NCBI GenBank assembly: GCA_903911135.1
Contig: CAIWCG010000016.1
Location: 1 to 46,136 of the forward strand
Direction: 5' to 3'
Length of the DNA stretch: 46,136 nt
From: an uncultured Bacteroidota bacterium
GTDB taxonomy: Bacteria; Bacteroidota; Bacteroidia; AKYH767-A; JABDAW01
A model generated the notes under the pieces. That model saw only the letters and a list, made by a program, of their open reading frames with translations. It ran no database searches and was not told the origin of the DNA. The position numbers and the translations under genes are program-made. Below, one piece after another: positions 1 through 46,136 of the stretch (position 1 is the first letter of the stretch; each line of letters starts with the position of its first letter).

Positions 1-164
1 CAAAAAATCAAGGCTGTATAAGAATGACTTAAAACATCTTTTGCCGACGCCGCAAGCAAAGAACTCGTCGCTATGCTCCTCAAACAGCTTTGCTTGTTTA
101 AGGCTTACTGTGAAAAGCTGTTTTCTTAACGTGATTCTTATAATGCCGGAATTTAGAGGAGGGA
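1..164. repeat. palindromic intergenic element, copy 1 (left end cut by window)
   Basis: This ~160-bp stretch recurs almost base for base at 239-399. Each copy begins with CAAAAAATCAAGGCTGTATA and ends near ATGCCGGAAT. The ends are imperfect inverted repeats (ATAAGAAT near the start, ATTCTTAT near the end; TTAAAACATCTTTTG against GAAAAGCTGTTTTCTTAA), so a transcript could fold into a long hairpin. No ORF spans it. It looks like a REP or MITE-type element without its own transposase. Confidence 0.7.
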
Positions 165-212
165 GTTCATTATAATTTTGTTTGCTAATCATGGGGGAGA
201 TGGTTTTTCTAT

Positions 213-399
213 TTTCTTTTGTCTTGATACAAAAGAAACAAAAAATCAAGGCTGTATAAGAATCGCTAAAAACTGCTTTTGCCGACGCCGCAAGCAAAGA
301 ACTCGTCGCTATGCTCCTCAAACAGCTTTGCTTGTTTGAGGCTTTCGGGGAAAAGCTGTTTTCTTAACTTGATTCTTATAATGCCGGAATAGAGGAGGG
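213..399. repeat. palindromic intergenic element, copy 2 with leading hairpin
   Basis: This is the second copy of the element at the window start. It is preceded by a perfect 10-bp inverted repeat, TTTCTTTTGT at 213-222 and ACAAAAGAAA at 229-238, with a 6-nt loop. The repeated body begins at 239 and ends near 399. The two copies differ at scattered bases (for example GACTTAAAACATC against CGCTAAAAACTGC), so the duplication is not recent. Between 400 and 560 I see only AT-rich sequence. Confidence 0.7.
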
Positions 400-562
400 C
401 GGCATTAAAATATAGATTGCAAATTCAATCGAATGCTTGAAAATGGAAGGATAAAATATCCTTGGTGAGTGGGCACAGTATGGCATATTTTGCATAGAGG
501 TTTAAAACCTTGCATAATATTTTATGATTGATATCATGTTTTTGGAGAATCTTTTGAAAAAA

Positions 563-594
563 TTTGGAAGTGAATGGTTTTTTTTATAATTTTA
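563..594 (+). promoter_or_regulatory. candidate promoter of the adhesin operon
   Basis: A TTTG at 563-566 is followed after 20 nt by TAATTTTA at 587-594, one base from the Bacteroidota -7 consensus TAnnTTTG. It lies about 40 nt before the ATG at 636. Confidence 0.5.
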
Positions 595-648
595 CACCTT
601 GAATTTTACCTATCGTTTAACCAAAACTAAAAAACATGAAAAATTTTA

Positions 649-658
649 CCCCCCCCCC
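649..658 (+). promoter_or_regulatory. ten-C homopolymer, probable phase-variation tract
   Basis: Ten consecutive Cs follow ATGAAAAATTTTA, which starts at 636. As printed, the ATG at 636 reads out of frame and stops after about 25 codons. With nine Cs it would fuse in frame to FHFTFILVVAMMLAFATA, a good signal-peptide hydrophobic core, and then to the adhesin. Confidence 0.65.
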
Positions 659-690
659 ATTTTCATTTTACCTTCATCTTAGTTGTTGCC

Positions 691-3600
691 ATGATGCTTG
701 CATTCGCTACAGCTAAAGGGCAAGGCACTCCACTAAGTGTTTCGTATTCAAGAGGCAGTTATAGCGGAGGTTATCAAATCAGTTGTCATGGTGTGAGTGA
801 TGGCAGCATCAATTTAACGGTGAGTGGTGGCGTTACTCCCTACAGTTTTCTATGGAGCAACAGTGCCACGACACAAAATGTTTCGGGCATTGCTGCCGGA
901 ACGTATTCAGTTACGGTAAGCGATTCGGGTGGGGTGAATGTGGATACTTTAACAGGAATTTCAATTACCCAACCTGCTACACTTACTGCAACAACAGGAC
1001 ATTCAAACGTGAATTGTCATGGTGCAAGTACCGGAAGTGCGTGGGCTATTCCAAGCGGTGGAACAAGTACCTATTCTTATTTGTGGTCGAATGGCGGACA
1101 AACCACCGATACGGCATCAGGATTGCCAAAATTAGTAACTGGATATTATGTAGTAACCGTTACCGATGCAAACAGTTGTACTGCCACTTCTTCTGCCGAT
1201 ATTTCAGAGCCGAGTGCCCTTACCGCCAGTATCTTTTCTCATACGGATGTGAGCTGCAATGGTGGAAATAATGGAAGTGCCATAGTGGTTGCCTCTGGTG
1301 GAACTCCCGTTGCCACTGTTGAATTTAGCGATCCGCATTATATGTATTCATGGAATACCTCTCCAACCAAGACCACCGATACGGTAACCAATCTATCATA
1401 TGGAACCTACACAGTAATTGTAACAGATGGCCATAGTTGCACTGTCACCACATCGGTAACAGTTACCCAACCTTCGGCATTGTCCGTCAGCACGGGGGTA
1501 AGGAATGTATTGTGTTATGGTGGCAACACGGGCTATGCTTATGCGATTGTTTCGGGTGGAACGCTTGGGTATTCCTACTTGTGGAGCAATTCGCAAACGG
1601 TGGATACTGCCATCAACTTAAGTGTTTCAGGTGCTGCCTATTCGGTAACCGTAACGGATGGACATGGATGCACAAAAACTGCATCGGCAACCATAAGCCA
1701 ACCAGCGGTTTTGGTGGCCTTCTTTTCTGTTGGAAATGTTACGGATGTATCCTGTTTTGGAGGTAACAACGGTAGAGCTACGGTAACTGTAGTAGGAGGT
1801 ACGGCTTCCTATTCGTATATTTGGTCGAATTCGGCAACAGGGCTGACCGATTCACTATTAACAAAGGATACCTATTATGTTACGGTTACCGATTCGAATT
1901 CGTGCACGGCAACAGCAAGCATCAACATCAATGAACCACCGGAAATAGTCCTTAGTTTATCAAATGATAAATATAATGGATATGATATTTCTTGCAGTGG
2001 TGGGAGTACTACCATTAACACAGATGTAAATGGTGGTACACCTTCCTATTCTTATCTTTGGTCCGATGCCAGTACTGGAACTAAATTGAGTGGAACTGCT
2101 GAAACATACAGTATTACCATAACCGATGCTCATGGATGTATTGCAACGAGCACTACCACGCTGACAGAACCAACAATAATAACAGACAGCATTTCAAGCC
2201 CTGTAAACGGTTATGGATATAATGTGAGTTGCATGGTGAATGATGGAGAAATTGAACTAACGGCAAGTGGTGGGGTTACGCCATATAGCTATGCTTGGAG
2301 CAACAGCACGACCACACAAAACAACTATTCGGTTTCATCGGGATTAAGTTCTGTAACGATTACGGATGCTAATGGCTGCACGAAAACCGACACCATCACG
2401 CTTACTGCACCGACAAAACTTACGGCAGTAACGGACAGTATTCATGTCTATGCGAATGGTGCGAATGTGAGCGAAGATACGGCACATGACGGAAGCATTA
2501 CGGCACTTGTAACAGGTGGAACGACACCCTATACCTATCAATGGAGCACACCGAATGTCTTTGCATTGCCTACACCAAACACCAACCAAACCCTGACTAA
2601 TTGCTATCCTTATCAGATATATTATGTGCTGGCTACGGATGCGAATGCCTGCACGATGCAAAGCCCACCAATATTGTTGAACAGCTTTGTAGGGCGTGAT
2701 TTTTGGTCTATTCATGGGAATGTGATAGACACAACGCGTTTCATAGGAACTCTTGACAGCAGCGATTTGGTCTTTAAGACGGATACGATTGAGAGGATGC
2801 GGATTAAGGCGAATGGGGAAATTCAAATGCATGGAATAAGCAAGTTTGATACGATAAGGGTTGGGAGGATAATGGCTATCGATAGTATCATTACATTTGG
2901 TGATAGTTCCATACAAATGATGCCAAGTTATGGCAAAATAATGAATGATGAATATGGATTGGTTAAAGGGATTGCAATTGGTAAAGGAAATTTACCCGCA
3001 AGCACCTTGGCTTTTGGAAGGAATTCAACTGCTATTGGATGGAATGTGAGGACGCAAAGCCCATTAGATATTGGGGCAGATGGAACAAATTCAGTAATCA
3101 TTGGAAGTGGCGACCCAACGACCCCAACCGGACATTTTTTCTATAACAACAAGCCCAATACATTAATGGTTGGTTTTAACTCTGATATTCCCACTTTATT
3201 TGTTGGGGCATCAAATGGCAATGGAACAACTGGATATGTTGGTATTGGAAATTCAAACCCTTTAAGCGATTTGCAAATTGGATATGGACTTGGAAAGGTG
3301 AATATTGGAGCAAATACTTTTTTAAATTCCCCATCATGGGTTGCAAACTATATAGGATTTAATGCTGCTAGAGATAATAACAGTAGCAGTAGTACTTACC
3401 AACAATGGATAACCAATACTGATGGTGGTAGTAATGGTGGTAGTGTAATTATGGGAGATATAGCAGGTGGATTAAGATTCGTAAATATCAAAGGAACAAG
3501 CAGTCATACCGAACAACAAATAACAGATAGTGATATAATTACAACTTCATATACCAATATGATAATTAATGGATACGGTATGGTTGGAATAGGAACAACT

Positions 3601-4041
3601 TCACCCTATTTCAAATTAGATATAAATACTGGAACTGAACATAACGGCTTAAGAGTTAAGGTGCCTTCTGATAATGATCCAGCCATGCAAATTGATAATT
3701 CTTCAAATTCGACAACGAATTTTTTGGTACAAGGGAATGGAGAAGTCTATGCAAGAGCAGTTCATGTTATTGCCCCAAGCAATACCATTCCGCCTGATTA
3801 TGTTTTTGACCAGGATTATAAACTTAAGTCACTCATAGATTTAGGAAAATACATCGAAGGAAATCATCATTTGCCTGAAATACCATCAGCAAGTGAAATT
3901 ACTTCTAATGGAATTGACTTGGGAGAAATGAATTTGAAACTCCTGAAAAAAATTGAAGAGCAGACGCTCTATATTATGAATTTGCAAAAGCAGTTGGATG
4001 AGCAGAATAAGAGGATTGGGGGATTGGAAAAGAAAAACTAA
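691..4041 (+). CDS. SprB-repeat surface adhesin, 1116 aa, signal peptide out of frame
   Basis: A large cell-surface protein. About eight SprB-like repeats fill residues ~20-670. Each has a ScnGg-type opening, GGTpYsYlWSn in the middle and YsVTVTDanGCt near the end. The rest is a beta-rich tail carrying IGIGTTSP-like segments of tail-fibre type. The last ~75 residues (YKLKSL, HLPEIPSA, LGEMNLKLLKKIEE) form the coiled-coil end common in Bacteroidota fibre proteins. No T9SS type A sorting domain is visible. The true start is probably the ATG at 636, separated from this frame by a ten-C run; 691 lies inside the signal-peptide core. The next gene starts 5 nt after the stop. SprB repeats are known from gliding adhesins; a role in attachment is inferred. 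Confidence 0.85.
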   Translation: MMLAFATAKGQGTPLSVSYSRGSYSGGYQISCHGVSDGSINLTVSGGVTPYSFLWSNSATTQNVSGIAAGTYSVTVSDSGGVNVDTLTGISITQPATLTATTGHSNVNCHGASTGSAWAIPSGGTSTYSYLWSNGGQTTDTASGLPKLVTGYYVVTVTDANSCTATSSADISEPSALTASIFSHTDVSCNGGNNGSAIVVASGGTPVATVEFSDPHYMYSWNTSPTKTTDTVTNLSYGTYTVIVTDGHSCTVTTSVTVTQPSALSVSTGVRNVLCYGGNTGYAYAIVSGGTLGYSYLWSNSQTVDTAINLSVSGAAYSVTVTDGHGCTKTASATISQPAVLVAFFSVGNVTDVSCFGGNNGRATVTVVGGTASYSYIWSNSATGLTDSLLTKDTYYVTVTDSNSCTATASININEPPEIVLSLSNDKYNGYDISCSGGSTTINTDVNGGTPSYSYLWSDASTGTKLSGTAETYSITITDAHGCIATSTTTLTEPTIITDSISSPVNGYGYNVSCMVNDGEIELTASGGVTPYSYAWSNSTTTQNNYSVSSGLSSVTITDANGCTKTDTITLTAPTKLTAVTDSIHVYANGANVSEDTAHDGSITALVTGGTTPYTYQWSTPNVFALPTPNTNQTLTNCYPYQIYYVLATDANACTMQSPPILLNSFVGRDFWSIHGNVIDTTRFIGTLDSSDLVFKTDTIERMRIKANGEIQMHGISKFDTIRVGRIMAIDSIITFGDSSIQMMPSYGKIMNDEYGLVKGIAIGKGNLPASTLAFGRNSTAIGWNVRTQSPLDIGADGTNSVIIGSGDPTTPTGHFFYNNKPNTLMVGFNSDIPTLFVGASNGNGTTGYVGIGNSNPLSDLQIGYGLGKVNIGANTFLNSPSWVANYIGFNAARDNNSSSSTYQQWITNTDGGSNGGSVIMGDIAGGLRFVNIKGTSSHTEQQITDSDIITTSYTNMIINGYGMVGIGTTSPYFKLDINTGTEHNGLRVKVPSDNDPAMQIDNSSNSTTNFLVQGNGEVYARAVHVIAPSNTIPPDYVFDQDYKLKSLIDLGKYIEGNHHLPEIPSASEITSNGIDLGEMNLKLLKKIEEQTLYIMNLQKQLDEQNKRIGGLEKKN

Positions 4042-4046
4042 TATCC

Positions 4047-4820
4047 ATGAAAAAGTTAGTAATGGTAGTATTATTTGCAATGTTAGCAGGTAATACTAAG
4101 TCACAAAATGATACGACAAATAAAAATCATTTCGGGGTTTCAATAGGTGTTGCTGTTAATTTGACACCTAACTTTGATTATTACCCAGTATGGTATACGC
4201 AAAAATCTGATTATACTCATTATCCTGAATTACTAAATAGTTATGGAGATTTGTTATATAAGAATGCTTTGCATAGTTTTCTTTTAAATCCCAACATTCA
4301 GTTATCATTTTATATGAAAAATGGGTATATTAATACATTAAGTTTCGGGTATATCTATAATAAGCTTGAAGGTGGGCAAGGTGATTATGCTTGGCATAGC
4401 ATAAAAAATTTTTATTTGAATTATGAATTTATTGTTAATGTTATGAATAAACCAACAAACTGGCTAGTTGAACCTTTTGTAGGTTTGGATATTTATTATA
4501 GTTATAAATATTTAACTGAATATGATGAATATTTCAATTTTAATGGTAATCAGCCCAATGATGTTTCATATGATTATGATAATTCAAATCTTTTCTTAAT
4601 CCAATTGCCTGTTGGTATAAAGAAAGCATTTGGTAAAATTAGTTTCTGTTTACAAACACATTTTAATTTAATGGGATTTATCAATGGTAAAAATAATTAT
4701 CTTAATAATTGGGAAAATGTTAAACTAAATTACTCAAAAACATTATTAATTGATAAACTATACCAAGAGAATTATATCCTTCAAAATGTTCAGATAAAAA
4801 TTGGTTATATTTTTAAATAG
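4047..4820 (+). CDS. envelope protein, probable outer-membrane beta-barrel, 257 aa
   Basis: It begins with a typical signal peptide (MKKLVMVVLFAMLAGNTKSQ). The mature part alternates aromatic and polar residues in short strands (FGVSIGVAVNLTP, YINTLSFGYIYNKLEGG, VEPFVGLDIYYSY) and ends in a strand closing with phenylalanine (IKIGYIFK). That pattern suits a small outer-membrane barrel. It sits 5 nt after the adhesin and 8 nt before the next gene, so it is co-transcribed. It could help anchor or export its neighbours, but nothing in the sequence proves that. No named family was recognised. Confidence 0.7.
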   Translation: MKKLVMVVLFAMLAGNTKSQNDTTNKNHFGVSIGVAVNLTPNFDYYPVWYTQKSDYTHYPELLNSYGDLLYKNALHSFLLNPNIQLSFYMKNGYINTLSFGYIYNKLEGGQGDYAWHSIKNFYLNYEFIVNVMNKPTNWLVEPFVGLDIYYSYKYLTEYDEYFNFNGNQPNDVSYDYDNSNLFLIQLPVGIKKAFGKISFCLQTHFNLMGFINGKNNYLNNWENVKLNYSKTLLIDKLYQENYILQNVQIKIGYIFK

Positions 4821-4828
4821 TATAAATT

Positions 4829-6805
4829 ATGAAAATAATAATAATATTTGCAATTTGTCATATTCTAATTGTCTATAATGCTGATGGACAAAGTTATCCA
4901 CTAAAGGAGACATACGACCAAAGTTTAGAACCACATTATGCTTCCTCGGAATATTCTACGCCTACTAATTGGTATAGCAGTTGGAACGAAATACTCCTTT
5001 CGTATTTGAGGATGTATGAAACCACTTTAGATAAGGCATATTTAATAAAATTTATAAAATGTTCATATATGTTTCAACTTGGTCGCTTAGGAGGCTTAGA
5101 GTATAATGATTTACCAATCTGGTATATTCCAGATGATGAACAATTGTTATATGGGGGGCAATTAATTCGGCCTATGGCTGAATTTGTTCATTTAGTTAGA
5201 TCCAACCAAAGTTTATATAATACTAATTTACCTACTTTAGATGGCATTCCAACACAAATTGGAAGTCAAAATATTTTAGGATATGGAGATTATGCAAATT
5301 GGCTACAGGGAAGAGTGGTGGAAACTTTAGATTATTTCCTTACACATTATTGGAATGATGATGATGGCTATTTTAGTAAACATTGGGAAAGTAGTGATAA
5401 TGATTATACAGATATTGCCCAGATAGCTGAAATAAATTTTCATAGCGCACTTGCATGTGCTCTTTTTTATATTGGCAATGTTGACCCAAATGGACATAGT
5501 AATTATACAACAATTGCTGAAAAAATAGTAACTTTTTTTAAAAATCGGGTAACTGAATATACAGGAAATCACTCATATACATGGTTTCATAAAGATGAGC
5601 CAAATTGTACTCCAACCACTCATCTTCCTTGTCGGGAAGATGTAAGACATGGAGCTTGGGACATTCAAATACCTATAGTTGCTTACAGGCTTTACGGTAA
5701 CGGATTATATTCGATTTCTGAAATGAATAAATTTTGTCATACATTTACTTATAATATATGGGACAGATATAATCACGTAATTCACAATACTGTATTTGGA
5801 ACCGATTTCCAATTTACTGATGATAATACTTACCATACCGACTGTTATGGGGCACATCATATTGAATATGACAGCCCAAATTGGACAGGTGAAGGGGAAG
5901 TGCTTGCTTGGATGCCATTACAAATTTGGGATGATGTTAATTCAGCCCCAAATGATATCTATACTGTTTTATTAACTCAAGCAATTAAATTAGTTGCTAA
6001 TCATTCATATGACCCTGCAATATTACCTTTGATTTACCAAAACGGTTGTTATCATGATACATATCTTCTATCCGGTCCTGTAAGCTTTCGAGGCTGCTCA
6101 GAAGTTGTAAAAGCTCAATATGACCATGGATGTGTTGATTTAACACTATATAACAGGGATGTTATTTATGACCAAGATTTTTTCGGTAAACACGATTTGA
6201 AAGTTACACCACAAAAATATACTACTTCATATGATCATCCAAATTTATATCCAAGTGGTTCTCTGCCATTTGCCGACCCACAATTACAGATATTTGCTGA
6301 CGGTGGTAACATGGATAGATTTGTTATTGAGGATGGAGTAACCGTAAACATGATGGCATCAAATGAAATAGATTTATTGCCTGGTTTTGAAGCAAAGGTA
6401 GGTAGTACATTTAATGCCACAATAAACACCAATGGCTGTAACTTATGGGGGCATAGTGATGTTGCACCACCGCATAATAGCGGCGATGGACCATCTAACT
6501 TAAGAACCACAGTACCACCAAAAAAGAATACCACAAAACAAACAGCAGTAGAAAATTCATTGCAGGTTTATCCTAATCCTTCTAATGGAATAATAACCTT
6601 AACGATTAATAACCAAACAAATGGTACTTATCGTTTTGTATTAACAGATATTTCTGGGCGGATGATAACAGACAGAAATGATTTAATCAATGGCAGCAAC
6701 ACCATAGATGAAAGCATGCTGGACCAAGGGCTATATATCTATAAGGTTTATTCATCGAATGAACTTATCGGTACTGGCAAGATAGCTATAGTAAAGGGGA
6801 ATTAA
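4829..6805 (+). CDS. T9SS-exported protein with possible alpha-toroid domain, 658 aa
   Basis: A signal peptide (to about residue 20) is followed by a ~430-residue region with many paired helices and aromatic or acidic motifs (WLQGRVVETLDYF, HWESSDNDYTDIAQIAEINF, DVRHGAWDIQIPIVAYRLYG). This recalls alpha/alpha-toroid glycan-active enzymes, but no catalytic signature was identified. Residues ~490-540 (IEDGVTVNMMASNEIDLLPGF) match the short stacked-strand module often found before T9SS tails. The last ~80 residues are a type A sorting domain (VYPNPSNG, LTDISGR, GLYIYKVYS). Export by T9SS and surface attachment are well supported; the enzymatic role is not. The sorting domain is nearly identical to that of the gene at 7608. 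Confidence 0.8.
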   Translation: MKIIIIFAICHILIVYNADGQSYPLKETYDQSLEPHYASSEYSTPTNWYSSWNEILLSYLRMYETTLDKAYLIKFIKCSYMFQLGRLGGLEYNDLPIWYIPDDEQLLYGGQLIRPMAEFVHLVRSNQSLYNTNLPTLDGIPTQIGSQNILGYGDYANWLQGRVVETLDYFLTHYWNDDDGYFSKHWESSDNDYTDIAQIAEINFHSALACALFYIGNVDPNGHSNYTTIAEKIVTFFKNRVTEYTGNHSYTWFHKDEPNCTPTTHLPCREDVRHGAWDIQIPIVAYRLYGNGLYSISEMNKFCHTFTYNIWDRYNHVIHNTVFGTDFQFTDDNTYHTDCYGAHHIEYDSPNWTGEGEVLAWMPLQIWDDVNSAPNDIYTVLLTQAIKLVANHSYDPAILPLIYQNGCYHDTYLLSGPVSFRGCSEVVKAQYDHGCVDLTLYNRDVIYDQDFFGKHDLKVTPQKYTTSYDHPNLYPSGSLPFADPQLQIFADGGNMDRFVIEDGVTVNMMASNEIDLLPGFEAKVGSTFNATINTNGCNLWGHSDVAPPHNSGDGPSNLRTTVPPKKNTTKQTAVENSLQVYPNPSNGIITLTINNQTNGTYRFVLTDISGRMITDRNDLINGSNTIDESMLDQGLYIYKVYSSNELIGTGKIAIVKGN

Positions 6806-6844
6806 AACCCAATATTAAAAAATTTAACTATTAAAAATATAATT

Positions 6845-7570
6845 ATGAAGAAAATTAAATTTATCCTAATTGGATTTGTTTTAGTAATATCAATATTGGG
6901 TTGCGATAAGGAGCCAAGTGCCTCGTTTACCACTGATAAAAATGAATATATAGCTGGTGAAATAGTTCATTTAACAAACACTTCATCCAATGGTAGCTCC
7001 TTTTTATGGACCTTGCCCGATGGAACTACCTCAACATCAAACAATATAGATTACCAAATAAATTCAAACGCGATATTCGAAAAGCTGACTTTTAATCTTG
7101 AAGCCTTTGATAAGGACGGTGATAATAATTCAATTTCAAAATCAGTTCAGCATGCTTCTGTTTATTCTATTGATAGCACTTATTATTATTATGTAGCTCA
7201 AAGTGTAAGTAACTCAATAAATGGTGGAAATTGGGTAATAAGTGCTGCATATAAATCTGGACCAAATTTAAATGATATAGATGCATTCTTGTATATTTAT
7301 TTCCCTGGAAACATGAGGCCATCAGTATCCGGTACATATAATTTGCAGTCAAATAATTCAACATTATCCCCTGGTCAGGCTTATATTGATTTATATATTG
7401 GAGGTGCAGATGCTTATTCAAATTATATTTCTTTATCTGGTCAATTAAATGTTATCGTCAAGGATGGGATAGTTCATGCCATTTATAATCATATTGATGC
7501 CAAGCACACAGATTATCATGCCATAAATCATCCAAATGTCAAGATTTCAGGAGATATAATTTGTTTTTAA
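6845..7570 (+). CDS. PKD-domain lipoprotein, 241 aa
   Basis: The N-terminus is a lipoprotein signal with the lipobox SILGC, Cys about residue 20. Residues ~25-105 form a PKD/Ig-like domain (ASFTTDKNEYIAGEIVHLTN, FLWTLPDGTTS, LEAFDKDGDNNS). The remaining ~130 residues are beta-rich and not recognised. It lies 39 nt after one T9SS cargo gene and 37 nt before another, inside the same operon. It is probably a surface or periplasmic lipoprotein. Confidence 0.75.
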   Translation: MKKIKFILIGFVLVISILGCDKEPSASFTTDKNEYIAGEIVHLTNTSSNGSSFLWTLPDGTTSTSNNIDYQINSNAIFEKLTFNLEAFDKDGDNNSISKSVQHASVYSIDSTYYYYVAQSVSNSINGGNWVISAAYKSGPNLNDIDAFLYIYFPGNMRPSVSGTYNLQSNNSTLSPGQAYIDLYIGGADAYSNYISLSGQLNVIVKDGIVHAIYNHIDAKHTDYHAINHPNVKISGDIICF

Positions 7571-7607
7571 TAATTATTTTGTATTGAAAGTAAATAAAGT
7601 TTAAATA

Positions 7608-9584
7608 ATGAAAATAACAATTAATATTATTTTAAGCTTTTTCATAAAGTTGAGTATTGCACAATATGTGTTTTCTGGATATACTAATAAATTATCATAC
7701 CGAAATAATGATGAAGTAACTTTTTTTCTAAATAGTGAGGTTGGGATTGCTTTTGACGCTAATCTGGGTTTAAATGATGTGAATGGGGGTGATATGGGCA
7801 TTACACTACCTACATTAAATATTCCAATACAAAATACAATTAATTTATCAAATCCTTGGGAAGATGGTTTCGGGTATACTGCAAATACAGTACATTGGAC
7901 GATACCTTCATACTTTACATTAAAGAGTGGGTTATATTTTTTATCAGGTACAACTATTCCTATAATAATAAAAGGAGATATGAATGCGGAAGATATTGTA
8001 ATTGTAATTCCAACAAATACAGACGCGGCTTATAGTAACATTGGTGGTAAAAGCTTATATGAAAAGAATTCAACTAATCAAATTGCATCAACTAAGGTTT
8101 CATTTTTAAGACCATTACCATTATCGTCAAACACCTCGTCACAAAGAAAATACTATTTATCCTTTTTGCAATGGTTCACAACTCAATATTTAAATTATAA
8201 CATTAGCGTAATTTCGGATATGGATATGGATGATTACAATGAAATTTCACATGCAAGACTTCTAATTGTTATTGGACATAGTGAATACTGGACAAGAAAG
8301 GCCAGACTAAATTTTGATAGGTTTGTTGATAATGGAAAAGATGCTGTATTTTTGAGTGGTGATGCAATGGGATGGCAAGTACGTTATAGTGGAGATAAAA
8401 CTCAAATGATTTGCCATCGTAGAGCCGACATGAATACTGATGGTAATTCATATGTTTATAAAGGCTGGGATGATGACCCAATATGTGACCCATTACTAAA
8501 TACAAATAATTGGTGGTATCCTTCGTTAAAATATTCTGTATTGAGCAGTATTGGTGCATATTGGGACATTGGTGGATATGGGAATCATGAAGGTTGTTAT
8601 GGTGGATTTAACGGTCATAAAATTCTATTACCCCAATCACCGCTATTATCCAATACGAATTTCAATTATCATGATGTTCTTACATTTACCACAGGTGAAT
8701 ATGATGGAACCATAATTAGTAATGCAGACTCAAATGATGGACATATTATAGGAAATGGTGGTGATCCAATACTCGATGTAACAGGATTGGGATTTTATAG
8801 GGCTGAATTAATAGGCTATGACCAAACGACATATGATCCCAACAAAATTCGATATTGTCCTTTTATCGCCTTTCAAAAAAACTGCTCATCTGGTAAAATA
8901 ATAAATGTAAGTTCAAATTTTTGGTGTAGCGATATAGGAATTGGTGGAACAATTGATCATACAACATCAGGTCATCCTTTTACTAGCTGTCCATCGTATT
9001 TAATTACTCCTGATTATACAAATATTAGACAAATTACCACTAACATGATTGATTTATTATTGTCAGGATCAAATATATTTTCTAATGCTCCCCCTGTTTC
9101 CTTTAGCATAAAACCATCCCCAATAAATGTAAGCTACAGTGCATGTCATCATGGTTCAATTGATATAACTCCTTGTGGGGTATCAATTACACCTGATGAA
9201 GGTTATAGAATAGATCAGGTAGACGGCACATTCGTTGCCAATGTTATTGATTGTACAAATTGTGATGGACATGATTCAAGATTAGTAGATTATAATAATG
9301 TTAAAGGCATAAATTCTAATAATAATAATCAAACAAATGTTAATTTGTTTCCAAATCCAAACACAGGTGAATTTACCATAAAGATAAATTATAAATCACA
9401 AGGCACCTATCGTTTTGTATTAACGGATATATCTGGAAGACAGATAACAGATAGGAATGATTTAATAAACGGGACGAACACCCTAGACGAAAGCATGCTA
9501 GACCAAGGACTGTATATCTATAAGGTTTATTCATCGAATGAGCTTATAGGCAATGGGAAGATAGCCAAAATAAAGGGGAATTAA
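7608..9584 (+). CDS. T9SS-exported protein with dimethylformamidase-like domain, 658 aa
   Basis: A short signal peptide ends near SIAQ. Residues ~60-450 resemble the C-terminal region of the N,N-dimethylformamidase large subunit: VIGHSEYWT at ~220, an FDRFVDNGKDAVFLSGDAM segment and WQVR at ~260, and VSSNFWCSDIG. This domain has an unusual glutamine-amidotransferase-like fold. A Cys-rich stretch (CHHGSIDITPCGV, CTNCDG) comes before a type A sorting domain (LFPNPNTGEF, LTDISGRQ, GLYIYKVYS). The substrate is unknown, and real formamidase activity should not be assumed because only the fold-level signature is visible. The next gene starts 4 nt after the stop. Confidence 0.75.
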   Translation: MKITINIILSFFIKLSIAQYVFSGYTNKLSYRNNDEVTFFLNSEVGIAFDANLGLNDVNGGDMGITLPTLNIPIQNTINLSNPWEDGFGYTANTVHWTIPSYFTLKSGLYFLSGTTIPIIIKGDMNAEDIVIVIPTNTDAAYSNIGGKSLYEKNSTNQIASTKVSFLRPLPLSSNTSSQRKYYLSFLQWFTTQYLNYNISVISDMDMDDYNEISHARLLIVIGHSEYWTRKARLNFDRFVDNGKDAVFLSGDAMGWQVRYSGDKTQMICHRRADMNTDGNSYVYKGWDDDPICDPLLNTNNWWYPSLKYSVLSSIGAYWDIGGYGNHEGCYGGFNGHKILLPQSPLLSNTNFNYHDVLTFTTGEYDGTIISNADSNDGHIIGNGGDPILDVTGLGFYRAELIGYDQTTYDPNKIRYCPFIAFQKNCSSGKIINVSSNFWCSDIGIGGTIDHTTSGHPFTSCPSYLITPDYTNIRQITTNMIDLLLSGSNIFSNAPPVSFSIKPSPINVSYSACHHGSIDITPCGVSITPDEGYRIDQVDGTFVANVIDCTNCDGHDSRLVDYNNVKGINSNNNNQTNVNLFPNPNTGEFTIKINYKSQGTYRFVLTDISGRQITDRNDLINGTNTLDESMLDQGLYIYKVYSSNELIGNGKIAKIKGN

Positions 9585-9588
9585 AGAA

Positions 9589-10104
9589 ATGGCTGGTAAG
9601 AAAGGGAATGCTGTGGTGAAGGAAGCAAAACAAAAGGGAAATCAGGAGGCAGGTAAAGAGGTGTTGAAGTCTGATGAGAACAGGCATTGCAGCTTATTGG
9701 AATTTGAGGAGGGGACGATAGTATTGGAGGAATTGCAGAAACGGATTTTGGTGGTGATACAATTGAAAGACATCATGAGCGTTTCGGTGATGGGGAATTA
9801 TTGCAGCTTGCATCTTGGCTTGGTGGAGAAGGCGGTAGAATTTAAAATTACCTTGACTAAATTAAAGAGCATGCTGCCCGGGAATTATTTTTGGAAGGTT
9901 CATCATTCTAATATAGTGGGACGTAAGCATATCTTTAAATTCATACCTAATGCTGACGGAGGTGCGGTGCTATTGTTGCATGACGGAACAGTAATAGATG
10001 TTTCGCCTACGTATATGGAACGTGTGAAACATGCGGTAATGGAAAAGGCTCATTTTTTACCAGTGGAGGAGGTGAAAATGGTTTTGAGGGAGAAAAAGAG
10101 GTAA
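9589..10104 (+). CDS. LytTR-family DNA-binding regulator, 171 aa
   Basis: After ~35 Lys/Glu-rich residues comes one LytTR domain: IVLEELQKRILVVIQLKDI, VMGNYCSLHL, ITLTKLKSMLPGNYFWKVH, SNIVGRKHIFKF and GTVIDVSPTYMERV. There is no receiver domain or membrane segment, so it is a stand-alone LytTR protein. It follows the T9SS cargo gene by 4 nt and closes the surface operon. Autogenous or operon-specific control is therefore plausible but is inferred from position only. No clear terminator follows. Confidence 0.85.
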   Translation: MAGKKGNAVVKEAKQKGNQEAGKEVLKSDENRHCSLLEFEEGTIVLEELQKRILVVIQLKDIMSVSVMGNYCSLHLGLVEKAVEFKITLTKLKSMLPGNYFWKVHHSNIVGRKHIFKFIPNADGGAVLLLHDGTVIDVSPTYMERVKHAVMEKAHFLPVEEVKMVLREKKR

Positions 10105-10238
10105 AAAGCGAAAAAGCATAACATTTAGTTATCCCCAGAAAAGGAAGATCAGAACGTAGGGAATTCTAAAAATCAGTAAAGCATCCCTAAATAGGCGTTT
10201 TATTGATTTGAGGGGCATTTTCTGTCATTAAAAAGTTT

Positions 10239-10246
10239 TAGTTTTG
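10239..10246 (+). promoter_or_regulatory. candidate -7 box of the 355-aa gene
   Basis: TAGTTTTG fits TAnnTTTG and lies 60 nt before the ATG at 10307. No convincing -33 box is seen at the usual spacing. The rest of 10105-10306 shows nothing else. Confidence 0.4.
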
Positions 10247-10306
10247 TAGCGCCCCAGAGAGGGAAAAGAATTAGGAATTAGGATTTACGAATTAAATATC
10301 AAGATT

Positions 10307-11374
10307 ATGGATGCAATAAAATTGGAGATTTTGAAAAGGGCGGCTAAAGGTGATGCTGTGCTGACGACTTATAGCACGGCATTTACCTTGAATGCGCCGA
10401 TGATAGCCAAGCGATTGGAGATAAACAACAGGGTGACCTTGATAAAGGGTTATGACGTGATAGCCAAGACGGTGCTTGAGGGCTTGACTACCATGAAGGA
10501 TTTGAACTGTTTGATAATGGGTGGTAAGGGAATTATTTTGGTAAGCCAGATGATAGAGTATTTCAAGGCTACCGCTACTGCTGACCCTATAAAACTGGGG
10601 CAGATAAGCTTTACGCTTACTGACCTGACGTCGGGAGCAGCGGGAGACATTTATGACAGGAATATGGTGGTGAGCAATGTGTTTCATGCGTGTGTGGCGG
10701 ATATGGTGTTGAAGTTTTATCCTGTGACACCACTTATGGATACGGGATATTCGACTGCCATAAATAGCTATAATACGGCAGTACCTGGATGGGGAAATGG
10801 GGAGGTTATCAGGGAGGCGGCAAATGTTCAGATTGGGTTGGAGTGTCAGAAACTTACCAATCTTAATTTTCCTTCCATAAAGAATTTTGTTTTTGGCTAC
10901 AAAGAAGCGAATGCAATGTTTTATACTCAAATAGTGATTGCCTATAAGTCGATGGGAGTAACTGCGAGAAAAAAGAGCATTGAGCTGCATGTGGAAGAAT
11001 TGGTTACTGGTACTGATGTGGTGGGATATAAGGGTATTTTGGTTGCATCTGATGGAACTCAACATATAGGTATAGGAGGAAAAAAGGGATCTATTACTTA
11101 CAATTCGTTGCCAACGGATGTTTATAATTTGGTGTTGACGAGGGTTGGATATCTTGACAAAACAATTACCGGCATCGGCTATACGGCAGGGAAAATAATG
11201 ACCATTAACACGAAGATGGCTTTAGGAGAGAATCCTGAAATGGTTGAAATACTGGCTAAAAGCAAGACAAAAATAGTATCTACGGACAGTGATACTGAAA
11301 TAACTGAAGTGGATGAAACAACAGGTGAAGGGAGTGAAACGCCAACTGCGGACATTCCGCCACCTACAATATAG
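10307..11374 (+). CDS. uncharacterised protein with C-terminal carboxypeptidase-regulatory-like domain, 355 aa
   Basis: There is no signal peptide. Residues 1-230 are mostly helical (LKRAAKGDAVLTTYSTAF, MIAKRLEINNRVTL, AANVQIGLECQKLTNLNF, QIVIAYKSMGVTARKK). Residues ~235-305 look like a carboxypeptidase-regulatory or CNA-B-like beta domain (VGYKGILVASDGTQHIGIGG, SLPTDVYNLVLTRVGYLDKT). The last ~45 residues are acidic and Thr/Glu/Pro-rich. The plan, a helical N-terminus with a small beta C-terminus, resembles the unknown genes at 15902 and 37750, although I see no clear sequence homology. It is monocistronic, with a strong terminator after it. Function unknown. Confidence 0.75.
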   Translation: MDAIKLEILKRAAKGDAVLTTYSTAFTLNAPMIAKRLEINNRVTLIKGYDVIAKTVLEGLTTMKDLNCLIMGGKGIILVSQMIEYFKATATADPIKLGQISFTLTDLTSGAAGDIYDRNMVVSNVFHACVADMVLKFYPVTPLMDTGYSTAINSYNTAVPGWGNGEVIREAANVQIGLECQKLTNLNFPSIKNFVFGYKEANAMFYTQIVIAYKSMGVTARKKSIELHVEELVTGTDVVGYKGILVASDGTQHIGIGGKKGSITYNSLPTDVYNLVLTRVGYLDKTITGIGYTAGKIMTINTKMALGENPEMVEILAKSKTKIVSTDSDTEITEVDETTGEGSETPTADIPPPTI

Positions 11375-11400
11375 CGTAAATGAAAAATATATGCTCGAAA

Positions 11401-11431
11401 GGCGGTACGGACAGTACCGCCCTTTGTTTTT
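11401..11431 (+). terminator. rho-independent terminator after the 355-aa gene
   Basis: A perfect 8-bp stem, GGCGGTAC at 11401-11408 and GTACCGCC at 11414-11421, has a 5-nt loop and is followed by CTTTGTTTTT. Confidence 0.85.
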
Positions 11432-11463
11432 AAGGCCATTTCGAAGCTACCTGCCGTCAAAAC

Positions 11464-11537
11464 TAGCCCCGATAGTAGCGGCAGCCCGCTGCTTGTGTCG
11501 GAAATGAAAATGCAGCGGCTACAGCGGATAGCGGGAC
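11464..11537 (+). ncRNA. Flavo-1-like structured motif
   Basis: TAGCCCCGATAGTAGCGGCA opens the motif and GCGGCTACAGCGGATAGCGG closes it, around a variable hairpin (GCAGCCCGCTGC and nearby). This conserved pair of boxes matches my memory of the Flavo-1 RNA motif, which is restricted to Bacteroidota and lies in intergenic regions. The orientation is assumed. No function is known to me. Confidence 0.5.
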
Positions 11538-11586
11538 GTACATGGTACGAGAACATGCCATAGGCTTCAAAAAAAGAATCGAAGGA

Positions 11587-12543
11587 TTATTTCTTTCTGA
11601 AAATAAACTCTACCGTAGCGCCCTTTTTGAACCAGCTCGCCACCCAGTCGGTGAAGATGAACAGCGGAAACGAACCGATGAAATAGAGGCGCTGCAGCAT
11701 GATGCTGGCCTTGGAATAGCCTTGAACATAGTCGGTATTTCCCTTCAAGGCCTCATAAAGTACCTCCCGCTTTTTGGTGATCAGATTCAGGCTGCTTTGC
11801 ACCATGCCATAAGGATTTTGCTCGGTAAGCCAGTGCTTTTCAGTGATCAGCTCGAAGCCAAAGACCTCCATCAAATCCTTGAAATCGTTGGGCGAAAAGA
11901 AAAACAGATGCCTCGGAGGATCGAGATGCAGCCACTTCCCCTTGAACATGCGGCTCTGAAAGCTGTCGATGTTCGGAAAACTCATCATCACGATGCCATC
12001 CTTCTTCACTATCTTGGTGATGATTTCCAAGGTCTCCATCGGCTCGGTCAAGTGTTCAAAAACATGGAACAAGGTAACCGCATCCAGGCTCTCGGCTTGA
12101 AAATCGTCCGGCTTCAGGCTTCCAATCTTGAGTTTAATCTCCTTTATCTTGGCAGCCCTGTTTGCCGAATTGCCTTCCATCTCTATGCCATTCAATTCGT
12201 ACTTGCCGAATAAAGTCAAGCTCTTCAAGAACTTTCCATTGCCACAGCCTATATCCAATACTTTGGCACCATTCTTCAAATGCTTATGGAGCCTCTTGGC
12301 CCTGTTTCGTCGGAAATAATCGATGAAGCCTTCTACCCTACCCTCAAACTTTTCATCCTTCTCTCCATAGTAAGAGCTGTCGTAGGCCTGTGCCAATTGC
12401 TTGTCGGTAGGCCTTGGAGCCAAGAAATAGGCTTGGCATTTATTACAGTGGTTAACCGTAAAATGGTTGCCGAAAATATCAATGGTGGGATATAAAACCT
12501 TACTATCCTCTGCCTTGCAATATCCACAAAATGTTTTGCTCAT
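11587..12543 (-). CDS. class I SAM-dependent methyltransferase, 318 aa
   Basis: The first ~45 residues hold two CxxC-like pairs (FCGYCKAED and HCNKCQAYF), probably a zinc ribbon. The methyltransferase fold follows, with motif I VLDIGCGNGKF at ~95-105, an acidic motif after the second strand (GIEMEG) and DAVTLFHVFEHL at ~155. The family (Methyltransf_23-like) often acts in surface-glycan or small-molecule methylation; the substrate here is unknown. I start it at the ATG at 12543; a TTG three codons upstream is less likely. A TTTATTTG sequence 6 nt before the ATG may be its promoter and lies within the U-tract of the tmRNA terminator. Confidence 0.85.
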   Translation of the reverse strand: MSKTFCGYCKAEDSKVLYPTIDIFGNHFTVNHCNKCQAYFLAPRPTDKQLAQAYDSSYYGEKDEKFEGRVEGFIDYFRRNRAKRLHKHLKNGAKVLDIGCGNGKFLKSLTLFGKYELNGIEMEGNSANRAAKIKEIKLKIGSLKPDDFQAESLDAVTLFHVFEHLTEPMETLEIITKIVKKDGIVMMSFPNIDSFQSRMFKGKWLHLDPPRHLFFFSPNDFKDLMEVFGFELITEKHWLTEQNPYGMVQSSLNLITKKREVLYEALKGNTDYVQGYSKASIMLQRLYFIGSFPLFIFTDWVASWFKKGATVEFIFRKK

Positions 12544-12550
12544 CGGATGC

Positions 12551-12599
12551 AAATAAAAGAAAAAAGGCTCAAAGTTTAATAGAATTTAAACTTTAAGCC
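12551..12599 (-). terminator. tmRNA terminator
   Basis: Read on the minus strand, the arms 12599-12585 and 12579-12566 form a ~14-bp stem with one mismatch and a short loop. It is followed by TTTTTTCTTTTATTTG. It lies 10 nt after the mature tmRNA end. Confidence 0.85.
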
Positions 12600-12608
12600 T
12601 TTATTTCG

Positions 12609-12970
12609 TGGAGCTGGAGGGATTTGAACCCTCGTCCAGACAAGGAATCAATTAGCTTTCTACATGCTTAGAACCAATTTGATTGTCGGGAGGCAACCTG
12701 CCTGGTTCTAGCCAGTTGCAACCGTATTCCCTTTATTTCGCCCCTGCGCCAGGACCTCGCAGAAACTATCCCGAACTTACGACACTCCAATTGAAAGACC
12801 GTCAGGAAAACCCCTTCTGGAGTGACTAGGGTCTTAAGCCTTGCTTAAGCAGCTAGTGCGTAATTGTTTTCGCCAGTTATGGCTGTGAAAGTTGAGTTTT
12901 ACGAGTCCTTCTTCCAACGCTCGGCATGCTTACCAACCCATCGCGCTTGCTGTCAATTCCTGTCAGCCCC
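12609..12970 (-). ncRNA. ssrA: tmRNA (transfer-messenger RNA)
   Basis: A one-piece tmRNA of 362 nt that rescues stalled ribosomes. The 5' end GGGGCTG (12970-12964) pairs with CAGCTCC near the 3' end to form the acceptor stem. The T-arm GGGTTCAAATCCC is intact. The tag frame at 12874-12845 reads GENNYALAA and ends in TAA, the usual Bacteroidota tag. After the discriminator A at 12609 the DNA reads CGA, so CCA must be added after transcription. It is divergent from the TPR gene at 13037. Confidence 0.97.
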
Positions 12971-12984
12971 GATATTTGATGACG

Positions 12985-12992
12985 CAAAAATA
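12985..12992 (-). promoter_or_regulatory. -7 box of ssrA
   Basis: On the minus strand TATTTTTG matches TAnnTTTG exactly. It is 14 nt before the mature 5' end, which allows a short leader for RNase P to remove. Confidence 0.55.
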
Positions 12993-13023
12993 CAAAAGTT
13001 TCAGGAATCTTGATTGCGATATC

Positions 13024-13031
13024 TATCTTTG
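13024..13031 (+). promoter_or_regulatory. -7 box of the TPR gene, leaderless arrangement
   Basis: TATCTTTG matches TAnnTTTG exactly and ends 5 nt before the ATG at 13037. A TTTC at 12999-13002 sits 21 nt upstream as a possible -33 box. Transcription would start at or next to the ATG. Confidence 0.65.
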
Positions 13032-13036
13032 CACCG

Positions 13037-13750
13037 ATGAAACGAATTACCATTTACCTTACTTTTCTTTTAATGACCGTATTTGCCGGTCACGCCATGT
13101 CGCAAAGTTCAAAAGACCTTAAGAGTGGAAACAAGAAATTAATGAAGCATAATTTCACCGGAGCAATTAAGGAATTTGACAAGGTAATTCTAAAATATCC
13201 CGCCTATCCCGAAACCTATGCTCACAGGGCTTTGGCAAAATTCAGGCTCGATGACCAACAAGGAGCATTGGATGACATTAACAAAGCGATAGAATTGGAC
13301 TCGAACTTTTATACTGCCTATACCATACGGGCCCAGTTTTATGTAGCTTTCAAGTATTTCAAAGAAGCTATCGACGATTATTCCAGATGTGTGCAACTTC
13401 GTCCTGATGCTGAAATGGCCTATTACCAAAGAGGTATGGCACGCATTGAGGCTACAGATTATGAAAAGGCTATCAAAGATTTTGAAGAAGCCTTGAAATT
13501 AAAACCGGAATTCGCCGAAGCCATCTATCAAAAGGCCATTGCCAGAATGAGGATGAAAGGATATTCAGCCGCCATAAGGGATTTCAAGACATATTTAAAA
13601 CTTAAGCCCGAAAATGCCATGGGTTATCTGCAAAGAGGCATCTGCTATGATAAAAGTGGACAGCCTTACTTGGCATGCAAGGATTGGTGGAGAGCATCGC
13701 AAAGAGGCTTGAAAGAAGCCGATGCCTTGATGAAAATGAAATGTAAATAA
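13037..13750 (+). CDS. exported tetratricopeptide-repeat protein, 237 aa
   Basis: A signal peptide (MKRITIYLTFLLMTVFAGHA, cut near MSQS) is followed by about six TPR units (for example NFTGAIKEFDKVILKYPAYP, DYEKAIKDFEEALKLKPEF and YSAAIRDFKTYLKLKPENA). It probably serves as a periplasmic protein-protein scaffold. I chose the ATG at 13037 over one 27 nt upstream, because only this one leaves a signal peptide at the very N-terminus and because the -7 box ends 5 nt before it. The partner is unknown. It converges with carA, only 3 nt between the stops. Confidence 0.85.
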   Translation: MKRITIYLTFLLMTVFAGHAMSQSSKDLKSGNKKLMKHNFTGAIKEFDKVILKYPAYPETYAHRALAKFRLDDQQGALDDINKAIELDSNFYTAYTIRAQFYVAFKYFKEAIDDYSRCVQLRPDAEMAYYQRGMARIEATDYEKAIKDFEEALKLKPEFAEAIYQKAIARMRMKGYSAAIRDFKTYLKLKPENAMGYLQRGICYDKSGQPYLACKDWWRASQRGLKEADALMKMKCK

Positions 13751-13753
13751 TGT

Positions 13754-14857
13754 TTATTTGCCTTCGATGACTTTAATGAAATCATCAAACAAATAACGTG
13801 AATCATGTGGTCCTGGTGAAGACTCTGGGTGATATTGTACCGAGAATGCCCTCTTTCCTATTACCCTGATGCCTTCTACTGAATCATCATTAAGATTGAT
13901 ATGTGTCAACTCAACTTTTGAGGATTTCTTTACATCATCGAGACTGACACCGAAACCATGATTTTGTGAAGTCACTTCGCAATGCCCAGTGATTATATTC
14001 TTTACAGGATGATTGATTCCCCTATGTCCGTTGTGCATCTTATAAGTCTTGATACCGCAGGCTTCTGCCAAAATCTGATGACCTAGGCAAATGCCAAACA
14101 TGGGATTATTGCTCTCCAAAATATCACTCACCGTATTTACTGCTATTGGCATTACGCCTGGATCTCCAGGACCATTAGAAATGAAAAATCCATCCGGATT
14201 CCATTTCTTCAGTTCAGTATATGGCGTATCCCAAGGAAATACCTGCAAGTAACAATCTCGTTCTATCAAGCATCGAAGGATATTCTTTTTGACACCCAAA
14301 TCCAACACGGCAACTTTATATTTTGCTTCTGGATTGCCAAGGAAATAGCTTTCTTTGGTAGATACTTTTGATGATAATTCCAAACCTGCCATCGATGGTA
14401 CTTTTTTAAGTTCAGTCCTCAAGAAATCCACATCATTTACTTCGGATGAGATGATGCAGTTCATCGCTCCCTTACTGCGAATGTGGCGAACAACGGCCCT
14501 TGTGTCTATTTCCGATATCGCAACGATATTTTCCTTCAAGAAATAATCCTGAATGGAACCGCGTGCCTGTTTGCGTGAATAGGAAATATTGAAACTACGA
14601 CAGACCAAGCCAGAAATCTTGACAGAATCGGACTCTATTTCTTCTTGATGGATGCCATAATTACCAATATGAACATTGGTGGCAATGAGTGTTTGTCCGA
14701 AATAAGATGGATCAGTAAAAATCTCCTGATACCCCGTCATTCCGGTGTTGAAACATATTTCGCCAGTGGCGGTACCGGTTTTTCCTGCGGCTTTACCATA
14801 AAATACCGTTCCATCTTCGAGGAGCAAAAGTCCTGTTTGTTTTTCTATAAATTTCAT
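13754..14857 (-). CDS. carA: carbamoyl-phosphate synthase small subunit, 367 aa
   Basis: The glutaminase subunit that feeds ammonia to CarB for arginine and pyrimidine synthesis. The N-terminal CPSase small-chain domain shows LLLEDGTVFYGKAAG, TGEICFNTGMTGYQEIFTDP and GIHQEEIES. The C-terminal class I glutamine amidotransferase domain has FISNGPGDPG, the nucleophile in GICLGHQ at about residue 257, and the catalytic His and Glu in YHPESSPGPHD. Length is normal. The start is set at 14857 because a TATCTTTG promoter box ends 4 nt upstream. carB is not adjacent. Confidence 0.95.
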   Translation of the reverse strand: MKFIEKQTGLLLLEDGTVFYGKAAGKTGTATGEICFNTGMTGYQEIFTDPSYFGQTLIATNVHIGNYGIHQEEIESDSVKISGLVCRSFNISYSRKQARGSIQDYFLKENIVAISEIDTRAVVRHIRSKGAMNCIISSEVNDVDFLRTELKKVPSMAGLELSSKVSTKESYFLGNPEAKYKVAVLDLGVKKNILRCLIERDCYLQVFPWDTPYTELKKWNPDGFFISNGPGDPGVMPIAVNTVSDILESNNPMFGICLGHQILAEACGIKTYKMHNGHRGINHPVKNIITGHCEVTSQNHGFGVSLDDVKKSSKVELTHINLNDDSVEGIRVIGKRAFSVQYHPESSPGPHDSRYLFDDFIKVIEGK

Positions 14858-14861
14858 GGCG

Positions 14862-14869
14862 CAAAGATA
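14862..14869 (-). promoter_or_regulatory. -7 box of carA, leaderless arrangement
   Basis: On the minus strand TATCTTTG is followed by CGCC and then the ATG, so the transcript has essentially no 5' leader. Confidence 0.65.
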
Positions 14870-14913
14870 AAAAAACTTTAATGCATGGTTACGGTTTCTT
14901 AAACTCATGCAAT

Positions 14914-14944
14914 AAAAAAACCCGAACCATTACAGTCCGGGTTT
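14914..14944 (-). terminator. terminator of the 300-aa gene operon
   Basis: On the minus strand AAACCCG (14944-14938) and CGGGTTT (14924-14918) form a 7-bp stem, followed by a run of Ts. It lies 25 nt after the stop at 14969. Confidence 0.8.
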
Positions 14945-14968
14945 CACCATTAAATCAAGAATCAGAAC

Positions 14969-15871
14969 TTATTTCCTTTTTGTCACCACATCGCAATTGC
15001 GCTGGCAAGACCAACTCCATTCGCCAGTAATATAATAGCAGGTCTGGTCAAACATTTTCTTTATTGCCTGATAGGTCCCATCTACCACTTCATAGGCGGT
15101 GCCTTCTTTTTGGGTCACCACTTCCTTGTATTTCACGAAAAAAGGTTTTGGGTAGCCTACGGTTATCGACATGTCGTTGTTGCTGCATTCGGGCGGACAA
15201 AGCGGCAATTGCAACACTGCCGCTTCCAGCTCCGACCATAATTGATATTGCACTTGCTGTGTCACTTCCCTGATTTTTTCATCCAATCGTGAATGAAATG
15301 TCTCCACTTTCAATCGTGAGTTATCGGCTTGGTCATATTTAGCTTCCTTGATGACAATATTATGTTTCGATGGCTGTGGCGCTCCAAAATCGAAGGCCTG
15401 ATTGCCAATATATATCTTCGAACCGGTAGAAACCACGGCATCATTGGGAGCAAATTCTATGCTGCCCTCTGCCAAACAAACCCATCTTACCGTCCACGTT
15501 ACCGAAACTACCACGATCCTGTATTTTGCGTTCGGGTCCTTAGGTATCAGGTGCGCAGCGCTCTGTGGCAAGCCCGAAACAGGAGTCGATTCGGTATATG
15601 GTTTTTCCTCTTTCGGAGCAGATAATACGATGGACATGGTGGCAATGCAGTCTCCACAATTAGGTGCCTTGTCCTTGGCCAAATCGAAAGCCCTTTTCAA
15701 GGCCTGCTTGATGGCCGATTGGTTGGCATGGGCAAAGGCCTCTTTGCGGCGATAATGCACCGTGTCCTGCTCGGGCAATAGCACCATGCAATAGCCTTCC
15801 ACTTCGCCGGTTCCCACATACGTGCCACTGGGGCAGGTCGGGAAAGTTCTCTTTTTCAATTCTTCTACCAT
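14969..15871 (-). CDS. uncharacterised Cys-containing protein, 300 aa
   Basis: There is no signal peptide or membrane segment. The N-terminus (residues ~10-110) is rich in paired cysteines and small residues (TCPSGTYVGTGEVEGYC, NCGDCIATM). A middle beta region (RIVVVSVTWTVRWVCLAEGSIEF) is followed by a helical part (EKIREVTQQVQYQLWSELEAAVLQL) with a CPPEC motif, and the tail ends in CYYITGEWSWSCQRNC. The cysteine pattern hints at disulphides or a metal, but I recognise no family. It is the last gene of a minus-strand unit, 30 nt after the 229-aa gene, and a terminator follows. Confidence 0.7.
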   Translation of the reverse strand: MVEELKKRTFPTCPSGTYVGTGEVEGYCMVLLPEQDTVHYRRKEAFAHANQSAIKQALKRAFDLAKDKAPNCGDCIATMSIVLSAPKEEKPYTESTPVSGLPQSAAHLIPKDPNAKYRIVVVSVTWTVRWVCLAEGSIEFAPNDAVVSTGSKIYIGNQAFDFGAPQPSKHNIVIKEAKYDQADNSRLKVETFHSRLDEKIREVTQQVQYQLWSELEAAVLQLPLCPPECSNNDMSITVGYPKPFFVKYKEVVTQKEGTAYEVVDGTYQAIKKMFDQTCYYITGEWSWSCQRNCDVVTKRK

Positions 15872-15901
15872 GATATTTTTTTATTATCAATAATTCAATT
15901 C

Positions 15902-16591
15902 TTAGCCGGGAAATACAATCGTTTTTGTTGATGGCACCCCAATTTCCTCATTATTTACATAGCCTTTCAGCATCAGTTCCAAGTTCTCCACTTGCTTGGC
16001 CACTGCCAATATTCGATGATAATTAAACGAAGGGCCAAGGATGGTCGTCACCAAAGTCCATGCCTCAACGCCAGCAATCCGACAATACAGATTATGGTTT
16101 TTCACATCCACATTCAATATCTTGAAATGAATGTTGCCCGGCAATACATCGATGATATATTTAGCCTTATAAGTCAAAGGATTATAAGGCACCACGCCAT
16201 GCCCGAGGATGTGCATGTCGTAGCCTATCGCCTCCGTCCAATTCGGGTGTTTCATCCAAATCGTCCGTTGCGAACCTAAATAAGTGAAGATTCCACCAGG
16301 CACCAGCGTAGGAATGGTATCCAACACAATAGTACCCGGAATAATCACCGGATCGCTCACCATACCCTTGTCCAGCTCATTGAAAAACTCCACCCAGCTC
16401 TCATATTTACTGAGAAACTCACCCTTGTATTTTCGGGCGTATTTATACATTTTATTGGCATTCTTAATATAATCTGCCACTTCATCCGAAATATCCAATT
16501 CCGTTTTATAAGTGTCAATGGTATTCGCCACATTATCGAGCTGAACAGCCCGCTTGTCTTCTGATGTTTCCATCCAACGTTCTCTTTCCAT
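15902..16591 (-). CDS. uncharacterised protein, 229 aa
   Basis: The first ~95 residues are helical and charged (DNVANTIDTYKTELDISDEV, MYKYARKYKGEFLSKYESW). The C-terminal ~130 residues are beta-rich (VIIPGTIVLDTIPTLVPGGI, AKYIIDVLPGNIHFKILNV, GVEAWTLVTTILGPSF). There is no signal peptide. It follows the 21-bp repeat ORF by 21 nt and precedes the 300-aa gene by 30 nt, apparently from the promoter at 17072-17079. No family recognised. Confidence 0.7.
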   Translation of the reverse strand: MERERWMETSEDKRAVQLDNVANTIDTYKTELDISDEVADYIKNANKMYKYARKYKGEFLSKYESWVEFFNELDKGMVSDPVIIPGTIVLDTIPTLVPGGIFTYLGSQRTIWMKHPNWTEAIGYDMHILGHGVVPYNPLTYKAKYIIDVLPGNIHFKILNVDVKNHNLYCRIAGVEAWTLVTTILGPSFNYHRILAVAKQVENLELMLKGYVNNEEIGVPSTKTIVFPG

Positions 16592-16612
16592 ATTATTTAA
16601 TTTAATGTTTAT

Positions 16613-16969
16613 TTATGATTCAAGACCTTTAATTACTGATTTTTTGATTGCATTTAGGTTAAATACACCCGTATGGTCACTCCATACACCCGTATGGTCA
16701 CTCCATACAACCGTATGGTGAGGCCATACAACCGTATGGTCAGGCCATACAACTGTATGGTCAGGCCATACAACCGTATGGTCAGCCCATACAACCGTAT
16801 GAGCAGCCGATACAACCGTATGATAAGGCCATACAACCGTATGGTCAGCCGAAACAACCCTATTTTTAGCCGAAACGAGCCCTTTTTTCCAAAAAAACAC
16901 CCCTCCGATGAACCCGCCATCAGCAAAACTCGATACTGTTATATATATAGGGCCCCGTTTCAGTTCCAT
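16613..16969 (-). CDS. heptapeptide-repeat ORF in 21-bp array A, 118 aa
   Basis: An N-terminal part (MELKRGPIYITVSS, FIGGVFFWKKGLVSA) is followed by about ten seven-residue units of the form DHTVVWP and a short tail. The ATG overlaps the end of the uORF at 16960-17061 (ATGGAACTGA, start and stop sharing bases), which suggests translational coupling. The stop lies 21 nt before the 229-aa gene. Caution: with a 21-bp period, any unit free of stops gives a long ORF, and other frames are open here too. Coding is possible, not shown. Confidence 0.4.
   Translation of the reverse strand: MELKRGPIYITVSSFADGGFIGGVFFWKKGLVSAKNRVVSADHTVVWPYHTVVSAAHTVVWADHTVVWPDHTVVWPDHTVVWPHHTVVWSDHTGVWSDHTGVFNLNAIKKSVIKGLES
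16668..16880. repeat. 21-bp tandem array A, about 10 units
   Basis: The unit is CAACCGTATGGTCAGGCCATA with a few changes per copy, decaying toward 16880. Most unit junctions contain CCATACaaCCGTATGG, so the array is also a series of small palindromes. Confidence 0.9.
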
Positions 16970-17061
16970 AACTCAAGGATTTTTACAGCCAATACTGGAG
17001 TAAAATCCTTGCCGGGAATTTCGCTGAAGCGTGAGGAATAATATCGTAATGAAGTTTTCAT
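16960..17061 (-). CDS. 33-aa leader ORF upstream of array A
   Basis: An ATG at 17061 opens a 33-codon frame (MKTSLRYYSSRFSEIPGK and so on, ending LELWN) that stops at 16960. It starts 10 nt after the TATCTTTG box, and its last codons overlap the start of the repeat ORF in another frame. I have the impression that similar short peptides occur before repeat ORFs in other Bacteroidota, but this could not be checked. It may be a leader peptide or simply conserved leader DNA. Confidence 0.35.
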   Translation of the reverse strand: MKTSLRYYSSRFSEIPGKDFTPVLAVKILELWN

Positions 17062-17071
17062 TTCTTGGCAG

Positions 17072-17079
17072 CAAAGATA
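17072..17079 (-). promoter_or_regulatory. -7 box of the array A operon
   Basis: On the minus strand TATCTTTG matches TAnnTTTG exactly, 10 nt before the uORF ATG. Confidence 0.6.
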
Positions 17080-17476
17080 ATAAAAAACTTATACCAAATA
17101 AATGATTAACAAATATTTCGCCCCATAATAACCAAGATTACCTTGAAAATCACCAAAACAAATCCATCCGCTTCGCCTCGGTCTTCATCCATTTCGATGT
17201 TTTTATCCCCTTTATCTATATTTTGGAGCGGCCCCAGAGGCCGCTAACACGGGCAGTGCGCACTTTCGACTGACGATTGCAAAATTCAGCCACTATCTTC
17301 ACCACCTTACACCATGGCATATAAAAATTCCATGACCAAAGACTCTTATCAGTCCTTGATCATGAAACTAAATAAACAAAATAACTAATGATCAATCAGC
17401 CACCAACCTTAAATTGCCCTCTTAAAGTAGCGCTTATCTGCAGACATCATCCCCATAATCGAGATGAACATCCTAA
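17080..17476. other. intergenic region without a gene
   Basis: About 400 nt with no credible ORF. A 7-bp inverted repeat AGCGGCC/GGCCGCT lies at 17226-17244 right after TATATTTTGG; the TTTTGnAGCG...CCCCAGAG core is shared with 10242-10260. Nothing else was recognised. Confidence 0.4.
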
Positions 17477-17695
17477 TTACAATTCATGAAATTTATGCGA
17501 TTTCCTACCGTAATGCTCCTTCGCACTGTTCATCCCACCGATATAATACAGCGGGCAAAAAGAAAAAACGGAAGTTAAAAACACGATGCCTCCCACTACC
17601 CCCCACCAAGTGCTGAAATAAATTCCAACTGCCATCACCGCTCCGCCTAATATGGCTCGCAACATTCTGTCGATATACCCTAAATTCGCTTTCAT
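17477..17695 (-). CDS. DUF2892 (YgaP-like) inner-membrane protein, 72 aa
   Basis: A small two-helix membrane protein. The opening NLGYIDRMLRAILGGAVMA, then IYFSTWWGVVGGIVFLTSVF and the FCPLYYIGGMNS ending are typical of DUF2892, found alone or attached to rhodanese domains. No rhodanese gene is near. It lies 136 nt after the HlyD gene and may be read separately. Confidence 0.85.
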   Translation of the reverse strand: MKANLGYIDRMLRAILGGAVMAVGIYFSTWWGVVGGIVFLTSVFSFCPLYYIGGMNSAKEHYGRKSHKFHEL

Positions 17696-17830
17696 TGTGT
17701 CAATATTTTAATTTACGGAGGCAAAATTAATGGCAACACCCTTCCAATGAAATGATGATGGTCATTTTAGGCACTGATTAAAATCAGTCCACTAAAAATA
17801 ATTGAAAAACCATGCTGAAAATGGACTGAA

Positions 17831-18871
17831 TCAGAAGTTCACCACCACGCTCAAACTCATGCCAGGCCTTAGTTTCCCCAGAGTTTCCTTGTCGGCAATG
17901 ATTTTTATCTTCACCGGCACCCGCTGAACGATTTTAACGAAATTTCCTGATGCATTGTCCGGTGGCAGCAATGAAAATCTCGCTCCAGTAGCCGCCGAAA
18001 ACGAATTCAGCACCCCCTGCACCTTCAAATTCTTGTATGCATCCACCTTGATATCCACCGTTTGGCCTTCCTTCATCTTCTCCAGTTGGGTCTCCTTGAA
18101 ATTTGCAATCACCCACACTTCCGTATCCAAAACAATGGCAAACAAAGACTGTCCCGCCTGAACAAATTGCCCCACTTCCACATTTTTCTTCGACACCGTG
18201 CCACTCACCGGAGCAAGCAAAACGGTATAAGACAATTGAAGTTTTGCATAATCCAAATCAGCCTGTTTCTGCGTCACATTCGACTGCGCATACTTTATCT
18301 GCTCGGCAGTGGCTTCATTCTGTCGCTTGGTAGCATCCATCTGTTTTTTCGCCACTTCAAGCTGCGCGTTTGCAGTTTCATATTCCGACTTGATGCCATC
18401 ATACTGCTGTTGCGTCACCGCCTTGTCAGCCAATAATTTTTCATAGCGGTTATAATCCTGGGTAGCTTTCCAAACCTTAATTTTGGCAGCATCATAGTTA
18501 GCCTTCGAAGTTTCAAAGTTTGCATTCGCTGCAGTAGTATTGGCTTTGATTACCTCCACATTTGCCATTGCATTTTCTAAAGCTGCCTCTGCCTGGTTCA
18601 CCTTGATGATGAAATCCTTGTCATCCAATTTCACTAACGTATCTCCTTTGTTCACCTTCACATTATCCGTGATGTTCAATTTCGTCACATATCCTGGTAC
18701 TCTTGGTAAAACAGGGCTTACATCCCCTTCTATCTGTGCATCGTCAGTATCCTCATGATGTTGAAAATACAAATACTTTTGCGTACCGAAAAACGCCGCT
18801 ACCAGCACAATCACTATCAAGATAATCGGGAATATATTCTTCTTCTTTTTCTTCGGAGTTTCCTGTTCCAT
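17831..18871 (-). CDS. HlyD/EmrA-family periplasmic adaptor, 346 aa
   Basis: The membrane-fusion part of a drug or metabolite exporter. A cytoplasmic Lys-rich start and one transmembrane helix (residues ~13-32) lead to a lipoyl half-motif (DDAQIEGDVSPVLPRVPGYV), a long coiled-coil hairpin (~85-205), the second lipoyl half (LLAPVSGTVSKKNVEVGQFV) and a beta-barrel domain ending in RPGMSLSVVVNF. The sequence is of EmrA type. It starts 9 nt after the TolC-like gene. No EmrB-type or ABC pump gene is beside it, so the inner-membrane partner must be elsewhere. Confidence 0.9.
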   Translation of the reverse strand: MEQETPKKKKKNIFPIILIVIVLVAAFFGTQKYLYFQHHEDTDDAQIEGDVSPVLPRVPGYVTKLNITDNVKVNKGDTLVKLDDKDFIIKVNQAEAALENAMANVEVIKANTTAANANFETSKANYDAAKIKVWKATQDYNRYEKLLADKAVTQQQYDGIKSEYETANAQLEVAKKQMDATKRQNEATAEQIKYAQSNVTQKQADLDYAKLQLSYTVLLAPVSGTVSKKNVEVGQFVQAGQSLFAIVLDTEVWVIANFKETQLEKMKEGQTVDIKVDAYKNLKVQGVLNSFSAATGARFSLLPPDNASGNFVKIVQRVPVKIKIIADKETLGKLRPGMSLSVVVNF

Positions 18872-18880
18872 ATATTTATT

Positions 18881-20212
18881 CTATTTTGTATTTCCTGTAG
18901 ATTTCATCAATTTATAATAGGCAATTTCAGAATCAGCATTAGCCAATTCCAAATTCATCTTGGCTTGAAGCAAGGAAATGTTGGCATCCAAAACATCGCT
19001 AAGCAATGCAATATGATTGCTGTATCTTGAATGAATCGTTCTATAGTTTTCTTCTGCCTGTAAAATTGTCTTATTCGACAATTCGATTTTTTGAGTGGCC
19101 TCTCTATAAGCCATGAAATTCTGATTCACCTCGCTCTTTATATTATCCACCAATATATCATAAGTATCCTTGTTTTGCTCCGTTATTATTTTCGATTGAG
19201 CAACTTTATGTTTGTTTGTGTACAATGATGAAACATCGTAGCTGATATATATACCAGCATCCCAAGTAGCCTTAAACACATCATTTGGCGGAATGACTCT
19301 TGAGTTTGGATTGGAAAAATAAAAATCTCCACCTACCCCCACCGTTGGCAAATAAGCACCTTTAGTAACCAATTCGTTCGCTTCAAAAGATTTATTTCTG
19401 TTGTCGAATGCCTTGATGTCATTTCTATTGTTCATGGCATCCTTTAAGTAATCATCTAGGCTTTTGGTTTGTTTGACAGAAAATGTTTGGGCAGTATCAA
19501 TGCTAATTTTAGTTTTGGTATCAAGCCCTAAAAGAATAGAATAGTTGTATGATGCCACATCATAGCTAGTTTGTAAATCCAGTTTGGTAAACTCAGCATT
19601 TGATAGCTGCAACTGAACCTTTAAAACATCATTATGTATTGCCAAGCCTTGTTTTTCATAGTCCTCAGTTTCCTTTATATGTTCTTTTATCTCCTCTATA
19701 TTTCTATCAAGGATTGCTAACGACTTGCTGATTTTATAAATATTGAAATATGCATTTATTATATTGAAAACAACTTCATTCCTATCATTCTCAACATCAA
19801 ACTTAGCAGCTAGCAGCAAGAATTTCTGCGATTGAAAAGTATATTTGGCCCTTAAACCATTGTAAAAAGGCTCATAAATAGAAAGTTGTGAAGTATATGA
19901 ATTTAAAAATACTGGGAATAATGTTATCGGCTCCTTTGCCCCAGGCATAAGGAAAGAAAAGGGATCAATAGGGCTTAAACGAGTATATCCCGCACTTGCT
20001 TTAATCGAAGGAAAAACTGTAGATTCATAATCCTGATACCTTTCATCGGCAAGACTTGCCTTACTCAAGGAAAGTTTTAGTTGTTTACTGTTTTCAATAC
20101 CTATTTTGACAGCATCATCAAGGGTAAGAATTTTGGTTGATTGTGCTTGAGAATTAACCATCAAAAAACACAATATAATAATACCGTATATTTTATAAAA
20201 AAAATTGATCAT
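18881..20212 (-). CDS. TolC-family outer-membrane efflux protein, 443 aa
   Basis: The outer-membrane channel of a tripartite efflux system. A signal peptide ends near NSQAQS. Two similar halves each hold long helices and a barrel strand pair (ILTLDDAVKIGIENSKQLKL, FPSIKASAGYTRLSP; later NDIKAFDNRNKSFEANELV, YLPTVGVGGDFYF, DVLDANISLLQAKMNLELAN). Length is normal. The HlyD partner follows at 9 nt, and the 123-aa gene ends 29 nt upstream. Confidence 0.9.
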   Translation of the reverse strand: MINFFYKIYGIIILCFLMVNSQAQSTKILTLDDAVKIGIENSKQLKLSLSKASLADERYQDYESTVFPSIKASAGYTRLSPIDPFSFLMPGAKEPITLFPVFLNSYTSQLSIYEPFYNGLRAKYTFQSQKFLLLAAKFDVENDRNEVVFNIINAYFNIYKISKSLAILDRNIEEIKEHIKETEDYEKQGLAIHNDVLKVQLQLSNAEFTKLDLQTSYDVASYNYSILLGLDTKTKISIDTAQTFSVKQTKSLDDYLKDAMNNRNDIKAFDNRNKSFEANELVTKGAYLPTVGVGGDFYFSNPNSRVIPPNDVFKATWDAGIYISYDVSSLYTNKHKVAQSKIITEQNKDTYDILVDNIKSEVNQNFMAYREATQKIELSNKTILQAEENYRTIHSRYSNHIALLSDVLDANISLLQAKMNLELANADSEIAYYKLMKSTGNTK

Positions 20213-20241
20213 ACTAAAATTAAAACGATTTTTTGTTGGAA

Positions 20242-20613
20242 TTACCTTCTTTCGTAATAAGGAATTTCATCATGGGATATTTCTTCCCTCTGTTGCCAAT
20301 AAGCTGCTGTTATAACATGTCCGTTGGGAGTTTTTAACAACCTTGAATAAAGGGCATGCACAGGATTGAACACAATATCAGTTACACCAATGGTATAATT
20401 TTCAATAATAGGAGTGGCTTCAGCAATCGGAGCGTTTGGATCAATAGGTTTTGGAGCTACCTTGTTCGGTGTTATTGCAAATTTTACTTCAAATCCATTA
20501 TATTCCAATAACCTTTTTAAAAAATCGACTCGTTCTTTGGAGCAATTCTTTTCAACGACCGAACATTTAACTCCTTCGATTTCTTCGTGTATATGCAGTT
20601 TTGTTAATGCCAT
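20242..20613 (-). CDS. conserved small protein, unknown, 123 aa
   Basis: A soluble alpha/beta protein: MALTKLHIHEEIEGVKCSVV, then a helix (CSKERVDFLKRLLEYNGFEV), a Pro-rich linker (ITPNKVAPKPIDPNAPIAEA), a beta part (YTIGVTDIVFNPVHALYSRL) and the end TAAYWQQREEISHDEIPYYE. Its ATG shares a base with the nuoN stop (TAATG), so the two are translationally coupled. No family recognised. Confidence 0.75.
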   Translation of the reverse strand: MALTKLHIHEEIEGVKCSVVEKNCSKERVDFLKRLLEYNGFEVKFAITPNKVAPKPIDPNAPIAEATPIIENYTIGVTDIVFNPVHALYSRLLKTPNGHVITAAYWQQREEISHDEIPYYERR

Positions 20614-22022
20614 TAAATTGTAATACTTAATGAATAAATGTATCCGAAAACATTACTGAACAATCCGATTAATACAATACCGGACACACAAATTATCAAT
20701 GCTAACTTCATAGACAACGGAGATGACAATCTCTCAATCGGATTTTCATTTTGATCCATGAATATTGCCTTAACAACTCTTAAATAATAATATAACGATA
20801 TTACCATATTCAATGCAGCTATTGAGATGAAAAGATAATTTCCTGAAACGGCACCAGCACTTATAAGGAAGAATTTTCCAAAGAATCCCGCTGTTGGAGG
20901 AATGCCAGCCAATGAAAAAAGAGAAATGGTTATAGTCAAACTTAACAAAGGATTTTTTTTATAAAACCCTTTGTAATCATCAATGTTTTCTTTCCCTGTT
21001 AAAGCTGATACCAGGGATATTACACCAAAGGCTCCTAAGTTTGAACAAATATAAACCAATATAAAAAATACTGATGATGCAGTTCCCATTTGAGAATTTC
21101 CAGATACACCAAGTAAAATATACCCTGCTTGAGTAATGGTAGAGAAGGCAAGAAACCTCTTGATGTTATTTTGTCTTACGGCAAACAAATTTCCTATGAC
21201 AATGGTGAATACAGATGACAAGAATAGAATATTATACCATACTTTGAACATGCTTTGAAATACGAGATATAATGTGGAAATAAAGATGAAAACTATGGCT
21301 CCTTTTGAAATTACTGAAAGATAGGAAGTTACAGCTACAGGTGATCCTTCGTAAACATCAGCTGTCCATAAATGAAAAGGTACTGCAGAAAGTTTAAAGG
21401 CGAAACCTGAAAAAATAACTATCAATGAAAAGATTTGTAAATTGCTTCCTGTCAAATATTTTGGCATTTCTATAAAACTCATGGTTCCTGTTGTGCCGTA
21501 AAGCATCGAAATGCCAAACAGTAGAATTGCCGATGAAAAGGCTGATGAAATTATCAATTTAAATGCAGCCTCTGACGATTTTCTTTTCTCCAAATCAAAG
21601 TTAGATAAAGCTGCTAATGGGATAGTAGACAATTCCAAGCCAAGGTAAAACAACAAAAAGTTGGTACTCGAAATCATAAAGAACATTCCTAACAGAGTTG
21701 AAAGCAACAGTAAATAAAATTCTATCAAATGCTTGTGGTCCTTCAACCAAGTATATGCCTGCATGGAAATAATCAAAACACCAAAGTTCAAAATGTTTTT
21801 TTCCAATGAAATTAGGCTTGTGCTCTTCATCATGCCATCAAACAGAATACCTTCCTTGTTGAAGAAAAAGCCGATAACGAAATTGATAAGCAAAAAGACA
21901 TTTATCAAATTAAAAATAGACGAATTGTTACCGCTACCCTTGATTTTTAGTATGAGTAAAATAAAAATCAGAAGCGTAATGCTCAACTCTGATTTCATTA
22001 AAAGCAAATAATCTATATTCAT
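20613..22022 (-). CDS. nuoN: NADH-quinone oxidoreductase subunit N, 469 aa
   Basis: An antiporter-like, proton-pumping membrane subunit of complex I. About 14 hydrophobic helices are seen. Family signatures include LLFYLGLELSTIPLAALSNF, SSEAAFKLIISSAFSSAILL, FAFKLSAVPFHLWTADVYEG (with the conserved Lys and His), RFLAFSTITQAGYILLG and SLAGIPPTAGFFGKF. I start it at 22022, since a TAATTTTG box at 22047-22040 would exclude the ATG-like start 51 nt upstream. No other nuo gene is in view on the upstream side. Confidence 0.93.
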   Translation of the reverse strand: MNIDYLLLMKSELSITLLIFILLILKIKGSGNNSSIFNLINVFLLINFVIGFFFNKEGILFDGMMKSTSLISLEKNILNFGVLIISMQAYTWLKDHKHLIEFYLLLLSTLLGMFFMISSTNFLLFYLGLELSTIPLAALSNFDLEKRKSSEAAFKLIISSAFSSAILLFGISMLYGTTGTMSFIEMPKYLTGSNLQIFSLIVIFSGFAFKLSAVPFHLWTADVYEGSPVAVTSYLSVISKGAIVFIFISTLYLVFQSMFKVWYNILFLSSVFTIVIGNLFAVRQNNIKRFLAFSTITQAGYILLGVSGNSQMGTASSVFFILVYICSNLGAFGVISLVSALTGKENIDDYKGFYKKNPLLSLTITISLFSLAGIPPTAGFFGKFFLISAGAVSGNYLFISIAALNMVISLYYYLRVVKAIFMDQNENPIERLSSPLSMKLALIICVSGIVLIGLFSNVFGYIYSLSITI

Positions 22023-22039
22023 GTATAATTTATCGTGGG

Positions 22040-22047
22040 CAAAATTA
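22040..22047 (-). promoter_or_regulatory. -7 box before nuoN
   Basis: On the minus strand TAATTTTG matches TAnnTTTG, 17 nt before the ATG at 22022. It implies that nuoN here has its own promoter. Confidence 0.5.
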
Positions 22048-22136
22048 CAAATAAAATAATTTAAATGAACCAAACTTTTAAAAGAAAAAACAAATATTTT
22101 CTTGAATTCATCCCATATATATCAGCTTTATAACGA

Positions 22137-22168
22137 CAACAGCCCAGGAAATGAATCCCGGGCTGTTA
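22137..22168 (-). terminator. hairpin after the Cys/Met-rich gene, possible terminator
   Basis: AACAGCCC (22138-22145) and GGGCTGTT (22160-22167) form a perfect 8-bp stem, with extra pairing inside. It lies 23 nt after the stop of the gene at 22191. The following T-tract is weak. Confidence 0.45.
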
Positions 22169-22190
22169 TATATCATTATAAAACCTTAAT

Positions 22191-22703
22191 TTATTTTGAT
22201 TTTTTTACAGAGTCTGCGCTCGATTTTGAAGAAGCACCACCTTTCATGCCGCTACAGCCTTCCATTTTCATGTCCTTACAGCCTTCGCTTTTCATCTCTT
22301 TGCATTTCTTTTCGTCGCCAATGCATTTTCCGTTTTTGTCGTAAGGACAAGCGCCTTCCATTTCTTCGCTTTCACCTTTTTTCATCATATCGCAACCAGA
22401 CATTTCTTCACAATCGCTTTTATGCATCATCATCATTTTGCAATGCTTCATGTCGCCATCCATGCATTTTTCCATTTCCATTTCTTTGCATTCGCCTTTG
22501 CCTTTATGACAACACATTCTGGAAAATCCGGACCAAAGTGTGCACACCAAAACCAGTGTAACGATTGTCAAGATAAGACAAGTGAGAATTTGGTAAATCC
22601 TGCCTAATGAATCTCTTTTTATCTTAGCCAAGAAGTTTAATCCGCATAAGAACAGAAACAGTTCGATGCAGATAGTGATGTGAATTAATGATTGTGAATG
22701 CAT
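22191..22703 (-). CDS. two-helix membrane protein with Cys/Met-rich tail, 170 aa
   Basis: Two transmembrane helices (residues ~8-27 and ~38-58) are joined by a positive loop (AKIKRDSLGRIYQ). By the positive-inside rule this places both ends in the periplasm. The ~110-residue tail contains about 12 Cys, about 20 Met and many Lys and Glu in CxxM-like repeats (ECKEMEMEKCMDGDMKHC, KCKEMKSEGCKDMKMEGC). This suggests binding of a soft metal such as copper, or sensing of it; that is inferred from composition. It resembles no named family that I know. The gene stands alone between nuoN and fabD. Confidence 0.75.
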   Translation of the reverse strand: MHSQSLIHITICIELFLFLCGLNFLAKIKRDSLGRIYQILTCLILTIVTLVLVCTLWSGFSRMCCHKGKGECKEMEMEKCMDGDMKHCKMMMMHKSDCEEMSGCDMMKKGESEEMEGACPYDKNGKCIGDEKKCKEMKSEGCKDMKMEGCSGMKGGASSKSSADSVKKSK

Positions 22704-22768
22704 AATTTTAATTTTTTAATTGTTTATATTTTATTTTAGTGATGCAAAATTAAGGAAAATTATATTAG

Positions 22769-23656
22769 TCAGATGCTTTCTACGATTAATTCTTTGTTAA
22801 TCTTTTTAACCAAACCCTGCAGCACCTTGCCCGGGCCGACTTCTATAAACATGCCTGCTCCATCATTTATCATGTTTTCAACGGTTTGAGTCCATAAAAC
22901 CGGGGCTGTCAATTGGGCTATGAGGTTTTGTTTGATTTCGTCAGGATTGGTAACCGCTTGGGCATTAATGTTTTGATAAACCGGGCAAATGGGGGTATTG
23001 AAATGGGTGGCGTTTATGGCGGCGGCCAATTCTACCCGTGCTGGCTCCATGAATGGTGAATGGAAAGCACCACCGACACTAAGAGGCAACGCCCGTTTTG
23101 CGCCTGCTTCGGTCATCTTTTTGCAGGCAGTGGCAATGCCTTCGATGGAGCCGGAGATGACCAATTGGCCAGGGCAATTATAGTTGGCTGGCACCACTAT
23201 CTCGCCGTCGTTAGTGATGGAAAGGCATATTTCTCGAACTATGGCATCATCAAGCATTAAGATGGCAGCCATGGTGGACGGCACCATTTCGCAGGCTTTC
23301 TGCATGGCATTGGCCCGCTGGATGACGAGTTTAAGTCCGTCATCAAACGACAAGGCCTTGTTTGCCACCAACGACGAAAACTCGCCTAAGGAATGCCCTG
23401 CCACCATGTCGGGGGTGAATTTATCCTCGTTCACCATGGCTAATATGACGGAGTGGATGAAAATGGCGGGTTGGGTTACTTTTGTTTGGCGGAGGTCTTC
23501 TTCGGTGCCGCTGAACATGACATCGGATATGCGGAAACCGATGATTTCATTGGCTTTCTCGAATAATTCTTTGGCCAACGTGTCGGATTCATAAAGTTCT
23601 TTGCCCATGCCTGGAAACTGGGAGCCTTGTCCTGGAAATACGTATGCTTTTTTCAT
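22769..23656 (-). CDS. fabD: malonyl-CoA:ACP transacylase, 295 aa
   Basis: Transfers malonyl from CoA to acyl carrier protein for fatty-acid synthesis. The start is typical (AYVFPGQGSQFPGMGKEL). The nucleophile Ser89 sits in GHSLGEFSSL and the catalytic His199 in GGAFHSPFM; the conserved Q and R lie in TQPAIF and in RANAMQ. The end, EVGPGKVLQGLVKKI, is also usual. Length is normal, and no other fab genes are adjacent. Confidence 0.95.
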   Translation of the reverse strand: MKKAYVFPGQGSQFPGMGKELYESDTLAKELFEKANEIIGFRISDVMFSGTEEDLRQTKVTQPAIFIHSVILAMVNEDKFTPDMVAGHSLGEFSSLVANKALSFDDGLKLVIQRANAMQKACEMVPSTMAAILMLDDAIVREICLSITNDGEIVVPANYNCPGQLVISGSIEGIATACKKMTEAGAKRALPLSVGGAFHSPFMEPARVELAAAINATHFNTPICPVYQNINAQAVTNPDEIKQNLIAQLTAPVLWTQTVENMINDGAGMFIEVGPGKVLQGLVKKINKELIVESI

Positions 23657-23771
23657 TTTCTAATGTTTTTGGTTTAATAAAAATTGTGTGGCGGCGAAAT
23701 TAAGTAAAATCCTCCAATAAAATTTACGCACGGTTATCTATAATATAAGGTACAGTTACTTTTAAATATCT

Positions 23772-23990
23772 TCAAAGCATGCCAAAAGGGGTTTAGTTTT
23801 TAATAAAAGGAGTTCTGGTTTTGATAAAAGGTGTTTAGTTTTTGGCAAAGACAGTTGCGGTTTTGCCGATAGGAGTTGTAATTTTGTCAAAAGCAGTTGC
23901 GGTTTTGACAAAAGTAGTTACGGTTTTGTTAAAACCAGTTACGGTTTTGGCAAAACCGTAACTGCCCTTAGTAAAACCCGAAGTCCTTTT
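23772..23990. repeat. 21-bp tandem array D, about 9 units
   Basis: Degenerate 21-nt units of the form GTTTTGACAAAAGTAGTTACG, best conserved from 23858 to 23950. The array ends with an inverted unit, so GTTACGGTTTTG (23938-23949) and CAAAACCGTAAC (23951-23962) form a perfect 12-bp palindrome. Confidence 0.85.
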
Positions 23991-23999
23991 AGGCTCCAT
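23835..23999 (-). CDS. heptapeptide-repeat ORF in array D, 54 aa
   Basis: An ATG at 23999 opens MEPKRTSGFTKGSYGF, followed by heptads such as AKTVTGF, NKTVTTF and VKTATAF, and stops at 23835. Two more degenerate units lie beyond the stop. It is upstream of fabD by 178 nt. No promoter box is seen at the usual distance. Coding is uncertain. Confidence 0.25.
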   Translation of the reverse strand: MEPKRTSGFTKGSYGFAKTVTGFNKTVTTFVKTATAFDKITTPIGKTATVFAKN

Positions 24000-24112
24000 A
24001 TTTATCAGTTTGAGTTAAATAATTCCCAAAAATTGGTAATTCTATGTCAGAGTTGATGAATTGGACTTGGGTAGTGTATTTTCTGCAAATGTGTGGTGAA
24101 GCTGGGCAGTGA

Positions 24113-24269
24113 ACTTGGGCGATGGAGTGTAGGGGCGCCGAAGGCGGTTCTTTGCCTTTGGCGAGCTTGTGTGTTGGCGGCAAAAACGGAGCGCAGCGAA
24201 CCCACGAAACACCCCGACCCCTTGCAGCAGCCCTTTCCCTTAAGGCTGCTGCTGGGGACGCCCCCAAGT
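24113..24269. other. GC-rich structured intergenic element
   Basis: This element stands out by its higher GC content. ACTTGGG (24113-24119) pairs with CCCAAGT (24263-24269) to close it. Inside are a 10-bp hairpin (24136-24145 with 24154-24163, one mismatch) and a perfect 9-bp hairpin, GCAGCAGCC at 24224-24232 with GGCTGCTGC at 24244-24252. It may be a structured RNA or an intergenic repeat. The ORF-like frames across it have no family features. Confidence 0.5.
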
Positions 24270-24304
24270 AGTCCTATTTATATTGATGACAATTGTGTTT
24301 TAAA

Positions 24305-24339
24305 ACAAAAAAGCCTGCATGGTGCAGGCTTTTTTGTTT
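24305..24339. terminator. bidirectional terminator after the Bax inhibitor-1 gene
   Basis: AAAAAAGCCTGC and GCAGGCTTTTTT form a stem with a 5-nt loop, with A and T tracts on both sides. It lies 18 nt after the stop at 24357. Confidence 0.9.
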
Positions 24340-24356
24340 AGTGTTATATTCAATGT

Positions 24357-25088
24357 TTAGCTTCTTCTGCCGCCGAACAAACGAAGGAGGAAAAGAAAGA
24401 GATTGATGAAGTCGAGATAGAGGTTTAAGGCGCCCATCATGGATAGTTTTGCGGTGGTGTCGGTGCCATATTCTACGCCTTCGCCTATTCTTTTGAGTTT
24501 TTGTACATCGTAGGCGGTGAGTCCGGTGAAAACGATGACGCCGATGAAACTTATCATGTAGCTCATGCCGTCGCTTCGGAGGAACATGTTTACTATGGAG
24601 GCGATAACGATTCCGATCAAGGCCATTATCAATAAACTTCCGAGTTTTGTGAGGTCAGTTTTGGTGGTATAACCTAAGAGAGACATCACGCCGAACATGG
24701 CTGCGGTGGTGAAGAATGTTCCGAAGATGGCGGCGTCTGTGTACATGAGAAAAATGAAACTTAAACTCATGCCCATAACCACTGCATAAGCTAAAAAGAG
24801 TATTAAAATGACGGATGATGACCATCTTGTCCAGCCCAAGGACATGGCCAGCACGAAACCTATGGGTGCAAACATGGTAATGTATCCCAAGCCGCTCAAA
24901 CCGCCTGTTTCGGTGTTTACCAGCATCCTCATATAGGAAGGATTGGTGCCGAAAAGATAAGAAACTACTGCTGTAATGGCCAACGCTACTCCCATCCAGG
25001 AGAAAACACTGGCAATAAAGGTTTTTGTCTTGTCGCCAGCCACATCTTGGCTGCCGATGATTTGTGGATTATAATTTGTATTTTCCAT
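24357..25088 (-). CDS. Bax inhibitor-1 (YccA-like) membrane protein, 243 aa
   Basis: A seven-helix inner-membrane protein of the BI-1/YccA family. Typical segments are TFIASVFSWMGVALAITAVV, GYITMFAPIGFVLAMSLGW, AVVMGMSLSFIFLMYTDAAI, FTTAAMFGVMSLLGYTTKTD and, near the end, VIVFTGLTAYDVQKLKRIG and GALNLYLDFINLFLFLLRLF. Some bacterial members regulate FtsH or act as calcium leak channels; the role here is not known. A TAATTTTG sequence near 25134 on the minus strand may be its promoter. Confidence 0.92.
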   Translation of the reverse strand: MENTNYNPQIIGSQDVAGDKTKTFIASVFSWMGVALAITAVVSYLFGTNPSYMRMLVNTETGGLSGLGYITMFAPIGFVLAMSLGWTRWSSSVILILFLAYAVVMGMSLSFIFLMYTDAAIFGTFFTTAAMFGVMSLLGYTTKTDLTKLGSLLIMALIGIVIASIVNMFLRSDGMSYMISFIGVIVFTGLTAYDVQKLKRIGEGVEYGTDTTAKLSMMGALNLYLDFINLFLFLLRLFGGRRS

Positions 25089-25154
25089 ATATTATTTAAT
25101 GATTTAGTTTCCTGATAACGTCAAAACGAATGCCAAAATTATATTATCTTTATG

Positions 25155-25796
25155 TTATGTCAATTTGGCAGAAATCAACTGAATGAACTCCTTTCGGGTC
25201 TTTTCGTCGGTCATGAACTCACCTGTAAAGGCCGATGTGGTGGCTACCGAGTTCTGCTTTTGTATCCCCCGCATCACCATGCACATGTGTTTCGCCTCTA
25301 TCACCACTGCCACGCCGATAGGCTTTAAAGTATCCTGAATACAGTTTAATATGTCGGTGGTAAGGCGTTCCTGAACCTGCAACCTGCGTGCAAAGGCATC
25401 TACCACACGTGGTATTTTGCTCAAACCTACTATACACCCGTTCGGAATGTATGCCACATGGGCCTTGCCAAAGAAAGGAAGCATGTGATGCTCGCACATG
25501 GAATACACCTCTATGTCTTTGATGAGCACCATCTGGTTATATTGCTCTGCAAACATGGCACTTTTGAGTATTCCTGCAGGATCGAGGTCGTAGCCATGCG
25601 TCAAGAACTGCATTGCCTTCGCTACCCGCTCTGGAGTCTTGATTAATCCTTCGCGATTTGGGTCTTCGCCGATCTCCTCTAATATCATCCGGTATTTATC
25701 GGCTAAAGAGGCCACCAGCTTTGGGTTATAATGGTCCACTTTGGTATATCCGTCCATGTGATTTTCTTCTGCCATGTCCATTTCTTCTTTTGTCAT
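25155..25796 (-). CDS. folE: GTP cyclohydrolase I, 213 aa
   Basis: Converts GTP to 7,8-dihydroneopterin triphosphate. The zinc ligands Cys101, His104 and Cys172 are all present ([20 protein letters not shown] and [10 protein letters not shown]), as are the substrate residues in [20 protein letters not shown]. The first ~35 residues are a variable extension. It starts 6 nt after the stop of the PTPS gene, so the two are an operon. That link points to pterin synthesis beyond folate. Confidence 0.95.
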
Positions 25797-25802
25797 GATT
25801 TA

Positions 25803-26213
25803 TTATCCGTAATATTCGACGAAATTCTTGTCGGTTTCCTGAATTTTTATGCAATGAAGGATGCCGCCTAATGCAGTGATGTCCTCCTTTATCTCATTCC
25901 AGATGGAAATGGCCAAATTTTCGGTGGAGGGGAGTTTTCCGAGCATGAAATCTACATCCATATTCAGGTTTTTATGGTCCACTTTGGCTAGAACCTTGCT
26001 TTTTAGGATTTCGCTTACATGAGACAGGTTGATTACGAATCCCGTTTCGGGGTTCACTTCGCCTTTTACGGTTACATGCAATATGTAATTATGCCCATGC
26101 CAGTTGGGGTTGGAGCATTTGCCGAACACTTCCATGTTATGCGCTTCTGTCCAGTCTGTCCGTTCGAGTTTATGGGCTGCGCTGAATGTTTCCTTTCGGG
26201 TAATGTATATCAT
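25803..26213 (-). CDS. 6-pyruvoyltetrahydropterin synthase-type enzyme (PTPS/QueD family), 136 aa
   Basis: Acts on dihydroneopterin triphosphate, the FolE product. Zinc ligands are His14 (FSAAH), His39 and His41 (WHGHNY). The catalytic Cys33 lies in C-x5-HGH spacing (CSNPNWHGH), as in mammalian PTPS; QueD for queuosine normally has C-x3-HGH. DHKNLN, the PSTENLA motif and the closing KIQETDKNFVEYYG are intact. It is the first gene of a pair with folE. A tetrahydropterin product is therefore more likely than the queuosine intermediate, but that is inferred from spacing. Length is normal. Confidence 0.88.
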   Translation of the reverse strand: MIYITRKETFSAAHKLERTDWTEAHNMEVFGKCSNPNWHGHNYILHVTVKGEVNPETGFVINLSHVSEILKSKVLAKVDHKNLNMDVDFMLGKLPSTENLAISIWNEIKEDITALGGILHCIKIQETDKNFVEYYG

Positions 26214-26236
26214 TATTTATTGGTGTGATAGGGCGG

Positions 26237-26265
26237 CAAAGTTAGCTAATTTACCGGAGCTCAAA
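26237..26265 (-). promoter_or_regulatory. promoter of the PTPS-folE operon
   Basis: On the minus strand TTTG (26265-26262) is followed after 17 nt by TAACTTTG (26244-26237), which fits TAnnTTTG. The ATG is 23 nt downstream. Confidence 0.65.
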
Positions 26266-26378
26266 CAATGGGTGTATTCAAACAAGATTAAACTTTTAAA
26301 CAGCCATTTGTTCATTAAAATATTTTCACTTAACTTATTCATTAACAATAATAATTTCCAAATATTCAGCCTTGATAT

Positions 26379-26621
26379 TCAATAAGAAATTAATGGTATT
26401 GATGGCAAAAAACAACATCTTTTTATGAATGAAACGGAGTTTTTTATGGATGAAACAGAGTTTTTTATGGATGAAACGGAGTTTTTTATGGATGAAACAG
26501 AGTTTTTTATGGATGAAACAGAGTTTTTTATGGATGAAACAGAGTTTTTTATGGATGAAATAAGTTTTTCATCCATAAAAAACTCCGATTTTTGGTCTTG
26601 AAAATGTGGTTTTTTGTTCAA
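26379..26621 (-). CDS. heptapeptide-repeat ORF in array B, 80 aa
   Basis: The frame opens with TTG or an internal ATG (MDEKLISS), runs through six SSIKNSV units and ends with a Cys-containing tail (FIKRCCFLPSIPLISY). It lies downstream of the 316-aa gene on the same strand. No promoter of the TAnnTTTG type precedes it. Coding is doubtful. Confidence 0.25.
   Translation of the reverse strand: MNKKPHFQDQKSEFFMDEKLISSIKNSVSSIKNSVSSIKNSVSSIKNSVSSIKNSVSSIKNSVSFIKRCCFLPSIPLISY
26424..26584. repeat. 21-bp tandem array B, 6 units plus inverted end
   Basis: Six near-perfect copies of GATGAAACAGAGTTTTTTATG, differing mostly by A or G at one site. The last unit is followed by an inverted copy (TTTCATCCATAAAAAACTCC), making a stem of about 18 bp with a short loop, as in array D. 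Confidence 0.92.
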
Positions 26622-26634
26622 AATTCCTTAAATG

Positions 26635-26677
26635 TTGTTCTTGATATTTAGATACCTCATCGAAATATCAAGAACAA
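26635..26677. repeat. 15-bp perfect inverted repeat after the 316-aa gene
   Basis: TTGTTCTTGATATTT at 26635-26649 and AAATATCAAGAACAA at 26663-26677 are separated by 13 nt. It begins 24 nt after the stop at 26701. There is no T-tract on the minus strand, so it may be an operator or an RNA-processing hairpin and not a simple terminator. Confidence 0.6.
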
Positions 26678-26700
26678 ATTGATAAAGATGCACTTAACGA

Positions 26701-27651
26701 TTAGGCAGGTTTTACTTTTTTATTGATGGTGGCAGAAACTTCTGCAGGAATTTTATCTGAAGGATTTTCTATGGTGCAGGTTCCATAGCCATGTTTTATC
26801 AGCAGTTCCCCTTTTGCTTTCAATAACAGATAACTGCCTGTTCGTTTCTTTCCTTTCCTCACCCATAGGTCTTCTGTGGTGTTATTATAAATCTTGGTGA
26901 GTCTTGCAATTTTGGCAATGGTCTTGAAGTCGGTAGGAAGAATCTTTGTAAGCTGATTTTTCAATACCGTAGAGGTATTTCTTGTTTGAAAATGATATTT
27001 GGCAGCGGCAGCAGGGTCTTCGCCATAAATTTCTTTGATTACGTTGGCAAATTCACGCAGGGCAATCTCTGCCGGTTCCATTTCTACGGCTATGGTATTG
27101 GTAATTCCCTTGTTTGCTTGGCGAAGATTGGCAGCATCGGCACGAAGCGTGATGACCAAGGCCATGGTAGCCACGTCATCGTTCGGAACAATGCCTTTGA
27201 GGGTAAGATAAGGAGTCAAGGGGCATGGAGGAGTGGTGAAACTGTTCACTTTGGTTTTGATGGCATACATCAGGTTCTTTAACGGCAGCGGCTTATTGGG
27301 AATTTTAATGGTGGTACCGAATTCTATATCGAAACCATAGTCGCCCAAGGTGCTTACCTCCGCTAAAACGGACTTGCCATTTTGCCCAATTCCACGGGCA
27401 TGTTTGCTGACGGACTTTTTAAGTTTCTTGGCATCATTAACTTTACCCTTTCCTATGCCTTCATTGCTGTTATAAGTAATTTTATAGCCAGCGCAGGTAA
27501 GACAATCGGTAATCAAGTCGGCCAAAACGATTCCTTTGTTGGTCATCATGGCGTGCATTTCGCCTGTAGGTCCGTCGGCATCGGTAATGGTTTTGATGAA
27601 TGCAAGTTGAGGGCCTACTGTTTCTGGTGTATCATTAAAAATGAATTCCAT
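26701..27651 (-). CDS. uncharacterised protein, 316 aa
   Basis: A soluble protein with no signal peptide. The N-terminus is compact (MEFIFNDTPETVGPQLAFIK). A Lys-rich segment (KGKVNDAKKLKKSVSKHARG) comes before a beta region (SVLAEVSTLGDYGFDIEFGT). A helical region (EPAEIALREFANVIKEIYGE, LTKILPTDFKTIAKIARLTK) leads to a beta C-terminus (SYLLLKAKGELLIKHGYGTC). I recognise no family. A promoter box lies ~70 nt upstream and a tandem array follows it, as with other unknown genes in this window. Confidence 0.7.
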   Translation of the reverse strand: MEFIFNDTPETVGPQLAFIKTITDADGPTGEMHAMMTNKGIVLADLITDCLTCAGYKITYNSNEGIGKGKVNDAKKLKKSVSKHARGIGQNGKSVLAEVSTLGDYGFDIEFGTTIKIPNKPLPLKNLMYAIKTKVNSFTTPPCPLTPYLTLKGIVPNDDVATMALVITLRADAANLRQANKGITNTIAVEMEPAEIALREFANVIKEIYGEDPAAAAKYHFQTRNTSTVLKNQLTKILPTDFKTIAKIARLTKIYNNTTEDLWVRKGKKRTGSYLLLKAKGELLIKHGYGTCTIENPSDKIPAEVSATINKKVKPA

Positions 27652-27722
27652 AATTTTATTTTTTAAAGTTTTTGATTATTTTTTAAAAAAAGGCTGGAAA
27701 CTTTCGTTTCATATTGAGGCGG

Positions 27723-27730
27723 CAAAGATA
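27723..27730 (-). promoter_or_regulatory. -7 box of the 316-aa gene
   Basis: On the minus strand TATCTTTG matches TAnnTTTG exactly, about 71 nt before the ATG at 27651. Confidence 0.55.
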
Positions 27731-27940
27731 TGGAAATTTTATAATGCCATCCAAATATATTCGTCATTTATTGAAAATAATTAAAAATAACTGTTTATGG
27801 ATTTATATTATTTTTAAGGATATTTTTCCTACCATTAAAAATAATCTGATTAACCAAATCGAACGTCATGACCTTTGTTCATGGGCTTCTTGGAACAAAA
27901 AGAAAATTCAAAACCGAGGCTTTTATTTCAAATAATTTCT

Positions 27941-27948
27941 TATATTTG
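27941..27948 (+). promoter_or_regulatory. -7 box of the lipoprotein gene
   Basis: TATATTTG matches TAnnTTTG exactly, 72 nt before the ATG at 28021. The AT-rich stretch 27740-27940 between the two divergent promoters holds no convincing gene. Confidence 0.6.
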
Positions 27949-28020
27949 CAGCGAAAATAGTTGAAAAGTTTTAGCATAATCATTAAAAATAATTATCAAT
28001 AAATCTAAAAATCCAGCAAC

Positions 28021-28428
28021 ATGAAGACAAAAAACATCTTGGGCATGGTCTTATTCTGCACGATGTTGGCAGTGTTTGCCTGCACAAAAAAGGTAGAAAC
28101 AAAATCGGGAACGATGAAGATTCTGGACACCAGAAATGGCAAGGAGCCTGAAGAAAAATCGGCAGGGCACAAGGCTTATGATGTGCAGGTAATCAGAACC
28201 GACTTTATGGGCAATGGCTACAAGGCCATCTATTATAGACAGGAAAAGGATAGCCTGAATTATCATAGTGCAACGTTAATTTCTGATGAGGATTTTGATA
28301 ATGCTGACTATATTTGGAAGAATGACAGCACGGTTCAGGTGAAAATATATAACTCGACCTCGAAAAACCAGAAAATCTTCACCGCTTGGGGAAATGAAGG
28401 CCGAAGTTCGATGAGCGACGTGAAATAA
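28021..28428 (+). CDS. small lipoprotein, unknown, 135 aa
   Basis: The N-terminus is a lipoprotein signal with the lipobox AVFAC, Cys about residue 21. The mature ~115 residues are charged and beta-rich (SAGHKAYDVQVIRTDFMGNG, NADYIWKNDSTVQVKIYN). No family recognised. It stands 21 nt before the VOC gene and is probably co-transcribed with it. Confidence 0.7.
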   Translation: MKTKNILGMVLFCTMLAVFACTKKVETKSGTMKILDTRNGKEPEEKSAGHKAYDVQVIRTDFMGNGYKAIYYRQEKDSLNYHSATLISDEDFDNADYIWKNDSTVQVKIYNSTSKNQKIFTAWGNEGRSSMSDVK

Positions 28429-28449
28429 GTATTAAAACAGTATAAAATC

Positions 28450-28863
28450 ATGAAGAAAGTAACGGGCATAGGGGGCATTTTGTTCAAATGCAAGGACCCA
28501 AACAAGATGAAAGAATGGTATGCGGCACATTTAGGATTGCCGGTGGATCAATATGGGGTGAGTTTTGAGTGGCGAGAAGGCGATGATGCCAGCAAAAAGG
28601 GCACAACGGTTTGGTGTCCATTCAAGGAAACCACGGATTACTTCAAGCCATCGGAAAGAGAATTCATGATCAACTATCGTGTAGCCGATCTGGAGTCTTT
28701 GGTAGCAGAACTGCGGAAAGAAGGAGTGACTATTTTGGATGAAATAGTGAGTTACGACTTCGGGAAATTCGTGCATATTCTGGATGCTGAAGGAAACAAG
28801 ATAGAACTGTGGGAACCGGTGCCAGAAAACTATGACCAGCCAGCAGATGGAGAGGCAAAATAG
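28450..28863 (+). CDS. VOC-superfamily protein (glyoxalase-like), 137 aa
   Basis: A single vicinal-oxygen-chelate domain with two beta-alpha-beta-beta-beta units. The opening VTGIGGILFKCKDPNKMKEW and the end FVHILDAEGNKIELWEPV are typical. Possible metal ligands are the His of YAAHLG, and the Glu near the end (KIELWE). The specific activity (glyoxalase, resistance protein, or isomerase) cannot be told from the sequence. Confidence 0.85.
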   Translation: MKKVTGIGGILFKCKDPNKMKEWYAAHLGLPVDQYGVSFEWREGDDASKKGTTVWCPFKETTDYFKPSEREFMINYRVADLESLVAELRKEGVTILDEIVSYDFGKFVHILDAEGNKIELWEPVPENYDQPADGEAK

Positions 28864-28911
28864 GATTCAATATTAAATCAGTTGAAAAGAAATGATGAAT
28901 GACAAAAGATT

Positions 28912-29376
28912 ATGTGGGATGCGCAATCGAAGATAATTAGGACGGATTCGGGAAATGAGGATTTCCGGCAATTGGTGAAGCATTTGGACAGGGAATTGGC
29001 TGTTTTTGATGGCGATGACCATGCGTATTATGCCCAATATAACGGTCTCCATTCAATAAAGCATGCTTTGGTGTATTATGTAGAGGATATGGCGGTAGGT
29101 TGTGGTTCTTTCAAGAAGTTTGATGACGAATCGGTGGAGATAAAGCGGATGTATGTGAAAGAATTGTTTCGGAAGCAGGGAATAGCGAGGAAAATATTGC
29201 AGGAATTGGAGAACTGGGCCTACGAAAATGACTATAAATACAGTGTTTTGGAGACGGGGAAACGACAAATGGAGGCTATCGGGCTCTATATGAAGAGCGG
29301 GTATGAAGTGATAACGAACTATGGGCAATATATGGAGATGGAGAACAGTGTTTGCATGAGGAAAAAGCTGAATTGA
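28912..29376 (+). CDS. GNAT-family N-acetyltransferase, 154 aa
   Basis: A GNAT domain covers the protein. The acetyl-CoA loop is KELFRKQGIARKILQELENW, preceded by VEIKRMYV and followed by the LETGKRQMEAIGLYMKSGYE segment typical of strand 6-7 in the family. The substrate is unknown. The start at 28912 is the first in-frame ATG; three nearby upstream ATGs are in other frames. It is the third of three plus-strand genes with short gaps. Confidence 0.85.
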   Translation: MWDAQSKIIRTDSGNEDFRQLVKHLDRELAVFDGDDHAYYAQYNGLHSIKHALVYYVEDMAVGCGSFKKFDDESVEIKRMYVKELFRKQGIARKILQELENWAYENDYKYSVLETGKRQMEAIGLYMKSGYEVITNYGQYMEMENSVCMRKKLN

Positions 29377-29481
29377 TGCAGAAAAACGAGGGATATATTG
29401 GGGTTGGTTCTTTTTATTGATGTTATTGATGGGTTGTTGTTAAGAATGATTAAACTTGCATCGATAAAATAGCGAAAAAGT

Positions 29482-30249
29482 ATGTTTTTTTGGTTCTCGA
29501 AAATATTGGCGTTCCTAATTATGCCTATCGTGTGGATTGCAGTATTGATGCTGTTGGCACTTTTATCGAAAGACATGCGAAGAAAACGGAAATTGTTGTT
29601 TGTAGGATTGGTTTTGTTGCTGGTTTTCTCCAATTCGTTCTTGTTAGACAACGCAATGCGGCTTTGGGAAGTGAAGGCAGTCAAGGAAAGTGATGTTACA
29701 GGTGTCTATGACGTTGGAATCGTTCTTGGAGGAATGATTTTGTTTGATTCACAACTGGATAGGATCCAATTTTCTAAGGGAACGGACAGGATATTGCAAG
29801 CAGTGCAGCTTTATAAAGACAAGAAAATCAGGAAAATATTGATTACAAGTGGGTCTGGCAGCATTTCGTACCCAGAGATAAAGGAAGCACCGATATTAAA
29901 GCGATACTTGTTGACATTAAACATACCAGAAGAGGATATCATATTGGAATCGGAGTCGAAAAACACCAGAGAGAACGCCTTGTTCACAAGCTTGATGCTT
30001 AAAAAGGAACTGCCGAATGCAAGATGTTTATTAATCACGTCAGCATTTCATATGAGACGAGGGATTGGATGTTTTAAACAGGCAGGAATAGAAGTTACGC
30101 CCTTTTCTACAGACCGTTTCAGCGGAGGACCAAGGAAATGGGACCTGGATTTCCTATTTATACCCAACGTAGATGCATTTCAGGGCTGGACAGTATTAAT
30201 CCACGAGGTAACGGGATATTTGATCTACAAGATTTCAGGATATGATTAA
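29482..30249 (+). CDS. YdcF/SanA-family (DUF218) membrane protein, 255 aa
   Basis: Two N-terminal hydrophobic segments (residues ~8-26 and ~34-52) anchor a DUF218 domain: YDVGIVLGGMILFD, IRKILITSGSGSISYPEIKE, IILESESKNTRENALFTSLM and LLITSAFHMRRGIGCFKQAG. The family includes ElyC and SanA, linked to envelope integrity and undecaprenyl-phosphate metabolism in Enterobacteria. The exact role here is unknown. Its stop codon overlaps that of the convergent GNAT gene (shared TTAA). Confidence 0.88.
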   Translation: MFFWFSKILAFLIMPIVWIAVLMLLALLSKDMRRKRKLLFVGLVLLLVFSNSFLLDNAMRLWEVKAVKESDVTGVYDVGIVLGGMILFDSQLDRIQFSKGTDRILQAVQLYKDKKIRKILITSGSGSISYPEIKEAPILKRYLLTLNIPEEDIILESESKNTRENALFTSLMLKKELPNARCLLITSAFHMRRGIGCFKQAGIEVTPFSTDRFSGGPRKWDLDFLFIPNVDAFQGWTVLIHEVTGYLIYKISGYD

Positions 30250-30695
30250 GAAGGTTTATAAACCATCTTGAAATGATCTATATTGCATTCCGAAAACATA
30301 TTGCCTTCCTTCACAAAACCATTGCGCTCGTATAAAGGAATAGCTCTTAATTGGGCATGAAGATAGATTTTCTTGCCTTTATCCATAACATCGAACAATA
30401 CTGCCTTAACTAAGGCCGAGCCAACACCAGAATTGCGGTGCTTTGGTAGAACTGCGAACCTTTCTAATTTAATTCCGTCGCCAGTTGTACGCCATCTGGC
30501 CGTACCAGCTTTAGAATAACCGAACATAACCAAGAAATGCTGTGATTCATCTTCAAATTGGTCGAATTCTTCCTCTCTTGCTACGCCTTGTTCCTCAACA
30601 AATACCTTTCTTCTGATGTTCGTGATGTGAAATTTATAAAATGGACTCGTAAAATCTGCTTTTATTACGTTGATTCTCCTTGGTTTTTCAGTCAT
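30246..30695 (-). CDS. GNAT-family N-acetyltransferase (ElaA/YjcF-like), 149 aa
   Basis: Characteristic opening: IRRKVFVEEQGVAREEEFDQ, then ESQHFLVMFGYSKAGTARW. The acetyl-CoA loop is VLPKHRNSGVGSALVKAVLF and the end IPLYERNGFVKEGNMF is usual. The substrate is unknown. It follows valS by 10 nt and is likely in one transcript with it. The stop codon overlaps that of the convergent YdcF gene. Confidence 0.88.
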   Translation of the reverse strand: MTEKPRRINVIKADFTSPFYKFHITNIRRKVFVEEQGVAREEEFDQFEDESQHFLVMFGYSKAGTARWRTTGDGIKLERFAVLPKHRNSGVGSALVKAVLFDVMDKGKKIYLHAQLRAIPLYERNGFVKEGNMFSECNIDHFKMVYKPS

Positions 30696-30705
30696 TTTAA
30701 TGGAA

Positions 30706-33324
30706 TTAATTATTTAAGTTCTTTATTTGTTCCTCTATCACCCGAATTTTGTTCTCTGCATCCTCTTTCTTCTTTGTTTCGTTGGAAAGAATCTCGGGTT
30801 TTGCATTCGCAACGAACTTTTCATTACCTAGTTTCTTCATTACTGATTCTAGAAAACCCTTTGTGTAGTCGAGTTCTTTGTTTAACTTCTCTATTTCTGC
30901 TGCTTTGTCAATCTTATCACCAATTGGGACAAAGAATTCATACGTTTCTATCAAGAAAGAAGCTGCATTTTCGATTTTTTCGGTTACTATACTTATTTCA
31001 TTAAGATTACAAAGACGAACAACTGAACTATTGAAGGAATTATCCCAAGATTTGTTACCAACACGTATCATTAACGACAAAGGTTCCTTTGGAGAAATGT
31101 TTTTTTCTTTCCTTAAGTTCCTGATGGCACTCACTAACTCCTGGTTGAGGGCGAATCTGGCAATCAATTCATTGTTTTCCGGTTTAATCGTTGGCCAATT
31201 GCTCGTAATGACACAATCATCCGACGAATTATCATCAATAAGATGATAAATCTCTTCCGTAATGAACGGCATGAACGGATGTATGACCGTAAGCAAGGAC
31301 TTCAGGAAGATTTTCGTTTCATTATAGGTAGCCAAGCTGATAGGTTTGCCAAATTCGGGCTTGATCATCTCCAGATACCAAGAACAAAAGTCGTCCCAAA
31401 TCAATTTATAGGACACCATCAGTGCTTCCGAGATGCGATACTTCGAATAATGGTCGTTAAGTATGGAAACCGTTTCGTTAAGTTTGGCATTGAACCATTT
31501 TATGGCGGCACTGTCGTAATCAGGCTGCGCAATGGATGCATCTGTCTCCCAACCTTTTATCAATCGAAAGGCATTCCATAATTTATTGGCGAAGTTTCGA
31601 CCTTGCTCGCACAACGATTCATCAAAAAGTATGTCGTTTCCGGCTGGCGAACACAACAACATCCCTACTCTTACCCCATCTGCTCCATATTTGCTTATCA
31701 ACTCCAATGCATCGGGCGAGTTTCCTAAAGATTTCGACATCTTTCTGCCAATCTTGTCTCTAACGATTCCTGTGAGATACACATTTTGGAAAGGTTTGTC
31801 GCTTTTATACTCATAACCGCTGATAATCATTCGAGCTACCCAGAAGAATAGTATTTCTGGAGCCGTAACCAAATCATTGGTAGGATAATAATAGTTGATA
31901 TCTGCATTGTTCGGGTGCTTGAAACCATCAAAAACCGAAATGGGCCACAACCACGACGAAAACCACGTATCTACCACATCTTCGTCTTGATATATGTTCA
32001 TGTCGGCAGCTTCTTTCCCAAGTTTAGCAAGCGCTTCCTCCTTGGTTTTCGCCACTGCCACCATTTTGCCCTTGTCATCATACCAAGCAGGGATGCGTTG
32101 TCCCCACCATAGCTGACGACTGATGCACCAATCATGAACATTCTCCATCCAATGCTTATATGTATTGATGAATTTCTCCGGAATCAGCTTTACATCGCCA
32201 TTTATTACATGTTTAAGCGCCGGTTTAGAGATTTCTTCCATCTTCAAGAACCATTGCATAGACAGTTTCGGCTCGATGACGGCATCTGTCCGCTCGGAAT
32301 AACCAACTTTGTTCTTGATGTCTTCCACCTTGACCAAATGTCCCGCTTCATCGAGGTCTTTGGCTATCTTTTTCCTCACAATGAAACGATCTTCGCCGAT
32401 ATAGAACTGTGCCGCTTCACTCATTGTTCCATTCGGACTGATGGTGTCGATGACTTCCAGATGATGCTTGATACCTATATTATAATCATTGATATCATGG
32501 GCAGGCGTCACCTTAAGGCAACCAGTTCCGAACTCAATGGTGATATAAGTGTCGCAGATGATGGGAACCGAGCGGTTGACAAAAGGAATGATGGCGCGTT
32601 TTCCATGCAAATGCTTGTAACGCTCATCATCCGGATGCACACAAACTGCCGTATCGCCCAATATCGTTTCAGGCCTGGTGGTAGCCACGGTTACATAGTC
32701 CTCAGTTCCTTCCACTTTGTAGCGAACATAGTAAAGTTTGGAGTTCACTTCTTTATAAATCACCTCTTCGTCGCTCAAAGCGGTCTGTCCTGCCGGATCC
32801 CAGTTCACCATTCTCACGCCTCTATAGATATATCCCTTATTATACAGGTCTATAAAGACATCTGTCACCGCTTCACTCAAATCGGGCTCCATTGTAAAAC
32901 GCGTTCGGTCCCAATCGCAACTACAGCCCAACTTTTTCAGCTGTTCGAGGATGATTCCGCCATATTTCTCCTTCCAGTCCCAGGCATGTTTCAAGAATTC
33001 CTCCCTCGTCAAATCCTTTTTGCTGATACCTTGTTCCTTTAACAAAGCAACCACCTTCGCTTCTGTCGCAATGGAAGCATGATCGGTGCCAGGAACCCAA
33101 CAGGCGTTCTTGCCGAGCATGCGTGCCCTACGGATAAGCACATCTTGAACCGTGGCATTAAGCATGTGGCCCATATGCAGCACACCTGTCACGTTCGGAG
33201 GTGGCATTACGATGGTATAAGGCTCCCGTTCGTCAGGAACCGACTTGAAAAACTTCCGGTCCATCCAATGACGGTACCATTTGTCTTCTGTTTCGTGCGG
33301 ATTGTATATCTTTGGTATTTCCAT
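30706..33324 (-). CDS. valS: valyl-tRNA synthetase, 872 aa
   Basis: A class I aminoacyl-tRNA synthetase charging tRNA-Val. The HIGH motif appears as HMGH at residues 50-53 ([20 protein letters not shown]) and the KMSKS motif at ~530 ([10 protein letters not shown]). The editing domain is present ([20 protein letters not shown]), as are the anticodon-binding domain and the C-terminal coiled coil ([20 protein letters not shown]). Length is typical. The minus-strand sequence CATTTTTG 8 nt before the ATG is a one-mismatch -7 box, implying a very short leader. Confidence 0.97.
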
Positions 33325-33576
33325 ATCGTGCGCAAAAATGCAAATAAAATCTGTAATCGGGCATATAGTTTATTGAATCATAAATTATTCAGCATATATC
33401 CTAAAAGATTGAATTACTTTCTTAAATAATCGCATCTGTCTGATGATTTATTCATGATGGCTCGCAAAAAGCGAAGCTATTATTAATGAATCATCAATGA
33501 TGATTGAGAATGATGAAACACCCCATCCCAATTATTTATATATTCACAGAATGAATTTCATTCTTGATGTTTACCC
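33325..33576. other. intergenic region without a gene
   Basis: About 250 nt between valS and the YoeB terminator. A loose inverted repeat (TGATGATTTATTCAT near 33441, ATGAATCATCA near 33487) surrounds CTCGCaaaaaGCGAAG. No function was recognised. Confidence 0.3.
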
Positions 33577-33608
33577 AAAAAAAAAACGGCACCATCAGCA
33601 CCGCTTTT
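33577..33608 (-). terminator. cassette terminator 1 (YoeB operon)
   Basis: The sequence CGGCACCATCAGCACCGC has A-rich sequence on its left, so the minus-strand transcript ends in a hairpin and a long T-run. The same hairpin recurs at 34230, 34665 and 35251. Confidence 0.75.
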
Positions 33609-33684
33609 CTTATTATTATAAAATCGTAAACTCTTTTAGTGATTTGCCAGATTGTAAATATTGAATATTCCTTGGCATTTCAAC

Positions 33685-33942
33685 CTAATAATGAAACTTG
33701 CAAGAGATTATAATTACGGCAGTTGGGGTAACCTGATAAACCAATCTATGTTCATTGTTTATTCTTCTGCTCCAATATCCCTTTAGTTTATGTTTTAAAG
33801 GTTCTGGTTTACCAATACCTATAAATGGGTCATTTCTACAATCCGCAATCAGTTTAACAATTTTTGTAAAGATTTTATTATCCGTTTTCTCCCAATCCAA
33901 GAATTCTATAAGGGCATCATTTTCAAATTCCACTTCCCTCAT
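33685..33942 (-). CDS. yoeB: YoeB-family mRNA-interferase toxin, 85 aa
   Basis: A ribosome-dependent endoribonuclease toxin of the RelE superfamily. Full-length for YoeB. Seen are FLDWEKTDNKIFTKIVKLIA, the FIGIGKPEPLKHKLKGYWSR segment with the glycine-rich turn and basic residues, and the NNEHRLVYQV...CKFHY ending with the catalytic His and Tyr of the family. The gene overlaps the antitoxin by 4 nt, as is usual. It is terminated ~75 nt downstream. Confidence 0.93.
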   Translation of the reverse strand: MREVEFENDALIEFLDWEKTDNKIFTKIVKLIADCRNDPFIGIGKPEPLKHKLKGYWSRRINNEHRLVYQVTPTAVIIISCKFHY

Positions 33943-34169
33943 TTTTTCAGATATTTATCAATATCCACTTTAGTGGTATTACCCTTTTTTGCATTTTTTA
34001 TTGCTTTTGAAAGATGTTTGCGATTGGCTTCGGTAGATAACAAATATTCTGTAGTATCCTCGTCTTCTTCAATAATGATTGTGATGTTTTTGCTTTTATA
34101 AATTGCCTTTATGCCTTCTATAAACGTTTCATCCAACTCGCTTGCTTTAACTTGAAATGATGTGTACAT
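33939..34169 (-). CDS. antitoxin of the YoeB toxin, 76 aa
   Basis: A small acidic protein: MYTSFQVKASELDETFIEGI, then NITIIIEEDEDTTEYLL and a basic C-terminal tail (ISKAIKNAKKG-like, ending in KVDIDKYLKK). The N-terminal part would carry DNA-binding and the C-terminal part would wrap the toxin, as in Phd/YefM-like partners. It differs from classical YefM, so the family is uncertain, but the order and the 4-nt overlap make the role secure. Confidence 0.85.
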   Translation of the reverse strand: MYTSFQVKASELDETFIEGIKAIYKSKNITIIIEEDEDTTEYLLSTEANRKHLSKAIKNAKKGNTTKVDIDKYLKK

Positions 34170-34177
34170 GATTATTT

Positions 34178-34240
34178 TTTTTAATTATTATGGATGCAAA
34201 TATACACAATGCTCCCGAAAGCCCTTAAATAAAAAAGCGG
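34178..34240 (-). promoter_or_regulatory. promoter region duplicated at 35197-35260, copy a
   Basis: The -7 box is TATATTTG on the minus strand (34204-34197). The sequence TTAATTATTATGGATGCAAA and the following TATACACAAT are the same as at 35197-35230. The antitoxin ATG is 27 nt downstream. Confidence 0.65.
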
Positions 34241-34261
34241 CACCATCAGCACCGCTTTTTT
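34230..34261 (-). terminator. cassette terminator 2
   Basis: AAAAAAGCGGcaccatcagcACCGCTTTTTT: the same hairpin as terminator 1. It ends the minus-strand unit of the decayed ParE pair. Confidence 0.8.
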
Positions 34262-34270
34262 GTTTATTAA

Positions 34271-34340
34271 TGGGATTATAAATCCCAAACTCTAACGACC
34301 AGATTGCAAATCTGGACGAGCACATATCCCGACTAGCGGG
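34271..34340. repeat. three consecutive small palindromes
   Basis: TGGGATTataAATCCCA (34271-34287), CCAGATTgcAAATCTGG (34299-34315) and CCCGactagCGGG (34328-34340). Weaker copies of the same order follow terminators 1 and 3. The block overlaps the 3' end of the truncated toxin. Confidence 0.7.
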
Positions 34341-34447
34341 AATTTTGCAATTTGCTTTTCTGCATAATGGATGGAATCTTTAGCAATAAAATCATAAATC
34401 TCCTGCATGTCCTCGATAGCGAAATCCGAGAGGATTACTTCGACCAC
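34292..34447 (-). pseudogene. truncated ParE/RelE-type toxin
   Basis: The frame starts at GTG (34447), overlapping the antitoxin stop by 13 nt, and reads VEVILSDFAIEDMQEIYDFI, then AKDSIHYAEKQI, the N-terminal third of a ParE-type toxin. It then runs into the palindrome block (FPLVGICARPDLQSGR) and stops at residue 51. A complete toxin would be about 95-100 residues. The catalytic C-terminal half is absent between here and 34230, so this is a broken gene. Confidence 0.7.
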
Positions 34448-34614
34448 GATTTGCTTATTTCTTTGGCTTCATCAAGGGTTTTCGTTCGCCCTTCTTTAGC
34501 ATCCTTCAATCCTCTTTCCACCTTTGCCATAAAGATTAATTTATCCAAAAGTTCATTTACTTCGAACTCGTTAGGCAATTCATTTACTACTTTTAACACT
34601 TCTTCTTTTGTCAT
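34435..34614 (-). CDS. orphaned antitoxin of the truncated ParE toxin, 59 aa
   Basis: A short helical protein: MTKEEVLKVVNELPNEFEVN, then ELLDKLIFMAKVERGLKDAK and the EGRTKTLDEAKEISKSW end. This is the usual form of antitoxins preceding ParE/RelE genes in Bacteroidota. I start it at 34614 because the promoter box at 34641-34634 places the transcript start after the other ATG at 34653. The toxin partner is decayed. Confidence 0.75.
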   Translation of the reverse strand: MTKEEVLKVVNELPNEFEVNELLDKLIFMAKVERGLKDAKEGRTKTLDEAKEISKSWSK

Positions 34615-34633
34615 TTTATTTTTTTCTCCGATG

Positions 34634-34641
34634 CAAAGATA
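34634..34641 (-). promoter_or_regulatory. -7 box of the orphaned antitoxin
   Basis: On the minus strand TATCTTTG matches TAnnTTTG, 19 nt before the ATG at 34614. Confidence 0.6.
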
Positions 34642-34664
34642 AGAATTTATCAATAACCATAAAC

Positions 34665-34695
34665 AAAAAAGGCGGCTACACCAGCACCGCTTCTT
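34665..34695 (-). terminator. cassette terminator 3
   Basis: AAAAAAGGCGGctacaccagCACCGCTTCTTT: a diverged copy of the same hairpin, about 75 nt after the stop at 34769. Confidence 0.65.
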
Positions 34696-34768
34696 TGGTT
34701 ATTGAAAGAATTATAAATTCTCCTTGATTTTCTTAAAGTATTTATCCGACTGGCAGGATGAAAACCTG

Positions 34769-35191
34769 TTATTTCAGGCTTAAAACAGCAGCATCAGGAT
34801 GTTCTGGATTAACTATTAATTGCTGCTTCAATGGATGAATCAGAACATCCATTTCCTCCATAGGAATTACCCCAAGCAAAGGCTCCGCATCCCCTTTAAG
34901 AAGAATGGCACTACATAAAGCCGTTCTATTTGAAAACTTAACCATTACAGGACCTACAACATCATACTCTTCGATGGAATTATTCGCCAATCGCATCTTT
35001 CTTTTTTCCAAAAAAGGAAGTTGTAAAACTTCTTGTATAGTTTCATTGATGGCCATCAAATAGGAACCCGAATCAACAAGCATATTTAAACGCATTCGCT
35101 TTACTTCATCTTTGTCCATATAGTGTCGGCGAACCATTTCCATGTCACCCAAATTTACCAATTCTATTTCCGCATATACTAAACCCATCAT
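34769..35191 (-). CDS. retropepsin-like aspartic protease, 140 aa
   Basis: A clan AA single-domain protease. The active-site motif is LVDSGS (residues ~38-43), with Ser in place of the usual Thr. Flap-like and second-half features follow: VVGPVMVKFSNRTALCSAIL, LLGVIPMEEMDVLIHPLKQQ and LIVNPEHP. Such short proteins dimerise to build one active site. Substrate and role in bacteria are unknown. An ATG one codon downstream is an equally good start. Its promoter is a copy of the YoeB antitoxin promoter. Confidence 0.8.
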   Translation of the reverse strand: MMGLVYAEIELVNLGDMEMVRRHYMDKDEVKRMRLNMLVDSGSYLMAINETIQEVLQLPFLEKRKMRLANNSIEEYDVVGPVMVKFSNRTALCSAILLKGDAEPLLGVIPMEEMDVLIHPLKQQLIVNPEHPDAAVLSLK

Positions 35192-35196
35192 ATCTG

Positions 35197-35260
35197 TTTT
35201 TAATTATTATGGATGCAAATATACACAATACCCACAAAAGCCCCCTAAACAAAAAAGCGG
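35197..35260 (-). promoter_or_regulatory. duplicated promoter region, copy b
   Basis: The minus-strand -7 box TATATTTG is at 35223-35216. This copy matches 34178-34240 through the promoter and on into the neighbouring terminator. Confidence 0.65.
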
Positions 35261-35280
35261 TACTATAGCACCGCTTTTTT
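35251..35280 (-). terminator. cassette terminator 4
   Basis: AAAAAAGCGGtactatagcACCGCTTTTTT: the same hairpin family, 21 nt after the stop at 35301. Confidence 0.8.
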
Positions 35281-35300
35281 AATGATTTTAAATTCTTAAT

Positions 35301-35795
35301 TTACTTCTGCACCACAAACTTTCCTTGTTTGGTTTCCGAGTTGCTGATTATCTGGTAAAAATAGATTCCGTTACTCAAATAAGAAACATCAATATTGATG
35401 CTGCCATTCAATCCTAAACTTCCATTTCTATATACAACCCTTCCTGCAATATCTATTACCTGAAAATCAGCAAGCAAGGATGGTAAATGATAGTAAACGG
35501 TGAAATTCCCATTGTTGGGATTAGGAAATAACTGAAAGTAAAACTCTTCCTTATTGACTATAGGAATACCAGAACCAAAATCAACATCCACTTGTTGAAA
35601 TCCTTGTGTAACGATAAGATAGTTTGTCGAAGTCAATTTGGTGATGCATGGCTCCCCTACGGTAAAGGAAACATAACCGTTGGGGTTGCTATGAACAGTG
35701 CCTGCGCTCCCTATTACATGGCGCGATATCATTTGAGAATAGCTTAGATTTATTGTTATCAACAAAACCAAGCACATGATTATTTTTTTCATCAC
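35301..35795 (-). CDS. small T9SS-exported protein, 164 aa
   Basis: A signal peptide ends near LSYSQ. Residues ~22-75 hold a short conserved module often found next to sorting domains (HVIGSAGTVHSNPNGYVSFT, VGEPC, TQGFQQ). The last ~80 residues are a type A sorting domain (FQLFPNPNNGNFTV, FQVIDIAGRVVY, LSNGIYFYQI, GKFVVQK). With almost no other content it may be a surface partner for its neighbour. It starts 3 nt after the fibre protein gene. Confidence 0.85.
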   Translation of the reverse strand: MMKKIIMCLVLLITINLSYSQMISRHVIGSAGTVHSNPNGYVSFTVGEPCITKLTSTNYLIVTQGFQQVDVDFGSGIPIVNKEEFYFQLFPNPNNGNFTVYYHLPSLLADFQVIDIAGRVVYRNGSLGLNGSINIDVSYLSNGIYFYQIISNSETKQGKFVVQK

Positions 35796-35798
35796 TGT

Positions 35799-37625
35799 TT
35801 ATTTTTGAGAATTTGCCTTTTTCAATATATCAATTTCTTTTTGCATTTGCTCAAGTAATTGGTTTTGTTTTTCAATCATGCCTTGTTGTTCTTGAACAGC
35901 TTTTACTAAAGGTACTACTAAAGTTGAATAGGCAATTCCATATGTTCCTATTTCATTTTCAGGTTTTGATACTGCATCGAAACCATTGTAATTAGAAGCA
36001 TTAACCGCTTTTTCCATTTCTTGTGCAATGAAACCAGTGGAACGATTTTGGGATAATTTTATTAATGCTTCTTCTCTACCCTTAGTGTTTTCTTTAATAT
36101 GATTTGCAAATTTTAATCGATCAAAATTGTAAGTAACTGGACGTAGTTTCATAATAAAATCAAGTCCTACAACATCTTCCTTAACGTTATTTTTGAATCG
36201 AGCGTCTGAGGCACTGCTATAACCTGTTGGCTGACCTTCGATAACAATTACAGAAGAGTTTCCGAGTCTAACCTTATCGCCTGCGTTAACACTTGCACCG
36301 TAACCAATCGCTGTTGCATTATTTAATGCAGGTGCGGAAACATCTGCTGCATATCCTAAAGTAGTGTTATAATTCCCATAAGTATTCGTTTGTAATGCAC
36401 TACTACCACAAGCAGTATTATAATATCCAGTTGTATTGTTATACATTGAATTTTTTCCATTTGCAGTATTCCCATTTCCTGAAGTATTTAAATACAAAGC
36501 TTGCATACCAATTGCAGTATTATTATTTGCCGCTATTGAATTATTGGAATTCAAAGCCCACATTCCAATGGCAGTATTTGAACTTCCAACATCATTGGTA
36601 CTTAGAGCATACCATCCAATTGCTGTATTTTGTTGTCCAGTTGTATTTGCATATAATGAATAATAACCTATGGAAGTATTATCATATCCAGTTGTGTTTG
36701 AATTTAATGCACTTTCACCGACTGCAACATTAGTCTGTCCAGATGTATTTAATCGCATTGCATTCCTTCCAATTGCGACATTACTGGAACCTGTTGTATT
36801 TGTATATAATGCATTAACTCCAAAAGCGGTATTTGGGCTAGAAGAATTTGAGTTTAATGCTCCCCATCCAAATCCAGTAATTTGATTTGCAGGGTCAATA
36901 ATACCACTCAAATTATTATTTGTTTTGAATCGCAATGGTTGAGCATCTATTGTGCCAAGAAAATTTACTGAAGTTGTCCCAGTATTTCCTGTCAGTCCCC
37001 AGGCAGTTCCTGTGACGGAACCAGTTGGACCTGTAGGACCTTGTATTCCTTGTGCGCCTGTTGGCCCATTTGCTCCCGAGGGACCTGTAGCCCCATTAGC
37101 TCCAGCAGGTCCGGTTGGTCCAGTAGGACCTGTTGCCCCATTAGCTCCAGCAGGTCCAGCAGGTCCCGTTGGTCCCATTGGTCCCATTGGTCCTGTCGGT
37201 CCTCCGCCTCCATTCGCTGCATATAGGGCATAAGGCACACTCAATAATTGATCAGCACCCATATCATGATAGGCATTAATTCCAATCGCTATATAAACTC
37301 GTAAAAAATAAGGACCCGAACCCCAGTTTATTGCAGAAAAAGTCGCCGCAGTTCCTACTGTATCTATTTGCCCCTGCCCTATTACCAAAGTAAAAAGTCC
37401 AAAGGTATCAACAGTAACTCCCCCATGTAGTTCGCACCAAACTAAAGGACCATTTGCATTTCCAGAATGAATGGAAATTTTCACATTGATTAATTGCGGA
37501 GTCAACAAATGTAGTGAAGCATCTCTGGCTACCCCTTGATAGTTAATTCCTTGTGGTGCCTGTGCTGTGCTTTTGCTCAAGCCGAACACGACGAGCAGCA
37601 CTAAGATTAGTAATGTTTTTTTCAT
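35799..37625 (-). CDS. fibre-like surface protein with collagen-like, YadA-head and S74 domains, 608 aa
   Basis: After a signal peptide (to ~residue 22) comes an N-terminal domain ([29 protein letters not shown]). Residues ~142-202 are GPx collagen-like triplets. Residues ~215-470 are about ten YadA-like head repeats ([20 protein letters not shown] and similar). Then comes an S74 intramolecular chaperone ([26 protein letters not shown]) and a C-terminal coiled coil ([20 protein letters not shown]). This is a trimeric spike architecture: S74 domains assist trimer folding and then cleave themselves off. Export is probably by the Sec pathway with a further outer-membrane step. Possibly an adhesin; no ligand is suggested. 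Confidence 0.9.
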
Positions 37626-37698
37626 TGTATTAATTTTTATTTGTTAATATTTTTTTGACGATGTAAAATTACATAAAAATTTATTTATATCCAACAAA

Positions 37699-37730
37699 CA
37701 AAAAAAATCCCCGCCTTCCAGCGAGGATTA
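37699..37730 (-). terminator. terminator of the 247-aa gene
   Basis: On the minus strand AATCCTCGC (37729-37721) and GCGGGGATT (37714-37706) form the stem, followed by a run of Ts. It lies ~20 nt after the stop at 37750. Confidence 0.85.
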
Positions 37731-37749
37731 ATTTATCATTTATAATTTT

Positions 37750-38493
37750 TTATGCTGTTATTACATAAGGATACACTGAACTTTCTGGTCCGAGCTTGCC
37801 GTCTTTATCTACCCAGCAATAGATGTAATAAACGGTTTTGCCTATGTCGGCAGCTATGAAGTTGGTGTCCGTCAGCTTCAATTTGCTGAAAGGAACCAAT
37901 GCCACTGCCAATGGATGATTGTTGGTGGCTGGGGCTGCACCACCCACTTGGCGATAGCACATGATGCTCTTTGCACCATAGGGTTTTGCTCGGCTCAAAA
38001 CATCGGAAGGAATCAGGCTTTGTATGATTCTTAGGCCGATATTCTGGTCCACTTTATAAGGTTCAGGAAATGTGTTGTTAAACCGCACCATAGTTTTTGG
38101 TGGTCCAAATCCTTTGCAAATCAAGCCCGAAAGGTCGATGACGCTTTTTACTCCATTGGCAGTTTTCTTTACCGATGGGCAATATTGGTAAACCATGTTG
38201 TTGTTCACCAATTTCAGATTTTCTTCCAGTAGCTGTTCCTTAGTGTGTATCTGCATTCTCAATGAGGCAATGTCCGCAATCAATGTTTGTCCGGTACCTA
38301 TGTCGGTAAGCATGGTAGCTGTGGTAGGGCTCATTACTCCAAATACGCCAACATTGGTCACCAGATTATTGGTAACTGTTTTCGCCTTGGCGTACTGCTG
38401 TGTGGCACTTAAGCCACGGGTGGTGAACAATGGAATCAGTGTTTTATTTATCACTGTTGCCATTACGATGAAGAGTGCTTTGATCAGTATCAT
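37750..38493 (-). CDS. uncharacterised protein, 247 aa
   Basis: The N-terminus has a hydrophobic segment (MILIKALFIVMATVINKTLI) that could be a weak signal or a helix. A helical part (NNLVTNVGVFGVMSPTTATM, SLRMQIHTKEQLLEENLKLV) is followed by a fibronectin-like beta domain (GLRIIQSLIPSDVLSRAKPY, IMCYRQVGG, KTVYYIYCWVDKDGKLGPES). The latter part resembles uncharacterised Bacteroidota proteins of similar build. It lies 23 nt after the array C ORF and is probably coexpressed. Function unknown. A start 10 codons in (MATVIN) is also possible. Confidence 0.7.
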   Translation of the reverse strand: MILIKALFIVMATVINKTLIPLFTTRGLSATQQYAKAKTVTNNLVTNVGVFGVMSPTTATMLTDIGTGQTLIADIASLRMQIHTKEQLLEENLKLVNNNMVYQYCPSVKKTANGVKSVIDLSGLICKGFGPPKTMVRFNNTFPEPYKVDQNIGLRIIQSLIPSDVLSRAKPYGAKSIMCYRQVGGAAPATNNHPLAVALVPFSKLKLTDTNFIAADIGKTVYYIYCWVDKDGKLGPESSVYPYVITA

Positions 38494-38516
38494 TTTTTTA
38501 TTTATTAAATTGTTAA

Positions 38517-38984
38517 TTATTTAGAATTTATTTTCTTGGGGCCTTTTTTCATTTCTGATGAATATTTGTGATTATCATTAATGGAAATGTTCTCTGCAAG
38601 GAAAAAGTTTGCATATGCAATTCGATGGGTTGCATATGCAAGAGAAAACTTTGCATCAACAAGACGATGGGTTGCATGTGCAAGAGAAAAGTTTGCATCT
38701 GCAAGACGATGGGTTGCATGTGCAAGAGAAAAGTTTGCATCTGCAAGACGATGTGTTGCATGTGCAAGAGAAAACTTTGCATGTGCAACACGATGAATTG
38801 CATGTGCAAAAGAAAACTTTGCATGTGCAACACGATTGATTGCATGTGCAGAAAATGTTTCTGCAGACGTTTTATCGAAAACAAAAAGTAAAGTTTTGGG
38901 TGTTTTAAGTATAAAACGGGCTTCCTGCTCCTCCACAGCAGCAAATGCCATCCCTTGTCCACCAAAAATGCCTGTCTTTTTCAT
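38517..38984 (-). CDS. repeat protein in array C, 155 aa
   Basis: A 45-residue unique N-terminus (MKKTGIFGGQGMAFAAVEEQ, FILKTPKTLLFVFDKTSAET) is followed by about six 14-residue repeats (AHATHRLADANFSL) and a Lys-rich tail. Each 14-mer is two 21-bp half units. A TATTTTTG promoter box ends 5 nt before this ATG, exactly as for carA and the TPR gene, which is the best sign that it is expressed. The stop is 23 nt before the 247-aa gene. Five of the six frames are open across the array, so coding is likely but not proven. Confidence 0.5.
   Translation of the reverse strand: MKKTGIFGGQGMAFAAVEEQEARFILKTPKTLLFVFDKTSAETFSAHAINRVAHAKFSFAHAIHRVAHAKFSLAHATHRLADANFSLAHATHRLADANFSLAHATHRLVDAKFSLAYATHRIAYANFFLAENISINDNHKYSSEMKKGPKKINSK
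38606..38866. repeat. 21-bp tandem array C (42-bp higher-order unit)
   Basis: Alternating halves GCATGTGCAAGACGATGGGTT and GCATGTGCAAGAGAAAAGTTT, about six pairs. The low end carries the perfect palindrome TTGCATATGCAA twice. Confidence 0.92.
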
Positions 38985-38989
38985 GGATG

Positions 38990-38997
38990 CAAAAATA
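38990..38997 (-). promoter_or_regulatory. -7 box of the array C ORF, leaderless arrangement
   Basis: On the minus strand TATTTTTG matches TAnnTTTG and is followed by CATCC and the ATG at 38984. Confidence 0.6.
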
Positions 38998-39049
38998 TAT
39001 CGTAAAATACGCCATGCGTAAATACTATGGCGTATGTTGTTTGGTGGAT

Positions 39050-39304
39050 TTACTTGTGATTGCTCATCCCAAACTCTTGCCTCCGTCGGGTATAGGTGCG
39101 CTCTGTCACCAAATGTTTCCGTCCTTTGTTCAATTGTGCCAGCGTATAGCCAGCCTTTATCTTATTGTCGATGTCATGTCTTATAAACATCTTCAGAATG
39201 GCATCCACTTTCAGCACCATTCGTTCATTTCCCTTGAAAAAGAGAATGAATGCCTCCTCACTGCCGAACATGGCAATGATTATAGCATGTAATTTTTCGT
39301 CCAT
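39050..39304 (-). CDS. small unknown protein, 84 aa
   Basis: A mostly helical basic protein (MDEKLHAIIIAMFGSEEAFI, FFKGNERMVLKVDAILKMFI, AQLNKGRKHLVTERTYTRRR). The C-terminus might bind nucleic acid, judged from its charge only. It lies on the same strand, 65 nt before the array C ORF. No family recognised. Confidence 0.5.
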   Translation of the reverse strand: MDEKLHAIIIAMFGSEEAFILFFKGNERMVLKVDAILKMFIRHDIDNKIKAGYTLAQLNKGRKHLVTERTYTRRRQEFGMSNHK

Positions 39305-39424
39305 AGTATCCTTATATTGGAATTATCTATAAAAAAGAGTGCTACTTGGGCTGATATCATCAGCTTGCCACTGTTTTTCAACGATAAATATGCCAATATA
39401 AAGTGTACCGGTCCATGTATGTAC

Positions 39425-39781
39425 TTAAACGATTTCCTTGCTCATCCTTTGAATCGAAGCATTGTAGATCATCCTGAAAGTCTCGTCTTTCATGTGTTCA
39501 TCGAGCTCCGGCTTGAAGGTCAAAGCCTTGTCAGACAACTCACCGATGAGTATTTGATGTGCCTGATTGTTCGGTTCATCTTTCTTTTTCTTGATTACGG
39601 CGATGAATTCGTCCATCCATCCGCCATATCGGAGCATAAACTCCTGCTGTTTGTCATTAAGTTTAAGGATATCGTCCTTATCGATGAATGCGGAGAAAGC
39701 TTTGGTGCTCACCAAGGTGGCACCTGCTGCCAACCCAAGCATCTGAAGGAATTGCCTTCGGGGATTTTTTTCTTCTGACAT
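39425..39781 (-). CDS. small exported protein with Tat-like signal, 118 aa
   Basis: The N-terminus RRQFLQMLGLAAGATLVSTKAF has a twin-arginine, a hydrophobic core and an AFSA-like cleavage site, so export by Tat is likely. The remaining ~85 residues are helical and charged (DKDDILKLNDKQQEFMLRYG, WMDEFIAVIKKKKDEPNN, LDEHMKDETFRMIYNASIQR). No cofactor site is visible. Its function is unknown. Confidence 0.65.
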   Translation of the reverse strand: MSEEKNPRRQFLQMLGLAAGATLVSTKAFSAFIDKDDILKLNDKQQEFMLRYGGWMDEFIAVIKKKKDEPNNQAHQILIGELSDKALTFKPELDEHMKDETFRMIYNASIQRMSKEIV

Positions 39782-39908
39782 GATATTTATTGTTGATTTA
39801 TTAATTGTTTGCTATGATTGTGAAATTGGAGTACGATACTGTTATATATGGATGAAGATGTTTTGAGGCTATTTGCCTTTGTTGAGCTTTGTTTCGATTA
39901 ATATTCTG

Positions 39909-39916
39909 CAAAAGTA
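39909..39916 (-). promoter_or_regulatory. -7 box of the Tat-like protein gene
   Basis: On the minus strand TACTTTTG matches TAnnTTTG, leaving a leader of about 125 nt in which I see no structure. Confidence 0.45.
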
Positions 39917-40053
39917 GGAATAATTAAATAAAGACGTTCATTGATTTTTCAAACAGGCATCTTTATTCTTAATAGTTTCATCCATATTGATGATTCTTTT
40001 ATAATCGCATCGCTTTCGGCGTGCCATCATAAAAATATCAACGGAAGTATCCT

Positions 40054-40061
40054 TATATTTG
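40054..40061 (+). promoter_or_regulatory. -7 box of the SSAT-like gene, leaderless arrangement
   Basis: TATATTTG matches TAnnTTTG and ends 5 nt before the ATG at 40067. Confidence 0.65.
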
Positions 40062-40066
40062 CCGCC

Positions 40067-40534
40067 ATGATAGTAACCATTCGCCCCGGAACCAAGGAAG
40101 ATGTGCCACAAACCTTGGCATTGATAAAAGAGCTTGCGGAATATGAAAAAGCCAAGGACGCAGTGACCAACACGGTGGAAGATATGGTGCGTGATGGCTT
40201 CGGAAAGCAGCCCATTTTTGGTTTATTGGTGGCCGAAATGGATGAAAAGGTGGTGGGCATAGCCATTTATTTCACCAAATACTCCACTTGGAAAGGCAAA
40301 GGAATCTATCTTGACGACATCATCATAACAGAAGCGCATCGTGGCAAAGGAATCGGCCGACTTTTGTTCGAAAGAGTCATCAGAATAGCCAAAGAGGAAC
40401 ACGCCAAAGGCCTTTGGTGGCAAGTGCTGGACTGGAATGAACCGGCCATCAACTTTTATAATAAATTTTCTGCCGAACTGGATGGCGAATGGATAAATGG
40501 CAAGCTCGATGAGGAACAATTGAAGCTGTTTTAA
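40067..40534 (+). CDS. GNAT acetyltransferase of spermidine/spermine (SSAT) type, 155 aa
   Basis: The sequence parallels eukaryotic spermidine/spermine N1-acetyltransferase: IRPGTKEDVPQTLALIKELA, EDMVRDGFGKQPIFGLLVAE, YLDDIIITEAHRGKGIGRLL (acetyl-CoA loop) and VLDWNEPAINFYNKFSAEL. Polyamines or related diamines are plausible substrates, but the substrate pocket was not examined. I start it at 40067 because the promoter box is 5 nt upstream; an earlier in-frame ATG would add 42 residues without family similarity. Confidence 0.85.
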   Translation: MIVTIRPGTKEDVPQTLALIKELAEYEKAKDAVTNTVEDMVRDGFGKQPIFGLLVAEMDEKVVGIAIYFTKYSTWKGKGIYLDDIIITEAHRGKGIGRLLFERVIRIAKEEHAKGLWWQVLDWNEPAINFYNKFSAELDGEWINGKLDEEQLKLF

Positions 40535-40570
40535 GGCAATCAGCAGTAAAAAAGTTCCTTCCCTCCTGCC

Positions 40571-43500
40571 CTATTTCAGACTCTTTCGCGCTTCTTCTAT
40601 CGTTATCTTCTTTTCACCGTCAAACGCCACCACAAAAGCATCTTTTATGCCGTTGGTCACCGCATCATTGCGCAATTGTGTAGCGGCATTGTAGTCTTTT
40701 ACATTTCCTACAAAGAAGTACGTCAAACCATCCGCATCTTTCGTATGCGTGACGCCCTTATTGCTCATCTTTAGGAAAATATCGACCATATCGAACGGCA
40801 CTTGCTCCCTGTATGCACCTATTTGAACCTTAAAGACTAAATTTTCGGGGTTAATGGTTGCTGTTTTCTCCACAGGCTTGACAATTTCTAGAGAAGGAAC
40901 GATTTCTTGTTTAACGGTGTCTGTTTTTGGAGGATTCACTGGCTCAACAGGAGCTTCCTTCGGCTTAGTTTCAGGAGAAAGCTTCATGGGCACCACCGTC
41001 TTCTCCAAATTCCTCGCCATGTTCATGTCTATCCTCGCACCTTTGTAATATGCCACCACAAAAGCATCAGGAACAATGGTTTTGGCTATCTGATTCTTGG
41101 CATCGTTGGCAGGAACGAAGTAATTATACAAGCCAGACAAGAAACGATAATACCCTTTCGGGGTAACTTCGGTATTTAATGGCTTCAATGATTCGAGAAT
41201 CCTTGGAGGAGTGGCCGTTCCATAAACCCCCACCTGCACTGTGTAGAACAATCCATCCTTTTTATTCAAATCTTCAGTTGGTTTATCCGGCTTGGCAGCA
41301 ATTATTGGGGTTTCTTTTGCAATGGTTGTGGTACTTGGGACTGCAAACGCCGGGGATGTTTTCATTCCGTTGTTGAATGCATTCAAGTTGCCGTCATCGT
41401 TCTCGGGTCCATATTTTTCAGGATAAATATTGTTTGCCTTGAGCGTATTTATCTCCGATTTGAACGTGAATTGGTAGGTTTGTTTTTGAGGAACGGTGTA
41501 ACTGTTAACCAATTTGCCCGCTTCGTATGCCGAAATCCGCTTACCGTTATAATAGGCCACCACAAATGCATCACGATACCCCATCTTGCGAATCTCTTTC
41601 TTCGCCAGGTTGGCACTCTCGAAAGTTTGGAATAATCCTGCGGTGTAACGTAACCAATTATTGGGTCCCTGTTCGTATGTTACCGGCGATAATCCAACAA
41701 ATGCACTTGCATTTACAGGTGTTTTAAACGCACCTATCTGCACCTTGAACAATAATCCATCAGGTAGTTTATCTGCAATTGCAATAGGTTTAAGATTGCT
41801 GTTGTTTCGAACATTCCTATTCCCATTAAATACAATTGGCGGATTACTTGCTTGATTCGATTCAATCTTTTGTTGTTCCTTGTTGATAGCTGCTGTTTTT
41901 GCATTTGCTTCAGGTTCTTCTTGAGTTCTCTTTGAGGCTTTTATCCGTTCCTTTAAAGCATTTGCCAGCACAGTCTGTTCATCCGATTGCTGCGCCATAT
42001 CTTTTGACACCGCATAAAGACTATCTGCCTGATGTTGCTTTAAAATCGCATCATTTTTCAAGTCCGTTGCCTCCTTTATTGCGGTCTTCTTCTGCGATTT
42101 CTTCTTTATCTTATCAGCTTTTGACAAATCCTCCTTGGCTTTTGCACTTTCTTCCTTCGATTCACTTTCCAATTGAACAGCCTTGGCGAAAACGACCTCC
42201 GTTTCCTTCTTTTTCTCCTTTGCTTTTGATGATAACTGAACATATTTTGGATAATCAGGATGGGATGTATCCAATAAAGTATCAGAGTTGGCAGGTTCAG
42301 GTTCCTTTTTGTGCATTGTAACTGCCATTGTGTCCTTTTCCTTGGTAGGCTTAGCAATTAAGTCAACTTTCTTCTCAACTTTTGCAACACTTGTATCCTT
42401 TGTTGAGATTTTATTATCAATAACTGTATCCTTTTTTACAATTTCCTTTGTCTTATTTTCAGCATTTGTACCATTTGCCTCATTTAACTTGGCTACCGAC
42501 TGGTTATGCAATTCATCGCTTTGGTTTTGCAAACTGAATGCCTGAACATTGAGGTTCCTTTTCTCGATTTTATCATCAGTAATCTTCGCCTTTGCATATA
42601 CTTCCTTGGATTTTGCTGCTAAACTGTCCGATTGGGATTGTAAATCTTTTGATTCAGCTATCAGTTGAGTATTTTGTTTTGATTTATCAACTGCTTGTCT
42701 GTCCTTCTTTTCGATTGCTGCTGCTGTTTTCTCCTTTATTATAACGGTATCCTTTTTAGGCACATCTTTTTTGGCGATAACCGTTTCCTTATTTTTCTTA
42801 ATGCCGATTACATCCTTCCTTGATGAATCATTCTTAGCTATTGCTGATTCCACTTTGTCCAAAATTACAACAGAATCCTTCTTTGGTGTCTCCTTTTTTG
42901 AAATTTCTGTAGCTGTTTTCTCTTTAACTGTAACTTTTTTCGCCTCCTTTGTTAAGGTATCCTCGTGAATGGCCTCCATATTTGCTACCACTATTTTATC
43001 TGTTGTTATTTGAGTTTCCAAATGCGCAACATTGGATTGCGCCACATCAGCTTGCTTTTGTCTTTCGACAGCAGAGTCACTCAAATTCTGGGCTTGAGTC
43101 ATCAATTTCACCTTTTCCTTTTGATTCTTGGTAGTTTTTGCTTTTGCATATAGCTGCTGTGAATCCGAATTATAATTATTCGATTGATCTCGAAGTCGAT
43201 TCACCTTCGCCTTGGCAATAACTAAATCTTCCGATGGAATTGAAGAAGAAGAATTACTTACATTATCTATTTTATCAACCTTATTTTCAGCAGTATTGTT
43301 CACTAAGACAATCGAATCCTTATTACTTAATGTGGATTTGGTCTTAACAGTATCTATATTCTTTGTATTGATTTCAACCAACACAACAGCGGTTGAAGTA
43401 TCCTTAAGTTTTGATGTTTTATTGGTTAATAAAGTATCTTTTTTTGACTTCTTCGTGTCATTATTCCTAATTGCAACAGTTGAATCATTCTTCTCATTTG

Positions 43501-46136
43501 TTCTTTCCTTTACTATGGCAACCTTATTATCAATATGCACGCTATCCGACAGTATCTTTCGATTTTCATCAGTTGCATTGGTAGTTTTTTGATTTATTTC
43601 TGAAGTACTTTTTTCCTTCTTTTGATCAGGGTTAAATGCAATGACTTTATTGTTTGTGTCTTTTCTAGTAAATATGATTTCTTTGGTTAAATTCTTGGCA
43701 ATATCCGCCTTTCTTTGAATAATCTGAGCAGAATCATTTTGTTTTTTTGCAACTCTATTGGCTTGATCAGCTTCTATTTGCTTTTGAGCTGATTGTCTTT
43801 CCAACTCAGCCGCTTCTTTCTTCAATCGAGTCTTTTCCGGCTCTGGAGTTATGGCAGCCTTAGTTATATTTTCATCTGCCTGCTTTGATAATTGGATACT
43901 CGTATTCTTTAACTCATTGGAGGCGATTAAAGAACTGTCTGCAGCTTTTTGTTTTTCTCTCGATTGTTCTTTAAATGAATTTACAGTTTTATAAACAAGG
44001 TCATTTGATTTTAATGAATCACTTGCCGATACAATATTTGAGTTGGATTTGTTATTGATTACATCATGTTTATTTGGTATACCTTTAACCGCCATACCAG
44101 CAGTGCTTTCCAATTCCTTGGCCGTTGCATAACTTTTATCTGCATCCGATTGTATTTTGACGGCATTATCATTATATTCTTTTGAAAGAGCATGAGCCAC
44201 ATCAGCCTCTTGCTTCTTCTCCTCAATTTCACCATTAATAACTTGAACACTGTCGCGCAACTGATTCGTTTTTATTTGATTCTTTTCCTTCGTTATCTTG
44301 GCATTGAGCAGGGTTAGCTTCTTATTTAAATCTACAACAACAGAATCTTTTTGCTTTGCAATTGATTCGGCAACTTCTGCATTTTTATGCATTTCCTTAG
44401 CATCATTTTCTTGTGAATGGGCATCATTGTAGGCCATATCAATCAATTCCAGGTTGGTTGTTTTGGCTGTTACTTTTGTGGAATTATTTTCTATGGAATT
44501 TTTTGTTTCATTTATTGATTTATCTTCTTCCTTTTGGGGATTCACTGCCGCAATATTTAGTGTATCATTGAAAGTTGCTGATTGATTTATCAATGAATCA
44601 CTTGTTCCTTTATCATTGGGTTTTAAAGTGGATGCTATCATGACTTTTGCTTGCATGCTAATATCATTAACAGGAGGAGTGGCATTCACTATTTTGTCGT
44701 TAATATTAACAGGTCTTAATTTTTTCTCCGAATTCTCATCATGCTTGAAATCACTAGTTATTTCTTCGGTTTTTACAGCTGTATTCAAATCATTATTGTC
44801 TTCTAATATCGAGAAATAATTTGAAATAGTTAGCCTTTCGATACTATCAATTTTAGAAAACGATAATTGCTGTGCCAAATCATGTTGAACCATTTGTTCT
44901 GGAACAAAAATATTTTCCGCATGAGCAATAAATCCAGGTTTTTCAACAATGATAGTATATCCCTTTCCCGGTTTTAAGTTAAGATCGTATTTTCCAGTTA
45001 AAGTATCTACTGTTACAATTTGAACTACACTTCCATCATTATAATTCAATACCGAAATAGCCACATTTTTTTGATCAATTGCTTTTTCAAAAGCAAATAC
45101 ACCCTTTATGGAAACAGATTGAACTGGCTGCTCTGATGAAATCACCTTATAGAAATTAATATTGCCAGGTTGACATTCTCGGGTAGAGGAAAAATTAGCA
45201 TTTCCTAAGCTATCTGCAATAAAGAACAAATCATCATTTGCTGAATTTACTGGTCTTCCCATGTTTATTGGTTGAGACCATATATTTTTCATTGAGTCAA
45301 ATACAGATTTGAATACATCATATCCACCAATACTTTTATGTCCTTTACTGCAAAAGTAAAGTGTTTTTCCGTCTTGAGAAATGAATGGATAATCCTCGTC
45401 GGATTCTGTATTTATTGGACTTCCAAGGTTGATAGGGGGGCTCCATTCTCCTTTTTTATTTTTTGTAACTTTATAAATATCCTTTCCATTTTTACCATCA
45501 TCACCATAACTTGAAAAATACATAACCCTTAACTTGCCATTAAGATAAATGCTCGTATAGTTGATATCTTTCTTATCGGCTTTCATCAAATAAATCGGAG
45601 GCTTTTCAATGATTTTTCCTTCCATTGGAGTTACATCATAAGCAGAAATGAAACCATTGTATGGTATTTCGTTTTTCGATACGATTACCTGATTCACATT
45701 ACCACCAATATGATTTTTTGCGTTACTACAGCTCTGTATTTCAATATCAATTCTCTTTTTTTGGATATCTGAGTTGCTTGCCTTTTTCTTGTATGTTTCG
45801 AATGAACTTATTGCTTCATCGTATCTTTGATTTTGATGATATGCCTTGCCTAAATAATAATAAACATCGTTGGTTGTTTTCGGATTCTTTGCTGATGTCA
45901 GCAAATATTTCAGGCACTTGCTCCTATCCTTGTTGGTATATAAAATACATACTCCATACTTGAAATTATAGTTGGGGTCCTTAGGGTAATTGCTTAATAA
46001 TTGAGAAAAAAGCGGAGTGGCTTTAACATAATCACGGACATCAAACAACTTCTCCGCTTTTTTCAGTAATTCCTTTTGAGTAATAAAATCATTTTGAGCT
46101 TTTATTCCATTAGAAAAAAGAATTGTAAAGGAAATC
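40571..46136 (-). CDS. giant TPR/PD40 protein with three C-terminal SPOR-like domains, over 1850 aa, 5' end outside window
   Basis: The frame runs off the window; its first visible residues (ISFTILFSNGIKAQ) end a signal peptide, so only a few codons are missing. Counting from 46048: TPRs at ~1-110, PD40 propeller repeats at ~165-300 (EDYPFISQDGKTLYFCS), and a carboxypeptidase-regulatory domain at ~312-385. Next come about 1000 residues of Lys/Asp/Ser-rich coiled coil in which a helical module of ~70 residues recurs about five times between KKDTVI-type linkers. Three SPOR-like domains start near ~1430, ~1600 and ~1735 (LLFKVQIGAF, LFYTVQVGVY and LVFKVQIGAY). The front half equals PorE of the T9SS, but OmpA is missing; SPOR domains bind denuded peptidoglycan. 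A role anchoring an envelope machine to the wall is inferred. Confidence 0.88.
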   Translation of the reverse strand, partial: ISFTILFSNGIKAQNDFITQKELLKKAEKLFDVRDYVKATPLFSQLLSNYPKDPNYNFKYGVCILYTNKDRSKCLKYLLTSAKNPKTTNDVYYYLGKAYHQNQRYDEAISSFETYKKKASNSDIQKKRIDIEIQSCSNAKNHIGGNVNQVIVSKNEIPYNGFISAYDVTPMEGKIIEKPPIYLMKADKKDINYTSIYLNGKLRVMYFSSYGDDGKNGKDIYKVTKNKKGEWSPPINLGSPINTESDEDYPFISQDGKTLYFCSKGHKSIGGYDVFKSVFDSMKNIWSQPINMGRPVNSANDDLFFIADSLGNANFSSTRECQPGNINFYKVISSEQPVQSVSIKGVFAFEKAIDQKNVAISVLNYNDGSVVQIVTVDTLTGKYDLNLKPGKGYTIIVEKPGFIAHAENIFVPEQMVQHDLAQQLSFSKIDSIERLTISNYFSILEDNNDLNTAVKTEEITSDFKHDENSEKKLRPVNINDKIVNATPPVNDISMQAKVMIASTLKPNDKGTSDSLINQSATFNDTLNIAAVNPQKEEDKSINETKNSIENNSTKVTAKTTNLELIDMAYNDAHSQENDAKEMHKNAEVAESIAKQKDSVVVDLNKKLTLLNAKITKEKNQIKTNQLRDSVQVINGEIEEKKQEADVAHALSKEYNDNAVKIQSDADKSYATAKELESTAGMAVKGIPNKHDVINNKSNSNIVSASDSLKSNDLVYKTVNSFKEQSREKQKAADSSLIASNELKNTSIQLSKQADENITKAAITPEPEKTRLKKEAAELERQSAQKQIEADQANRVAKKQNDSAQIIQRKADIAKNLTKEIIFTRKDTNNKVIAFNPDQKKEKSTSEINQKTTNATDENRKILSDSVHIDNKVAIVKERTNEKNDSTVAIRNNDTKKSKKDTLLTNKTSKLKDTSTAVVLVEINTKNIDTVKTKSTLSNKDSIVLVNNTAENKVDKIDNVSNSSSSIPSEDLVIAKAKVNRLRDQSNNYNSDSQQLYAKAKTTKNQKEKVKLMTQAQNLSDSAVERQKQADVAQSNVAHLETQITTDKIVVANMEAIHEDTLTKEAKKVTVKEKTATEISKKETPKKDSVVILDKVESAIAKNDSSRKDVIGIKKNKETVIAKKDVPKKDTVIIKEKTAAAIEKKDRQAVDKSKQNTQLIAESKDLQSQSDSLAAKSKEVYAKAKITDDKIEKRNLNVQAFSLQNQSDELHNQSVAKLNEANGTNAENKTKEIVKKDTVIDNKISTKDTSVAKVEKKVDLIAKPTKEKDTMAVTMHKKEPEPANSDTLLDTSHPDYPKYVQLSSKAKEKKKETEVVFAKAVQLESESKEESAKAKEDLSKADKIKKKSQKKTAIKEATDLKNDAILKQHQADSLYAVSKDMAQQSDEQTVLANALKERIKASKRTQEEPEANAKTAAINKEQQKIESNQASNPPIVFNGNRNVRNNSNLKPIAIADKLPDGLLFKVQIGAFKTPVNASAFVGLSPVTYEQGPNNWLRYTAGLFQTFESANLAKKEIRKMGYRDAFVVAYYNGKRISAYEAGKLVNSYTVPQKQTYQFTFKSEINTLKANNIYPEKYGPENDDGNLNAFNNGMKTSPAFAVPSTTTIAKETPIIAAKPDKPTEDLNKKDGLFYTVQVGVYGTATPPRILESLKPLNTEVTPKGYYRFLSGLYNYFVPANDAKNQIAKTIVPDAFVVAYYKGARIDMNMARNLEKTVVPMKLSPETKPKEAPVEPVNPPKTDTVKQEIVPSLEIVKPVEKTATINPENLVFKVQIGAYREQVPFDMVDIFLKMSNKGVTHTKDADGLTYFFVGNVKDYNAATQLRNDAVTNGIKDAFVVAFDGEKKITIEEARKSLK

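Follow-up and report, generated by a model that had tools for sequence, protein, structure and literature searches.

In Neisseria, the poly-G tract of pilC lies in the signal-peptide region of the gene. The change from G10 to G9 in this tract switches PilC1 from on to off (PMC5231331). In Helicobacter pylori, in-frame translation of the adhesins encoded by oipA and sabA depends on a CT repeat in the 5' coding region, which for oipA lies in the signal peptide (PMC10564699, PMC2715451). In Bacteroidota, phase variation of surface structures is mainly known from invertible DNA (PMC11868660). Flavobacterium johnsoniae glides with the help of SprB, an adhesin on its surface (PMC3796261), for which no description of a switch tract was found in the open-licence literature that was searched. 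In the same search of open-licence literature, beyond which prior work may exist, no switch based on slippage turned up for Bacteroidota. A survey of 99 genomes in 2010 reported that poly(A) and poly(T), not poly(C) and poly(G), are generally over-represented, preferentially at the 5' ends of genes (PMC2831843).

The locus described here lies in a window of 46,136 nucleotides, the whole stretch of DNA that was analysed (contig CAIWCG010000016.1 of assembly GCA_903911135.1, an uncultured Bacteroidota bacterium). All coordinates refer to this window, and the adhesin gene with its 5'-end features and the genes 4047-4820 and 7608-9584 are on its plus strand. Judged mainly from comparison with relatives, a run of ten Cs at the 5' end of an adhesin gene is very probably a slipped-strand phase-variable switch, which is OFF in this assembly. 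In the ON frame, the full-length adhesin starts with the ATG at 636-638; the start codon of an orthologue from a genome of the same genus (G001, contig C133), which is in frame, aligns with it. The C10 tract at 649-658 occupies the n-region of the signal peptide and is in frame at nine (or 6, 12) Cs. It is followed at 659-725 by the hydrophobic core and c-region, which read HFHFTFILVVAMMLAFATAKGQ in the ON frame; the counterpart in the orthologue is IFHFVFIFLVTMIASSAAMYGQ. A putative Bacteroidota-type promoter element, TATAATTTTAC, is located at 585-595, about 41 nt before the start codon. We assume its promoter role from general knowledge of Bacteroidota promoters. The upstream sequence AATTTTAC is also kept upstream of the orthologue, in an alignment that includes the 5' leader.

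An earlier note on this DNA had placed the ATG at 636 and the ten Cs at 649-658, and these positions are exact. It had also proposed that the ten-C frame ends after about 25 codons. This frame translates from ATG 636 to MKNFTPPPFSFYLHLSCCHDACIRYS, a total of 26 codons before the stop codon TAA at 714-716, and with eleven Cs it has only 15 codons. Reading the nine-C form confirmed the further claim that nine Cs join a signal peptide to a 1116-aa SprB-repeat adhesin: ATG 636 becomes fused to the adhesin ORF, with the N-terminus MKNFTPPHFHFTFILVVAMMLAFATAKGQG. The ORF itself, 1116 aa from an internal ATG, extends over 691-4041 and is intact, with no stop and no second frameshift. At ten Cs, its frame is closed upstream by the TGA at 637-639. 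The SprB family (PF13573) matches the adhesin in seven stretches (E 1.6e-58; 194.5 bits, against a Pfam curated cut-off of 28). A C-terminal sorting domain of the type IX secretion system (T9SS; PF18962/TIGR04183) was not found in the adhesin (P0001) with Pfam and NCBIfam. Signal peptides were judged by hydrophobicity and not by a trained predictor. Over 15 residues, the highest Kyte-Doolittle mean reached is 2.45 with nine Cs, 0.95 with ten Cs and 0.56 with a start at 691. Since the value at 691 is so far below that of the nine-C form, the product of this start would lack a usable signal peptide, in agreement with the claim that this start cuts into it.

The length of the run is unremarkable by itself; it is the position of the tract and its conservation that matter. 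The genome (3.80 Mb in 296 contigs, 98% complete) was analysed by pattern searches. The C10 tract is its longest C/G run and its sole run of 10, among 15 runs of at least 8 in all. A first-order model of 3.8 Mb leads one to expect 45 C/G runs of at least 8 and about 2.5 of at least 10. The idea that a run of this length is improbable in itself was thus rejected, about 2.5 being expected and one observed. The other 14 C/G runs of the genome (8-9 nt) are mostly intergenic or within intact frames, and no obvious switches were seen among them. Only one tract of the adhesin-switch kind was found in this genome, a point against the switch.

Relatives were compared at one genome per species. In G001, from the one other species of the genus that was compared with a near-complete genome, the orthologue carries a tract at the same codon, C8 and in frame (sequence ATGAGCAAATTTACCCCCCCCATTTTTCATTTC), followed by the signal peptide MSKFTPPIFHFVFIFLVTMIASSAAMYGQ. 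The tract length thus differs between the present genome (G000, C10) and G001 (C8), while the flanks are conserved. What is conserved is therefore the place of the tract, and its length and frame differ. A second homologue of the same genus, in G002, has no tract, which also counts against the switch. G001 has, in addition, a G14 run in another secreted protein (L241, contig C104); it lies in the n-region and is in frame as assembled. The sister genus (G003) has four members of the adhesin family with complete 5' ends (L082, L083, L084 and L069), and none has a C run. Instead, tandem repeats of 7-8 bp units lie between the ATG and the signal peptide: AACAGTC (6.4 units), CAACCTTT (7.4 units), TCAGTCG (10.9 units) and GAGAACA (14.3 units). 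In the assembly, each of the four is out of frame and would be restored by gain or loss of one or two units. Differing repeat units at one spot of one adhesin family would be hard to explain otherwise than by selection for a slippage-prone element. A protein-based search of the genome contigs returned only distant C-terminal homologues of the adhesin, and a search of viral contigs with the flank gave no match.

Similar tracts are found across the order. In 42 genomes, ATGA followed by C8 within 30 nt was searched for and the DNA was read at three tract lengths; C8 matches that lacked a long frame or a signal peptide did not enter the counts. Many starts such as MKKSFTPPP..., MKNLITPP... and MKRTPPPP... 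were recovered, with tracts of 8-14 Cs, followed by hydrophobic cores and AQ-type c-regions. A search for G tracts was first meant as a negative control, but at a greater distance from the ATG, G tracts turned out to be another version of the device. When all C/G runs of 9 nt or longer were counted in the same 42 genomes, 149 distinct runs were obtained, to which a crude signal-peptide rule with a start within 45 nt was applied. The n-region of a signal peptide held 23 of the 149, compared with 3.5% of random positions (p about 3e-9, an optimistic value because paralogues are not independent). The enrichment is limited to the longer runs, with 19 of 70 at 10 nt or more and 4 of 79 at 9 nt.

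Tracts of this type were also found in paralogue families. G021 has five SprB paralogues with G9-G10 in the n-region (L123 and L227-L230), three ON and two OFF. One pair of its paralogues, G9 OFF and G10 ON, has flanks identical at 97/100 and 289/300 positions. In G022, all five paralogues (L270-L274, G10-G12) are OFF, each one base too long. At the level of the class, a scan of 295 genomes gave 76 matches, counted as table rows, compared with 39 for a reversed control pattern. Of twenty class matches that were fetched, at least 10 clearly encode a signal peptide (three in G156, plus those in G266, G102, G258, G126, G248, G309 and G179). Among the class matches, no secreted ORF was found for G205:C67, G109, G310, G284, G233, G166 and G069. 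Many of the proteins encoded after the tracts have SprB repeats or a T9SS tail or are subtilases; the others are secreted proteins that were left unclassified. An extreme length was seen in G303 (L325, contig C2), where a C23 tract stands after ATGAAGTATATCTA and before a signal-peptide-like sequence ending in AQ; the frame stops after 55 codons. The ON and OFF states of 44 carriers were curated by hand from the C-tract, G-tract and class-level loci. Eight of the 44 are ON, slightly fewer than the random expectation of one third (p 0.04). Behind this deficit there may be selection for OFF, common descent of the loci or some remaining error; it is a point against the switch, but we give it no weight.

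An error of sequencing or assembly is the alternative that survives best, although we regard it as unlikely. According to this explanation, the gene is intact and its tract really contains nine Cs. Errors are frequent in homopolymers of ten, a single base sets the frame, and the assembly is in 296 contigs. Many of the other carrier genomes are also fragmented assemblies in which homopolymer lengths may be off by one, which counts against a switch. However, error leaves the placement of tracts in signal-peptide n-regions unexplained. Among C/G tracts of at least 9 nt, 22 of 28 inside other long ORFs are in frame, whereas of the 25 in n-regions this holds for 4 (Fisher p 6e-6). Long runs in other genes are thus mostly in frame, which argues against a general homopolymer error. 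The 7-8 bp repeats of G003 are not explicable as miscounts of a single base either. Furthermore, a tract with nine Cs would remain a candidate switch, in the ON state.

Programmed recoding, in which ribosomal frameshifting or RNA-polymerase slippage yields the full protein from the ten-C gene, is very improbable as the main explanation. Ribosomes are known to slip into the +1 frame on CCC-C, and a +1 shift at ten Cs would restore the frame. A programmed shift, however, has one direction, whereas 18 of the curated C-type OFF loci need one base fewer and 11 need one base more, so that both directions occur among homologous and analogous loci. In addition, G tracts and 7-8 bp repeats serve the same job, and some tracts are in frame already. 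Recoding at the tract may still provide low-level leakiness. A chance frameshift that permanently silenced the adhesin is slightly less credible again. It is compatible with the OFF state of the assembly, but the 1116 codons are still open with the repeat as the sole defect, and the tract is kept in G001, where it is in frame. We count the intactness of this frame despite the OFF state in favour of the switch. The least probable proposal is that ATG 691, which opens the longest ATG ORF in the present sequence, is the true start, with the ATG and the C run before it as mere leader sequence, since MMLAFATAKGQG has no n-region and almost no hydrophobic core (0.56 versus 2.45) and the residues upstream of it form a conserved hydrophobic segment in G001, joined in frame there.

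A phase-variable switch thus remains the preferred reading, and it agrees with the proposal of the earlier note. It is supported by the C8 tract at the same codon in G001 and by other repeats at the same place in the four G003 members, and is also backed by tens of secreted-protein genes with C/G tracts in the n-region, in mixed states. The locus has several features of a simple-sequence-repeat switch. Gain or loss of a repeat unit at the adhesin tract changes the reading frame. The tract length varies between related copies with conserved flanks, both between G000 and G001 and between the G9 and G10 paralogues of G021. The product is a surface or secreted determinant according to its SprB repeats and to the ON-frame signal peptide predicted from hydrophobicity. 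The evidence consists of assembled sequences, with a single genome for this species, and the change in length is a comparison between relatives and paralogues.

The mechanism that we propose starts from the C10 run as a hypermutable simple-sequence repeat, at which slipped-strand mispairing during replication would add or remove Cs. With 9 (or 6, 12) Cs, translation from ATG 636 would run through the signal peptide into the SprB-repeat adhesin of 1116 aa, and this protein would be exported (ON). At 10 or 11 Cs, translation would halt after 26 or 15 codons, and any product of the internal start at 691 would be without a usable signal peptide (OFF). The segment that separates the start from the hydrophobic core probably tolerates proline or glycine residues, so that any in-frame length would give the same protein after removal of the signal peptide. 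In the OFF state, 3.3 kb of mRNA would be largely untranslated, and this could lower expression of 4047-4820 and beyond by polarity. We infer that the switching is reversible and ongoing, that the ON state leads to export and that adhesion is the switched trait. Surface display of the SprB-type adhesin is the presumed function.

The gene at 4047-4820 starts 6 bp downstream of the adhesin and is possibly co-transcribed with it. It encodes a 257-aa protein with an N-terminal signal-peptide-like sequence, for which no family match was found in Pfam or NCBIfam. Further downstream, 7608-9584 encodes a T9SS-sorted protein with a DMFA2_C domain, 50% identical over 694 aa to the product of L080 (2730-4775). 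This homologue lies downstream of the adhesin in G001, where a homologue of the window gene 6845-7570 is present as well, so that synteny is partial. A T9SS sorting domain is present in the products of 4829-6805 and 7608-9584; these two proteins near the adhesin have the same length of 658 aa, and both have a type A sorting tail. Two direct copies of a 152-nt element (1-152 and 239-390), 93% identical, occupy the end of the contig shortly before the adhesin, and the ends of the element are roughly inverted (5-33 and 126-154). The element is probably a dispersed repeat that broke the assembly. Tandem arrays with a period of 21 bp (or 42 bp) are found at 16663-16888, 23783-23955, 26420-26569 and 38595-38850. 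Similar periodic sequence (e.g., NETSFDG..., EVAIVMVEDASFMR...) adjoins C9 runs elsewhere in the genome (L020, L022), and the arrays look like a genome-wide repeat family.

The best reading of the wider survey is that the device is widespread across Bacteroidia and new to the literature searched. We consider it fairly likely that Bacteroidia have widespread, repeatedly evolved contingency loci, in which poly-C (proline), poly-G (glycine) or 7-8 bp repeats lie in the n-regions of SprB-type and other secreted proteins. Sometimes these would form paralogue families with different members ON, giving a combinatorial switch of the surface coat. A signal-peptide repeat switch on gliding- or adhesion-type proteins, if true, would widen the inversion-centred picture of phase variation in Bacteroidota. 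Gene callers likely assign wrong starts to such adhesins, which then appear leaderless.

The invertible-DNA systems of Bacteroides share with this locus the phylum and the phase variation of surface structures, but they rely on inversion by a recombinase and not on repeat slippage. SprB of F. johnsoniae shares the SprB repeats (PF13573) with the present adhesin, which differs in having no detected T9SS sorting domain; the adhesin is also shorter than many SprB-repeat ORFs of the order. The oipA and sabA switches of H. pylori are built on a dinucleotide repeat and control outer-membrane proteins of a host-adapted pathogen, whereas homopolymers or 7-8 bp units are used here. In pilC1 and pilC2 of Neisseria, as in the present gene, a homopolymeric G/C tract lies early in the gene of a secreted adhesin. 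However, PilC is a type IV pilus adhesin, an unrelated protein from another phylum, and the tracts of Bacteroidia are mostly proline-coding Cs, but also glycine-coding Gs, on SprB-repeat and other secreted proteins. Nothing suggests homology of the C10 switch with those of Neisseria or H. pylori; by analogy, they appear to work alike.
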